DNA from: a virus
IMG/VR virus record: IMGVR_UViG_3300046514_000499
Span: 1-38,354 of that record
Length of the DNA: 38,354 bases
Strand: one strand, 5' to 3'
The notes below the pieces were generated by a model. It ran no database searches. It worked only from the letters and a program-made list of their open reading frames with translations, and was not told where the DNA came from. How positions within the stretch are numbered: the stretch's first letter is position 1; each line of letters starts with the position of its first letter. Positions 1-38,354 of the stretch are shown in pieces. A program made the position numbers and the translations under genes.

Positions 1-5
1 GATCG

Positions 6-1298
6 TCATGGGGTTACGGGTCCTCCGTCGTCGAGATAGGCGGCGACAAACGCCGCGGCGACTTGCGGGACGATGGCGTTGCCGTAGCCGCGCAAGCGTC
101 CCACGCGGGCGGGTATCCCATGAGCCAGCGGGAATGTGCCGGGTTCAACTGGCCGGAATTTCCCGTCGCGGCAGGGGAGCCAGTCGCAGGCGGACCAGTG
201 AGATACGCCGGGCGCGCCAGCTGATCGATTCGGTTGCGAAACTTCCCCGACGTGTCGAAGGCTTCCTGCGCCATCCCCGGCGTGTCCTTCCAGTCGCGGG
301 AGAAGCACGTCGACCAGCCCACCGGCAGGGTCGCTAGATGGACTGTGTCGTCCAGATTCCTCGGTGACTTCGGTCGGAAGTGGCGTGATGCTTGACCGCC
401 CCGATTCGATCCGTCGCGGGCCTGTGGTGTAGGCCAAGTCAACTTCGCCGCATCGGTCAACGTCGTCCCGGCGTGTCGCGTCGCCGTCACGGGATAGGCC
501 GCAGCCCCTGAACTCCGACTGTCCTCGACGGTGGTCGTCGGCCAGCCCGTGAGGGTCGCCGCCATACTCAGCGTCAGTCCGAAGCCGTTCCCGCTGATCC
601 CCCGCGCCCGTTGCTCCTGGCGACGCGCCTCCCACTGGCGGTCGGTATCGTTCTGCGGACCCGCATTCGGAGTGGGCCACCCCAGCAAGGTCGCCGCCTG
701 ATTCAGATCCTGCGGGCCGCCCTTGCGCGCCATCTCCTTCGCGCTCCCGTCGGCCGTCCGCACATTCTTCTCGTCGTCGTCGGTCTGGCGCGCGGTCGGC
801 CACCCACCACAGCCGTTGTCGAAGGTGCGGCGCCCCGACGCTGTGTGCGCCCAGTACGACCGCCCCGATGGCGTAGCCTTCCGCCTCCACGTCTGTTGAT
901 ACAAGGTCGAGCCAGCCGTGGCCAATCGCGTTTGCAACCTGCTCGCCAAAAATGCGGTCAGGACGACACTGGCGGATGAGCCGATGCCAGATGGGCCAGA
1001 GGTGTCGGTCGTCGGCGTGGCCGCGCTGTTTCCCCGCTGCCGAGAACGGCTGGCAGGGGCAACTGCCGGTCCAGACGGGCCGGTCGGCGGGCCATCCGGC
1101 GAGGGTGAGGGCGTAGGCCCAGCCGCCGATCCCGGCGAAGAAGTGACACTGGGTGAAGCCGGTAAGGTCGGCGGGGGTAACGGTTTCGAGGCGTCGGTCA
1201 TCGACTTCGCCATCCGGGAGGTGTCCTTTGCTGATCAGGTCCCGCAGCCACTCAGCGGCGAACGGGTCGCACTCGTTGTAGTAGGCGAAGCGGTTCAC
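6..1298 (-). CDS. C5 cytosine DNA methyltransferase
   Basis: Transfers a methyl group from S-adenosylmethionine to carbon 5 of cytosine in DNA. All landmark motifs are visible: motif I FAGIGG (about residues 54-59), the catalytic-cysteine motif IV PCQPFS (81-86), motif VI as GEQV instead of the classic ENV (118-121), motif VIII LRQRLWW (about 159-165) and motif IX/X GYGNAIVPQ near the C terminus. The variable middle (about 175-390) would hold the target recognition domain; specificity cannot be read from it. I chose the GTG at 1298 because it overlaps the TGA of the upstream glycosyltransferase (GTGA), as at most junctions here; GTG at 1319 is possible. It is the last visible gene of the leftward operon. 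No partner restriction enzyme is visible, so self-protection against host restriction or an epigenetic role is more likely than a complete R-M system. Confidence 0.93.
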   Translation of the reverse strand: MNRFAYYNECDPFAAEWLRDLISKGHLPDGEVDDRRLETVTPADLTGFTQCHFFAGIGGWAYALTLAGWPADRPVWTGSCPCQPFSAAGKQRGHADDRHLWPIWHRLIRQCRPDRIFGEQVANAIGHGWLDLVSTDVEAEGYAIGAVVLGAHSVGAPHLRQRLWWVADRAPDRRRREECADGRREREGDGAQGRPAGSESGGDLAGVAHSECGSAERYRPPVGGASPGATGAGDQRERLRTDAEYGGDPHGLADDHRRGQSEFRGCGLSRDGDATRRDDVDRCGEVDLAYTTGPRRIESGRSSITPLPTEVTEESGRHSPSSDPAGGLVDVLLPRLEGHAGDGAGSLRHVGEVSQPNRSAGAPGVSHWSACDWLPCRDGKFRPVEPGTFPLAHGIPARVGRLRGYGNAIVPQVAAAFVAAYLDDGGPVTP

Positions 1299-2194
1299 GC
1301 CAGCACCCGTCGCCACCACGTCTCGGCGATCGTCGTCCAGTCAAACGTGGCCGTGACCCAGGCGCGTTCCTCACTCGAGACGGCCCGGTACGGCCCCGCC
1401 AAGACCGCCTCGAGCTGCCGGCGTACGTCCTCGGCCGCCCCTTCCTCGATATAGACCGCGTGCTCGCCCATCCACATGCGCGCATCCGGCCGGTTGAACA
1501 TGATCGGCCGGGCCCCACACGCCAGGCCCTCATAGGCCGGCAGCTCGAACCCTTCCGACCGGCGCAGGCCGCTCACGTACTGGGCGCGGCTCCACCGCTT
1601 GGCCAGTTCCACGTCGTCCATGCCGGACTGGGCGACGATGACCCGGCCGGGCGGCGTCGCGACGGTGATGGCACTCGCCGGCCCGAGGTGAAACTGCGGC
1701 AGCGCGTGCGGGGTGGCGAAGACCGCCTGCGCGACCTCGTTGAGGCATTCCTGGTCGGCGACGTACCCGCTCGTCGCGACCGAGAAGTGCCGCGCGCACC
1801 CGCACGGGCGGAAGACCGTCGTGTCGACGCCCAGTGGCGAGAGGTGGAAGTCGATCCCAGCGCGGTCGATGCCCTCGACGTCGAGCATCCACGCCAGGTC
1901 GTAGCAGCTACTCACGAGCGCCGCCTGCGCCCAGAGGGCCGTCCAGTCGAGCGGCGTCCCGCGGGCGGTGCGGTAGCAGTGCTGCCAGAGGGCGACCGTC
2001 GTGCCGGCCGCCCGGAGGCGCGCGACGAGCGGGGCGACGTCCTCGATCCCGATGAGGTGCAGGAGCGCCAGGTCGGCCGCCTCCCACGTCGGGACGATCG
2101 TCACGCCGGCCGGGGCGTGGTCGGCGAGTGCCCGGCCGAGCCGGTGCATGGACAGCGAGAGGGTGGCGGGGATCGGGGCGACGCAGACCTTCAT
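1295..2194 (-). CDS. GT4-type glycosyltransferase (GT-B fold)
   Basis: Predicted retaining glycosyltransferase of the GT4 / 'group 1' type, moving a sugar from an activated donor to an unknown acceptor. The C-terminal half contains SEGFELPAYEGLACGA, where E-x7-E is the donor-binding signature of GT4 enzymes, followed by a typical 'ARPIMFNRPD' strand. At 299 residues it is short for a two-domain GT-B enzyme (usually 350-400), mainly in the N-terminal domain. Start ATG at 2194 is set by an ATGA overlap with the preceding GT-A gene; an upstream in-frame extension to 2305 reads like out-of-frame sequence. It sits between another glycosyltransferase and the DNA methyltransferase, so its acceptor may be a glycan, a virion protein or modified DNA. 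Family firm, substrate unknown. Confidence 0.85.
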   Translation of the reverse strand: MKVCVAPIPATLSLSMHRLGRALADHAPAGVTIVPTWEAADLALLHLIGIEDVAPLVARLRAAGTTVALWQHCYRTARGTPLDWTALWAQAALVSSCYDLAWMLDVEGIDRAGIDFHLSPLGVDTTVFRPCGCARHFSVATSGYVADQECLNEVAQAVFATPHALPQFHLGPASAITVATPPGRVIVAQSGMDDVELAKRWSRAQYVSGLRRSEGFELPAYEGLACGARPIMFNRPDARMWMGEHAVYIEEGAAEDVRRQLEAVLAGPYRAVSSEERAWVTATFDWTTIAETWWRRVLA

Positions 2195-2943
2195 GGGTGA
2201 GCTTCCTCGTTCGGGAGGCCGACAAATCCGTCGTGCGGGTGCTCGACGCGCGCGCCGGTGTCCAACCAGACTTTGTGGCCCATCCCGTGCGCCACCGTGC
2301 ACCACTCGACAATCGCGCCGCCGTCGACAATGCGCACGTCGCGGGCGACCGGGCGACTCATCGCGACGACCGAGCCGACGCTACTCATCTCGACCAGCGC
2401 CCCGACCGCGTGGGCGGTGACGTACGCCGGCGGCAGGTGCGGCGGCACGCTATCAATCCGGCGCCCGTCGAGGAGGCGACAGCCCCACGTATCGTAGTAC
2501 GCGACGCCCGCGTGGGTCATCGGCGCGACGATGGCGGCGAGCTTCTGGTCAACGTGCGACGCGAGCTGGAGGATCGTGTCGGCCGTCCAGTGCAGGTCAC
2601 TCTCCACCCAGACGACGACGTGCGCCTTCGTCCCGGTCGCGACGTCGAGCACGCGGTTGAAAATCGTCGAGAGCCCGGCGAGGCGTGCCGGTTCCTCGGT
2701 CGACCCCCAGAACGGGCCGCCGTGCGAGACGTCCATGACGAGCGTCCGCCGGTGCCACGCTTTCGCGCGCTCGGCTTCCTGCACGAGGGCGAGGCGCGTG
2801 TGGTCCTTCGAGTCGCCCTCGGCGATGACGACGGTGAGCGGCGCGGAGAGGCGGCGTTCGAGCGCGCCGACTTGGCGGTGGAAGCGGGCGAGGGTGCCGC
2901 GGCTGGCGGCGTCGCGGACCATCGTACAGAGGGTGAGCGTCAT
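2191..2943 (-). CDS. GT-A fold glycosyltransferase
   Basis: A 250-residue protein with the layout of a small GT-A nucleotide-sugar transferase: an N-terminal Rossmann-like start (MTLTLCTMVRDA, then LTVVIAEGDSKDHT) and a metal-binding acidic motif in VVVWVESDLHW around residues 110-120, equivalent to the DXD motif. The general look resembles Anp1/GT62-like and GT2-like enzymes, but I cannot place the family exactly. The C-terminal part has a conserved-looking HGMGHKVWLDTGARVEH segment typical of GT-A enzymes, where a late histidine often binds metal. It overlaps its neighbours by ATGA on both sides and is translated as part of the leftward operon. It probably works in the same pathway as the two GT4 enzymes, the sugar aminotransferase and the acyltransferase. 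Confidence 0.78.
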   Translation of the reverse strand: MTLTLCTMVRDAASRGTLARFHRQVGALERRLSAPLTVVIAEGDSKDHTRLALVQEAERAKAWHRRTLVMDVSHGGPFWGSTEEPARLAGLSTIFNRVLDVATGTKAHVVVWVESDLHWTADTILQLASHVDQKLAAIVAPMTHAGVAYYDTWGCRLLDGRRIDSVPPHLPPAYVTAHAVGALVEMSSVGSVVAMSRPVARDVRIVDGGAIVEWCTVAHGMGHKVWLDTGARVEHPHDGFVGLPNEEAHP

Positions 2944-3257
2944 GGCTGGGGCGTCTCCTCGGGAGGATGCGGAACCGGGCGGAGCGTGACGACGCGGCCG
3001 TCGGTCAACAGAAGCTGGACGGTGTCGGTCTCAAGGGACGGCGCCACTGTATGCACGTGCCCGCTGACGACCCCTCCCTGTGCGCAGAGCAGGGCGAGCG
3101 CGCGTGTGAGCAGGGCATTCTCGCGCTCGGCCGCCTCGGTGCGTCGGGCCATATCGATCAATTTGCGATACACAGGAGCTCCCCATTCTGGATAGCCGCG
3201 CTGTGCATCGGCTTCCAACTGGTCCAACTCCGCCGCCGAGAGCGTCCGGTCAGTCAT
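2940..3257 (-). CDS. Hypothetical protein, 105 aa
   Basis: Small soluble protein joined by ATGA overlaps to the genes on both sides (start ATG 3257, stop inside the next start at 2943). It begins with a likely alpha-helical, charged segment (MTDRTLSAAELDQLEADAQR, then a second helix around residues 30-55) and ends in a beta-rich, proline-tailed region. I do not recognise a family. Its opening resembles that of the next gene upstream (MTDTRYSAEELREWAQ), so the two may be related small phage proteins. No catalytic motif is visible. Confidence 0.75.
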   Translation of the reverse strand: MTDRTLSAAELDQLEADAQRGYPEWGAPVYRKLIDMARRTEAAERENALLTRALALLCAQGGVVSGHVHTVAPSLETDTVQLLLTDGRVVTLRPVPHPPEETPQP

Positions 3258-3574
3258 GCGTCACCTCGGGAGAGCCGGTCGAGTTCAGCCAGCGCGTTGC
3301 GATAGGACGCGCATTCCAAACAGGCGCACGGTTCAGATTGTGACTTGACCAGCCACGCCCGAATCCCCGCCAGCGTCTCTGAATCTCTGGCGGCTTGGTT
3401 GAGCATGGCCGATGTGACGGGTTTGTCGTTGCTTGCTGACTCTTGTGCCCACTCCCGCAGTTCCTCCGCCGAGTAGCGCGTGTCCGTCATGGGCGGCCTC
3501 GATGCAGTTTGCGCGGCTCGTTTCGACGCTTCCAGTTCCACCGCGTCCTGTGCGTCCCGTGGATAGTCGCTCAT
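3254..3574 (-). CDS. Hypothetical protein with CxC/C cysteine cluster, 106 aa
   Basis: Start ATG 3574 is fixed by an ATGA overlap with the gene at 3571. The protein is hydrophilic and helical, with a small cysteine group (EPCACLECASYRNAL, about residues 82-96) that could bind a metal, although only three cysteines are close together. The middle (MTDTRYSAEELREWAQ) resembles the N terminus of the downstream 105-residue protein, suggesting an old duplication. Function unknown; it is one of a run of small operon genes that phages often use to modify host functions. Confidence 0.72.
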   Translation of the reverse strand: MSDYPRDAQDAVELEASKRAAQTASRPPMTDTRYSAEELREWAQESASNDKPVTSAMLNQAARDSETLAGIRAWLVKSQSEPCACLECASYRNALAELDRLSRGDA

Positions 3575-3954
3575 CGTCGCCCCGCCTTCGGTTCCGGCCC
3601 CGCGAACTCGCGCACGAGACGGCGCAGGTCGTCGAGCGTGTTGTCGCACACAAACAGGCCGTTGGCTCCGTTAGGGTTCAGGCCCAGATACGCGATGGCC
3701 CAATCGTTGATGCTTGTGTTGGCCTTGGTTGCGTATGCGTAATCGGGATTCACTTGTCGGGCGTTCTCTGCCGCCCATCCCGCGAAACAATGCGCGGTGC
3801 CGCACGCATGGCCGCTTGCGTCTCGGATGAAGTGGCCGAAACTAGTCTGGTCCCACACGGCACCCTTCACCTTCCCAGCGGCGACTTTTTCCACCGTCCT
3901 GAGCGTCTGCCAGAGGCGGCGGCGGTAGCGGAGCGCGAGGGGCTTAGCGGGCAT
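3571..3954 (-). CDS. Hypothetical phage protein with CGTAHCFAGWA motif, 127 aa
   Basis: I recognise the motif CGTAHCFAGWA (about residues 51-61): similar CGTxxCxAGxA cores occur in many small uncharacterised phage proteins. The two cysteines and one histidine could bind a metal. The C-terminal part contains DWAIAYLGLNPNGANGLFVC followed by a charged helix and a basic tail (GPEPKAGRR). Start is the ATG at 3954; the codon just before it is a TTG and less likely. It overlaps the upstream nucleotidyltransferase gene by 11 bases and the next gene by ATGA. The function of this family is, as far as I know, not established. Confidence 0.75.
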   Translation of the reverse strand: MPAKPLALRYRRRLWQTLRTVEKVAAGKVKGAVWDQTSFGHFIRDASGHACGTAHCFAGWAAENARQVNPDYAYATKANTSINDWAIAYLGLNPNGANGLFVCDNTLDDLRRLVREFAGPEPKAGRR

Positions 3955-4471
3955 CAACGGGCTCCTTCTTCGGCATCGTCAAACCGATGGCGCTCCGGCC
4001 GTGGCCGTCAGAGATAGCGTGCCGTGCATTCGCGACGCTCTGCGGCTGGATCTGAAAGTCAATCGGCAGGCCTGTTCGCAGCGACAAGTATTCCGAGATC
4101 GACACGGTGAACAGGAGCCATCGCGCGTTATGCTCGTAATGGTTCACCGAGTAGCAATCTGGAAACTCAGCCATAAAGGCGTCGTCATCGAGAATGAGGC
4201 GCACATCCACGTCTCGCCAGTCCGGGCGCACGAGTGCCGAACCCACGAGATAGCAGCCGCCGACACCTTCATACGCGCCGAACGCGGAGCACACAGGGCG
4301 AATGGCCTCTTCCAGTTTGAACACGGCCGGAGCGCCGATGTGGTTCGCCTTGTGGCGTGTGGCTGTTACGCCGGGAATATCGTAGATGTCGCTCCCGCAC
4401 GCTGGACAGCGATCCGGGGTATTTGCCCCGCTCCACGTCGTCTGGCATTCAGCGCAGCGTTTCGTGGTCAT
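3944..4471 (-). CDS. Zinc-ribbon nucleotidyltransferase-like protein, 175 aa
   Basis: The N terminus is a four-cysteine zinc ribbon (CAEC at residues 6-9, CPAC at 22-25). It is followed by a minimal polymerase-beta-type nucleotidyltransferase core: GSAL, then after eight residues DVDVRLIL (roughly 77-94), with a later acidic residue in the strand PIDFQIQ (about 138-144). That is the G-S-x...D-x-D...D arrangement used to bind metal and NTP. Such enzymes add nucleotides to RNA, proteins or small molecules; the target here is unknown. Start ATG 4471 makes an ATGA overlap with the upstream gene. The arrangement also resembles MNT-type antitoxin nucleotidyltransferases, but no HEPN partner is visible, so a toxin-antitoxin role is not supported. 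Confidence 0.72.
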   Translation of the reverse strand: MTTKRCAECQTTWSGANTPDRCPACGSDIYDIPGVTATRHKANHIGAPAVFKLEEAIRPVCSAFGAYEGVGGCYLVGSALVRPDWRDVDVRLILDDDAFMAEFPDCYSVNHYEHNARWLLFTVSISEYLSLRTGLPIDFQIQPQSVANARHAISDGHGRSAIGLTMPKKEPVDAR

Positions 4472-4671
4472 CGCTCCTCCGGCTCGGCACGCTCGACTTC
4501 TGCGACGATGGCGCGGGCGAGACCAACAGACAGCATCGTGATGGATTGCATCCACTCCGCGACACCTTCAGCGCCTCGGTATCCACTGCTGTTCATGTCT
4601 TCCTTGGATGCCAGCCCACTCGCAATCGTCGCCGCCATCTGCGCCACGGTCTGCGCGTCGGGCTTAGCCAC
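4468..4671 (-). CDS. Small hypothetical protein, 67 aa
   Basis: Start GTG 4671 is chosen because an excellent Shine-Dalgarno (AAGGAGG, seven bases upstream) precedes it in the repeated junction sequence GCGAAGGAGGCCGACCGTG; longer in-frame extensions would read through that ribosome-binding site. The protein is mostly helical (AQTVAQMAATIASGLASKED, then a second helix with EWMQSITMLSVGLARAIVAE) and acidic at its end. Function unknown. It overlaps the upstream small gene by eight bases and the downstream nucleotidyltransferase by ATGA. Confidence 0.68.
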   Translation of the reverse strand: MAKPDAQTVAQMAATIASGLASKEDMNSSGYRGAEGVAEWMQSITMLSVGLARAIVAEVERAEPEER

Positions 4672-4855
4672 GGTCGGCCTCCTTCGCCAGTTGAAGCGCA
4701 CGCATCACGGCATCAAGGTCGCGCGTGTCGAACTCGATACGGCCGCACAGGTTATCCGTGCCAGCATCCACCGACGCCTCGTCAATCACGAGCGCAATAG
4801 ATGCGCTGCGAATCTCTACCGACACGCGCGGCGTCACATCAATCACCAGTCCCAC
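4664..4855 (-). CDS. Small hypothetical protein ending AKEADRG, 63 aa
   Basis: Starts at GTG 4855, seven bases after the AAGGAGG of a second copy of GCGAAGGAGGCCGACCGTG. The predicted protein alternates beta strands and short helices (LVIDVTPRVSVEIRSASIAL; then RIEFDTRDLDAVMRALQLAK). Its last seven residues, AKEADRG, are simply the translation of the ribosome-binding site of the next gene, and the neighbouring proteins end almost identically. No family recognised. Confidence 0.66.
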   Translation of the reverse strand: MGLVIDVTPRVSVEIRSASIALVIDEASVDAGTDNLCGRIEFDTRDLDAVMRALQLAKEADRG

Positions 4856-5024
4856 GGTCGGCCTCCTTCGCGCTCAACTGGCCGTCCTTGAAGCAGGCGT
4901 CGTCACGCTCGCGCGTCAGTTCCTCGATGCGCGCTTTGTAGACGGCGATGGCGCCCCCGAGTTGGCCGAGGTCGCCCATTAGCTTCGCCAACTGCTCCAC
5001 TTCGCGTGCTTCTCTGCTATTCAC
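4839..5024 (-). CDS. Small coiled-coil protein, 61 aa
   Basis: Starts at GTG 5024 after the third copy of the AAGGAGG junction motif. Nearly the whole protein is a predicted charged helix with heptad-like spacing (AREVEQLAKLMGDLGQLGGA, then ARIEELTRERDDA), so a short dimeric coiled coil is likely. The tail SAKEADRGTGD is again encoded by the next gene's ribosome-binding site. Function unknown. Confidence 0.66.
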   Translation of the reverse strand: MNSREAREVEQLAKLMGDLGQLGGAIAVYKARIEELTRERDDACFKDGQLSAKEADRGTGD

Positions 5025-5469
5025 GGTCGGCCTCCTTCGCGGCGGGCGGCTCGGGGAGCAGTGCATTGAGAATCACCGTGCGCCAATCCCGCAGTTCCTC
5101 CCGCAGCCGCGCGATCGTCGCGTCCCGATCGGCGAGGGCGGCCTCGGCCTTGTCCGCACGCCGCCGATGGCCCTTCATCTCACGCACGAGTTCAATCGTG
5201 TTGGTGTCTAGCGTGCGCTCGGCGTCGGCCAGCGCCGCCGTCAGCCGCGCGTTCGCCTCCTGCTGCCGCGCGAGGGCGTCGAGGAGCGCGAGGTGATCCC
5301 GCTCAAGCTGCTCAAGGTTCAGGCAGGATGAGCACACGCGGTCGGGTTGTGAATGGTCGCAACCCGCCACGTCGCAGCGGCTAATCGCCGTGGCGATCAC
5401 CTCGCCCACTTTGGCCCGCATCGCCGCCCAGTCCGCCGCCGTCAGGTCCGGCCGTGGCGCGTCCGTCAT
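5017..5469 (-). CDS. Coiled-coil protein with cysteine pair, 150 aa
   Basis: Start ATG 5469 overlaps the stop of the acyltransferase gene (ATGA). An N-terminal helical segment is followed by a possible metal site (CDVAGCDHSQPDRVCSSC, about residues 32-49: four cysteines and a histidine), then a long coiled coil to about residue 130 (LEQLERDHLALLDALARQQE and onward). It ends PPAAKEADRE, where AKEADR is encoded by the downstream ribosome-binding site. A structural or DNA-associated accessory protein is plausible, but no family is recognised. Confidence 0.7.
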   Translation of the reverse strand: MTDAPRPDLTAADWAAMRAKVGEVIATAISRCDVAGCDHSQPDRVCSSCLNLEQLERDHLALLDALARQQEANARLTAALADAERTLDTNTIELVREMKGHRRRADKAEAALADRDATIARLREELRDWRTVILNALLPEPPAAKEADRE

Positions 5470-6311
5470 CGCCCCCTCCGCTTCAGCACGGCCGGCGTTC
5501 CGGCCCACAGTTCGTCTTCACCCGTCACCGTCCCGGCCTTCAGCACACTCCCAGCCGCCAGCACGCTCCGCGCGCCCAGCACGCACCCCGGGAGCAGGAT
5601 CGCGCCGGCGTAGAGCGTCGAGAAGGGTTGCATCCACGCGAAGCTCCGCACGTTCACGACGCCGGGCTGGATGGCCGAGCAGCCGACCTCAGAGGGGACG
5701 GCCGAGCCCGACACGATCTTCGCGCCTGAGCCGGTTGACGCGCCTTCTTCCAGGATGGTGATGCCACCGCCGATCCCCAGGTGGCAGAAGCTGGCGACGT
5801 GGACGCGCGGACCCAGCACCATGCCGAGGCCGGCCTCGAGCTTCACGAAGTCGTCGATCCGGGGCGTGTCCTTCGCCACGACGAGCGCCGCCGGATTCAC
5901 GACGAAGAGCTGCGCGCCGCCGGTATCGACGTGCGCGGGCCCGGCGGCGGTCCCGGCGAAATAGTAGTCGTGGTCCTGGGTCGCCTCGACGTGCCGGATG
6001 GCCATGTAGGCGGCGGCCCGCTCCTTCCACGTGGCCGGCGGTGCCATCGCGACGTCGTCCGCCGCGTGAATGGTGAGCGCCGGTATCTCGGTGAAGGCGC
6101 GCTGGACCTGGGCGCCTGCTTGGAGCGATCGGTGCGCCTGCTCAACGGCGCCTGGGGTGTCAAACGGCCCCTGCATGAACCGGCCGATGCTGCCGCCCAT
6201 GCGCACGCGCAGGTACCAGCCCGGCGCCCGCCCCGTCTCGGTCCCGTACAGGTACACCGCGTCGGTCGAGTCATCGAGCGGATACACACGGCCTTCTCTC
6301 ATGGGGGTCAT
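5466..6311 (-). CDS. Left-handed beta-helix acyltransferase
   Basis: The C-terminal half (about residues 150-281) has the hexapeptide-repeat rhythm of a left-handed parallel beta-helix: VVAKDTPRIDDFVKLEAGLG, then HVASFCHLGIGGGITILEEG, continuing to the typical closing loop LWAGTPAVLKRRGR (compare the GxPAkxxxxR end of sugar O/N-acetyltransferases). A histidine in SFCHLG could be the catalytic base. The first 110-150 residues form a separate domain I do not recognise. Start ATG 6311 overlaps the stop of the DegT aminotransferase gene. The pairing suggests the aminotransferase makes an amino sugar nucleotide that this enzyme N-acylates, as in FdtB/FdtC-, QdtB/QdtC- and WbpE/WbpD-type pathways. 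Donor and substrate are inferred. Confidence 0.82.
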   Translation of the reverse strand: MTPMREGRVYPLDDSTDAVYLYGTETGRAPGWYLRVRMGGSIGRFMQGPFDTPGAVEQAHRSLQAGAQVQRAFTEIPALTIHAADDVAMAPPATWKERAAAYMAIRHVEATQDHDYYFAGTAAGPAHVDTGGAQLFVVNPAALVVAKDTPRIDDFVKLEAGLGMVLGPRVHVASFCHLGIGGGITILEEGASTGSGAKIVSGSAVPSEVGCSAIQPGVVNVRSFAWMQPFSTLYAGAILLPGCVLGARSVLAAGSVLKAGTVTGEDELWAGTPAVLKRRGR

Positions 6312-7408
6312 CGGGAGTGTTCCTCCAGCCAGCCGAGGACGACGTCGCACACTTCATCAACCTCGCCCTCAGTCATCTCGGCGTACAGCGGCAGCACGAT
6401 CCCGCGGGCGCTGATGTCCTCGGCCACCGGCAGCCGCTGGCGCGTCGCATGGACGCCCTCGCGGTGCAGGCACGGGAAGACCGGCCGACTCTCGATCCCG
6501 ACCGCGTCGAGCGCGGCCATCAGCCCGTCGCGCGAGACGTGCGGGGGGACCAGGCCGGCGAAGACCCAGGGTGCGGCTTCCACCCCGACTGGGGCGACCT
6601 GCGTCGCAAGCGTGTCCCCCAGCCGGTCGAAGTACTGGTTCTCGCGTGTACGCCGGCGGTCGAGGTGCGTCTCGATCGTCTCGACCTGCGCCAGCCCGAG
6701 CGCCGCCTGCAGGTTCGTCATGCGGTAGTTATACCCAACGACCGGGTGCACGTACCGCTGGGTGAGCGACTGGCCCTGGCCGCGGAGCTGGCGAATCAAC
6801 CGGGCGTCGTCATCGTCGTCGGTTGTGACCAGCCCACCTTCGCCGGTCGTCACGATCTTGTTCCCGTAGAAGCTGAAGACGTGGATCCCGCCGCGCCGGG
6901 TCAGCGGCCGGCCGTCGATCGTCGCGCCGAAGGCTTCGCAGGCGTCATACACGATGGCGTAGTCGGCGGCGTCGCTGCGCCAGAGGCCCGGCAGCCCGTA
7001 GAGGTCGACCGGGAGGAAGCCGTCGCCCATGTTCGTGCCGTCGGCGACGGTCGCGAGCCACGTTCCCGGGTCGACGTCGACGAAGTGCTTGGATGCGCCG
7101 CAGTACCAGATCGCATTCGCGCTGGCGACGTAGGTCAGCGGCGTCGTGAGAATCGTCGGCGCCGGCAGGCAATCCCAGCCGCCCCCGGCGACGAGTGCCG
7201 CCAGGTGCAGGCCGGCCGTGCCGCTACTGACCGCGATGGCGTGCTTCACCTGCAGGTACTGGGCGCAGCGCCACTCGAAGGACTCCACGTAGTCGCCCAT
7301 GGAGAGTTCGCGACGCGCGACGGCGCCCATGACGTAGTCAATCTCGTTCCCGAAGTACGCCGGCCGGCTCACCGGGATCCGGTACGGCTTCCTCGCCAGC
7401 CCGCTCAC
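6308..7408 (-). CDS. DegT/DnrJ/EryC1/StrS-family sugar aminotransferase
   Basis: PLP-dependent enzyme that transfers an amino group (usually from glutamate) to a keto-sugar nucleotide. The family signature is clear: SSGTAGLHLA (residues 61-70) for cofactor phosphate binding, VYDACEAFGA with the PLP-pyridine aspartate (D155), and FSFYGNKIVTTGEGG with the Schiff-base lysine K184. Length (366) is normal. The GTG at 7408 overlaps the upstream stop as GTGA. The keto-sugar substrate must come from the host or from genes outside the window, since no dehydratase or isomerase is visible here. The gene is followed immediately by the acyltransferase, implying sequential steps. Confidence 0.92.
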   Translation of the reverse strand: MSGLARKPYRIPVSRPAYFGNEIDYVMGAVARRELSMGDYVESFEWRCAQYLQVKHAIAVSSGTAGLHLAALVAGGGWDCLPAPTILTTPLTYVASANAIWYCGASKHFVDVDPGTWLATVADGTNMGDGFLPVDLYGLPGLWRSDAADYAIVYDACEAFGATIDGRPLTRRGGIHVFSFYGNKIVTTGEGGLVTTDDDDDARLIRQLRGQGQSLTQRYVHPVVGYNYRMTNLQAALGLAQVETIETHLDRRRTRENQYFDRLGDTLATQVAPVGVEAAPWVFAGLVPPHVSRDGLMAALDAVGIESRPVFPCLHREGVHATRQRLPVAEDISARGIVLPLYAEMTEGEVDEVCDVVLGWLEEHSR

Positions 7409-7731
7409 GAGACGACCTCGAGAAACGTCAACCCACCATGAATCTCGACCCGCGAGACCGGCAGCCGCTCGTCACAATGCGGGCAGCTCACCGTCAAATC
7501 CTCGTTCGGGTAGCGCACGACGTCGACCTTGAGCAACCGCGTCGCGCACGCCGGGCACTCGATCGGCGGGGCGAGCGTGTAGACCGCCTCGCTATCCCAG
7601 CCCAGGTCAACGCACAGTTCGACCACGTCGGTTTTCCCGCCGCCGGGGCGACTCCGCGCGTCGAGCCTGAGCGCCGCGAACACGACTGGGACGAGCAGAA
7701 TCGCCACGAGCAGCCAATCGCCGAGTGTCAT
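7405..7731 (-). CDS. Membrane-anchored zinc-ribbon protein, 108 aa
   Basis: Start ATG 7731 overlaps the helicase stop (ATGA). One N-terminal membrane segment (WLLVAILLVPVVFAALRL, about residues 6-23) is followed by a soluble domain with two CPxC knuckles, CPAC (about 60-63) and CPHC (about 84-87), which together make a rubredoxin-type zinc ribbon. Topology with the ribbon in the cytoplasm fits the basic residues after the membrane segment. Function unknown; it links the helicase and the sugar-modification genes in the operon. Confidence 0.75.
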   Translation of the reverse strand: MTLGDWLLVAILLVPVVFAALRLDARSRPGGGKTDVVELCVDLGWDSEAVYTLAPPIECPACATRLLKVDVVRYPNEDLTVSCPHCDERLPVSRVEIHGGLTFLEVVS

Positions 7732-9125
7732 AGCCAGGCCCCCAGATCCGGGTGCACGGTCACGCGCTCGCGCAGCCCATCGACGTTCCCGACCAGGCGC
7801 AGCCCCTCGGGCGTGCGCGCCCGCGTGAGCGCCACGTAGAGCATCCCCGGCTGTTTGAACATCCCCTCGCGCGTCGCCACCTGCACCTTGTCCATCGAGA
7901 GCCCCTGCACCTTGTGCACGGTCGACGCGTAGGCGAGGCGCAGCGGGAGATACGTGAGTTCGCCGATCGTTTCCCACTTGCCGTCTTCGCTAATGAGGTG
8001 GTCCTGGTTGGCCGCGCGCAAGGCCGTCTTCCGACCGGGTTCCATCGGGATGGTGTTCTGGCGCGTCACCCAGTCGACACTGACCTCGCGCGCGCCCCGG
8101 TCCAGCCGCACGGTCACGCGCGCCTTCTCCGGGTCCATCGCGACGACCGTCGCCAGGTCGCCATTGGCGTAGTCGATCGGCCAGAGGTAACTCGGGAGGC
8201 CGTCCACCGCCAGTCGGCGGTTGGCCAGGATCATGACGAGCGCGCCGACCTTCAGCCCGAGGCGCGTGGGAATGTTCTTCCAGTCACCGCGCGGCTTGCC
8301 CCACGTCGCCGACTCCCAGTACATGAGCGGGTGCGGGACGCGGTCGAGCCGCAGCTGGTTCAGCCGGTCGGCGGCGTCATTGGTCGCGACGACCGTCATG
8401 CCCTCGTAGTGGTGGTCGGGCGTATCGACGAGCCGGTCGCGGAAGTAGTCGACGACCGTGTCCTTGTCGCCTTTCCGGGCGGCCGCCATCGCGGCGATGA
8501 ACCCGGGGTCGACTTGACGCTTCACCTCGGTGAGGAGGTGCTGGTTCGCCGCAAACCGCGGCCACTCGCCCGAGGTGAACGCCCACGGCGCCTTCACCGG
8601 CGGCAGCTGGCAGAAGTCCCCGACTAGGATGACTTTGATCGCCGCCCGGCGCGCGACGTCGCCCTCGCCGGTCGTCTTGAAGTCTTCGTCAATCTCGTCG
8701 GCCAGCTGGTGGTCGAGCACGTAGCCGCGGCCGGAGAGTTCGTCAATCGCACGCGTGATGATGGTGAGCTGCTCGGCGTCCATCATGCTGACCTCGTCAA
8801 TCAGCAGCCGGCGGACGCCACTCCGCCAGAGCTTCCCCAGCCGGCCGGTGAGGCGTCCACTCGTGTAGCTGTCGATGAGGCTGGCCGTGTCGTAGTAGCC
8901 GAGCGCGGCGTTCACGGTCGTGCCTTCGCCCAGGTTCACACTGGCGATGCCGGTCGTCGCACAGAGGAGCGTCCCCGGCTTCTGGCGGACGATCGCCTTG
9001 GCGAGGTACGTCTTCCCCGTGCCGGCCGGGCCGCAGAGGAAGCTCGTGCCTGCCTCGAGCGGGGCTGGGATGACCAGGTCGGGCGGCGGGGCGACGGGCG
9101 TCGGGGCGTCGGGGGTCTCGCTCAT
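7728..9125 (-). CDS. PIF1/RecD-like superfamily 1B DNA helicase
   Basis: ATP-dependent DNA helicase. Motifs in order: Walker A GPAGTGKT (residues 32-39), motif II LLIDEVSMMD (about 107-116), motif III VGDFCQLPPV (168-177), and the C-terminal motifs V/VI seen as STVHKVQG and LYVALTRAR. This set is characteristic of PIF1 and RecD2 relatives (5'-3' helicases). Length 465 matches phage members (Dda is 439). Start ATG 9125 overlaps the upstream stop (ATGA). With the nuclease and the two P-loop ATPases it forms the phage's replication/recombination machinery; it could restart forks or clear recombination intermediates. Confidence 0.93.
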   Translation of the reverse strand: MSETPDAPTPVAPPPDLVIPAPLEAGTSFLCGPAGTGKTYLAKAIVRQKPGTLLCATTGIASVNLGEGTTVNAALGYYDTASLIDSYTSGRLTGRLGKLWRSGVRRLLIDEVSMMDAEQLTIITRAIDELSGRGYVLDHQLADEIDEDFKTTGEGDVARRAAIKVILVGDFCQLPPVKAPWAFTSGEWPRFAANQHLLTEVKRQVDPGFIAAMAAARKGDKDTVVDYFRDRLVDTPDHHYEGMTVVATNDAADRLNQLRLDRVPHPLMYWESATWGKPRGDWKNIPTRLGLKVGALVMILANRRLAVDGLPSYLWPIDYANGDLATVVAMDPEKARVTVRLDRGAREVSVDWVTRQNTIPMEPGRKTALRAANQDHLISEDGKWETIGELTYLPLRLAYASTVHKVQGLSMDKVQVATREGMFKQPGMLYVALTRARTPEGLRLVGNVDGLRERVTVHPDLGAWL

Positions 9126-9442
9126 GGCTGGCCGCCGACCGGTACCTGCGTGGCCAGGTACGCCTCGCGCTCGGCTTGGGTCCGCGCCAGGACGAACTCG
9201 CCGACCGGCCGGAGCCCCGACACCTGGAGCTGGAGCGTGATCTGAAACGTCACCGCGATGAGGTTCGGCGGCGCCTGCGGGTGGAGGATCGGGGTCATCT
9301 CGAGGACGACCGCCGACGGGGCGAGCGCGTTCCGGAGAATCACCTCGTCGCCGACCGCGAGCGCGCGCCCGAAGGCGTCGCGCACCGTGAGCGCGGCCGG
9401 TGGGGTCGCGGGCGTGCCGTCCATCTTGAGAATCTCAGCCAT
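9122..9442 (-). CDS. Hypothetical protein, 106 aa
   Basis: Start ATG 9442 (MAEILKMDGT) lies inside the last codons of the upstream glycosyltransferase, an eight-base overlap. The middle is beta-rich (ALAVGDEVILRNALAPSAVV, then PNLIAVTFQITLQLQVSG), compatible with a small beta-barrel such as an OB- or SH3-like fold, but this is only a pattern impression. Placed just before the helicase, it may assist it; no family recognised. Confidence 0.7.
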   Translation of the reverse strand: MAEILKMDGTPATPPAALTVRDAFGRALAVGDEVILRNALAPSAVVLEMTPILHPQAPPNLIAVTFQITLQLQVSGLRPVGEFVLARTQAEREAYLATQVPVGGQP

Positions 9443-10634
9443 GGGTCTCTCTCCAATCGGTGAGGCCGGCCGCCACCCACTCGCGCCACTCGGGCCAGAG
9501 GGTCGACCAGCGAGTGCGGTGGGCGGCCGGGGGCATCGTCCACGCGTTGTCTGTCGTGAGAAGCCGCTCGATGAGGCTCGCCCAGTGTCCGGCGTCCCCG
9601 ATCGGGCGCAGCAGGTTGTACGGCCCCTCGGGCCGGTACATGTGCGTGCGGGCCCGCCCAGCGTCTGGCAGGTACTCGGCCCCGCCCGCATAGTCGAACC
9701 CGACGACCGGCGTCCCGCACCACTGGCTCTCGAGGATCGGGTACCCGAACCCCTCGCCGCGTCCGGGGGCGATCGTCACGCTGCAGCTGGCGTAGCAGGC
9801 GGCCAGGACTTCATCCGTGACCGACTGGCTCACGCTCAGCCGGCCGCGCAGTGGCGGGTAGTCTTCATAGAGCTGCGGGACCGACCACGCCTCGGTCACC
9901 TGCTCGTCGATATGCAACCAGAGGTGGACGTCCTGTCCGCGCATGATGAGGCTCGCCATCGTCTCGAAGACCAGCCCGAGGTCCTTCCTCGCTTGATTGG
10001 TCGCGACACAGCCGATGACGCGCGTCTGGGGTGAGACACGCGCGCCGATGATGCGCTCGGCTGAGGCACGCGCGGAGGCCGTCATCGTCGGCTTGAAGAC
10101 CGCCGTGTCGATCCCATGCGGGAGCGCCTCGACGTGTGTGCCGTCGGCCCGGACCGTCGTGAGCACCTCGGCGCCGTACTGCCCGTAGGCGAGCACGCGT
10201 TGATACCCCTTCACCGCCTCGGCCGCCGGGCCGCCGAACACCCCGTGCCGGTTGTGCCCGTCGACCGCGAAGTAGCCCCACTTGGTCAGGTGCGGCGGGA
10301 GTTCCAAAAACGCGTGGCACCGGGCCGGATCCCAGATCGTGAAGACGATGCCCGGCCGGTCGCCGTAGAAGTACGCCCAGGCCGACTCGACGGCTTCCCG
10401 GCCCCACGTCTCGATGTTGGTGAAGCGCCAGTCGGCCAGGCCCGTCGCCAGCCCACAGGGCGGCGTGCCGCGGTACTTGGGGTCGGCCACCCAGGCGCAG
10501 GTCTTCACGTCGACGCCCAAGGCGTCGGCCTCGGCGGCGTCACTCAGCCGCCGACGGAGGTCTCTCAGGATGCGCCCGAGGCCAGAGTGGCCCTCGGGCG
10601 CGTCGCCAACGATCAAGAACGGGACGCGGGCCAT
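9435..10634 (-). CDS. GT4-type glycosyltransferase
   Basis: A 399-residue GT-B enzyme of the GT4/'group 1' kind. The N terminus (RVPFLIVGDAPEGHSGLGRI) has the glycine-rich acceptor-domain start, and the C-terminal domain carries APGRGEGFGYPILESQWCG followed by TPVVGFDYAGGAEYL, with the E-x7-E donor signature. Start ATG 10634 follows one base after the stop of the preceding gene. It is separated from the other sugar genes by the helicase, so the pathway genes are interleaved with replication genes rather than forming a clean cassette. Acceptor and sugar unknown. Confidence 0.9.
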   Translation of the reverse strand: MARVPFLIVGDAPEGHSGLGRILRDLRRRLSDAAEADALGVDVKTCAWVADPKYRGTPPCGLATGLADWRFTNIETWGREAVESAWAYFYGDRPGIVFTIWDPARCHAFLELPPHLTKWGYFAVDGHNRHGVFGGPAAEAVKGYQRVLAYGQYGAEVLTTVRADGTHVEALPHGIDTAVFKPTMTASARASAERIIGARVSPQTRVIGCVATNQARKDLGLVFETMASLIMRGQDVHLWLHIDEQVTEAWSVPQLYEDYPPLRGRLSVSQSVTDEVLAACYASCSVTIAPGRGEGFGYPILESQWCGTPVVGFDYAGGAEYLPDAGRARTHMYRPEGPYNLLRPIGDAGHWASLIERLLTTDNAWTMPPAAHRTRWSTLWPEWREWVAAGLTDWRETHG

Positions 10635-10635
10635 G

Positions 10636-10848
10636 CTAGGCCCCGGTCCCCGGAAGGGCCGGCTGGGCCGGCTTACGCGGCTTGCGCGTCGTCTTCGCCG
10701 CCGGCGTCCCCGGGGTGGCCCCATGCACCTGGGCCCCCCGGCGCTGGAGCGCGATGAACGTCTCGATGAGCGACGCCTGTTCGGCGCCGTTCAAGTCGAG
10801 GAAGGCGTGGATGAGCTTCTGTTGCGGTGAGAGGCGGCTGCGCGGCAT
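10636..10848 (-). CDS. Small basic hypothetical protein, 70 aa
   Basis: Starts at ATG 10848, five bases after the preceding gene's stop. The first half is a hydrophobic-faced helix pair (SPQQKLIHAFLDLNGAEQAS, then LIETFIALQRRG); the C-terminal half is basic and proline-rich (KTTRKPRKPAQPALP), likely disordered and nucleic-acid binding. Its position after the zinc protein and the RecA-like ATPase suggests a helper in DNA metabolism. No family recognised. Confidence 0.7.
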   Translation of the reverse strand: MPRSRLSPQQKLIHAFLDLNGAEQASLIETFIALQRRGAQVHGATPGTPAAKTTRKPRKPAQPALPGTGA

Positions 10849-10853
10849 GACCC

Positions 10854-11537
10854 CTACTCCCGAATCCGCGTGAGGTTGCCGAACGCCCGCACGCTGGCCT
10901 GGCAGTCCGGGCAGGTGATGCGGGCCGGGTACACCCCGTTCACCTTGGGTACGTCCTTCTGGTAGAGCTTCTTGCCGCAGCCCGGGACGTTGCGGCCGGT
11001 CGGCTGGCCGGTCGCCGGGTCGGTCTCGGGGACCGTCTGGGTCGAGCCGTCGGCGGCCGCGAAGTACGCGTCGCGGGTCGCCGAGCAGCGCCAGCTCCAC
11101 TCGACGTCGGCCGCAAACTCGGCCTTCGCCGCGGCCTTCGCCATGAGCCGGGTGGCGAACTCCTTGTTACTGGCCGGCCGCGGGCCCGCTTCCTTCAACG
11201 CCTTGTTGAGGTAGTCCCAGTCGCTCGCCTCGACGCCACTGCCCTTCTTCCCGCGCTCGCGCGTGATGTTGGAAATCGACGTCTCGAACGTCTCGCCGTT
11301 CTTCGTGCCGCCGGGCGACTGGACGATGACGAGCGGGGCGTCCTCGTTGAAGCGCACCTGGACGCGCTTGCCCTTCTGGCTGTCGATGGCGCTGAAGTTC
11401 TCGTCGTCGAGCGGGGACAGCGCGAACCGATACGTCCCGGGCTGGGGCGGGTCGGGGAACTGGCGCCCCTGCTCGGGCAAATTCTCGACGTCGACGGTGT
11501 CTTGCAGCTTCTCAGATCCGATGTCCTGGAGACTCAT
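10854..11537 (-). CDS. Zinc-containing protein of the recombination module, 227 aa
   Basis: The N-terminal part looks like a beta-barrel (GTYRFALSPLDDENFSAIDS, then KRVQVRFNEDAPLVIVQSPG), and the C-terminal half carries cysteines that could form a zinc ribbon: one in SWRCSATRDA, one in VPGCGKKLY, and CPDC in ARITCPDCQA. Its order with a RecA-like ATPase and a PD-(D/E)XK nuclease matches phage modules in which the third member is a single-strand DNA-binding protein; that role is inferred from context only. It has its own ribosome-binding site (AAAGGAG, 13 bases before ATG 11537) after a 60-base gap, one of the few real gaps in this operon. Confidence 0.72.
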   Translation of the reverse strand: MSLQDIGSEKLQDTVDVENLPEQGRQFPDPPQPGTYRFALSPLDDENFSAIDSQKGKRVQVRFNEDAPLVIVQSPGGTKNGETFETSISNITRERGKKGSGVEASDWDYLNKALKEAGPRPASNKEFATRLMAKAAAKAEFAADVEWSWRCSATRDAYFAAADGSTQTVPETDPATGQPTGRNVPGCGKKLYQKDVPKVNGVYPARITCPDCQASVRAFGNLTRIRE

Positions 11538-11597
11538 GGGAGAGGCCGCTCCTTTGCGGCCGGTCGTACCTGCTACAGCGAACGTGAACGCGTGAGA

Positions 11598-13112
11598 CTA
11601 CTCGACTTTCGTCTCCGCAGGCGGCGGCGTCGACGTCGACGGCCGTCGTCCGGGAGGGCTGACACTAATCGGCTTGGGCCCGGTCGGCGCGGCCAAGACG
11701 GGCGGCGGTGCGGTCGGGCCGGCGGTCGCCGTCTGCGCGGTCGTCGACTCGGCCACCACGGCCGGCGTCGCCACCGGGGCGGCCGCCACGACCGCCTTCT
11801 TCTGGCGCTGGGCGACTAGCTCGGCCGGGCTGAGCGGTCGTCCCCCTCCGCTGCCGACGGCCGGCGCGATCGGAGACGCGGGTGTCACTCCGGCGGCTGT
11901 CACCCCGCTCGAGGCCGGACCCTCCGGCGCCGCGTCCCCGACCTCGCCGGCGCCCAGGCCCGGGGCGTCGGGGTACTTCCCCTTGTAGTCGGACTCGAGT
12001 TCGACGCGCACGCGGTCGATCATGCGGAAGACCGAGCCGAGGCTGAAGTCGACAAACGTCCGGCCGTCCGGCCGCTTGCCCGTCTCGGTGACGACCTCGT
12101 CCTCGACGTAGGCGGGCAGATACCCCGGCGCGCTGCGCGTCTTGCACATGTGGCGACGGCCGGCCGCGTCGACGTAGGGGCTGAGCATGATGCGCCGGTA
12201 CTTCTTCCCGTCCCGCTCGACCTCCATCACCTCGAACGTGTTCCCGAACCACTGGAGCGCGGCCGCGATCTTGGCGCTCCCCGCGAAGTCCGGGCCGACG
12301 ACGGTGAGACTCTCGTCGTCGCCTTCCTTGGGCAGGGCCGTCCAGATGGGCGACATGACCATGCCGGGAATCGACTGGGCATTGAGGATCCAGTTCTCCG
12401 CCCGCGCCTGGGTGAACCCGTACTGGGCCCGGTTGTTGCTGCCAAACCGCAGGCTGCCCGACTCGACAATCCCGCCGAGGTTGCTCTGCTCGCCGCCGAG
12501 GTTCCGGCGACTCAAGTCGTCCATGAGCCAGCTGGAGTAGGACGTGAGCCCGTCGTGGAGCACCGCGCCGACGGTCTCGAACCCCTTGGTCCGCCGGCTG
12601 GTCCGGGTCACCTGCATGTTGGCCGCGCTCACGAGCACCGCGCAGGTCGGGCAGGGCTTGCCGGCTGGTGGGAACGCCTGCATCGGCGACACCTGCACGA
12701 GGTGGCCGTTCGGGCAGCGGGTCTCGTAGGTCTCGGTCATCGGCGGCACGAGCTTCACCGAGGCGGCCGTCTCGCCGGTTCGCGGGTCGACCGACACCGG
12801 CCACCAGCCTTGGCTGGCCCGGTGGATCGTCTCGGGCACGAGTCCCGGCCCGCTCCGCGAGCGCACGCGCCACACGCGCACGATGCCGTGGTTGATGAGC
12901 GCCTGCATCTGCGTCGGGTAGCCTCCGCCGTCGGCGCAGTAGTAGAGGGACACCTTCTTGAAGGTCTCCCAGCAGTACTCGGCCGCCGTGGCGAGCAGGC
13001 TGGACTTGCCCGAGCCACTCGGGCCCATCACGAGGGTGGCCGAGGGCGAGGCGGCGCTCGTCTCGTCGGTTTTTGGCGTCGCGTCCGCTGGGGTCGTTAC
13101 GGTTTCAGTCAT
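11598..13112 (-). CDS. RecA-like P-loop ATPase (Sak4/AAA_24-like) with zinc insertion
   Basis: Walker A is clear at residues 30-38 (GPSGSGKSS), and the strand VGAVLHDGLTS is the probable Walker B. Unusually, a zinc-ribbon-like insertion lies between them (RCPNGHLVQ ... KPCPTCAVL, around residues 125-160). The C-terminal 110-120 residues are a low-complexity Ala/Pro/Thr/Val tail, probably disordered. Phage ATPases of this kind (Sak4, AAA_24) load or stimulate annealing proteins during recombination. The neighbouring nuclease and zinc protein fit that module. Length 504 is large for Sak4 (about 220-260); the insertion and tail account for much of this. Exact subfamily uncertain. Confidence 0.8.
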   Translation of the reverse strand: MTETVTTPADATPKTDETSAASPSATLVMGPSGSGKSSLLATAAEYCWETFKKVSLYYCADGGGYPTQMQALINHGIVRVWRVRSRSGPGLVPETIHRASQGWWPVSVDPRTGETAASVKLVPPMTETYETRCPNGHLVQVSPMQAFPPAGKPCPTCAVLVSAANMQVTRTSRRTKGFETVGAVLHDGLTSYSSWLMDDLSRRNLGGEQSNLGGIVESGSLRFGSNNRAQYGFTQARAENWILNAQSIPGMVMSPIWTALPKEGDDESLTVVGPDFAGSAKIAAALQWFGNTFEVMEVERDGKKYRRIMLSPYVDAAGRRHMCKTRSAPGYLPAYVEDEVVTETGKRPDGRTFVDFSLGSVFRMIDRVRVELESDYKGKYPDAPGLGAGEVGDAAPEGPASSGVTAAGVTPASPIAPAVGSGGGRPLSPAELVAQRQKKAVVAAAPVATPAVVAESTTAQTATAGPTAPPPVLAAPTGPKPISVSPPGRRPSTSTPPPAETKVE

Positions 13113-13137
13113 GTCGTCAGTCTCTCCGTGTCCTCGG

Positions 13138-13545
13138 TCAGGATGGGTTAGGGGCTTCGTCGACCTCGGTGAGGCGCAGCAGCCACGCCCGCACGATCGC
13201 GCGCGAGAGTTCGTCGGCCTCGGGCGGCGGCCCCTGCGCCAGGTAGAAGGCCAGTGCGCGGGTGACGGTCGCCCACGCCCGCGGCGTCAGCATCTCGTCG
13301 GTGCCACTGAAGACGGCCCGCTGGTACTGCTCCTCGGTCACCGTCTCGGCTTCACGGGCCGCCACCGCCTGGGCCACCTCCGCCTGCGTGCCCATGCCGC
13401 AGCTCTGGCAGCCGTCCTCGGGCGGCGTGTAGTGCTCGGTCCCGCACGTCCCGCAGCGCCACTTGAAGGGCGCGCGCTCGAGCGCCTCCTTCTCGTGGGG
13501 TTGCCGGCCGCGGAAGCCGGGCGGCGGGACGATGGGGTCGCTCAC
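13138..13545 (-). CDS. Zinc-ribbon hypothetical protein, 135 aa
   Basis: Starts at GTG 13545, overlapping the previous stop as GTGA. A four-cysteine ribbon (CGTC, then CQSCG 13 residues later) lies near residues 30-50, followed by a helical domain (AEVAQAVAAREAETVTEEQY, and LTPRAWATVTRALAFYLAQG). No family recognised. It sits between the ATPase and the nuclease of the recombination module. Confidence 0.73.
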   Translation of the reverse strand: MSDPIVPPPGFRGRQPHEKEALERAPFKWRCGTCGTEHYTPPEDGCQSCGMGTQAEVAQAVAAREAETVTEEQYQRAVFSGTDEMLTPRAWATVTRALAFYLAQGPPPEADELSRAIVRAWLLRLTEVDEAPNPS

Positions 13546-13823
13546 AGCAGCCCTCGGCGCACGCACTCGTCGCGCAGCAGGTCGAGGTCGCTCGGCTTGA
13601 CCCCGTAGTTAATCGTCTGGATGAGCGCGCCGTGGAGCGAGGCCACCAGCTCGGTCGACGGCAGCGTCGTGAAGAACCCGCGCGGCGGCGGCAGGGGGTG
13701 GATCAGCTCCGGGACCGCGTGGCTGGCCGTCGCGCGCGCCAGCAGGCGCTCGTGCTCCCGGCGCGCGGTGTCCAGGGCCTTCTGCGTCGCCACACGTTTC
13801 GCCTTCATTGACAGTCTCGCCAT
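13542..13823 (-). CDS. Small hypothetical protein, 93 aa
   Basis: Basic N-terminal helix (MKAKRVATQKALDTARREHE) then a proline-rich linker and a C-terminal domain (TINYGVKPSDLDLLRDECVR). Starts at ATG 13823, five bases downstream of the nuclease stop, and ends in a GTGA overlap. The pattern resembles small helper proteins encoded next to phage exonucleases, but there is no recognisable motif. Confidence 0.7.
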   Translation of the reverse strand: MARLSMKAKRVATQKALDTARREHERLLARATASHAVPELIHPLPPPRGFFTTLPSTELVASLHGALIQTINYGVKPSDLDLLRDECVRRGLL

Positions 13824-13828
13824 GTCCG

Positions 13829-15208
13829 TTACTCCTCCACAGTCTCTGCCGCGCCGTCAGTGGGCGGCAGGAGTCCCCGGCTAATCGCCTGGTCCAGCTC
13901 GGGCTGGTGATGCGGTCGGCGCGCGATGTACCCGATCGTCTCGGGCCGTTCCCAGCCCGGCGTGCGCTCGCAGAGCGCCAGCTTGCTACACGTCTCGCCG
14001 AAGTACTGGTGGCAGGCGTCGCCGCGGTTCTGCGTGACGCGCGCTTCCAGCTCGGCCATAAAGGCCGGCTCCCCCCAGACGCCACCCGTCTCGTGCAGCG
14101 CCCACAGCGTCTCTTGCCACCGGCGCTCCTCGCCGCGCAGCTCGCGCAGGAAACTCTCGAGCTTCCAGTCGTCGCGGTGAATCGGGCCAATCACGCGGCT
14201 GGTCTCGCCGAGCTTCCCTTCGTTCAGCAGCACACGCGTCCAGTAGTCCCCCGGCGACAGGCAGCCGGCCCAGGTGGCCCGGTCCATCTCCCAGAGGGGC
14301 GTGCGCTCGAACAGCTTCCCCAGCCGGTGCCGCTTGCCGTCGTCGCCCACGTAGTAGAAGCTGGTCGCCCACTCCTCGTCCCAGAGCGGCGGGTTGGCCG
14401 CCTTCTTCCAGCCGTAGACGAGCGGCGAGTTCTGAAACTTCGGCCCGCTGGCCTTCCCCTCCTCGGCATTCCAGGTCGACTCGTACTTCCCCTTGAGCAG
14501 CGGCCAGAGGTACACCTCGTCGATGGTCTGGCCGAGGACGCGCTCATCCCCCAGCACCCCCGCGATGAGCTGCACGCGGTAGTTATAGGCCGCCTCCCAG
14601 TTCGCCGACAGCATCGAGGCCGTCTTCACGTCGTGGTAGGCGAGGCCGCCCGTCTGCCGCCGGCGCGCGATGCAGTCCCCGCGCGTCATCCAGCCGATGC
14701 CTTGGCACTCGCGCGCGTCGTGGGCCTCGGCCTCGCCGATGCGGTCGCCCAGCCCGCAGGTACACCCGATGACGGTCACCCGCTCGGTCTCGACTTGGAC
14801 GACTTGCCACTCGCCCATGAAGGCGGGGAGCGTCACGCGCGCCCACGCCCACACCAGCCCCTCGAGGAGCTGCACCTGTTCGTTCATCCGCTTGGCGAGG
14901 GCCTCGGGGTCGGCCACCTGCGTCAGCCCGCGGTCGGCGACGACTTTGTAGTACGTCTCCTTGGCTTGCTGGATGGCCGTGAAGATCACCCGGTCGTCGG
15001 GCAGCCGGTCGTGCGTCTGGCAGTACTGGAGCAGCGCCGCAATCGGCTCGTGGATGAGCGTCCCGGTCACCGTCGGCACCGACTGGGCCAGGCGCGCGTA
15101 CCCGTACCCGTTCGGGCCGGCGTGGTAGGTGAGGTACCGGTCCCAGGCACAATGGCCGGTGCCGGTCTCGTAGCGCGAGCGATCGGTAAGCCAGAGGGTG
15201 AGGGCCAT
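13829..15208 (-). CDS. PD-(D/E)XK nuclease with Cas4-like cysteine set
   Basis: Probable DNA exonuclease of the RecB/Cas4 group. Visible active-site elements: TLIHE (H53), an acidic residue in VVQVE (E140), TRGDCIARR (D178) and YHDVKTAS (D193-V-K195), the D...DxK core. An iron-sulfur cluster is suggested by one N-terminal cysteine (C20, in GHCAWDRY) and three C-terminal ones (C399, C407, C413), the one-plus-three layout of Cas4 and AddB; the spacing C-x7-C-x5-C differs slightly from Cas4. At 459 residues it is about twice the size of Cas4, with a large middle insertion. In phages such nucleases pair with Sak4-like ATPases and an SSB for recombination-dependent replication, which matches the neighbours. 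Confidence 0.85.
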   Translation of the reverse strand: MALTLWLTDRSRYETGTGHCAWDRYLTYHAGPNGYGYARLAQSVPTVTGTLIHEPIAALLQYCQTHDRLPDDRVIFTAIQQAKETYYKVVADRGLTQVADPEALAKRMNEQVQLLEGLVWAWARVTLPAFMGEWQVVQVETERVTVIGCTCGLGDRIGEAEAHDARECQGIGWMTRGDCIARRRQTGGLAYHDVKTASMLSANWEAAYNYRVQLIAGVLGDERVLGQTIDEVYLWPLLKGKYESTWNAEEGKASGPKFQNSPLVYGWKKAANPPLWDEEWATSFYYVGDDGKRHRLGKLFERTPLWEMDRATWAGCLSPGDYWTRVLLNEGKLGETSRVIGPIHRDDWKLESFLRELRGEERRWQETLWALHETGGVWGEPAFMAELEARVTQNRGDACHQYFGETCSKLALCERTPGWERPETIGYIARRPHHQPELDQAISRGLLPPTDGAAETVEE

Positions 15209-15210
15209 GG

Positions 15211-15591
15211 CTAGGCGCCGTCCTCGCCGTCGGTCTTCTGGGCCATGTTCGCGGTGAACGGCGGCCGGCCGGCGATGAAGTCCTCGATGAGGTCGCCCTT
15301 CGTCTTGTCGGCGCCGTCGTCGCCCGGGGCGTCCAGCACGCTGGCGGCGGCGGCGTCTCTAGCCTCCAGCCACGCCACGAAGTCTGCGAAGGAGCACGAG
15401 AGCCGGTCTCGCCGGTTCCGCTCGGGCACCCACGTATCGACGTGGAGCGTCAACACGGGAGATCCCTCACCGGTCCGATGCGCAAACGCGACATGGTGCT
15501 CGTCGGGCGCCTCGGTGCTGCCGCTGAGGACGCACGAACTCGTCGCGACGGTCGCACCGTTCACCTGCGTATTCGTGTACAGCCGGCTCAT
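15211..15591 (-). CDS. Hypothetical protein, 126 aa
   Basis: Starts at ATG 15591 in an ATGA overlap with the first gene of the operon and stops two bases before the nuclease start. A beta-rich first half (VATSSCVLSGSTEAPDEHHV, then VLTLHVDTWVPERN) leads into a helix (FADFVAWLEARDAAAASVLD) and an acidic end. No family recognised. Being early in the operon it should be well expressed with the recombination genes. Confidence 0.7.
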   Translation of the reverse strand: MSRLYTNTQVNGATVATSSCVLSGSTEAPDEHHVAFAHRTGEGSPVLTLHVDTWVPERNRRDRLSCSFADFVAWLEARDAAAASVLDAPGDDGADKTKGDLIEDFIAGRPPFTANMAQKTDGEDGA

Positions 15592-15908
15592 GCGCGTCCC
15601 TCCACCCAGCCGCGGATGAATCGGTCCAGGTCGGCCCGGAACGCCTTGGCGTCGGCCACCTGCGGGAAGAGCAACGTCCAGCTCACGCCCGCCATGAACA
15701 TGAACGGGGTCGCCTGCGTCGAGGTCGTGTAGATGAGCGGGCGAATCTGAATCTTCAGCGGCTCGCCCGGGGCGAGGGCCTCGGCGCGCTCCTCGAGTGG
15801 CCGGTCGGGATAGGGATTCTGGCCCACCCGTTCAATCGTCGGACGGAGCACGGCGGCGCCCGTGGGCGTCGCCTGCGCATCCGATCTCACACGTTTCGCC
15901 ATGGTCAT
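15588..15908 (-). CDS. Hypothetical protein, first gene of leftward operon, 106 aa
   Basis: Two in-frame ATGs are possible, at 15908 and 15902 (MTMAKRV); an AGGA sits six bases before the first. The protein has a basic N terminus and a beta-rich middle (PLKIQIRPLIYTTSTQATPF, MAGVSWTLLF) ending with a helix. No family recognised. The predicted leftward promoter (TTGACT at 15995-15990, TAAGAT at 15970-15965) lies about 60 bases upstream. Confidence 0.72.
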   Translation of the reverse strand: MTMAKRVRSDAQATPTGAAVLRPTIERVGQNPYPDRPLEERAEALAPGEPLKIQIRPLIYTTSTQATPFMFMAGVSWTLLFPQVADAKAFRADLDRFIRGWVEGRA

Positions 15909-15930
15909 GCAATCCTAATCTAGGGCACGA

Positions 15931-17031
15931 GTGACAGTGACTGCCTATCGTCGCCCGAGTGCGTATCTTAGGCGCGCTCACCCCCTATCAGTCAAGCCAC
16001 AAGATGTAGGGGTGACCGCGGCGAGTTACACTATTGACTCACAGGCGGTCCACCAGTACGCTGAGCCGGCCATGCCCATTCCCTTTCCCGATCCCCTCCC
16101 GCGTATCTTCACGGCCGGCTCGCTCTCGCTCATTTCCGGGGCCAGCGGCGTCGGCAAGACCGCCTTTCTCGCCGGCTTGGCGCGCACGTTCCACGAGGGC
16201 GGCCTCATTGCGACCCACCCGGTCACGCGCACCTCGGTCGGCTACATCACGGGCGATCGCAGCTGGGCCGACTCGAGACTGTGGTTTGACGCGGTCGGGT
16301 TTCCCGAGGTCGCGCAGTACTCGGTCGTCGACGATCGCACGTTTGACCTGCTCAAGATTGGGAAGCGCGCCAGCGGGCCGGCCGCGCTCATCGAGTGCAT
16401 CGATCGGTTGGAGCTGCCCGAACCGGGGATCATCTTTGTCGACCCCATCGCGCTCTTCCTCGGAGGGAACCTGCTCGACTACCACACGGTCGCCGTGAGC
16501 TGTATCGAGATCCAACGGTACGCCATGGACCACGGACACTGCTTGGTCGGCGTGTGTCACACGTCGAAGCAGAAAGCGGACAAGAATGAGCGGTATCTGC
16601 GGATGCAGGACCGGATCAACGGGACGGGGGCGCTCCTCGGCTTCACCAGTACCCAAATGAACCTGGCCGGGCCGGACGAGACGGGACGGGACGACGGGCT
16701 CCTGCAGTGCTACGTGAATCCCCATCACGCGAAAGCGGAAACGTGGTACCTCAAGCGGGACGAAACGACGGGCCTGCTCAGCTTCACGGTCGTCCACGAT
16801 GACGCGCTGGCCGATCCGGGCGTCACGCAGATCCCGGCCGGCGACCTCATGGCGGTCTACGCGCTCCTCAATGAGCCCCCGGCCCCCACCGCCACCGCCG
16901 ACCTCATCGAACGGTCCAAGCTCAACCCGCGCACGCTGTACCGCCGCCTCCGCGCGCTCGAGGCGCAGGGACTCATCACCCAGCCTGAAAAGGGCCACTG
17001 GATGCCGTCCGGGACGCTCGCCGTCGGTTAA
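15931..17031 (+). CDS. RepA-like RecA-fold ATPase (replicative helicase type) with C-terminal winged helix
   Basis: Belongs to the RepA/DnaB-like hexameric ATPases (AAA_25 group). Walker A GASGVGKT is at residues 70-77, Walker B GIIFVDPIALF at about 166-176, and the later HCLVGVCHTSKQK resembles the sensor strand typical of RepA helicases. The last about 55 residues (DLMAVYALLNEPPAPTATAD, then RTLYRRLRALEAQGLITQPE) form a winged-helix DNA-binding domain. Such proteins unwind the origin or the fork. The start is uncertain: GTG 15931 is the longest; ATG 16072 (residue 48) lies just downstream of a promoter-like TTGACT-N17-TACGCT and would still retain both ATPase motifs. It is divergent from the recombination operon and adjacent to the candidate origin at 17032-17409. 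Confidence 0.85.
   Translation: MTVTAYRRPSAYLRRAHPLSVKPQDVGVTAASYTIDSQAVHQYAEPAMPIPFPDPLPRIFTAGSLSLISGASGVGKTAFLAGLARTFHEGGLIATHPVTRTSVGYITGDRSWADSRLWFDAVGFPEVAQYSVVDDRTFDLLKIGKRASGPAALIECIDRLELPEPGIIFVDPIALFLGGNLLDYHTVAVSCIEIQRYAMDHGHCLVGVCHTSKQKADKNERYLRMQDRINGTGALLGFTSTQMNLAGPDETGRDDGLLQCYVNPHHAKAETWYLKRDETTGLLSFTVVHDDALADPGVTQIPAGDLMAVYALLNEPPAPTATADLIERSKLNPRTLYRRLRALEAQGLITQPEKGHWMPSGTLAVG
15965..15995 (-). promoter_or_regulatory. Predicted promoter of the leftward operon
   Basis: On the minus strand, TTGACT (15995-15990), a 19-base spacer and TAAGAT (15970-15965) form a sigma70-like promoter pointing into the operon that starts at 15908. The spacer is one to two bases longer than ideal. 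The same TTGACT box recurs in several other gaps of the window, which raises confidence. Confidence 0.5.
16034..16062 (+). promoter_or_regulatory. Promoter-like TTGACT-N17-TACGCT inside the RepA-like gene start
   Basis: TTGACT (16034-16039) and TACGCT (16057-16062) are separated by 17 bases. Transcription would begin only a few bases before the ATG at 16072, giving a nearly leaderless message for a 319-residue RepA-like product. This competes with the GTG start at 15931. Confidence 0.42.
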
Positions 17032-17409
17032 AACGCCGATAGCGAAAGTCCACTCAGCGCACCTTACCTTGTCATACAAAATAGCCGCATAGGGGGGAGG
17101 AACCCTGTCACTAGGACACCCCTCTCCCTGTAACTATGTACGGTTATAAAGACTTAGCCCAGGTCCGTCATGTGACACATGCCCCTGTCGGGTCTGTGTC
17201 ACATCGTCCAGCCGTGTCACGAGTATGTGAGCCCAACCGGCTCATGTGACTGTCACTTCAGGAATGTAAGTCACACAGGTTAGCCCAGCCGGTACAACGA
17301 GTTAACCCCACATGTGCCATGTGACATAACCCTACGTATAAGCATACGATTTCGTATGCATACATTGCATGCATAGACGGGATGGCTGGCGAGGGCGAAA
17401 GTCGCCCGA
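17032..17409. other. Gene-free, AT-richer gap with GTGAC/GTCAC boxes: candidate replication origin
   Basis: 378 bases between the convergent ends of the RepA-like gene and the minus-strand gene at 17410. Clearly richer in A+T than the rest of the window. It holds eight GTGAC/GTCAC cores (starting near 17106, 17172, 17197, 17215, 17246, 17251, 17270 and 17321), most as TGTGACA or TGTCACA, and an 18-bp inverted repeat with arms GCATACGA and TCGTATGC (17342-17359) in the most AT-rich part. Repeated protein boxes beside an AT-rich stretch and a RepA-like helicase gene are the usual makings of an origin. Alternatives are regulator sites or a bidirectional terminator (purine/pyrimidine tracts at 17092-17131). 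Confidence 0.45.
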
Positions 17410-17916
17410 CTATTCCTCAACGTCCGGCGGCGTCACAGCGGCCCGCCGCGTCACGTCGCTGTCCTCCTGCAGGTCGGCGTCAACCGGCGCCGTGTGCACC
17501 GGGCAGGGCGTCCCGCACAGACACTCGATGTTGGTCTTGCGCTCGCGCCGGCCGCCCAGCCGGCCCGGGCTGGCAAAGCTCCCGAGCACCCGCATCTGCG
17601 CGGCCTCGCCCGGCGTGAGTACGTGATCGGGCGGTCGGGTCATGCGGCGTTCCGTGGTGTACGGCGTCACGGGCCAGCAGACGATCCCCAGGTACGCGCG
17701 GTAGGTGCACCCCGTCCCGCGGCAGGTGAAGATCCCCCGCTTGGCGTCGTACCAGCTCGTGCGCTTGGCTTTGGTGAAGCGGTGGAGCACGCCACAGCGC
17801 GGGCAGGTCAGCTCGGCCGCGTCAATGTGGCCGTAGATGCGCGGCCCGTGCGGGGGCGCCGTGTCGATCAGGTCGCGGTTGGCGTCGGAGGTGCGGCTGG
17901 CGAGGCGGTAGGCCAT
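17410..17916 (-). CDS. Zinc-ribbon hypothetical protein, 168 aa
   Basis: Contains a likely zinc site: CPRCG at about residue 38, then C and GC further on (TCRGTGCTYRAYLG, about 64-77), and a third cysteine-rich stretch (ECLCGTPCPVH, about 131-141). The rest is hydrophilic with a long acidic C terminus. Start ATG 17916 has no Shine-Dalgarno but is preceded by TAGCAT six bases upstream, a leaderless-type arrangement. Last gene of the leftward early group. Family not recognised; nucleic-acid binding is a guess from the ribbon. Confidence 0.72.
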   Translation of the reverse strand: MAYRLASRTSDANRDLIDTAPPHGPRIYGHIDAAELTCPRCGVLHRFTKAKRTSWYDAKRGIFTCRGTGCTYRAYLGIVCWPVTPYTTERRMTRPPDHVLTPGEAAQMRVLGSFASPGRLGGRRERKTNIECLCGTPCPVHTAPVDADLQEDSDVTRRAAVTPPDVEE

Positions 17917-17940
17917 GCCGGGATGCTACAAGACTCCCCC

Positions 17941-17967
17941 CGCCACGGGCCAGGGCGGCCCGTGGCG
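17941..17967 (-). terminator. Strong hairpin after the 152-aa gene
   Basis: Perfect 11-bp arms CGCCACGGGCC (17941-17951) and GGCCCGTGGCG (17957-17967) around a five-base loop, between two minus-strand genes. There is no T tract after it on the minus strand (GGGGGGAG follows), so it would be a hairpin-only terminator or a processing site. Confidence 0.5.
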
Positions 17968-17985
17968 AGGCGATCGGGGGTCGGA

Positions 17986-18444
17986 CTAGGCCGGCACCCC
18001 CAGGCCGCGGACGATTCCCGTCTGGATGGCAATAGCGGCCGTGTGCGGGGGATACAGCCGGACGACTAGCCCGCGCGGGTCCCCACCCACCTGCACCATG
18101 AACCCGTAGGCCGTCGCCAGGCGCCGCACGCGGAACGTCGTCCGGCACGCGGGGCAGTACTTCGTCGTCGGGGGATCGTCATTGGCCGTGGCCAGCGTCG
18201 GCGCCCGCATCATGGCCACGGGCACCCACGACCGATCGCAGCTCTGGCACGTCGCCGTCTCGCGCTGACCATTGTCGGCCGGCCAGTCCCCATTGCACTG
18301 CGCTTCGGCCAGCCGTTGGAGCGTGGCCGCGTACCGCAGCATGAGCCGCGCGTCGGCTACGGCCAGGTGCACGGCTTGCTCCCCGCACACGCGCGCCTTG
18401 ACAAACGCCACGATGAACTCGTCGCGAGCGGACGCGGCGCTCAT
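17986..18444 (-). CDS. Zinc-ribbon hypothetical protein, 152 aa
   Basis: Start ATG 18444 overlaps the upstream stop (ATGA). A helical N-terminal half (about residues 8-50) precedes a two-knuckle ribbon: CQSC (about 66-69) and CPAC (about 96-99). The C-terminal part (TAYGFMVQVGGDPRGLVVRL) is a small beta domain. No family recognised; the layout suggests a nucleic-acid-binding regulator. Confidence 0.73.
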   Translation of the reverse strand: MSAASARDEFIVAFVKARVCGEQAVHLAVADARLMLRYAATLQRLAEAQCNGDWPADNGQRETATCQSCDRSWVPVAMMRAPTLATANDDPPTTKYCPACRTTFRVRRLATAYGFMVQVGGDPRGLVVRLYPPHTAAIAIQTGIVRGLGVPA

Positions 18445-19085
18445 GCGCGTCGCCCCGTGGCGAGGAACTCGTACGCGTGGCATTCGATCATCTCCCCGAT
18501 CGCCTCGTCGCTGTTCTGGTACTCGTGCTCAGCCTCGAGCTGGCGGTACGCCCAGCGCATCAGGTCGCGCAAGGCGTCGACGACGGCCCCCTCCTGCGCG
18601 CCCCCGATCGCGCACTCGGTCCCCTCGGTGCTCATGGCCCAGACGCCAATCTCCACGCTGTGCTCGTGCACCAATCGATGCGCCCGGCGCGTCACGTCGG
18701 CCCAGATCGTCGGCCGTACGCCTCCCCAGGCCGGCGTACTCGCGATCGTGTGTGCCGCCGCCAGCAGGTCATCGATCGCGGCGTGCAGTCGCCCGTCGCC
18801 CGGCTGATCGGCCCGCACGCGCGCGAGCGCGTCCGGGTCGTATGTCCAGGTGCCGGTAAAGCTCGCCCCGTCGCCTTGACTCCAAAATCCCGACCAGACC
18901 AGGCCGTGCGTGTCGAGCACGACGCCGAGCGCCTCGAGCGTGTGCGAGATATCCCCCTCGGCATACTCCAATCGGCACGGGTCGCGGGCTACGACCTCCC
19001 GGTACCATTCGCGCGCGCTCGCCTGTGCGGCCGGCGCCAGCTCGTCGTACGTGTACAACTTCCGGATAATCGTCTCGGTTCGCAT
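18441..19085 (-). CDS. Phage protein with FWSQGDGASF signature, 214 aa
   Basis: I recognise the signature YTYDELAPAAQASAREWYRE near the N terminus and VWSGFWSQGDGASFTG around residues 63-78: a widespread phage/prophage protein of unknown function, sometimes annotated (without strong support) as an antitoxin-like protein. The remainder is helical with an acidic C-terminal region (YRQLEAEHEYQNSDEAIGEM). Start ATG 19085, two bases after the upstream stop. No enzymatic motif is evident. Confidence 0.75.
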   Translation of the reverse strand: MRTETIIRKLYTYDELAPAAQASAREWYREVVARDPCRLEYAEGDISHTLEALGVVLDTHGLVWSGFWSQGDGASFTGTWTYDPDALARVRADQPGDGRLHAAIDDLLAAAHTIASTPAWGGVRPTIWADVTRRAHRLVHEHSVEIGVWAMSTEGTECAIGGAQEGAVVDALRDLMRWAYRQLEAEHEYQNSDEAIGEMIECHAYEFLATGRRA

Positions 19086-19087
19086 GA

Positions 19088-19438
19088 TCAGTCCCTCCCC
19101 CTCGTCAGTCGCATCCTCGCCGCTTGCGCGGTCGGGGTCGTCCGGAATTGCACAATCTCCCGGTAGAACGTGTCGGCATCGGCCTCGCCATGGCCGATCG
19201 TCAGCCGCGGCGTGCCGCTGAACGCGCGGATCTGGAGCCCGAGCCCATGGGGCCCGTCACTGGCCCGGAGCGCCACCCCGAGCCCATCGCCCGTCTGGAG
19301 CCAAATCTCCCCCACGCCATTCGGCCAGAGCGTTACGTGGACGCCGCCGTCGTCGGGGCCGCCCGGGAACAGCGCGCGCGGGTTGCGAAACAACCGCGTG
19401 TACTGCGCGAGCGTCCGGCGCCACTTCGGGGCCGCCAT
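19088..19438 (-). CDS. Hypothetical protein, 116 aa
   Basis: Start ATG 19438 overlaps the upstream TAA by one base (TAATG). A basic N terminus (MAAPKWRRTLAQYTRLFRNP) leads into alternating beta strands (GGVHVTLWPNGVGEIWLQTG and PHGLGLQIRAFSGTPRLTIG), then a helix and a basic tail. A small beta-sandwich is likely. No family recognised. Confidence 0.7.
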   Translation of the reverse strand: MAAPKWRRTLAQYTRLFRNPRALFPGGPDDGGVHVTLWPNGVGEIWLQTGDGLGVALRASDGPHGLGLQIRAFSGTPRLTIGHGEADADTFYREIVQFRTTPTAQAARMRLTRGRD

Positions 19439-19803
19439 TAGCGCGGCCCCCGGCGATCGATCCCGACCAGCCCCGGCGCGATCGCGTCCGGGATGCGCCG
19501 GCCGCAGTGCGCACACGCGCGATCCGCGATCGGCCGATTCTCGAGCGTCTGCGCGCCCACGATCCGCCACTGGGCATCGTCCGGCGTCGCCGGGTCCAGG
19601 TCGACGTCGGCCGCGCGCGAGCCGTTGCCGCCGTTCGCGCACGTCACGCACAAGAGCCCGCCGTCGGCCGTCACGTAGGCAATCTGTGGAAAGTCGGCCG
19701 GCCACCGTTCGTACGTCGGCCCCGTCGACCGTGCTTCATTCGCCCCTACCAGGTACGGCGCTCGCCCCGTGTCGTCTCGTCTGCCTCGCGTGTCTGTCGC
19801 CAT
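19438..19803 (-). CDS. Zinc-ribbon hypothetical phage protein, 121 aa
   Basis: Start ATG 19803 is preceded by a good Shine-Dalgarno (GGGGAGG). Two cysteine pairs are well separated, CVTC (about residues 52-55) and CAHCG (about 95-99), consistent with a zinc-binding treble-clef or ribbon. The segment QIAYVTADGGLLCVTCANGG is typical of small conserved phage proteins found near early genes. Function unknown. Confidence 0.72.
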   Translation of the reverse strand: MATDTRGRRDDTGRAPYLVGANEARSTGPTYERWPADFPQIAYVTADGGLLCVTCANGGNGSRAADVDLDPATPDDAQWRIVGAQTLENRPIADRACAHCGRRIPDAIAPGLVGIDRRGPR

Positions 19804-19878
19804 GATCGTCAGTCCTCCCCACGGCCGGCGAACGCGTCCCCGTGCGCTCGCCGGCCCCAAGTAGGCGTGCGATCGGTC

Positions 19879-20655
19879 CTACATCCGCATGGGCATAATC
19901 ACGACGCGCAGATCGCCAGCCGGACTCTCCCAGGCGCCGGCCGTGTCCGCGTCCCGCTGATACCAGGTCCACTCCGCGCCGGCGAGCGCCAGCAGGTACC
20001 GCGCGTCGTAGTGCACGGGCTTACAGACGGCCGCGTCCGTGAGCTGGACGTCAACGACCTCGCGCGCGCGCCAGCCGATCGGCCCGTGGTCGGTCGGGTC
20101 GCCGGCGGAGACCTCGATCCGGTCATCCTCGAGCAGTGTGAGCGTGACGCGCCGATTCTCGCCGGCACAGATGGCGACGCGTTTGACGGCCTCCCAGAAT
20201 GCCTCGGGCAGCGGCCCGGCCGTCATGCGTGGCAGGTCAGCCCGCATGATCCTCACCGGCGCCACGGTCGACCGCGCCGGCCCCCGATCACAGAGGGCGA
20301 AATGGCCGGCCGCCAGACTGATCCGCCAGTCGTCGTACACTCCGGCCCCCTCGAACGCGTCGCGCCCCCGGCCCTTGATCGGGTTGTCGGCCCAGTACCG
20401 ATCGGCCAGCTTGGCCAGGCGCCCGCGCACGTCGGCCACACTGGCCCGGCCAACCGTCCCCCCGCCCGCGTGCACGGTCGGCGTCGCCGGGACTGGCCGC
20501 GTCATGGCCGGCAGCCGGTTCCCCGTCACGGCGTGGTACGGCTTGGCCAGGCCGGCCGCCCGCTTCGCCTCCAGCCCCGGCCCGTGATGAATCTGGTACC
20601 AGCCCTGCGTCCCGTCGGTGAGTCTCGCCTGTACTACTTCCACTGCCTCGCCCAT
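19879..20655 (-). CDS. DNA polymerase III beta-clamp-like protein (domain 3-like C terminus)
   Basis: The last about 115 residues follow domain 3 of the bacterial sliding clamp: EAFWEAVKRVAICAGENRRV (about 151-170), a strand TLTLLEDDRIEVSAGD, the equivalent of the FNxxYLLdaL motif as VHYDARYLLALAG (about 214-226), and the closing IMPMRM, matching the MPMRL end of DnaN. The first 145 residues are not recognisable. At 258 residues it is shorter than DnaN (about 366), so it may have only two clamp-type domains, or be a clamp-related decoy or regulator. Start ATG 20655 follows a strong GGGGGAGGG ribosome-binding site. The similarity is from pattern recognition only. Confidence 0.58.
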   Translation of the reverse strand: MGEAVEVVQARLTDGTQGWYQIHHGPGLEAKRAAGLAKPYHAVTGNRLPAMTRPVPATPTVHAGGGTVGRASVADVRGRLAKLADRYWADNPIKGRGRDAFEGAGVYDDWRISLAAGHFALCDRGPARSTVAPVRIMRADLPRMTAGPLPEAFWEAVKRVAICAGENRRVTLTLLEDDRIEVSAGDPTDHGPIGWRAREVVDVQLTDAAVCKPVHYDARYLLALAGAEWTWYQRDADTAGAWESPAGDLRVVIMPMRM

Positions 20656-20701
20656 GGTGTCCCTCCCCCTGTACGTACGTACTCGTCTGGACCGTCTGGC
20701 C

Positions 20702-20731
20702 GGCCGGCCGGTACAGACGTACCGGCCGGCC
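20702..20731 (-). terminator. 13-bp perfect hairpin between minus-strand genes
   Basis: Arms GGCCGGCCGGTAC (20702-20714) and GTACCGGCCGGCC (20719-20731) around a four-base loop, ten bases beyond the stop at 20742. It lacks a T tract, so termination would depend on the hairpin alone. Confidence 0.5.
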
Positions 20732-20741
20732 TTGCCTCGCC

Positions 20742-21149
20742 TTACCAGCCGTCAATCACGGCCCGGCCACCCACCGGCGCCCGCGGTACCGGCACCGGCG
20801 CGAGCGGCGCCATGGGCCCGGCATGCGGCGCCTCATGGCCGGCCGGCCCGGCCTCGCCGGCCACGACCGGCCCGGCCTCGAGTGCGTCGACGGCCGCGAT
20901 CGCGCGCGCCCGGCCGGACAGCGTGCGCTCCGTCTCAGCCACGCGGGCGTAGTAGACGGCACTGGCGCCGCGCGTGTCGGTCGCCACTTTGGCGCCGTAC
21001 CGGGCCAGCTCGCACGCCTCCGCGTCTAAGGTCGCCACGGCCGGCGACCCGTACTCGAGCACGTACAGAAACAGCCGCACGCCGTAGTGCAGGCGTCCCT
21101 CGCCGGCCAGCGGCGCCGGCCGGATTAGCGTGTCGTGTGTCCAGGTCAT
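20742..21149 (-). CDS. Hypothetical protein, first gene of second leftward group, 135 aa
   Basis: Start ATG 21149 has a good GGGAGGG ribosome-binding site and a short leader from the promoter at 21171-21200. The N-terminal 90 residues are mostly helical (HYGVRLFLYVLEYGSPAVAT, then ARAIAAVDALEAG); the last 40 residues are Pro/Ala/Gly/Val-rich and probably disordered. No family recognised. Confidence 0.72.
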   Translation of the reverse strand: MTWTHDTLIRPAPLAGEGRLHYGVRLFLYVLEYGSPAVATLDAEACELARYGAKVATDTRGASAVYYARVAETERTLSGRARAIAAVDALEAGPVVAGEAGPAGHEAPHAGPMAPLAPVPVPRAPVGGRAVIDGW

Positions 21150-21170
21150 CTCGCGTCCCTCCCGGCGAGT

Positions 21171-21200
21171 AGGATACGCATACTCGCGCGTGGGAGTCAA
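21171..21200 (-). promoter_or_regulatory. Promoter TTGACT-N18-TATCCT
   Basis: Minus strand: TTGACT (21200-21195), an 18-base spacer and TATCCT (21176-21171), with predicted transcription start about 15 bases before ATG 21149 and a Shine-Dalgarno in between. It is one of the best sigma70-like promoters in the window and divergent from the one at 21225. Confidence 0.65.
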
Positions 21201-21224
21201 TCCTTATCGGCGAGCTGGTAGGTA

Positions 21225-21347
21225 TTGACTCTGGCCGGCCGGCCGATCAACGATACAGGCCGGCGCTCCTGACGGGCGCCACCCCACGGCCGGCGATCGC
21301 GCGCACGATCGGCCGTGGTTCCCTAACGCGCGCACGAGAGAACACCC
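21225..21347 (+). promoter_or_regulatory. Promoter-like box and structured leader of the DUF932 gene
   Basis: TTGACT at 21225-21230 points rightwards; the best -10 at 18 bases is a weak AACGAT (21249-21254). The following leader has two hairpins: GGCGC/GCGCC near 21262-21280, and a bulged stem with arms CCACGGCC (21284-21291) and GGCCGTGG (21311-21318) that continues as GATCG/CGATC inside. The ribosome-binding site is the moderate GAGAGA before ATG 21348. The hairpins may tune translation. Confidence 0.42.
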
Positions 21348-22475
21348 ATGCAACCCACCACGATCACGACCGCCCATCGCGAGTACGCCAACCGTCCCGC
21401 CGATGAACGTTTCGCCAGTCTCGCCGCACTCGTCGCGCACGCCACGACCGAAAAGAACCATTCGATCGACCGCACCTACAACGTCAAGGATCTCGCCGTC
21501 GTGGCCGTCGACGATGAAATCAAACTGCGCTCGCCGTCCGGCCGTCTGGCGAAGATGACCCATTGGGCGTTTGGCCAGCTCGCGCGCACGGTCGGCGCGC
21601 CGGCCAGCTACTTGCGCGAGTCGCTGCCGGCCGCGCTCGCCGCCGATTGCCTGAACCATGGGATTCAGCACGACACCACGCCCGGCACGGACGTCAATCT
21701 CCTCCTGCGCGCGCCGAACGGCAACGGCCAGGCGGACCCGATCGTGCGCGCGTGCACGTCCGACAGCTACGGCCGCGTGTGGGACGCGGACCTCTTCGGC
21801 GCGATCGCGCGCAACCTTGGCGAGTCCTCCGGCTGGGGTCTGCCGCCCACGTGGTCAGGCGAACCGGCCGGCGCCTACGGCGGGGATCGGGACTCGTTTC
21901 TGTGCTACGTGAACGGCGGATCGATCGTCACGGATCCGTCCCTCCTGAATCGGCCCGGCGCGGATGCGACGATGTACCGCGGCTTGCTCGTGCGGAACTC
22001 CGAAGTCGGCGCCGCGTCGATCGTGATCGAACAGGTCCTCTACCGGTACATCTGTGGCAATCACATGCTCTGGGGCGCCGTGATCGATCGCGCATTCAAA
22101 CGCCGTCACGTGGGGACGGGCGCCTTGCGCGACACCATGCGCGAGGTCGTCGCGATCGCGACCCGGTGGGCGGACGCCTCGCCGGCGCGCGACCAGGCGA
22201 TCATCCGGACGCTGGTCGAACACTCCATCGCGTCGACCGATACCGGCATCGTCGACGAACTGCGCGCACTCGGCGCCACGGCCGATCAGGCTAAGGCGAT
22301 CGTCGACCGCGTGATCGCCGATGAGCCCGGCTTGTCGCCGGCCAGCTACTGGGGTCTGGCGAACGGCGCCACGCGTCTCAGCCAGGACTCGCCGTATCAG
22401 GACGCGCGGTACCAGCTCGACCGGATCGCCGGGGCCATTCTCGCCAAAGGGGCGCGCACGCTGGTGGCGGCCTAG
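21348..22475 (+). CDS. DUF932 family protein (phage/plasmid-like), 375 aa
   Basis: Recognised from the conserved run SYGRVWDADLF (about residues 139-149), the segment YRGLLVRNSEVGAASIVIEQ (about 209-228) and LYRYICGNHMLWG, the hallmark of DUF932/TIGR03299 phage and plasmid proteins. Family members are often highly expressed early but have no settled function; some sit in anti-restriction or plasmid-maintenance neighbourhoods. Length is typical. It has its own promoter region and ends at a strong hairpin (22499-22531), so it is a single-gene transcript. Codons carry many CGATCG and GGCCGG words like the rest of this block. Confidence 0.85.
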   Translation: MQPTTITTAHREYANRPADERFASLAALVAHATTEKNHSIDRTYNVKDLAVVAVDDEIKLRSPSGRLAKMTHWAFGQLARTVGAPASYLRESLPAALAADCLNHGIQHDTTPGTDVNLLLRAPNGNGQADPIVRACTSDSYGRVWDADLFGAIARNLGESSGWGLPPTWSGEPAGAYGGDRDSFLCYVNGGSIVTDPSLLNRPGADATMYRGLLVRNSEVGAASIVIEQVLYRYICGNHMLWGAVIDRAFKRRHVGTGALRDTMREVVAIATRWADASPARDQAIIRTLVEHSIASTDTGIVDELRALGATADQAKAIVDRVIADEPGLSPASYWGLANGATRLSQDSPYQDARYQLDRIAGAILAKGARTLVAA

Positions 22476-22498
22476 GCGCCTCGCTCGCACGGTCGACG

Positions 22499-22531
22499 CC
22501 ACGGGCCCGGGCACGGTTGCCGGGCCCGTGG
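22499..22531 (+). terminator. Hairpin terminator after the DUF932 gene
   Basis: Arms CCACGGGCCCGG (22499-22510) and CCGGGCCCGTGG (22520-22531), loop of nine bases, 23 bases after the stop. The right arm and the following TCTGTACGG are repeated at 23168-23188 in the terminator of the next transcript, so this is a duplicated cassette. Tail has few Ts. Confidence 0.58.
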
Positions 22532-22584
22532 TCTGTACGGCCGGCCGGCGAGCGCCTTGAGTCTCGCCGGCGAGCTGGCCCCTA

Positions 22585-22613
22585 TTGACTCGCACGCCAT
22601 CCGTCGATACCCT
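22585..22613 (+). promoter_or_regulatory. Promoter TTGACT-N17-TACCCT
   Basis: TTGACT (22585-22590), 17-base spacer, TACCCT (22608-22613). Start would be near 22620, leaving a short leader with a GGGAG ribosome-binding site before ATG 22633. The upstream sequence (CGAGCTGG...TATTGACTC) closely resembles that at 21211-21231. Confidence 0.6.
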
Positions 22614-22632
22614 TGCACTGGGAGTGAACCTT

Positions 22633-23013
22633 ATGCCGAACCTGATCGACCTTGTGAACGTCGACCGCTTCAACGCGCAAGACTGCCGGGATTACCTGAT
22701 CGCGCTGGCCAGTCAATCGGCCGTCGACCGGCCGGCCGTGGTCAGACTCACGGCGCGCGTCCGTGCACGCCTCGCCAGCTTGCAGCTGGAGAACGTCTGG
22801 CCCGTCGACGTCGATACCTACCCTCGCCGGCACGTGACCGTCGTCGACGTGCGCCCGGGCATTTGGGCCCCGATCGCTGATCGGTATCAGCCCGTCAATC
22901 CCAGCTCGCCCGGCGATCGCCAGCTGGCCGATGAGATGAACGGCCGGCCCGTCGACGCCTCGCCGGCCGGCCAGACGATCGGCCAGCTCGCCCCGATCGA
23001 TCCGCGCGACTAG
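22633..23013 (+). CDS. Hypothetical protein, 126 aa
   Basis: ATG 22633 follows a GGGAG site. The N-terminal half is helical (NLIDLVNVDRFNAQDCRDYL, then AVVRLTARVRARLASLQLEN), followed by a beta-containing part (VDVDTYPRRHVTVVDVRPGI) and a polar end. No family recognised. It shares a transcript with the small membrane protein at 23021. Confidence 0.68.
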   Translation: MPNLIDLVNVDRFNAQDCRDYLIALASQSAVDRPAVVRLTARVRARLASLQLENVWPVDVDTYPRRHVTVVDVRPGIWAPIADRYQPVNPSSPGDRQLADEMNGRPVDASPAGQTIGQLAPIDPRD

Positions 23014-23020
23014 GCCGGCC

Positions 23021-23125
23021 ATGCTGCGGTACTACCTCGCCCTGCTCGCCCTGCTCGCGGTCAATGCGATCGTCTGGGGTCTGCCGGCCCGTGCGGCCTA
23101 TCGCGTCTGGCGCGCGCGTCGCTAG
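23021..23125 (+). CDS. Tiny membrane protein, 34 aa
   Basis: ATG 23021 starts seven bases after the previous stop. The predicted product is one membrane helix (YYLALLALLAVNAIVWGLP) with a strongly basic C-terminal tail (YRVWRARR), so the C terminus should be in the cytoplasm. Hydrophobic coding in this extremely GC-rich stretch is unlikely by chance, and a terminator hairpin follows 17 bases later. Function unknown; small toxins and membrane regulators look like this. Confidence 0.55.
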   Translation: MLRYYLALLALLAVNAIVWGLPARAAYRVWRARR

Positions 23126-23142
23126 TCGCCCGTCGACGGGCC

Positions 23143-23176
23143 CGGGCCCGGTACTCACGCGAGGGTACCGGGCCCG
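23143..23176 (+). terminator. Hairpin terminator, second copy of the shared cassette
   Basis: Arms CGGGCCCGGTAC (23143-23154) and GTACCGGGCCCG (23165-23176) with a ten-base loop. The sequence from 23168 to 23188 is identical over 21 bases to 22520-22540 (begins CCGGGCCCGTGG, ends TCTGTACGG). Confidence 0.58.
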
Positions 23177-23209
23177 TGGTCTGTACGGGCCCCTCGCCTC
23201 GAGACTCGC

Positions 23210-23273
23210 CAGACGCCTCGCCGGCCGGCCAGACGCCTCGCCAGACGCCTCGCGCTGGGCTCAGACGCCTCGC
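23210..23273. repeat. Four direct repeats CAGACGCCTCGC
   Basis: Copies at 23210-23221, 23230-23241, 23242-23253 and 23262-23273, with start-to-start spacings of 20, 12 and 20 bases. They lie about 40-100 bases upstream of the promoter at 23312, where an activator or repressor array could sit. Confidence 0.75.
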
Positions 23274-23311
23274 CGGGCCAGCTCGCCGGCCGGCACTCCC
23301 ATGCACTGGCA

Positions 23312-23366
23312 TTGACGGCCTATACGGCGCCGTGCTACGGTCTGACTCCCGGTAACTTTCTACCGG
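23312..23366 (+). promoter_or_regulatory. Promoter TTGACG-N18-TACGGT with downstream inverted repeat
   Basis: TTGACG (23312-23317), 18-base spacer and TACGGT (23336-23341). Just at the predicted start lies an inverted repeat with arms CCGGTA (23349-23354) and TACCGG (23361-23366), a possible operator or leader hairpin. The ribosome-binding site is AAGGCGGGA before ATG 23389. Confidence 0.52.
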
Positions 23367-23388
23367 CACTGACACAAGGCGGGATCAC

Positions 23389-23739
23389 ATGACGATCAAG
23401 TTTTTCCCCAACGACAAGGGCAACCCTCCCGGCAAGCTGGCGGACGCGGAACTCCATTTCACGGGCGGCCCCTTGGACGGTCTCAGGCTGATCGGGTTTG
23501 GCGTCTGGGAACGGCGAAATGGTGGCCGGAACGTGACGTTTCCGGCCCGGCAGTACAGCGTGAACGGCGAGCGCCGATCGTTCGCCTTGCTCCGGCCGGC
23601 CGTCGACGCGAGCGCGCAAGATCGGTTGCGGGACGTGATTCTCGCGGCCTACGCGGAGTACGCCGTGAATCAGGAATGCACCGAAACGGCGAGCGCGCCG
23701 ATCGTGCGCGTAGGCGTCGACGGCCGGCCCAGCTGGTAG
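23389..23739 (+). CDS. Hypothetical protein, 116 aa
   Basis: ATG 23389 with a plausible AAGGCGGG site. The protein opens basic and beta-rich (MTIKFFPNDKGNPPGKLADA, then LHFTGGPLDGLRLIGFGVWE) and ends with a helix and a short polar tail. The stretch FTGGPLDG is common in small phage proteins of unknown function. It is a single-gene transcript, ending at the hairpin 23770-23798. Confidence 0.72.
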   Translation: MTIKFFPNDKGNPPGKLADAELHFTGGPLDGLRLIGFGVWERRNGGRNVTFPARQYSVNGERRSFALLRPAVDASAQDRLRDVILAAYAEYAVNQECTETASAPIVRVGVDGRPSW

Positions 23740-23769
23740 CACGACGCGCGTCGACGGACGATCGGCCAG

Positions 23770-23798
23770 ACGGCCGGCGAGTCTCCCTCGCCGGCCGT
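23770..23798 (+). terminator. Rho-independent-type terminator
   Basis: Perfect 12-bp arms ACGGCCGGCGAG (23770-23781) and CTCGCCGGCCGT (23787-23798) with a five-base loop, followed by TTGTGTGT. It lies 30 bases after the stop of the 116-residue gene. Confidence 0.65.
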
Positions 23799-23805
23799 TT
23801 GTGTG

Positions 23806-23879
23806 TACGTCGATCGACGTAGCCGTTACGTCGATCGACGTGACGGTCGACCAGGATGAGAACTACGTCGATCGACGTA
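23806..23879. repeat. Three copies of the palindrome TACGTCGATCGACGTA
   Basis: Perfect 16-bp copies at 23806-23821 and 23864-23879, and a 14-bp core copy (ACGTCGATCGACGT) at 23828-23841. Start-to-start spacing of the cores is 21 and 37 bases; 21 is two helical turns, as for cooperative binding of a dimeric protein on one face of the DNA. Confidence 0.85.
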
Positions 23880-23914
23880 ACGGCCGGCCGGCCGCGCGCG
23901 GGAGTGTGGCCGGC

Positions 23915-23966
23915 GAGCTGGCGTGAGCTGGCGTGAGCTGGCGTGAGTCCTTGACGGAGCTGGCGT
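23915..23966. repeat. Tandem 10-bp repeats GAGCTGGCGT
   Basis: Three adjoining copies at 23915-23924, 23925-23934 and 23935-23944, and a fourth at 23957-23966 after a GAGTCCTTGACG interruption. One helical turn per repeat, an iteron-like arrangement. Confidence 0.85.
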
Positions 23967-23973
23967 GACTCGC

Positions 23974-24059
23974 CGGCCGGTCGACCTCGCCGGCCGGCCG
24001 GCCAGCTGGTCGCCAATCACCGATCGGTGATTGGCACGGCCGGCGAGGTCGACCGGCCG
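23974..24059. repeat. 23-bp inverted repeat flanking a perfect 24-bp palindrome
   Basis: The outer arms 23974-23996 and 24037-24059 are exact reverse complements (left arm begins CGGCCGGTCGACC). Between them a perfect 24-bp palindrome occupies 24012-24035 (half-site GCCAATCACCGA), less GC-rich than its surroundings. The centres differ by 7 bases, so either the large cruciform or the small palindrome can form. An operator, partition site or origin structure is possible. Confidence 0.85.
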
Positions 24060-24151
24060 CCGGCCGTGGTTGTCGCGCGTCGACGCGTCGACGTCGACGC
24101 CTCGCCGGCCGTCTCGCCGGCCAGCTGGGGCCAGCGCGCACGCCTCGCCAG

Positions 24152-24189
24152 CTCGCCGGCCGGCGAGTCACGGCCGGCCATGGCCGGCC
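24152..24189. repeat. Two further long palindromes
   Basis: A perfect 16-bp palindrome at 24152-24167 (half-site CTCGCCGG) and a perfect 18-bp palindrome at 24172-24189 (half-site GGCCGGCCA). Both are built from the GGCCGG words that dominate this block, so they may be compositional rather than specific sites. Confidence 0.75.
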
Positions 24190-24313
24190 ACGAGCATGCA
24201 ATAGCCGTGCCAAAGAAATGGCCGGCGAATTGTCCGACGGGCCCGGGGGGAGGGGGCTCGTCCATGGCCAGTGTTCGACGCAAATTTTTTACCCCTCCCT
24301 CTCCCACGCTCGC

Positions 24314-24576
24314 CTGATTACGCGATTGTAGCTGGACGGCCTGCTGGCGTTCATGCTAGCCTCCCCTCTAGCACGTCGTCGCTCCGCCCGCCGACTCCGC
24401 CGGTCACTCCCGCGCCGACGTCAGCGGCGTTCAACGACGGGGACGACTCCAGGGACGCAACACTCGCCTGCTGCCTCCTGTTGAAGTCGACCCCAGGCGC
24501 TCCGCGGGCCGACTCCGACGACGTGCTGTTCGTCCACCGGCGTCCGCCGGCCTCCACTTGACAATCGTAATTACAG
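24314..24576. repeat. 263-bp element with imperfect terminal inverted repeats
   Basis: The left end (24314-24381) and the reverse complement of the right end (24516-24576) align over their whole length. Shared blocks are CTG at the tips, ATTACG and ATTGT near the outside, TGGA and GGCC in the middle, and a perfect 12-bp AGCACGTCGTCG (24370-24381; complement at 24516-24527) on the inside. TCGC lies directly outside both ends (24310-24313 and 24577-24580), like a short target duplication. No transposase is encoded. It could be a MITE-like insertion or simply a long regulatory hairpin. Confidence 0.5.
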
Positions 24577-24587
24577 TCGCGTATCGT
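24558..24587 (+). promoter_or_regulatory. Promoter TTGACA-N18-TATCGT, likely driver of the late genes
   Basis: Consensus -35 TTGACA (24558-24563), 18-base spacer, TATCGT (24582-24587). The predicted start near 24594 would give a leader of about 285 bases before ATG 24880. The -35 lies inside the right terminal repeat of the 263-bp element. Confidence 0.62.
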
Positions 24588-24589
24588 TC

Positions 24590-24829
24590 GAGGCGTCGCG
24601 CGTGCGGGATGGGAACCGCCCGAACATGTCGCCCAGGCACATCTGTCCAAGGATGAGCCGAAGAGCTGGGGAGCCAGGCGGTACGAACGGGCCCCACCGA
24701 CGCGCGCGACGCTTCAGAGAGTCCACCGTTCGGGGGCATGGCTGCACCTGACCGTGGCCAGTCGCGGGGGCTGAGGGCTGCCCGGCGACCGGGGAACACC
24801 ACGGACGGTTCGGTGGACTCTTTGAGGCG
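24590..24829 (+). ncRNA. Structured leader or small RNA with two long, partly exclusive stems
   Basis: Stem A pairs 24590-24604 with 24701-24715 (15 bp, two G-U). Stem B pairs 24710-24728 with 24811-24829 (19 bp, two G-U). Within B, CCGTGG (24752-24757) can pair with CCACGG (24799-24804) and GTCGC (24761-24765) with GCGAC (24785-24789). All four non-Watson-Crick positions are G-U when read on the plus strand and would be A-C on the minus strand, which favours a plus-strand RNA. Stems A and B compete for 24710-24715, since GAGGCG occurs at both 24590 and 24824. It follows the promoter directly and precedes the first late gene by 50 bases. No known RNA family is recognised. Confidence 0.6.
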
Positions 24830-24879
24830 GCTGAGCGACGCTGGCATCCGCTGTGCAACCACCTGAGTCGCCCACGACC

Positions 24880-25191
24880 ATGAACGTCTACAAGGTACCC
24901 GACGCCATCGACCTGGCGACGCCGACCCACCTCTATTGGGTGGCGCTGTCCCATGTCGACTGGGCCGAGCCCAAGGTCATGGTCGTGCGGGGCGGTCAGG
25001 ACCTCGAGGCGGTGGTCCGCCTCATCGAGGGCGCCGACTGGATCCCGCCGGGGGTCGAGTACGGGATCGAGCGCGTCGCCCCGGTCGGCGATTGCTGCGC
25101 GACGCATGGGAAGCTCTTCGCGCTCCGGCCGGGGGTGCTGCATCCCCTCAGCATGCTCGAGGACGAAGGGATTCATGTCCACGCGGTCTAA
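24880..25191 (+). CDS. Hypothetical protein, first late gene, 103 aa
   Basis: Start ATG 24880 (MNVYKVPDAIDLATPTHLYW) is the natural beginning of the conserved-looking part; an extension to 24853 is possible. The protein alternates strands and helices (KVMVVRGGQDLEAVVRLIEG) and has two adjacent cysteines in VGDCCATHG. There is no strong ribosome-binding site, so translation may depend on the folded leader upstream. It overlaps the J-domain gene by 17 bases. Family unknown. Confidence 0.68.
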   Translation: MNVYKVPDAIDLATPTHLYWVALSHVDWAEPKVMVVRGGQDLEAVVRLIEGADWIPPGVEYGIERVAPVGDCCATHGKLFALRPGVLHPLSMLEDEGIHVHAV

Positions 25192-25819
25192 CGGCGAGTC
25201 GACGGCCCAGCGGTATCCGCTGTCGTGGCCGACCGGGTGGCGCCGCACCCCGGTGGGGACGCGGCGCCACGGACGCTTCGGCATCAAGCGCGCGGGGGAC
25301 TATCGCCGGCCAATCACCGTGGAGGTCGCCCGCGTGCGAGTCCTCACGGAACTGTCACGCCTCGGGGTGGCGCACGGCGACGCGCTCCTCTCGACGAACC
25401 TGCGGGTCCGCCTCGATGGCTCGCCCTACAGTGACGCCAAGCCGGAGGGCGGTGACCCCGGCGTGGCCGTCTACTTTCGGCTCGACGGCAAGGACCGCGT
25501 CTTGGCGTGTGACCGCTGGACGACGGTCGCCGATAACCTCGCCGCGGTGGCGGCGCACATCGAGGCGATTCGCGCCGTGGACCGCTACGGCGTCGGCACG
25601 CTCGATCAAGCCTTCGCCGGCTATGTGGGCCTGCCCGCCAAGGGCACGACGTGGAAGACGACGCTCGGGTTTGCGGTCGATGCCGCCCCGACCCCCGACG
25701 AGATTCAAGCCGCCTTCCGCCAGCGCGCGCGCACCGCGCACCCTGATGTGGCCGACGGGAGCCATGACGCCATGGCCTCGCTCGTCGCGGCGCGTGATGA
25801 GGGACTCAGTGCCGTCTAG
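25175..25819 (+). CDS. J-domain (DnaJ-like) phage protein, 214 aa
   Basis: The C terminus (about residues 172-214) is a J-domain core, TPDEIQAAFRQRARTAHPDV, with the HPD tripeptide (189-191) that stimulates Hsp70/DnaK ATPase. The N-terminal domain (about 12-155: YPLSWPTGWRRTP, SSTNLR-like LLSTNLRVRLDGSPYS, DPGVAVYFRLDGKDRVLACD, DNLAAVAAHIEAIRAVDRYG) is the one usually found in J-domain proteins of phages and prophages. The J-domain lacks the glycine-rich and zinc regions of classic DnaJ. It may recruit host DnaK to virion assembly or DNA replication. Start ATG 25175 has a GAAGGG site. Confidence 0.85.
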   Translation: MSTRSNGESTAQRYPLSWPTGWRRTPVGTRRHGRFGIKRAGDYRRPITVEVARVRVLTELSRLGVAHGDALLSTNLRVRLDGSPYSDAKPEGGDPGVAVYFRLDGKDRVLACDRWTTVADNLAAVAAHIEAIRAVDRYGVGTLDQAFAGYVGLPAKGTTWKTTLGFAVDAAPTPDEIQAAFRQRARTAHPDVADGSHDAMASLVAARDEGLSAV

Positions 25820-26120
25820 CGAGGCGCGGACGCCTCGCGGGGGGCCCCGTCGCCGGGGCCCAGCGGCCCCCGACCCGGCCGCTGATGCGGTGCTCGCGAC
25901 ACTGGGTGACGAGTTTCGGCAGCTGTATCGGTTGTACGGCCACCCGGCCGGCCTGAACTCGGCCCACCGGTTCCGCGTCGAGCACGGCCGAGCGAAGCTG
26001 CAGACGATTGTCAAGGTCGCTGCGGCGTACGGGTTCGTCGTGCAGCTGCGGCTGGTGCGGCCGCCGGCGCGGATGACGGCCACGCCGCCGGCTGGTGTGA
26101 CGCTGAATGGAGAGGTCTGA
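25809..26120 (+). CDS. Helix-turn-helix-like protein, 103 aa
   Basis: GTG 25809 is preferred because GAGGGA stands five bases before it; ATG 25797 is an alternative. After a basic, proline-rich lead, residues about 35-90 (EFRQLYRLYGHPAGLNSAHR, then AKLQTIVKVAAAYGFVVQLR) look like a small helical DNA-binding domain of the XRE/Cro sort, but the match is loose. The first codons coincide with two tight DNA hairpins at 25819-25861, which is odd for a coding start. Confidence 0.58.
   Translation: MPSSEARTPRGGPRRRGPAAPDPAADAVLATLGDEFRQLYRLYGHPAGLNSAHRFRVEHGRAKLQTIVKVAAAYGFVVQLRLVRPPARMTATPPAGVTLNGEV
25819..25861 (+). other. Two adjoining perfect hairpins
   Basis: Arms GCGAGGCG (25819-25826) and CGCCTCGC (25831-25838) around CGGA; then GGGCCCCG (25842-25849) and CGGGGCCC (25854-25861) around TCGC. 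They begin on the last base of the J-domain stop codon. Function could be partial termination or mRNA processing. Confidence 0.6.
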
Positions 26121-26479
26121 TGGTCCCGGGGAAGACGCCGCATCAATTCATGCCGACCGAGGTCGCGACGCGCACGTGGGGCACGCTCACGCTCGTCGCG
26201 AAGCGCAGCGACGGGGTCGAGTTCTTCGTGCGGATCGTCCCGACGCTGGCCGACCCACCGACCGCGACGCTTATCCCCCTCCCGCCCCACCGCGCCTCGG
26301 ACGTGACGCACGGCTGGGCCACCCTCGACACCTTCCGCGACTGCGCGTGTACGGCCGACGTCCAGTGCGACTGGCACGCCGAGTACCTGCCGCGACACGA
26401 GCACGGGACCGGGCCGGGGCGTGTGCTCACGCCCAAGGGCGTGACGCCGGTCGGCGGTGGCCGGCGGGGGGACCAGTGA
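26120..26479 (+). CDS. Hypothetical protein, 119 aa
   Basis: ATG 26120 overlaps the previous TGA by one base, with GGAGAGG upstream. The N-terminal half is beta-rich (WGTLTLVAKRSDGVEFFVRI), followed by two cysteines in DCACTADVQCDWH that, with nearby histidines, might bind a metal. No family recognised. Confidence 0.7.
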   Translation: MVPGKTPHQFMPTEVATRTWGTLTLVAKRSDGVEFFVRIVPTLADPPTATLIPLPPHRASDVTHGWATLDTFRDCACTADVQCDWHAEYLPRHEHGTGPGRVLTPKGVTPVGGGRRGDQ

Positions 26480-26787
26480 GCCTGGCCGACCTGCTCCGCA
26501 GTGCGCGATCGCTCGACCGGATCGCCGACGCGCTCGAGCGGATCGCGAACGTCGCCGAGGGGAAGTTCGTCCCGATCGCGGTCTCGCCCGAGGACGAAGC
26601 GACCGCCGCCATCACCTACGTGGACGACCGGCGCATGGCGGCCGCCTACGAGATTGAGACGCGCCTGCGTCGCCACCTCAACCGCGACCCCGAGCCGGAA
26701 GAAATCCTGCGGGAGCTGGACGGCTTGACCGCGCGCGAGGAGCTTCCGCCCGACGACGTCTCGCCCCTCCCCTTCATTCGGCGGTAG
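26476..26787 (+). CDS. Hypothetical helical protein, 103 aa
   Basis: Starts at GTG 26476 in a GTGA overlap, with GGGGGGA upstream. The first 25 residues form an amphipathic helix (SLADLLRSARSLDRIADALE) typical of short phage coiled coils; the rest is acidic and helical (PEPEEILRELDGLTAREELP). Role unknown, possibly virion assembly. Confidence 0.7.
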   Translation: MSLADLLRSARSLDRIADALERIANVAEGKFVPIAVSPEDEATAAITYVDDRRMAAAYEIETRLRRHLNRDPEPEEILRELDGLTAREELPPDDVSPLPFIRR

Positions 26788-26797
26788 ACTCTGGCCG

Positions 26798-27625
26798 ATG
26801 GCGCTGCGTCCGCCTCTGTCGTTGGTCTCGCGCCGGTCCCGTGACGAAGGCGACCGCTTGGTGTCCACCGCCACCTACGCCCAGCCGGGGGCGGTCGCCG
26901 CGGTGCGCGCCTTTGAAGCCGCGGTCGGTGGCCGCGTGAAACTCATCGAGGCCATGCTCCAGGCGCCGCCGTCGAGCGCGCTCGACTATGTGGTCGGCCT
27001 CATCGCCGACCCCCGGGAAGACGCGACCGATCTGGCGGTCCTCTGTGCGCGCGGGGGGGTGACGCTCGGGGAACTCCTCGAGGCGTTCAAGCAAGGCACC
27101 TACGCCAAGATGGCGGTCCTCTCCGTGTACCGGCTGGCGCAGGCGGCGCCGGCGGCGGTCGAGGATCTGGCCACCCGGTCGGCGCCGTACGACGAGACGT
27201 GTCGCGCGTGCAACGGCACCGGCAGTCTCGCCCCCGCTGACGCGGGGGCCGGGGCGCGTCCCGCGCCCTGCGAGACCTGTAACGCGCTCGGCACGATCCG
27301 CCAGCTCCCCGAACTCGAGCGCCAGAAACTCTTCTTCGAGATGACGAAGCTCGTGAGCAAGGGTGGGGGCGGAATTACCACCAACGTGGGGGTGAATGTC
27401 GCCCCCGCGGCGCCCCTCATCCCGTCGCAGTCCTACGATCGGCTGATCACCGCGGTGGATCGGATCCTGTATGGGAAGGCGGTCGAGGCCGACGCCGACG
27501 TCATCGACGTCGAGACTCCCCCGGAGGATTCGCCCGACATGACAGCCGCGACACCGGCGTCCAACCGAAACCTTACCTGTGATACAACGACCGCACCCTC
27601 AGCGGAGTCGGAGTCATCGTCATGA
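26798..27625 (+). CDS. DnaJ-type zinc-finger phage protein, possible small terminase, 275 aa
   Basis: Carries two CxxCxGxG-like knuckles as in the DnaJ zinc domain: CRACNGTG (C135, C138) and CETCNALG (C158, C161), separated by a low-complexity loop. The N-terminal 120 residues are helical (AVAAVRAFEAAVGGRVKLIE, GVTLGELLEAFKQGTYAKMA) and could be a DNA-binding helix-turn-helix; the following region (KGGGGITTNVGVNVA) is beta/glycine-rich. Position upstream of the large terminase and this architecture suggest a small terminase or a chaperone-like helper; neither is proven. ATG 26798 has no Shine-Dalgarno but a TAGACT box seven bases before it; GTG 26861 is an alternative start. Confidence 0.7.
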   Translation: MALRPPLSLVSRRSRDEGDRLVSTATYAQPGAVAAVRAFEAAVGGRVKLIEAMLQAPPSSALDYVVGLIADPREDATDLAVLCARGGVTLGELLEAFKQGTYAKMAVLSVYRLAQAAPAAVEDLATRSAPYDETCRACNGTGSLAPADAGAGARPAPCETCNALGTIRQLPELERQKLFFEMTKLVSKGGGGITTNVGVNVAPAAPLIPSQSYDRLITAVDRILYGKAVEADADVIDVETPPEDSPDMTAATPASNRNLTCDTTTAPSAESESSS

Positions 27626-27951
27626 CGCCGAGGGCCACGCGCGTCGCGGTCCTGCTCGTCACCGCCGCCGCGCTACTCGCGACGGAGCGGTGGCTGATGA
27701 CGCAGGACTGGACCGACTTTGCGAAGTGGTGCGCCTCGCTCGGGGTCGGCGGGATCCTGGCCGCCTTCATGTTCATGTTCTACCGGCGCGACATGAAAGA
27801 CCGGCTCGCCAATCAGCAGCAGCAAACGGACCTCCTCACCGACGTGGTGAAAGAGAACACGTCGGCGATTACGACCCTCACGACGGAAATCCGGCTGCGC
27901 GGCGGGTGGCTCAGTGAACGGTACGCGCCGCGCAGCGAACGACACGGCTAG
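27622..27951 (+). CDS. Membrane protein, holin-like, 109 aa
   Basis: Starts at ATG 27622 (ATGA overlap). Two hydrophobic segments, about residues 8-21 (VAVLLVTAAALLAT) and 41-55 (GVGGILAAFMFMFYR), are followed by a coiled coil (DRLANQQQQTDLLTDVVKEN) and a charged tail. Small proteins with two membrane helices in a late operon are often holins, but the long coiled coil could also fit a spanin-like or assembly role. Confidence 0.62.
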   Translation: MTPRATRVAVLLVTAAALLATERWLMTQDWTDFAKWCASLGVGGILAAFMFMFYRRDMKDRLANQQQQTDLLTDVVKENTSAITTLTTEIRLRGGWLSERYAPRSERHG

Positions 27952-27987
27952 ACTTTCGTCACACGCGCGCGTTATCCTCCCGCCATC

Positions 27988-28233
27988 GTGGTTGTCGGCT
28001 TCCTCGCCGCCATTCTCCTCACCGTCATCGCCTTTGGAGTCCTCACCATGGCCAAACTCTCAGACGTGAACGATTCGATCACCACCCAGACGGCCGCCAT
28101 CGTGGCGCTCGCCGCCCGCATCCCCGGACCCCCGGCGGCCACCGAAGCGGACCTCGATACGGTCAAGGCCGGCATCGACGCGAATACCGCCTCGATCAAC
28201 CAGCTCGTGCCGCCCGCGACGACCACGCCGTAG
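27988..28233 (+). CDS. Small membrane-anchored protein, 81 aa
   Basis: From GTG 27988 the product opens with a strongly hydrophobic helix (VVGFLAAILLTVIAFGVLTM) and continues as a helical, threonine/alanine-rich domain (DSITTQTAAIVALAARIPGP, EADLDTVKAGIDANTASINQ). A second possible start, ATG 28048, has a GGAG site and gives a 61-residue soluble form. TAGACT (27949-27954) and TATCCT (27973-27978), 18 bases apart, resemble a promoter just before the GTG. Function unknown. Confidence 0.55.
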   Translation: MVVGFLAAILLTVIAFGVLTMAKLSDVNDSITTQTAAIVALAARIPGPPAATEADLDTVKAGIDANTASINQLVPPATTTP

Positions 28234-28244
28234 TCGGGTGATCC

Positions 28245-28646
28245 ATGGCTGACCACGCCGCCCCGTCGCCGCTCGGGCCGTCGATTCCCTGCCTCATGCA
28301 GGTGAACCCCTTCACGCCGAAGATTGACGGCAGTCTCACCTACCCGCAGACGAAACTGCGCGGGGGCCTCTTCTACGTGGGCGAGGCCGCGAGTGGCGCG
28401 GGCGGCGGGGCCCGGTACGTCTTCATCTCGGACGGCAGCTTCTACAAGTTCGACCCGAAGACCGGCGCCGGCCAGATCGGCGGCCCCGAGACCGCGCCGT
28501 CCTTCCCGCAGGAAGCCATCCTCGTGTTCGACGGCGCGAAAGTCACGGCCCAGCCGGGCTTCGACTGGTTCGCGCTCACGGGCGGCAACCCGCCGGCGTT
28601 CGACTACTCGGTGACGCGGTCCGATCAGGTGGCGGGAGCGGTCTAG
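28245..28646 (+). CDS. Hypothetical structural-type protein, 133 aa
   Basis: Glycine- and aromatic-rich beta protein (GGARYVFISDGSFYKFDPKT, then PQEAILVFDGAKVTAQPGFD), with a look of virion or tail-associated proteins. ATG 28245, twelve bases after the previous stop. It is followed three bases later by the glycosidase-like gene, which may be its partner. No family recognised. Confidence 0.62.
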   Translation: MADHAAPSPLGPSIPCLMQVNPFTPKIDGSLTYPQTKLRGGLFYVGEAASGAGGGARYVFISDGSFYKFDPKTGAGQIGGPETAPSFPQEAILVFDGAKVTAQPGFDWFALTGGNPPAFDYSVTRSDQVAGAV

Positions 28647-28649
28647 CTC

Positions 28650-29681
28650 GTGGCGTTCCTCTCGCAGGCGCCGTACTACATGGGCAAGGGGACGCACGGC
28701 CGGTCCCCGTACCCGCCGCCGCCCGATCGCTGGTCGCTGATGACCACCCCGTGGCATTTCCAGGGGCTACGCGTGCCGGGCCTCCCGATGCCGGCGAACA
28801 CCGGCTGGTTCGAGCCGGCGCTCGCGTGGATCGAGAAGGCGCAGCGGGCCGCCGTCTATGCGACCAAGGACGCCGCCGGTGACCGTCTCTATGGCCTGTC
28901 GCTCAGCGGCGCGTACCTCGAACCCGGCCAGCCGTACGAGCAGTACCCGGGCGTCGACTTCAGTCAGGACCTCCCGAGCCTCAACGCGATGATCGACGAG
29001 ATCCTCACGGGGAGCCGCCCGGGCCTCCCCCGCGCCATCCGCCTCTTCCTCGCGGGCGACGGCCAGGGCGCCGGCCCGGGCTACAACGACCCGGTCGGCC
29101 GGACCTACGGCCACGACTGGCTGATGGCGAACTTCGCGCGCGTGGTCGCCTCGCTCGGCCCGCGCGCGCAGTACATCCAGTTCATCCCCGGGTACGACGC
29201 CATCTTCTACGGCTGGTCGCCCGATCAAGTCGCCGCCTTCGGGGCGCTCTTCGAGGCCACCGTGCGCGTCAAGTACCCGCACGCGGTGCTCGTGCTCGAG
29301 CACGACATCGGCCACCCGCCGCTTGGCGACGGCGCGCTCAACTACGGGGTCGGCACGCAGATGGCCGCCTACGACATCGTCGCGTCGGAGTACAACGGCC
29401 AGGGCGGCGACACGCAGTGCCTCGTGCACGACGACGCCGTGTGGCAGATTAACGGGCGGCTGCGCTATCCCGACGACCCCTACAACCGCCCCGCCGACCA
29501 GCCGGCCGGCGACGACCCCAATCCACCGGGGTACTTCGCCGAGAGCGCCCGCGGCCCGATCCTCCATGAGTGCATGGAGTGGGCGACCTACGAAGACGTG
29601 CGCGGCTGGTGTACGCCGGCCGCCATCGACAACGACCGCGCCTACCAGCGGGCCATGGTCCCGCACTCGCTCGTCGCGTAG
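28650..29681 (+). CDS. Putative TIM-barrel glycoside-hydrolase-like virion protein, 343 aa
   Basis: Starts at GTG 28650. The sequence has the spacing of a beta/alpha barrel: RAIRLFLAGDGQGAGPGYND (about 130-149), ARVVASLGPRAQYIQFIPGY (strand and loop), VKYPHAVLVLEHDIGHPPLG with an acidic pair (EHD), then YDIVASEYNG with another glutamate. These are reminiscent of retaining glycosidases, with acidic residues at strand ends. In a late operon such a protein could be a tail-associated depolymerase or lysin that degrades a surface glycan. I cannot name the GH family, and catalysis is not certain. Confidence 0.5.
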   Translation: MAFLSQAPYYMGKGTHGRSPYPPPPDRWSLMTTPWHFQGLRVPGLPMPANTGWFEPALAWIEKAQRAAVYATKDAAGDRLYGLSLSGAYLEPGQPYEQYPGVDFSQDLPSLNAMIDEILTGSRPGLPRAIRLFLAGDGQGAGPGYNDPVGRTYGHDWLMANFARVVASLGPRAQYIQFIPGYDAIFYGWSPDQVAAFGALFEATVRVKYPHAVLVLEHDIGHPPLGDGALNYGVGTQMAAYDIVASEYNGQGGDTQCLVHDDAVWQINGRLRYPDDPYNRPADQPAGDDPNPPGYFAESARGPILHECMEWATYEDVRGWCTPAAIDNDRAYQRAMVPHSLVA

Positions 29682-29735
29682 ACGGCCCTTCGCCTCCCCT
29701 GACGTTCACCTCGACACGCACTCGGAGAGACCCCC

Positions 29736-30020
29736 ATGACCCAGACCCCGAAGACCCCGCCGCCCTCGTCGTCGCCCATCGTCCCGACCGACGCCATCAC
29801 GCAAGCCCATCTGGCCGCGGCCGCCAAAGTCCACGGGCACGGCGCGCACGATGTGCGGGGGCGCCTCACCGTGCTCCTGACCCACGTGAACGACGTGACC
29901 GACGAGATTCTGACGTCGGGCGCCTCGGACGCCGACAAGGTGGCGCTGCTCAAGGCGTTTGTCGCCTCGAACCGCGCGACCGGCATCGCCGAGATCATCA
30001 GTCTCTCGGGCGCCGCCTAA
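29736..30020 (+). CDS. Hypothetical protein, 94 aa
   Basis: ATG 29736 has a good GGAGAG ribosome-binding site. The N terminus is proline/serine-rich and disordered; the rest is helical (RGRLTVLLTHVNDVTDEILT, DADKVALLKAFVASNRATGI). It is followed by a strong hairpin (30038-30070). No family recognised. Confidence 0.68.
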   Translation: MTQTPKTPPPSSSPIVPTDAITQAHLAAAAKVHGHGAHDVRGRLTVLLTHVNDVTDEILTSGASDADKVALLKAFVASNRATGIAEIISLSGAA

Positions 30021-30037
30021 CCCGACGCCTCGTGAGC

Positions 30038-30070
30038 GGGCGGCCGCCGGTGTACGCCCGGTGGCCGCCC
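30038..30070 (+). terminator. 13-bp hairpin, probable terminator
   Basis: Arms GGGCGGCCGCCGG (30038-30050) and CCGGTGGCCGCCC (30058-30070) with one G-U and a seven-base loop, 17 bases after the stop at 30020. It lacks a T tract. Confidence 0.52.
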
Positions 30071-30159
30071 GTCGTTCGTGAGGCTGTGCTACCGTCCGCA
30101 TGGCGACCCCCTTCGTTCACCTCATGCACCTGCTCTCGGGGCAGGAAGGAGATCCCGCG

Positions 30160-30366
30160 ATGGGCCTGATTGAGTTCTTCGTCTACGTCATCGTCGTGGT
30201 GCTGGCCGCGGCCGCCACTCAGTGGGTCATTGCGACCTACGCGCCCGGCACCCCCGAGATCATCAAGAAGTCGGTCTGGGCGCTCGCCGCCGTCCTCGTG
30301 CTCGTGATGCTGGCGCACGCGCTCGGCCTCTGGGGCTACGACCCGCAGATTCCCCGCTTGCGCTAG
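30160..30366 (+). CDS. Holin-like small membrane protein, 68 aa
   Basis: ATG 30160 is chosen for its excellent GGAAGGAG site; a longer reading from 30100 is unlikely. Two membrane helices are visible: IEFFVYVIVVVLAAAATQWV and SVWALAAVLVLVMLAHALGL, separated by a short polar loop (YAPGTPEIIKK). Class II holins have this layout. Other holin-like genes at 27622 and 30472 mean the roles of holin and antiholin cannot be assigned. Confidence 0.65.
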   Translation: MGLIEFFVYVIVVVLAAAATQWVIATYAPGTPEIIKKSVWALAAVLVLVMLAHALGLWGYDPQIPRLR

Positions 30367-30471
30367 GTCAGCCTCCCCCCGGCGGGTCGCCGCGAGGACT
30401 GGGCCTCGGCCGTCCCCTGGCTGAGGACCTCGTGGACGGCTCCCGGGGCGAGTTCGTGTAGAATCCCCGGC

Positions 30472-30699
30472 ATGCGACCCCTGCACTGGGTGGCCCTCGG
30501 GGCCTTCCTCACCTCCCTCTCGGCGCTCGTGACGACGCTCCCCACGTGGGCCGCCGCCACCACGCCGCCCTTTGTCGGCTCGGTCCTCGGGATGCTCGGC
30601 GCCTTTGCCGTGGCGCTCCTCTCCGGGCCGCCGATGCTCGGCTCGAACCTCGAAGCGACCTCGCAGGCGCTCCACCTGAACGCGAAGGAAGGGACCTAA
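30472..30699 (+). CDS. Small membrane protein, holin-like, 75 aa
   Basis: Two hydrophobic stretches (WVALGAFLTSLSALVTTL and FVGSVLGMLGAFAVALLSG) separated by TWAAATTPP. The start ATG 30472 lacks a Shine-Dalgarno but has TAGAAT seven bases upstream, the arrangement of a leaderless transcript. It ends NAKEGT, where AAGGAAGGG doubles as the ribosome-binding site of the lipoprotein gene. Holin or antiholin is the best guess. Confidence 0.62.
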   Translation: MRPLHWVALGAFLTSLSALVTTLPTWAAATTPPFVGSVLGMLGAFAVALLSGPPMLGSNLEATSQALHLNAKEGT

Positions 30700-31091
30700 T
30701 GATCCGCGTGACGCGCCGCCTCCCGACCGCTGCCGCGCTCCTCGTCGCGCTCGTCGTCTTCGCGGCCTGCCCGACGACGCCGCCGAACCTCTCGCCGGCC
30801 GGCGCGACGGCGTTCAACAAGACGCGCGTGGTGAAGGCGCTCGACCTCGTGCGCGACACCGCTATCCTCGCCAATGCGCAGACGCCGCCGGTGCTCTCGA
30901 CCGACGACACGCGCCGGGTCATCCAGTTCCACGAGGCGACGATCAAGACGTTGCAGGCGACCGACCAAGGCTGGCAGGTGGCCGTGTCGACCGCCGTGAC
31001 CGAGTTCAGTAAGACGCTCACCCCGGCCCAGCAGCACGTCATCGCGCCGTACCTCGTGCTGCTCCAAACCCTCATCGCGGGGCTCAGCTAA
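30699..31091 (+). CDS. Lipoprotein, 130 aa
   Basis: ATG 30699 overlaps the previous TAA (TAATG). The N terminus is a lipoprotein signal: basic start (MIRVTRR), hydrophobic core (AAALLVALVVF) and lipobox FAAC with the modified cysteine near residue 24, followed by PTTPPNLSPAG. The mature part is helical. Next to holin-like genes, an outer-membrane spanin or lysis accessory is possible, though it is longer than most o-spanins; a superinfection-exclusion lipoprotein is an alternative. Confidence 0.68.
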   Translation: MIRVTRRLPTAAALLVALVVFAACPTTPPNLSPAGATAFNKTRVVKALDLVRDTAILANAQTPPVLSTDDTRRVIQFHEATIKTLQATDQGWQVAVSTAVTEFSKTLTPAQQHVIAPYLVLLQTLIAGLS

Positions 31092-31294
31092 TGGCCACCC
31101 CCGCCGAGTCGCTCACCAATATCGCCATCGCCGAACTCCCCGCGCTCATCGCGTTCCTGCGGGCGAAGTTCACGTCGCAGGCCCCGGGCGCTCCGGCCCC
31201 GACCGACGCGGAAGTCATCGCGGCGTACCTCCAAGCGTGTGCGTCGTCGATTGCCACCGACGACAACTGGTTAGCTGCCCACCCAAAGACGTAG
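31091..31294 (+). CDS. Small hypothetical protein, 67 aa
   Basis: ATG 31091 overlaps the lipoprotein stop (TAATG). A helical protein (SLTNIAIAELPALIAFLRAK, and DAEVIAAYLQACASSIATDD) with an alanine/proline linker. It immediately precedes the terminase ATPase gene. Function unknown. Confidence 0.66.
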   Translation: MATPAESLTNIAIAELPALIAFLRAKFTSQAPGAPAPTDAEVIAAYLQACASSIATDDNWLAAHPKT

Positions 31295-31303
31295 ACTGGC
31301 CTC

Positions 31304-32617
31304 GTGTTCCACCCCGAGGTCATCGACCGCGCTGAACGCGCGGTCAGTGCGTCCCTGAAGGGGACGCTGCCCGGCGGCCGCCTCGTCCGCCGCTCCCTCG
31401 ACGAACGCTGGTCCATGCGTGACCAGCTCGCCTCAGCCGCCCCGAAGAAAAAGGGCGAGCCCGCGGCGCGCCCCCTCACCTCGTCCGAGAGCGACTTCAT
31501 CACGCACGAGCTGCTCCTCGCCAAGCTCGACTACCGCTACTGGAGTGACGCCTGGGCCGTCATCACCAAAGAGACCCAGGACGCCGCGCCCATCCATCCG
31601 CGCTGGGCGAGCCAACAGCTCTTCCTCGACCACGTCGCCGCCATGGAGATCGACCAGTTCCGCGCCGGCAGCCAGAACGGCGTCCTCGTGAACGTCGGCA
31701 AAGCGCGCCAGCTGGGCCTCTCGACCGAACTCGAGGTCATCATGGCGCACGGCGCGACGACGCAAACGGCGCTTCGGGGACTCGTCGCCGCCGACGTCGA
31801 GGACCAGTCGAAGTACCTCTTCAGCCTCTTCGAGGGCATCGTCAAGGAACTCCCGTGGTGGCTGCTCCCGACCCTCGGGGCCTACGACACGGGCCGCTTC
31901 TGGTCGACCCTGACCAACCGGACGGAAGTCCGCACGGCCTGGGGCAAGTCGTCTCGCGGCGGCCTGGCCGACGACGCCAAAGCCAAGGGCAACATCGGCC
32001 GCGGTAAAACCTTCGGCCGGGTGCACCTGTCGGAACTCTCGACCTGGGAGAAGCCCGACCAGATTGACGACGGCCTCATCCCGGCCATCCCGCGTCGCCC
32101 GCGGTCCTTTGCCGGCTTCGAGTCGACCGCCAAAGGTCGGCACGACTGGTGGCACACGCACTGGACGGCGACCGCGCGGGGGAAGACCCGGTTCAGGAAC
32201 ATCTTCATCCCGTGGTACGTCGAGCCCGAGAAGTACTGGGCCGTGCCGACGTCCCTCACCTGGCAGCCCGACGCCGGCACGCTCGCCCATGCGGTGGCCG
32301 TCGAGCGCGAGTCGCCCGAGTGGCTCTTCGGCAAGACCATCCGGCTCACCCGCGAGCAGCTCGCCTGGTACGAGCAGACGCGCGACATGTACACCGAGAA
32401 GGGCGACCTGTACAAGTTTTACGAGGAGTACCCGGCCACCCCCGCCGAGATGTTTCAGTACTCGGGCCGCTCGGTCTTTACCGCCGCGACGCTCGAAGCC
32501 GTCCGCCGGCAGGAGACCGCGCCGCGGATCCTCAAGATTGAGCCGGCCAAAGACATCGCGACCCTCAGAGCGTGGGAACGCTCTGAGGAGGGGCGCTCAG
32601 GTGCCCCGCGGCCATGA
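31304..32617 (+). CDS. terL: Terminase large subunit, ATPase part (split gene)
   Basis: DNA-packaging motor ATPase. The terminase-type Walker A KARQLGLST is at residues 133-141, and the Walker B/catalytic glutamate strand is GRVHLSELSTWEK (E244). Further terminase hallmarks follow: SFAGFESTAKGRHDWWHTHW, FRNIFIPWYVEPEKYW and YEEYPATPAEMFQYSGRSVF. The gene then stops at 32617, before the nuclease domain, which is in the next gene. GTG 31304 has no Shine-Dalgarno but a TAGACT box six bases upstream. The last 60 bases hold two hairpins (32563-32607), unusual for coding sequence. Normally both domains are one protein of 450-750 residues; here they total 755. Confidence 0.88.
   Translation: MFHPEVIDRAERAVSASLKGTLPGGRLVRRSLDERWSMRDQLASAAPKKKGEPAARPLTSSESDFITHELLLAKLDYRYWSDAWAVITKETQDAAPIHPRWASQQLFLDHVAAMEIDQFRAGSQNGVLVNVGKARQLGLSTELEVIMAHGATTQTALRGLVAADVEDQSKYLFSLFEGIVKELPWWLLPTLGAYDTGRFWSTLTNRTEVRTAWGKSSRGGLADDAKAKGNIGRGKTFGRVHLSELSTWEKPDQIDDGLIPAIPRRPRSFAGFESTAKGRHDWWHTHWTATARGKTRFRNIFIPWYVEPEKYWAVPTSLTWQPDAGTLAHAVAVERESPEWLFGKTIRLTREQLAWYEQTRDMYTEKGDLYKFYEEYPATPAEMFQYSGRSVFTAATLEAVRRQETAPRILKIEPAKDIATLRAWERSEEGRSGAPRP
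32563..32607 (+). other. Two tandem hairpins at the terminase ATPase/nuclease junction
   Basis: First hairpin: perfect 11-bp arms CCTCAGAGCGT (32563-32573) and ACGCTCTGAGG (32578-32588) closed by GGGA, a GNRA tetraloop. Second: GGGGC (32590-32594) and GCCCC (32603-32607). They end seven bases before ATG 32614 and would place the nuclease ribosome-binding site (GAGGAGGGG, 32585-32593) inside the structure. Confidence 0.75.
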
Positions 32618-33570
32618 GCGAGCCGCTTCTCCTCCCAGCCGGCATGGGCTTCCGCGTCCCGTCGGCGCAGGAACTCCGCGAGACCGCCGAGGCGACCTCG
32701 CTCGGTCTCGACCTGCTCCTCTGCTACGAACCCCCGCGCCGGCGTGGCACCTACCGCTACGTCATCGGCGCCGACATCGGCGACGGCCTCGGGCTCGATC
32801 GCTCGGTCGCCCAAGTCGTCCGGCAGGGATCGATCGACGAGCCCGACGAGCAGGTCGCCGAGTTTGCCTCGGACACCATCGCGCCGGCCGAGTTCGCGTC
32901 GATTCTCCTCGCGCTCGGCGACTGGTACCGCGACGAGTCCGGGTACGAGGCGCTCGTCGCCATCGAGTGCAATAACCACGGCCTGTCGACGCAGGATACG
33001 CTGCAGCTCCACCTCGGCTACACCCACTTCTACCGCTGGGAGTACTACGACTCGGCCGACCCGTCGGCGCGGTTCTCGACCAAAATCGGCTGGATGACGA
33101 CGACGCGCACCCGCCCGATCCTCCTCGACAAGTTCCGCACGGCGCTGACGACCCGCGACGCGGTCACCGGCCTCCCGGACCTCATCACCCACAGCCCGCA
33201 CCTGCACGAGGAACTCAAAGACTTCCAGACGCAGGGCGCGCTCTGGGAAGCCGAGGCGGCCAAGGGCGCCCATGACGACCGCATCATGGCCGCCGCCATC
33301 GCCTACTACTGCACCTGGCGGCTTCGCGCGGGGGAGCAAGAGCCGCTCGAGGACCGACGTCGCCGTCGGTCAGAACAAAAGGCCGCGCTCGTCGTGGCGG
33401 CCGACCGGGCCGCCGCCGGCACCCCCGACTTTCGCAACACGGCCTGCACGGCCGAGGAAGCCACGTCGCTCCCGACCGGCCCGGACGCCACTGAGGCGGC
33501 CGACGAAGAGGCGTTGTATGATCTGCGCGCGACGGACGTGAGTGCCCATGACGGGTTCTTCACTATCTAG
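32614..33570 (+). CDS. terL: Terminase large subunit, nuclease part (split gene)
   Basis: RNase-H-fold headful/cos nuclease that cuts concatemeric DNA. Catalytic acids are visible in YVIGADIGDGLGLDRSVAQV (D54 and nearby), ALVAIECNNHG (E118) and GAHDDRIMAAAIAYY (D221/D222), the standard DE...D set of large terminases. ATG 32614 overlaps the ATPase stop as ATGA, so translation is coupled. The last 70 residues are an acidic/alanine-rich tail. Together with the previous gene it forms a two-polypeptide terminase; a sequencing frameshift is unlikely because the overlap is a clean stop-start and both new ends look natural. Confidence 0.87.
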   Translation: MSEPLLLPAGMGFRVPSAQELRETAEATSLGLDLLLCYEPPRRRGTYRYVIGADIGDGLGLDRSVAQVVRQGSIDEPDEQVAEFASDTIAPAEFASILLALGDWYRDESGYEALVAIECNNHGLSTQDTLQLHLGYTHFYRWEYYDSADPSARFSTKIGWMTTTRTRPILLDKFRTALTTRDAVTGLPDLITHSPHLHEELKDFQTQGALWEAEAAKGAHDDRIMAAAIAYYCTWRLRAGEQEPLEDRRRRRSEQKAALVVAADRAAAGTPDFRNTACTAEEATSLPTGPDATEAADEEALYDLRATDVSAHDGFFTI

Positions 33571-33585
33571 CCCGCGAGGTGTGTG

Positions 33586-34095
33586 ATGCGCGTCTCCCTC
33601 CCTGACGACCTGGTCGACCTCTACTCCCAGTACGCCGACGCCCACGCGCTCCCGGTCGAGTCCGTCATCGCCGACCAGCTCGTGCACGCGCTGCCGACGC
33701 TCGGCCGCCCGTCTCTCACGCTCGATCAGGCCACCCTCGAACTCCTCGCCAAGAAGCTCGGCGCGGTGACGTTTACCAGCGTGGCCGACCTAGTCATCCG
33801 CGTGTCGCAGCTGGCCGGGATCCGCTTCCACCGGGTCGACCTCGACTTCACGCCGTCGCAGCTGGTGGAACTCGAGACGCGCGCCGCCCGCCAAGGGCTG
33901 CCGGTCGAGCGGCTCATCCGCGAGATCCTGCGTACCTTCAACGACCAGTTCTTCTGGAAGGCGACGGGCGACCTGCCGGTGCTCGTCCGCGAAGCCGCCC
34001 AAGCCGACGAGGACGCCGCGCTCGACCGCGCGATCGGCGTGCCGCCGCCGGCGTTGAAGCCGACCGCCAAGGCCCCGAAGGCCGCGCGAGCGTAA
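33586..34095 (+). CDS. Ribbon-helix-helix-like protein, 169 aa
   Basis: ATG 33586 has an AGGTG site. The N terminus MRVSLPDDLVDLYSQYADAH followed by LPVESVIADQLVHAL reads like a ribbon-helix-helix (CopG/Arc type) motif, and a second, similar unit occurs at about residues 85-125 (VDLDFTPSQLVELETRAARQ, LPVERLIREILRTF), so the protein may be a tandem repeat of the fold. The C terminus is Ala/Lys/Pro-rich. A DNA-binding role near packaging genes is plausible, for example as a small terminase-like factor. Confidence 0.6.
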   Translation: MRVSLPDDLVDLYSQYADAHALPVESVIADQLVHALPTLGRPSLTLDQATLELLAKKLGAVTFTSVADLVIRVSQLAGIRFHRVDLDFTPSQLVELETRAARQGLPVERLIREILRTFNDQFFWKATGDLPVLVREAAQADEDAALDRAIGVPPPALKPTAKAPKAARA

Positions 34096-34099
34096 CCTC

Positions 34100-34618
34100 G
34101 TGCCCACCCACGACTACCTCTGCGCCGACGAGACGTGTCTCGGCTACCGGCGGGACCACATGTCGCCGCTGTACCGCCTTGCCGAGCCGCGCGTGCAGGA
34201 TGGCTACGTCGTCACGCAGGACTTCGCCCGTCCGCGCTGTCCTCGGTGCGAGGGTCCCATGGACATCGTGCCGCCGCGGGTCGCGGTCGACGCCTACGAG
34301 CCCTTCGGCGAGTTTTCCACCTCGGTCGAAGACGGCCGCGGCGGGTACCGCACCGAGCACATTGACTCGCTCGCCAAGCTCCGCAAGGTCGAGCGCGAGA
34401 GTGAGCAGCGGTACCGCAACGGCGAGGGCCGCCCGATGGCGTGGCGCGATTATTCCCAAGACCGCTCGAACCGCGACGTCCACTCGCTCATGGCCGACCC
34501 GTCCGAAGCGCCGACCAAATCCGCCAAGCTCACAGTCCGTGCGGTCACCGGCGAGCCGGCCGGCGACCTCGGCCCGGGGGTCACCGAGTCGACACCCTCG
34601 CCCCTCGACGCGCTATAG
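34100..34618 (+). CDS. Zinc-ribbon protein, FmdB-like, 172 aa
   Basis: Starts at GTG 34100. The first 60 residues hold PTHDYLCADETCLGYRR and, about 40 residues on, PRCPRCEGPM, a two-knuckle ribbon like the FmdB-type zinc ribbons often found beside terminase and portal genes. The middle (KLRKVERESEQRYRNGEGRP) is a charged helix and the end is polar and disordered. Function in phages is unknown. Confidence 0.68.
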   Translation: MPTHDYLCADETCLGYRRDHMSPLYRLAEPRVQDGYVVTQDFARPRCPRCEGPMDIVPPRVAVDAYEPFGEFSTSVEDGRGGYRTEHIDSLAKLRKVERESEQRYRNGEGRPMAWRDYSQDRSNRDVHSLMADPSEAPTKSAKLTVRAVTGEPAGDLGPGVTESTPSPLDAL

Positions 34619-34627
34619 TCTCCGCTC

Positions 34628-36781
34628 ATGGCGGATTACTCGTCCTCGGGCCTCGAAGGCATGGGCCTTCCCTCCCTCACGCACGACAGTGTCAGTGGCA
34701 CGGGCGACCCGCGCGTCCTCGGCTGGATCAAGGAAGCTGTCATGGAGGGCGACCGGATCAACCGCTCGGACCCCTTCTACGACCGCGCCGAAATCGGGAT
34801 GCGGTACGTCTCAGGCGACCAGCGCGTGAATGCCGAGAACGCCGCCGAGCCGCCGGCCTACCTCCCGCGCACCACGCTCAACGAATCGCGCCGCGTCGTG
34901 AACGCGCACGTCTCGGCCCTCACCGACCTCAAGCCCCTCTTTTCCTACAAGTCGATGGACCCGGCCTTTACGCTGCAGGCCGACTATCTCAACAAGCTGA
35001 CCGTCGCCTGGTGGGTCACCGCCATGGCCGACATCGAACTGGGCTACGTCATCAAGTACGCCGAGGCGGCCGGCACCGGGGATCTGGTCACCGAGTGGAA
35101 CCCGTACACCACCCTCGGCGGCGACATCGCGATCCAAGCGCGCGACTTCCGCGACACGCTGCCCATCCGCCCGGCGCCGCACGGCCGCTCGGTCCAGAAC
35201 TGGGAAGGGCTCATCCTGCGCGAGTCGCATACGGTGAACGTCCTGCGGTCGCTCTACCCGCAGTACGCCGCGGCCTTCCGGCCGACCACCGACTCGATGC
35301 TCAGTACCCTCATGGGCCGGTTCCGCCAAATCTCCGGCCGCTTCTTGTCCCCCGCCAACGACACGCTCAGCGGGTTGAACGCGCCGGCCATGGCCTCGCG
35401 CGTACGCAGTGGCGAGATCCTCCTCTACCGGACCTATCTCAACGACCGCTCGCAGAACCTCACGACCAAGGCGATTCCCATGGGCACGCCCGGCGCGTCC
35501 TGGTCGTACATCGTGCCGCCCGGCGGGTACCTCTACCCGTACAAGCGCATGGTCGTCTCGACCCCCGAGCAGCTGCTCTACGACGGCCCCTCCCCGTACT
35601 GGCACGGCCAGTACCCGGTCAGCCGCCTCAAAATGTGGGACCTGCCGTGGCATTTCCTTGGGCAGGGGCTCCTCAACGACCTCATCCCCATGCAGGATGG
35701 GATCAACCAGTCCATCCAGGACGTGCTGCTCGGCATTCGCAAGTGGATGGACCCGGCCGTCGTGTACGACCGGGGCGCGGTCTCCGAATCCTTCATGCGC
35801 CTGTACGACGCGCGCCGGCCCGGCAGCAAGGTGAAGCTCAACCCGACCGGATCGAAGGAAGGGTTCAAGCCGCTCGAGGGGCCGCCGCCGCAGGTGATGC
35901 AGCTCTCGCTGGAGATTATCCAGTTCCTCCTCCAGCGATTCGACTCGCTCTCCGGCACGCCGAACCTTCAAGAGATTCTCGCGCTCCGGCAACTCCCGGC
36001 CGCCGACACGATCGACAAGGCGCTCCAGGCTCTCACCCCCGAACTCCGCCAAGAGGGCCGGCAAGTCGAAGCCTTCCTGCGCGACGTGGGCGAGCAGTCC
36101 AAAGTCCTGCGCTTCCAGTACGAGTCGTCCGCGCGCCGCGTCACGATCCTCGGCGACGCCGGCACGCTCCTCCAGGACTTCGACTTCGACCCCGAGGTCC
36201 TCGTGCCGGCGCTCACGCCCGGCACGCCGGGGTACTCGCCGCTCATCGACGCCCAGCTCACGCGGGACCAGCGCGCGCAGGGCGTCCACAAGAAGATCGT
36301 CTTCGTGCTCGCGCCCAACTCGATCCTCTCGCTGAACGCCATGGAGGGGAAGCTGATGAAGCTGCAGCTCTCCCGCATGGGCATGATGGACGTGTGGTCG
36401 CTCTGGGAGGCGCTGGAAATCCCGAACGCCGGGGCGCCGCCGAAAATCCCCCTGCCGCCGCTGAAGCCGCTCGACCCGCAGATCGTCCAGCAGGTGATGC
36501 TGCAGGCGCAGCAGGACCCGGCGCTCGCCGCGCAGCTCAGCCAGCAGTACACCATCGACCCGGCGACCGGCCAGATTCTCGAGATCCGCGAGCCGGTGAC
36601 GATTGTCGAGCGCCTCCAAGCCCAGGCGCAGCTCGGGATCGGCATGACCCAATCGGCCGCCGGCCGTCCCGCCTCCGCGCAAGCCCCACCGCACATGGAG
36701 CAGAAGTCGGACGGGCGGACCACCGTCGCCGAATCGACGCACGACAAGGGGCCCAACAGCCGCCCCGGGCCCGGGACCTAG
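34628..36781 (+). CDS. Portal protein
   Basis: Dodecameric ring at the capsid vertex through which DNA is packaged and released. At 717 residues it is the size of larger (P22-like) portals. Recognisable features are the N-terminal wing with DRAEIGMRYVSGDQRV, the crown/stem region YPVSRLKMWDLPWHFLGQGL followed by NDLIPMQDGINQSIQDVLLG, and LQRFDSLSGTPNLQEILALR. The C-terminal about 110 residues are Gln/Ala/Pro-rich (QIVQQVMLQAQQDPALAAQL), like the barrel helix of long portals. The start ATG 34628 lies eight bases after TATAGT, part of which is the previous stop codon. It follows terminase as in most tailed phages. Confidence 0.9.
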   Translation: MADYSSSGLEGMGLPSLTHDSVSGTGDPRVLGWIKEAVMEGDRINRSDPFYDRAEIGMRYVSGDQRVNAENAAEPPAYLPRTTLNESRRVVNAHVSALTDLKPLFSYKSMDPAFTLQADYLNKLTVAWWVTAMADIELGYVIKYAEAAGTGDLVTEWNPYTTLGGDIAIQARDFRDTLPIRPAPHGRSVQNWEGLILRESHTVNVLRSLYPQYAAAFRPTTDSMLSTLMGRFRQISGRFLSPANDTLSGLNAPAMASRVRSGEILLYRTYLNDRSQNLTTKAIPMGTPGASWSYIVPPGGYLYPYKRMVVSTPEQLLYDGPSPYWHGQYPVSRLKMWDLPWHFLGQGLLNDLIPMQDGINQSIQDVLLGIRKWMDPAVVYDRGAVSESFMRLYDARRPGSKVKLNPTGSKEGFKPLEGPPPQVMQLSLEIIQFLLQRFDSLSGTPNLQEILALRQLPAADTIDKALQALTPELRQEGRQVEAFLRDVGEQSKVLRFQYESSARRVTILGDAGTLLQDFDFDPEVLVPALTPGTPGYSPLIDAQLTRDQRAQGVHKKIVFVLAPNSILSLNAMEGKLMKLQLSRMGMMDVWSLWEALEIPNAGAPPKIPLPPLKPLDPQIVQQVMLQAQQDPALAAQLSQQYTIDPATGQILEIREPVTIVERLQAQAQLGIGMTQSAAGRPASAQAPPHMEQKSDGRTTVAESTHDKGPNSRPGPGT

Positions 36782-36791
36782 TGGTCGGTTG

Positions 36792-36821
36792 TTGACACAG
36801 CCACTATTAGTCGCGCACAAT
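36792..36821 (+). promoter_or_regulatory. Promoter TTGACA-N18-CACAAT
   Basis: Consensus TTGACA (36792-36797), 18-base spacer, CACAAT (36816-36821), in the only gap of this late region. The start codon ATG 36830 is eight bases downstream, so the transcript would be almost leaderless. It would boost the small basic proteins and perhaps the capsid genes beyond. Confidence 0.62.
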
Positions 36822-36829
36822 CCCGTCCC

Positions 36830-37006
36830 ATGGCGTACGAAGGCTTCAAGGCCGTCGAGGCATCCGCCGCGAAATCCGGCGCGCGTAATCCCGGTGCGGT
36901 CGCCGCCGCGGTCGGCCGCAAAAAGTACGGCGCCAAGAAGATGGCGTCGGCCGCCGCCTCCGGCCACTCTCTCAAGGGCGCCACGCCCATGGCGAAGGGA
37001 CGCTAG
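36830..37006 (+). CDS. Small basic protein 1, 58 aa
   Basis: A 58-residue Ala/Lys/Gly-rich protein starting MAYEGFKAVEASAAKSGARN and ending PMAKGR. It contains VGRKKYGAKKMASAAASGHS, compatible with nucleic-acid binding or scaffolding. It directly follows a strong promoter. Its final codons (AAG GGA CGC) also supply the ribosome-binding site for the next gene. First of six similar small genes. Confidence 0.7.
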   Translation: MAYEGFKAVEASAAKSGARNPGAVAAAVGRKKYGAKKMASAAASGHSLKGATPMAKGR

Positions 37007-37008
37007 CA

Positions 37009-37200
37009 ATGGCCGCACCCACCTACGGGAAAGAGCTGCACACGATTCCTGGCGCCTCCTCCAAGGGGAATGAAATCAAGGCGCCCGCGATCAATCTCGA
37101 CAAGGGCGGCAAGCGCGGCGGGAAGTCGGGCAAGCACGCGGCCCACAAAGCCTCGGGCCACTCCCCGATGGGCGCCGGCCACATGTCGGGGAAGCGGTAA
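37009..37200 (+). CDS. Small basic protein 2, 63 aa
   Basis: Gly/Lys/His-rich and probably disordered (LDKGGKRGGKSGKHAAHKAS), ending GHMSGKR. ATG 37009 is two bases after the previous stop. Proteins like this are often found packaged in the capsid or in head assembly, but there is no family match. Confidence 0.68.
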   Translation: MAAPTYGKELHTIPGASSKGNEIKAPAINLDKGGKRGGKSGKHAAHKASGHSPMGAGHMSGKR

Positions 37201-37205
37201 CGGCC

Positions 37206-37406
37206 ATGGGCGGCTCACCCGTCGGTCTGGCGTCGTCGCACAAACCGCCGCAGCTGCACGGCCACGACAAGTACGACGTCGAGGACGGCCTGCGGACCAT
37301 GGAACAGGCCGAGGCGATCAAGTCGAAGCCCGGCCTGCACGGCGCCATCAAGAAGCACGCGGCGAGCAAGGCCCGGAACATGCGCAAGATTGCCGGCACA
37401 CGCTGA
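37206..37406 (+). CDS. Small basic protein 3, 66 aa
   Basis: More structured than its neighbours: a polar lead, then helices EDGLRTMEQAEAIKSKPGLH and AIKKHAASKARNMRKIAGTR. The start ATG 37206 is after GGGAAGCGG, which encodes the previous protein's last residues. It stops in a TGATG overlap with the DUF3008-like gene. Confidence 0.68.
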   Translation: MGGSPVGLASSHKPPQLHGHDKYDVEDGLRTMEQAEAIKSKPGLHGAIKKHAASKARNMRKIAGTR

Positions 37407-37600
37407 TGCCCGCCGTCTCGCAGAAGCAGCAGAAGTTCATGGCCATCGCCGAGCACAACCCGTCGGCGCTTCGCGACAAGGCGCCGAACATGTCGAAGGC
37501 GCAACTCCACGACTTCGCGGCCACCCCTCGCAAGGGCCTGCCCGTGAAGGCAAAGTCGGCCTCCAAGTCCGCCGCGTCGATGTCGAAGGGATCCCGGTAA
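37406..37600 (+). CDS. DUF3008-like small phage protein, 64 aa
   Basis: The opening MPAVSQKQQKFMAIAEHNPS matches the MPAxSxxQQxFM pattern of the DUF3008-type proteins common in phages, and KAQLHDFAATPRKGLPVK fits their second conserved part. The C terminus is Lys/Ser/Ala-rich, ending SMSKGSR. Starts at ATG 37406 overlapping the previous TGA (TGATG). Function of the family is unknown. Confidence 0.72.
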   Translation: MPAVSQKQQKFMAIAEHNPSALRDKAPNMSKAQLHDFAATPRKGLPVKAKSASKSAASMSKGSR

Positions 37601-37605
37601 CGCCC

Positions 37606-37770
37606 ATGCCCACGCCTCGCCCGACCGTGATGGACAAGCCGACCGGCCCGACGGGCATCCTGTCGTCGGCCCGGAAGCCGACGACCCCCGGTGGCAAAAA
37701 GCCACCGGCCAAGCCGGGACGTCTCCAGGCGCCGGGCCGCTCGATGGGCGCGATGAAGGGCGGCCGGTAA
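37606..37770 (+). CDS. Small proline-rich basic protein, 54 aa
   Basis: ATG 37606, five bases after the previous stop. Entirely low-complexity (Pro/Lys/Gly/Thr), with GKKPPAKPGRLQAPGRSMGA, ending MKGGR. Probably disordered. The AAGGGCGG encoding its last residues is the ribosome-binding site of the next gene, which starts in TAATG. Confidence 0.66.
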   Translation: MPTPRPTVMDKPTGPTGILSSARKPTTPGGKKPPAKPGRLQAPGRSMGAMKGGR

Positions 37771-38045
37771 TGGCCGGCCCGATGGGACCGCACCCGCAAG
37801 CCAATCTCGAAAAGCCGCCCGTGGGCGCGGGCCCCGGCACCGACCATAGTCGGGAACTGCCCGGCTACGAAGATTCCAACATGGCCGGCCAGCCGCACCT
37901 TGGCATCGACGTGCGCCTCTCGAAGGAAGACCAGGATCATCCGCCGAGCGGGCCGGGGTACCTCGAACCCGGCGCTTCGCACGGCACGCTTGCGCCCGGC
38001 GTGAAGCCCGGCTCGACGCTCGCCTCGCGAAAGGGGCGCTCCTAA
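37770..38045 (+). CDS. Small Gly/Pro-rich protein, 91 aa
   Basis: ATG 37770 overlaps the previous TAA. Polar and loop-rich (GPHPQANLEKPPVGAGPGTD, GYEDSNMAGQPHLGIDVRLS) with no hydrophobic core, ending SRKGRS. Two HxP/DxR-type short patches give no known motif. Likely a virion-associated or scaffolding component by position. Confidence 0.66.
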   Translation: MAGPMGPHPQANLEKPPVGAGPGTDHSRELPGYEDSNMAGQPHLGIDVRLSKEDQDHPPSGPGYLEPGASHGTLAPGVKPGSTLASRKGRS

Positions 38046-38354
38046 TGTTCGGCGGTGGCGGCGGCTCAGTCGGCGCGGGTCTCCCGGTCCCCGGGACGAC
38101 GCCTGGCGCCAATCAACTCGACGGGCCGCCCCCGTCCATGACGCAATCCCTCGGCCAGGGCAACGGCAACCCGATGCCCCCGATGGGGCAGATGGCCCCG
38201 CCGATCGCGTCCGCCCAGCTGCCGCCCGAGATGCTCTCCGGGATGCAGTCGGCCGCCGACGCGATGGTGCAGACCCTCAACAGTTTCGCCCAGGCGACCC
38301 CAGACCTGGCCCAAGATTGGGCGGCCGTCCTCACGGCCCTCCAAAGTGCAATGA
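38045..38354 (+). CDS. Gly/Pro/Met-rich protein, 3' end outside the window
   Basis: Starts at ATG 38045 in a TAATG overlap after AAAGGGGCG and is open to the last base (103 codons seen). The first 65 residues are Gly/Pro/Met/Gln-rich (NPMPPMGQMAPPIASAQLPP); then a helix follows (MQSAADAMVQTLNSFAQATP, DLAQDWAAVLTALQS). Composition and position (after portal) fit a scaffolding or head-assembly protein, but only part is visible. Confidence 0.62.
   Translation, partial: MFGGGGGSVGAGLPVPGTTPGANQLDGPPPSMTQSLGQGNGNPMPPMGQMAPPIASAQLPPEMLSGMQSAADAMVQTLNSFAQATPDLAQDWAAVLTALQSAM

Follow-up and report, generated by a model that had tools for sequence, protein, structure and literature searches.

Control of transcript elongation by phage RNA alone rests on very few examples, the put RNA of phage HK022 among them. 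Put-type RNAs suppress termination through the zinc-binding domain of the RNA polymerase beta' subunit. With phage lambda, the strong promoter pR' directs the synthesis of a leader of approximately 200 nt (6S RNA) ahead of the late operon, which is controlled by Q antitermination. Structured RNAs encoded by phages also include the pRNA of phi29. The HK022 put RNA, a pair of stem-loops with which the transcript begins, is active over distances of at least 10 kb (PMC9378689), and abundant non-coding RNAs without an obvious terminator are produced by the cluster A mycobacteriophages (PMC5712189).

The DNA analyzed here, referred to in its entirety as the window, is a linear 38.4-kb virus record from IMG/VR (IMGVR_UViG_3300046514_000499) in which a non-coding stretch extends from 23.74 kb to 24880, where a rightward operon opens with its first gene. 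A preliminary description had placed within this stretch a structured, plus-strand RNA that followed a TTGACA-N18-TATCGT promoter, preceded the late genes, resembled no known riboswitch or phage RNA, and could switch between two competing stems; as detailed below, each of these proposals stood with the exception of the switch. The promoter (Table 1) is part of a 32-nt block, TTGACAATCGTAATTACAGTCGCGTATCGTTC, that is identical in all seven contigs reaching it, whereas the sequence 5' of the block diverges among relatives. The palindrome GTAATTAC within this block is a possible operator. Relatives were sought using the adjacent 103-aa protein as the query; nine IMG/VR contigs were matched, seven of which contain the full leader, as confirmed independently by DNA patterns, and whenever a contig spans the leader, the same gene follows it. 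The RNA ends approximately 50 nt before this gene, the first of the late operon, and the intervening spacer contains neither a Shine-Dalgarno-like sequence nor a U-run terminator; a possible small hairpin within it, GCGAC/GUCGC, is invariant among relatives. The 103-aa protein has no match in Pfam, PHROG or NCBIfam, and its structure model is of low confidence (pLDDT 63.5).

The leader, of approximately 240 nt, is organized as two back-to-back branched domains, P1 and P2. Like putL and putR of HK022, it presents two consecutive stem-loop domains beside a promoter, with which the transcript of a phage operon opens (PMC9378689); in the leader both are predicted and supported by covariation, and the pair begins directly after the promoter. 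The put RNAs are only about 70 nt in length, however, with simple bulged stems bearing one hairpin each, and they serve early operons, whereas both domains of the leader are branched and it heads a late operon; judged on size and shape, it is outside the put family. The leader resembles that of lambda pR' in lying behind a strong promoter and ahead of a late operon, but in lambda a terminator closes the leader and Q works through the DNA, whereas here the RNA structure is conserved and a terminator is not. No intrinsic terminator of the kind found at pR' or in attenuators was detected at the end of the leader, nor any terminator-like site elsewhere on the plus strand between 23.5 and 25.5 kb; the window has UUU after the P2 core, and two relatives, L003 and L007, have no U-run there. 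The preliminary description had allowed for an attenuator or a small RNA, and the absence of a conserved terminator argues against both. No convincing Q protein was found in the window, the only candidate being a weak zinc-finger match (E 0.008). As a non-coding phage transcript without an obvious terminator, the leader is also reminiscent of the RNAs of cluster A mycobacteriophages (PMC5712189), but the most abundant of those is located at the right genome end and does not head the late operon, and no sequence in common with them was found in the phage collection searched. The pRNA of phi29 is similar in size; the leader differs from it in having no Rfam match.

The two stems described initially, of 15 bp (24590-24604/24701-24715) and 19 bp (the basal stem of P2), were both recovered. 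Among 1000 dinucleotide shuffles of 24540-24900, a helix of at least 15 bp arose in nine, one of 19 bp in none, and both together in none. The two helices noted earlier inside the second stem are predicted and conserved, and the first stem also encloses several helices that had gone unmentioned. P1 is built as a long basal stem around P1b, P1b' and two hairpins, and P2 as a stem of 19-20 bp around the hairpin P2b and the arm P2c-P2d; each allele, when folded singly, gives this same architecture. The core of the P1 basal stem is paired in all alleles, and its outermost 2 bp only in those of the window type. Relative to shuffles, the whole region folded with a moderate z-score of -2.2 for the window and of -2.7 to -3.1 for relatives, and a cluster of DNA palindromes at 23.76-24.24 kb gave, on either strand, the most extreme fold scores in the window, far beyond those of the leader. 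Folding energy was consequently insufficient as proof of an RNA, and comparison with relatives was needed.

Table 1. Positions of the leader RNA, its helices and adjacent features in the window.
Feature	Position	Strand	Pairs with	Remarks
TTGTCCG + GC-rich stretch ... AATTTTTT DNA element	24228-24300			also at L057 4850, L058 3333, L062 1788, L063 6260
Promoter TTGACA-N18-TATCGT	24558-24587	+		sole consensus promoter in 23.5-25.5 kb
GTAATTAC	24567-24574	.		perfect 8-bp palindrome in -35/-10 interval, inside invariant block; read from sequence
P1 domain	24592-24713	+
P1 basal stem, 5' arm	24592-24607	+	24697-24713
P1b, 5' arm	24618-24622	+	24688-24692	three pairs altered on both sides
P1b', 5' arm	24625-24633	+	24677-24685	one pair altered on both sides, three by G-U
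P1c hairpin	24636-24659	+	24636-24644 with 24651-24659	loop GUCCAA in window, UUCG in L002, L003, L007
GGAUGAGCCGAAGAGCUGGGGAGCC	24651-24676	+		P1c 3' side, junction and P1d hairpin (24667-24676); identical in 7 of 7 contigs
P1b', 3' arm	24677-24685	+
P1b, 3' arm	24688-24692	+
P1 basal stem, 3' arm	24697-24713	+
P2 domain	24710-24829	+
P2 basal stem, 5' arm	24710-24728	+	24811-24829
P2b hairpin	24730-24751	+	24730-24738 with 24743-24751	nearly invariant
P2c, 5' arm	24752-24757	+	24799-24804	CCGUGG with CCACGG; two pairs altered on both sides
P2d hairpin	24758-24792	+		three pairs altered on both sides
P2c, 3' arm	24799-24804	+
P2 basal stem, 3' arm	24811-24829	+
Spacer, P2 to first start codon	24830-24879	+		conserved; matches relatives at 45-47 of 49 sites
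First late-operon gene, 103 aa	24880-25191	+		homologues 89-96% identical in 9 contigs

Across distinct alleles, 12 base pairs (four in P1 and eight in P2) are altered on both sides and yet still paired; controls in which the partners were slid by 1-3 columns contained zero or one such pair. Between the window and L002, for example, GCCCG/CGGGC of P1b becomes UCGUCG/CGACGA, with pair changes of C-G to U-A, C-G to G-C, and G-C to U-A, and in L003 the CCGUGG/CCACGG of P2c is replaced by CCAGGG/CCUUGG. Both arms of the P2 basal stem are rewritten in L003 and L007 to form a perfect stem of 20 bp, one of its pairs being an insertion. Within the domain alignments 97-98% of cells are paired. An equal outcome was reached by 2 of 500 and 0 of 500 shuffles, and these counts are supportive and not probabilities, because the structure was partly picked from the same sequences and the alignments contain three to five distinct rows from few independent alleles. 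Divergence of the arms without compensation had been named at the outset as an outcome that would count against an RNA; in the homologues the arms do diverge, with compensation, and the keeping of pairs where bases differ points to a real RNA. The family sampled is a single clade in which five sequences are distinct and the allele states number three or four; the covariation consequently rests on few events. From these comparisons, the existence of a real structured leader RNA at the head of a phage late operon is well supported.

The preliminary description had further argued for the plus strand on the grounds that each of the four non-Watson-Crick positions reads G-U there. This was verified; taken alone, four such positions in the window are weak evidence, by inference about one chance in eight for transitions. 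The plus-strand reading is strengthened by the one-sided changes of relatives, which agree with it: 11 keep the pair on the plus strand, compared to 4 on the minus strand. The plus-strand consensus is also the more stable (P2, -65.1 vs. -52.0; P1, -57.5 vs. -55.5), and a minus-strand RNA, with its weaker fold and weaker covariation, was rejected. Alleles differ by substitutions and by indels of 1-2 nt, and because of the latter the open frames in the leader are broken; two candidate small genes (ATG at 24654 and at 24738) were discarded as their frames shift or stop between alleles. No conserved frame was found, in keeping with the original statement that no protein gene overlaps the RNA.

The proposed switch fared differently. 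GAGGCG does occur at both 24590 and 24824, and CGCUUC at 24710-24715 of the window can pair with either copy, but the resulting folds differ only in this 6-bp stretch, with predicted energies of -128.3 kcal/mol (P1 extended) and -126.8 kcal/mol (P2 extended) compared to a minimum of -129.0 kcal/mol. In L002, L003 and L007, the 5' GAGG that would partner 24712-24715 is replaced by CCCT, this copy reading CCCTCG and being unable to compete in full, and P2 is kept. A competing-stem switch was rejected because these three relatives lack the competing 5' GAGG while retaining P2; mutually exclusive, jointly conserved folds were not found among the window and its relatives. As judged from the alleles, the alternative pairing is branch migration between adjacent helices and not a conserved switch.

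Searches for the leader elsewhere were uniformly negative. Rfam 15 gave no match at the gathering threshold across the whole window; with the leader alone only chance matches to animal families were obtained (E 0.7-2.9, far below threshold), and with that of L003 none. No homologue was found in 50,697 phage records (a single 32-base match was due to chance), DNA similarity to the leader in plasmid and phage records was absent or at chance level, an exact 24-base core was absent from 84,980 prokaryote genomes, and no prophages were found by way of the terminase. A looser 16-base core pattern returned 11 additional contigs, each a chance match on reading. Neither the window nor the pieces of two larger relatives hold a second leader copy above chance. 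Distant relatives were found through the terminase at identities down to 40-66%, and five of them (L057, L058, L062, L063, and L067) gave no match to the leader model in the region where it is carried. Because these phages have a similar operon and lack model matches, the late operon can be run without the leader. On the records searched, the carriers are a group of uncultured phages, and the RNA is clade-specific and previously undescribed. At the equivalent position in L063 (6361-6458), past the TTGTCCG element and before the late genes begin, a stem GUGACCGAGUCG/CGACUCGGUCGC encloses two hairpins; this stem-loop (106 nt, z -2) has no sequence relation to the leader of the window and may be a parallel to it.

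The helices of the leader differ by 20-26%, far more than the 4-5% at fourfold sites of the next genes. For P2, the window and L003 show 22 differences among 94 paired positions and 3 among 28 unpaired ones, with 5% of fourfold sites differing in downstream genes; for P1, the counts between the window and L002 are 21 among 82 paired and 13 among 39 unpaired positions. In P2 it is the helices that vary and the loops and junctions that are most conserved. L002 is a recombinant: its P1 is that of L003 and its P2 that of the window. Given this mixture of alleles and the divergence of helices beyond that of downstream genes, the domains have probably been swapped as modules from a deeper pool, the usual mosaic pattern of phages. 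Quickly changing, re-paired helices set against fixed junctions in otherwise near-identical phages are unusual and raise the question of the selecting force.

With regard to function, we tentatively favor, with somewhat less than even confidence, a structured 5' leader of the late-operon transcript that would act in cis to control elongation in a put-like manner. Host RNA polymerase would probably start near 24594, a few bases past TATCGT, and the nascent RNA would fold at once, first into P1, with its long stem and three inner helices, and then into P2, with its long stem and two inner arms. Transcription would pass across the spacer into the operon and the leader, alone or together with a phage or host factor, would modify the elongating polymerase such that it reads to the end of a long, GC-rich operon, in the manner of HK022 put RNA. 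The two domains would serve as modules in which helix sequences drift or are swapped while pairing and junction sequences are kept. We infer action in cis because there is no conserved terminator before the first gene and the 50-nt spacer is conserved. The operon runs through the terminase ORFs (31304-33570) toward the window end, and the contig of a 64.6-kb relative extends approximately 30 kb beyond the point matching that end; since the next 13.5 kb (24.8-38.4 kb) yielded only one further consensus promoter, at 36792, transcription of a long operon may have to depend on one start. Points against elongation control are that put is only a third as large, that the 13.5 kb downstream showed no clear terminator for the RNA to suppress, and that distant relatives have a similar operon with no match to the leader model. 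If this reading is true, a large, covariation-supported late-operon leader would add to put another example of RNA-only elongation control, with a different structure and testable by in vitro transcription.

The rapid change of the helices is also compatible with an RNA that acts in trans or bears specificity. An independent phage RNA of approximately 240 nt (P1 and P2), made from its own strong promoter and, for example, binding a host protein or defence factor, with the late genes receiving leftover read-through, is possible but somewhat unlikely. It would suit the compact two-domain fold that begins at the promoter, helices that diversify far faster than fourfold sites around fixed junctions, and the recombined alleles of L002, and mycobacteriophages are known to make abundant small RNAs that lack a stem-loop terminator (PMC5712189); the lack of a conserved terminator past P2, with no U-run in L003 or L007, speaks against it, as do the conserved spacer and the constant identity of the gene downstream. 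We consider it unlikely that the leader is a 5' UTR governing how the late mRNA is translated or how long it persists, either by shielding its 5' end from RNase or by binding a factor that gates the first gene, which has no Shine-Dalgarno sequence. Structure at the very 5' end and a conserved spacer with a possible third hairpin toward the start codon are in its favor, but the conserved two-domain fold is more complex than a stabilizing hairpin needs to be, and with no recognizable ribosome site there is no visible sequestration. An extension of the elongation reading is rather improbable: that the leader would represent a new class of phage leader RNA, a two-module fold that modifies the elongating polymerase for all of the late operon and whose module alleles are traded among co-occurring phages, changing its specificity, for instance against host or competitor factors.

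A DNA element for packaging, replication or recombination beside the palindrome cluster, with arm changes arising by template-switch repair of quasi-palindromes, would agree with the palindrome-rich neighboring DNA and with the perfect 20-bp repeat of L003, as expected from template switching. It is very unlikely given that compensation extends to the short nested helices of 5-6 bp (P1b, P2c, and P2d), that one-sided changes favor plus-strand G-U pairs, and that loops and junctions of P2, and not its arms, are most conserved. A packaging RNA for the terminase motor, an option left open earlier that found no support, is scarcely credible despite being phage-encoded near a possible packaging site, since the absence of any Rfam match includes the phi29 pRNA family and distant phages with homologous terminases give no RNA match.

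Several features of the surrounding region are of separate interest. The large terminase subunit is seemingly split into two ORFs that overlap at ATGA (31304-32617 and 32614-33570); relatives with identities down to 36-66% match the parts separately, which suggests a long-standing split. The gene at 25175-25819 encodes a J-domain (DnaJ-like) protein of the widespread phage family phrog_9210 and is apparently swapped for other genes in L006, L007, L008, and L010, which retain the leader and first gene. Upstream of the terminase, a conserved protein (26798-27625) carries a CxxCxG zinc-finger segment that weakly resembles DnaJ, anti-TRAP, and Q-like proteins (E 0.002-0.02); it may be a small terminase subunit or a regulator.

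Upstream of the leader, the TTGTCCG...AATTTTTT element is kept ahead of the late operon even where the terminase is only 54-64% identical and the surrounding non-coding DNA unalignable, making it a candidate packaging (cos/pac) site or origin. Between this element and the leader promoter, second promoter-like sites were observed in L006, of the L006/L008/L010 group (TTGACT-N17-GATTGT), and in L007 (TTGCCT-N17-TATCGT); these are followed by cargo ORFs that differ by relative, and the window has no cargo gene. From 23740 to 24230, the window contains dense DNA palindromes and iterons, with TACGTCGATCGACGTA occurring three times and GAGCTGGCGT four times, together with a 26-nt inverted repeat of 96% identity and the perfect palindrome GCCAATCACCGATCGGTGATTGGC, an arrangement that appears origin-like.

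Follow-up and report, generated by a model that had tools for sequence, protein, structure and literature searches.

Separate ATPase and nuclease genes for the large terminase in a clade of uncultured tailed phages, probably split once and later re-fused

The stretch of DNA analysed here (the window) is a 38.4-kb virus record of 38,354 nucleotides in which the two domains of a large terminase (TerL) are encoded by separate genes, placed head to tail on the plus strand 5' of a portal gene. The first gene (31304..32617, GTG start, TGA stop) encodes a 437-residue TerL ATPase and the second (32614..33570, ATG start, TAG stop) a 318-residue TerL nuclease with an RNase H fold; as originally predicted, the two reading frames meet in an ATGA stop-start overlap (32614..32617, plus strand). 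The sequence GKARQLGLST at ATPase residues 132-141 (31697..31726), which we take to be the Walker A region, includes K133, R135, Q136 and G138, each invariant in all eight aligned ATPases, and the same is true of H241 and E244 in the HLSE motif at residues 241-244 (32024..32035), presumably the Walker B and catalytic glutamate region. On the nuclease side, the acidic residue D54 (32773..32775) is the same in all alignment rows covering its column, and E118 (32965..32967) and D221-D222 (33274..33279) are invariant in 14/14 sequences.

By direct annotation the locus is inconspicuous. All six window proteins tested, the two terminase halves among them, fell short of the Pfam gathering cutoff, and the PHROG matches of the window ATPase and nuclease were weak. 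Across the clade the ATPase half is matched by PHROG 5989 (347 positions) and the nuclease half by PHROG 24361 (162 positions); judging by the short length of these profiles, single-domain TerL genes may already be present, unremarked, in reference sets. Profiles of the relatives are more informative, that of the ATPases matching T4 gp17 in the PDB by sequence and that of the nucleases matching the RB49 gp17 nuclease (E 5e-12). Measured against five relatives, the ATPase gene has a dN/dS of 0.03-0.13 and the nuclease gene one of 0.02-0.13; as neither exceeds 0.13, both genes are under purifying selection. The portal-like gene (34628..36781, plus strand; PHROG 156 portal, E 9e-7) lies about 1 kb 3' of the terminase genes, and no tRNA genes were found in the window. 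The gene that adjoins the nuclease gene (33583..34095, plus strand) encodes two ribbon-helix-helix-like stretches, its Pfam match to a FitA-like RHH family is weak and below cutoff (E 0.039), and similar genes also follow the nuclease in L031 and L218. Its product is a candidate DNA-binding partner in packaging and perhaps supplies the small terminase that is otherwise missing, although its matches are below cutoff.

When the two proteins are modelled, the position of the break becomes apparent. AlphaFold models of the ATPase and nuclease, built from the relatives' alignments (mean pLDDT 82 and 70, respectively), both found T4-type terminase structures as their best structural matches, with a Foldseek E value of 4e-14 for the ATPase model against the T4 gp17 ATPase domain. 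Superimposed on T4 gp17 (PDB ID: 3cpe), the ATPase model covers gp17 residues 67-360 (VIA Z 22.3-22.6) and the nuclease model gp17 residues 366-561 (VIA Z 22.9), so that about five gp17 residues separate the aligned ends of the two halves, and the ATPase has a tail of about 46 residues beyond its aligned part. The junction thus maps between gp17 residues 360 and 366, which places the break in the interdomain hinge, a flexible linker in T4 gp17. According to the models both domains are complete and neither has lost residues at the join; comparison with a contiguous terminase, which had been proposed as a check for missing or added residues, therefore reveals none missing in the gp17 alignment. 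The window shares with T4 gp17 (3cpe, 2o0h) and the RB49 gp17 nuclease domain (3c6a) the same two folds in the same order, but in T4 they form one chain and here they are two genes. Other features of a gp17-type TerL are found, namely a P-loop packaging ATPase domain, an RNase H-fold nuclease with conserved acidic residues and a portal gene nearby; what is absent, from the window as well as from 51 of the 79 distinct relatives across the wider clade, is the union of both domains in one chain.

To establish whether the split is real, 14 IMG/VR contigs with ATPases 97-99% identical to that of the window were aligned with it. The split and its ATGA stop-start are present in all 14 near relatives (15/15 loci with the window), which bears out the prediction of a large terminase encoded as separate ATPase and nuclease genes. 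Silent changes are common among the 15 loci and a 12-nt in-frame insertion lies just before the ATGA in eight of the 14 relatives; because the split is retained in every locus despite these changes, we rejected the idea that it results from a sequencing error or a frameshift artefact. An additional, intact TerL elsewhere in the genome was likewise rejected: there is no extra ATPase copy, a single ATPase match being found in 12 of 13 records and none in the 4.4-kb fragment L053. The nuclease matched once in the window and in 10 of 12 relative records, not at all in L182 and twice in L162, where the two matches lie at opposite contig ends and look like one gene running across a circular join. 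The layout of the L162 record (71,076 bases) suggests that this member of the clade has a circularly complete genome of some 71 kb. A first scan of bacterial genome contigs confirmed no close relatives; in a second, all the loci obtained were distant (27-38% identity), and wherever both halves were recognised and sufficiently complete to be retained, the gene was fused. The plasmids searched gave distant matches only.

We then consider how far the split extends. Relatives were found by pattern-plus-tblastn scans of IMG/VR, profiles were made of each half and loci were scored with both; the ATPase scan took in the best 80 of 102. Pairs were counted if they covered at least 250 ATPase and at least 170 nuclease profile positions, and identical pairs were merged. 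The result was 102 distinct, well-covered pairs, of which 52 are split and 50 fused. Within the clade proper 51 of the 79 distinct relatives are split and 28 are fused, and the 23 distant outgroup loci comprise 22 fused and one split. Five named reference phages have one TerL gene each and three further named phages do likewise (a single CDS in 8/8). The one split outgroup locus, L104, encodes the ATPase and nuclease in separate ORFs 256 nt apart, possibly an independent split, and it implies that fission has occurred at least once elsewhere. The survey of relatives proposed alongside the original prediction proved decisive and points to an ancient, stable split. The split loci are diverse in layout: 28 of the 52 have a start codon that abuts the ATPase stop or overlaps with it, a gap of 188-1011 nt separates the halves in the other 24, and all three frames of the nuclease relative to the ATPase occur (27, 16 and 9 loci). 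A PxGYGF motif near the nuclease start is found in 37/51 split and 28/28 fused clade members and in 0/28 outgroups; with 14 of the 51 split members lacking it, it is an imperfect marker.

The nearest cultured relatives found are the Tunturiibacter phages Tunturi_1 and Tunturi_2, whose TerL matches both halves. As in the window, the TerL of Tunturi_1 is followed by a small gene and then the portal; it is, however, a single protein of 723 residues where the window has two genes, and the nuclease start of the Tunturiibacter phages lacks the PxGYGF motif. A separate observation concerns Bacteroides phage BF1-TP2 (PQ571263.1, 40117-42144), in which a CDS that matches the TerL ATPase is labelled as a tail spike protein, an apparent misannotation.

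Most of the gaps between the halves contain plausible ORFs, usually unrelated ones. Among ten gap ORFs scanned, two are Tad2-like, one is an HNH endonuclease (in L181, on the opposite strand), two gave weak matches below cutoff and five gave no match. The Tad2-like anti-Thoeris genes lie between the halves in L150 (1923-2144, E 1e-24) and L153 (4466-4750, E 3e-23), indicating that the gap is a site for anti-defence cargo. The HExxH-like gap proteins of L051 and L170 share only a weak local match with each other. In a search of whole records, the nuclease was found 3.65-3.75 kb downstream of the ATPase in three further loci (L163, L164 and L168). The intervening DNA of L163 (L217:1612-4465) encodes a subtilase, signal-peptide-like ORFs and a borderline M15 peptidase, and that of L168 (L218:2371-5844) a subtilase, signal-peptide-like ORFs and a membrane-protein-like ORF. 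The halves in these three loci cannot be one interrupted reading frame.

The original prediction offered the split as a possible scar of an intron or intein, and a lost group I intron, intein or homing endonuclease could in principle have left one: inteins are known in TerL, for example in cyanophage Mic1 (PMC7156551), and one of the ten scanned gap ORFs is the HNH endonuclease of L181. As in the window, the TerL coding sequence of such interrupted genes is broken; there, splicing restores one chain, whereas the searches gave no splicing element for the window, where the cut lies at the domain hinge. The ATPase and nuclease genes of the window overlap with no intron between them, no intervening protein sequence is present at their join, and Rfam gave no match either in the window region or in 12 gapped relatives. 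Together with a join that sits in the hinge without loss of residues from either domain, and with gap genes that are varied and mostly not homing enzymes, this makes an intron or intein scar very improbable, and we have set that proposal aside. Programmed frameshifting, which would join the two frames into one TerL chain, possibly beside the two-chain form, draws on the fact that in the window's clade both frames are open together over 32587-32617. Nevertheless, none of ten loci checked has, close to the join, a slippery heptamer of the form X XXY YYZ in frame with the ATPase, the hairpin described below is 5' of the frame overlap and is not conserved, all three relative frames occur, and other sequence lies between the genes in 24 of the 52 split loci; we regard frameshifting as the most improbable of the readings considered here.

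The last bases of the ATPase gene contain two hairpins on the plus strand that had been predicted from the sequence and are present as described: a perfect 11-bp, GGGA-capped hairpin (32563..32588), which is variable even among near relatives, and a second hairpin of 7 bp (32590..32607). The 121-nt region examined folds with a z score of -3.05 against dinucleotide shuffles, a stem of at least 11 bp arose in none of 3000 synonymous resamplings of the last 24 ATPase codons, and of 60 windows of 70 nt drawn at random from the same gene, none folds equally well. Taken in the window sequence alone, the 11-bp stem is thus unlikely to be due to chance. Four other stems of at least 11 bp occur elsewhere in the window, and the segment 20680-24190, which is dense in GGCCGGCC-centred palindromes and other inverted repeats, holds three of the window's five perfect stems of this length.

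It had been proposed that these hairpins bury the Shine-Dalgarno sequence of the nuclease and so set the ratio of the two chains. The above-chance folding in the window would suit such a role, as would the stem of at least 10 bp in 9/15 near loci (8/14 near relatives plus the window), but the stem is absent from the other six near relatives (L006, L007 and L011-L014), where changes in the arms are uncompensated. Further afield, no stem of at least 8 bp was found over the final 70 nt of the ATPase gene in any of 39 other split loci. Their folding is unremarkable: in the median locus, 0.42 of the windows from the same gene fold equally well, and the value is 0.05 or less in only two of the 39. 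Since the hairpin is lost from six near relatives and all 39 other split loci, all of which are still split, we rejected it as a conserved regulator; any function may be private to the window's subclade. Between the ATG and the end of the AGGAGG that the hairpins could cover there are about 22 nt, and about 34 nt in the eight relatives with the insertion. This is too far for the AGGAGG to be the Shine-Dalgarno of the nuclease, and the window lacks any Shine-Dalgarno-like motif up to 25 nt from the nuclease start. Hidden-site control of the ratio is therefore unlikely. The accompanying idea that translation of the nuclease depends on translation upstream fares better, being probable from the ATGA overlap and the lack of a nearby Shine-Dalgarno.

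The direction of change between the split and fused forms was addressed with quick trees of the ATPase alone and the nuclease alone and a more careful tree of the combined halves (76 rows: 42 split, 26 fused and eight fused outgroup sequences). The single-half and combined trees omit 13 rows, which were near-duplicate, partial or nuclease-poor, as well as 18 of the 23 unnamed outgroup loci, including split L104, which was placed in a separate tree. In the ATPase, nuclease and combined trees alike, 25 fused sequences form one clade nested inside split lineages, with support of 100/100 in the combined tree, and L165 is a second, separate fused line. The fused rows formed one group in 0/200 bootstrap trees. 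An AU test rejected a tree with all split rows and L165 on one side of a branch, which would place the fused clade beside the outgroup (p = 0.0077, at a cost of 62 log-likelihood units). By parsimony on the combined tree, one split and two fusions suffice, against seven splits if fusion is disallowed.

The root is held less firmly. Support for the branch between ingroup and outgroup is 93/79 in the combined tree, the outgroup being distant and the branches long; in the nuclease-only tree the outgroup does not fall on one side of a branch, and some split subclades are placed differently there than in the ATPase tree. With outgroups so remote and ungrouped by the nuclease, the nesting is more secure than either the root or the direction of change. 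Fission by a single mutation may also come about more readily than fusion, so that the argument from simple parsimony loses some weight. A fused ancestor of the clade, followed by several independent splits and no re-fusion, accordingly keeps some weight: the distant outgroups are almost all fused, as are the eight named phages, the weakly held root leaves room for it, and L104 exemplifies a split that arose separately. It nonetheless requires seven separate splits on the combined tree and runs against both the AU test and the bootstrap trees, and we judge it rather unlikely, if less so than the other alternatives. The distribution of PxGYGF, for its part, agrees with fusion of a formerly free nuclease, which is not proof of it.

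The best explanation, and in our judgement a probable one, is a two-protein terminase that arose by one early split, was mostly retained and later underwent re-fusions. We suggest that the large terminase is made as two proteins, a motor chain carrying the P-loop ATPase and a cutter chain carrying the RNase H-fold nuclease, from adjacent, translationally coupled genes, so that one message would serve for two chains. From what is established for overlapping genes, the simplest way to start the nuclease would be termination-reinitiation at the ATGA. The chains would probably assemble non-covalently on the portal, with the nuclease docked on the motor or portal and acting in trans. A single split, early in the history of a large clade of uncultured tailed phages, is the most likely origin, and most lineages appear to retain it; other genes would later have settled between the halves, and these would have been re-fused at least once, in the 25-member clade, and probably twice (L165/L166). 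A bolder extension, that the nuclease is a free, separately regulated trans subunit with a copy number of its own, that the gap is a stable site for cargo (anti-defence and possibly lysis genes) and that fusion has reversed the split at least twice, we put forward tentatively, at somewhat less than an even chance.

In a survey of jumbo phages, a TerL with an ATPase and a C-terminal RNase H nuclease is given as universal, and the nuclease domain as a universal feature across Caudovirales (PMC7824862). A search of the open-access literature, outside which most subscription papers lie, found no TerL constitutively encoded as separate ATPase and nuclease genes. In actinobacteriophage annotations, the ATPase domain and the nuclease domain of a terminase each have a product name, which suggests that isolated split cases exist. 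The domain pair is ordinary; it is the gene architecture that appears unusual, old and sometimes reversed. Pipelines that seek one full-length TerL may miss or mislabel such phages.

Packaging models assume that the ATPase and nuclease are tethered one to one. With a free gene for each half, and as much as about 3.7 kb between the two, the need for this tether becomes testable, and the split clade opens the questions of how many nucleases are needed per motor and how cutting is restrained during packaging, for which the fused clade provides a natural control to the split lineages. If the bolder reading of a free trans nuclease is true, a covalent tether between cutter and motor would be unnecessary for headful or site-specific cutting.
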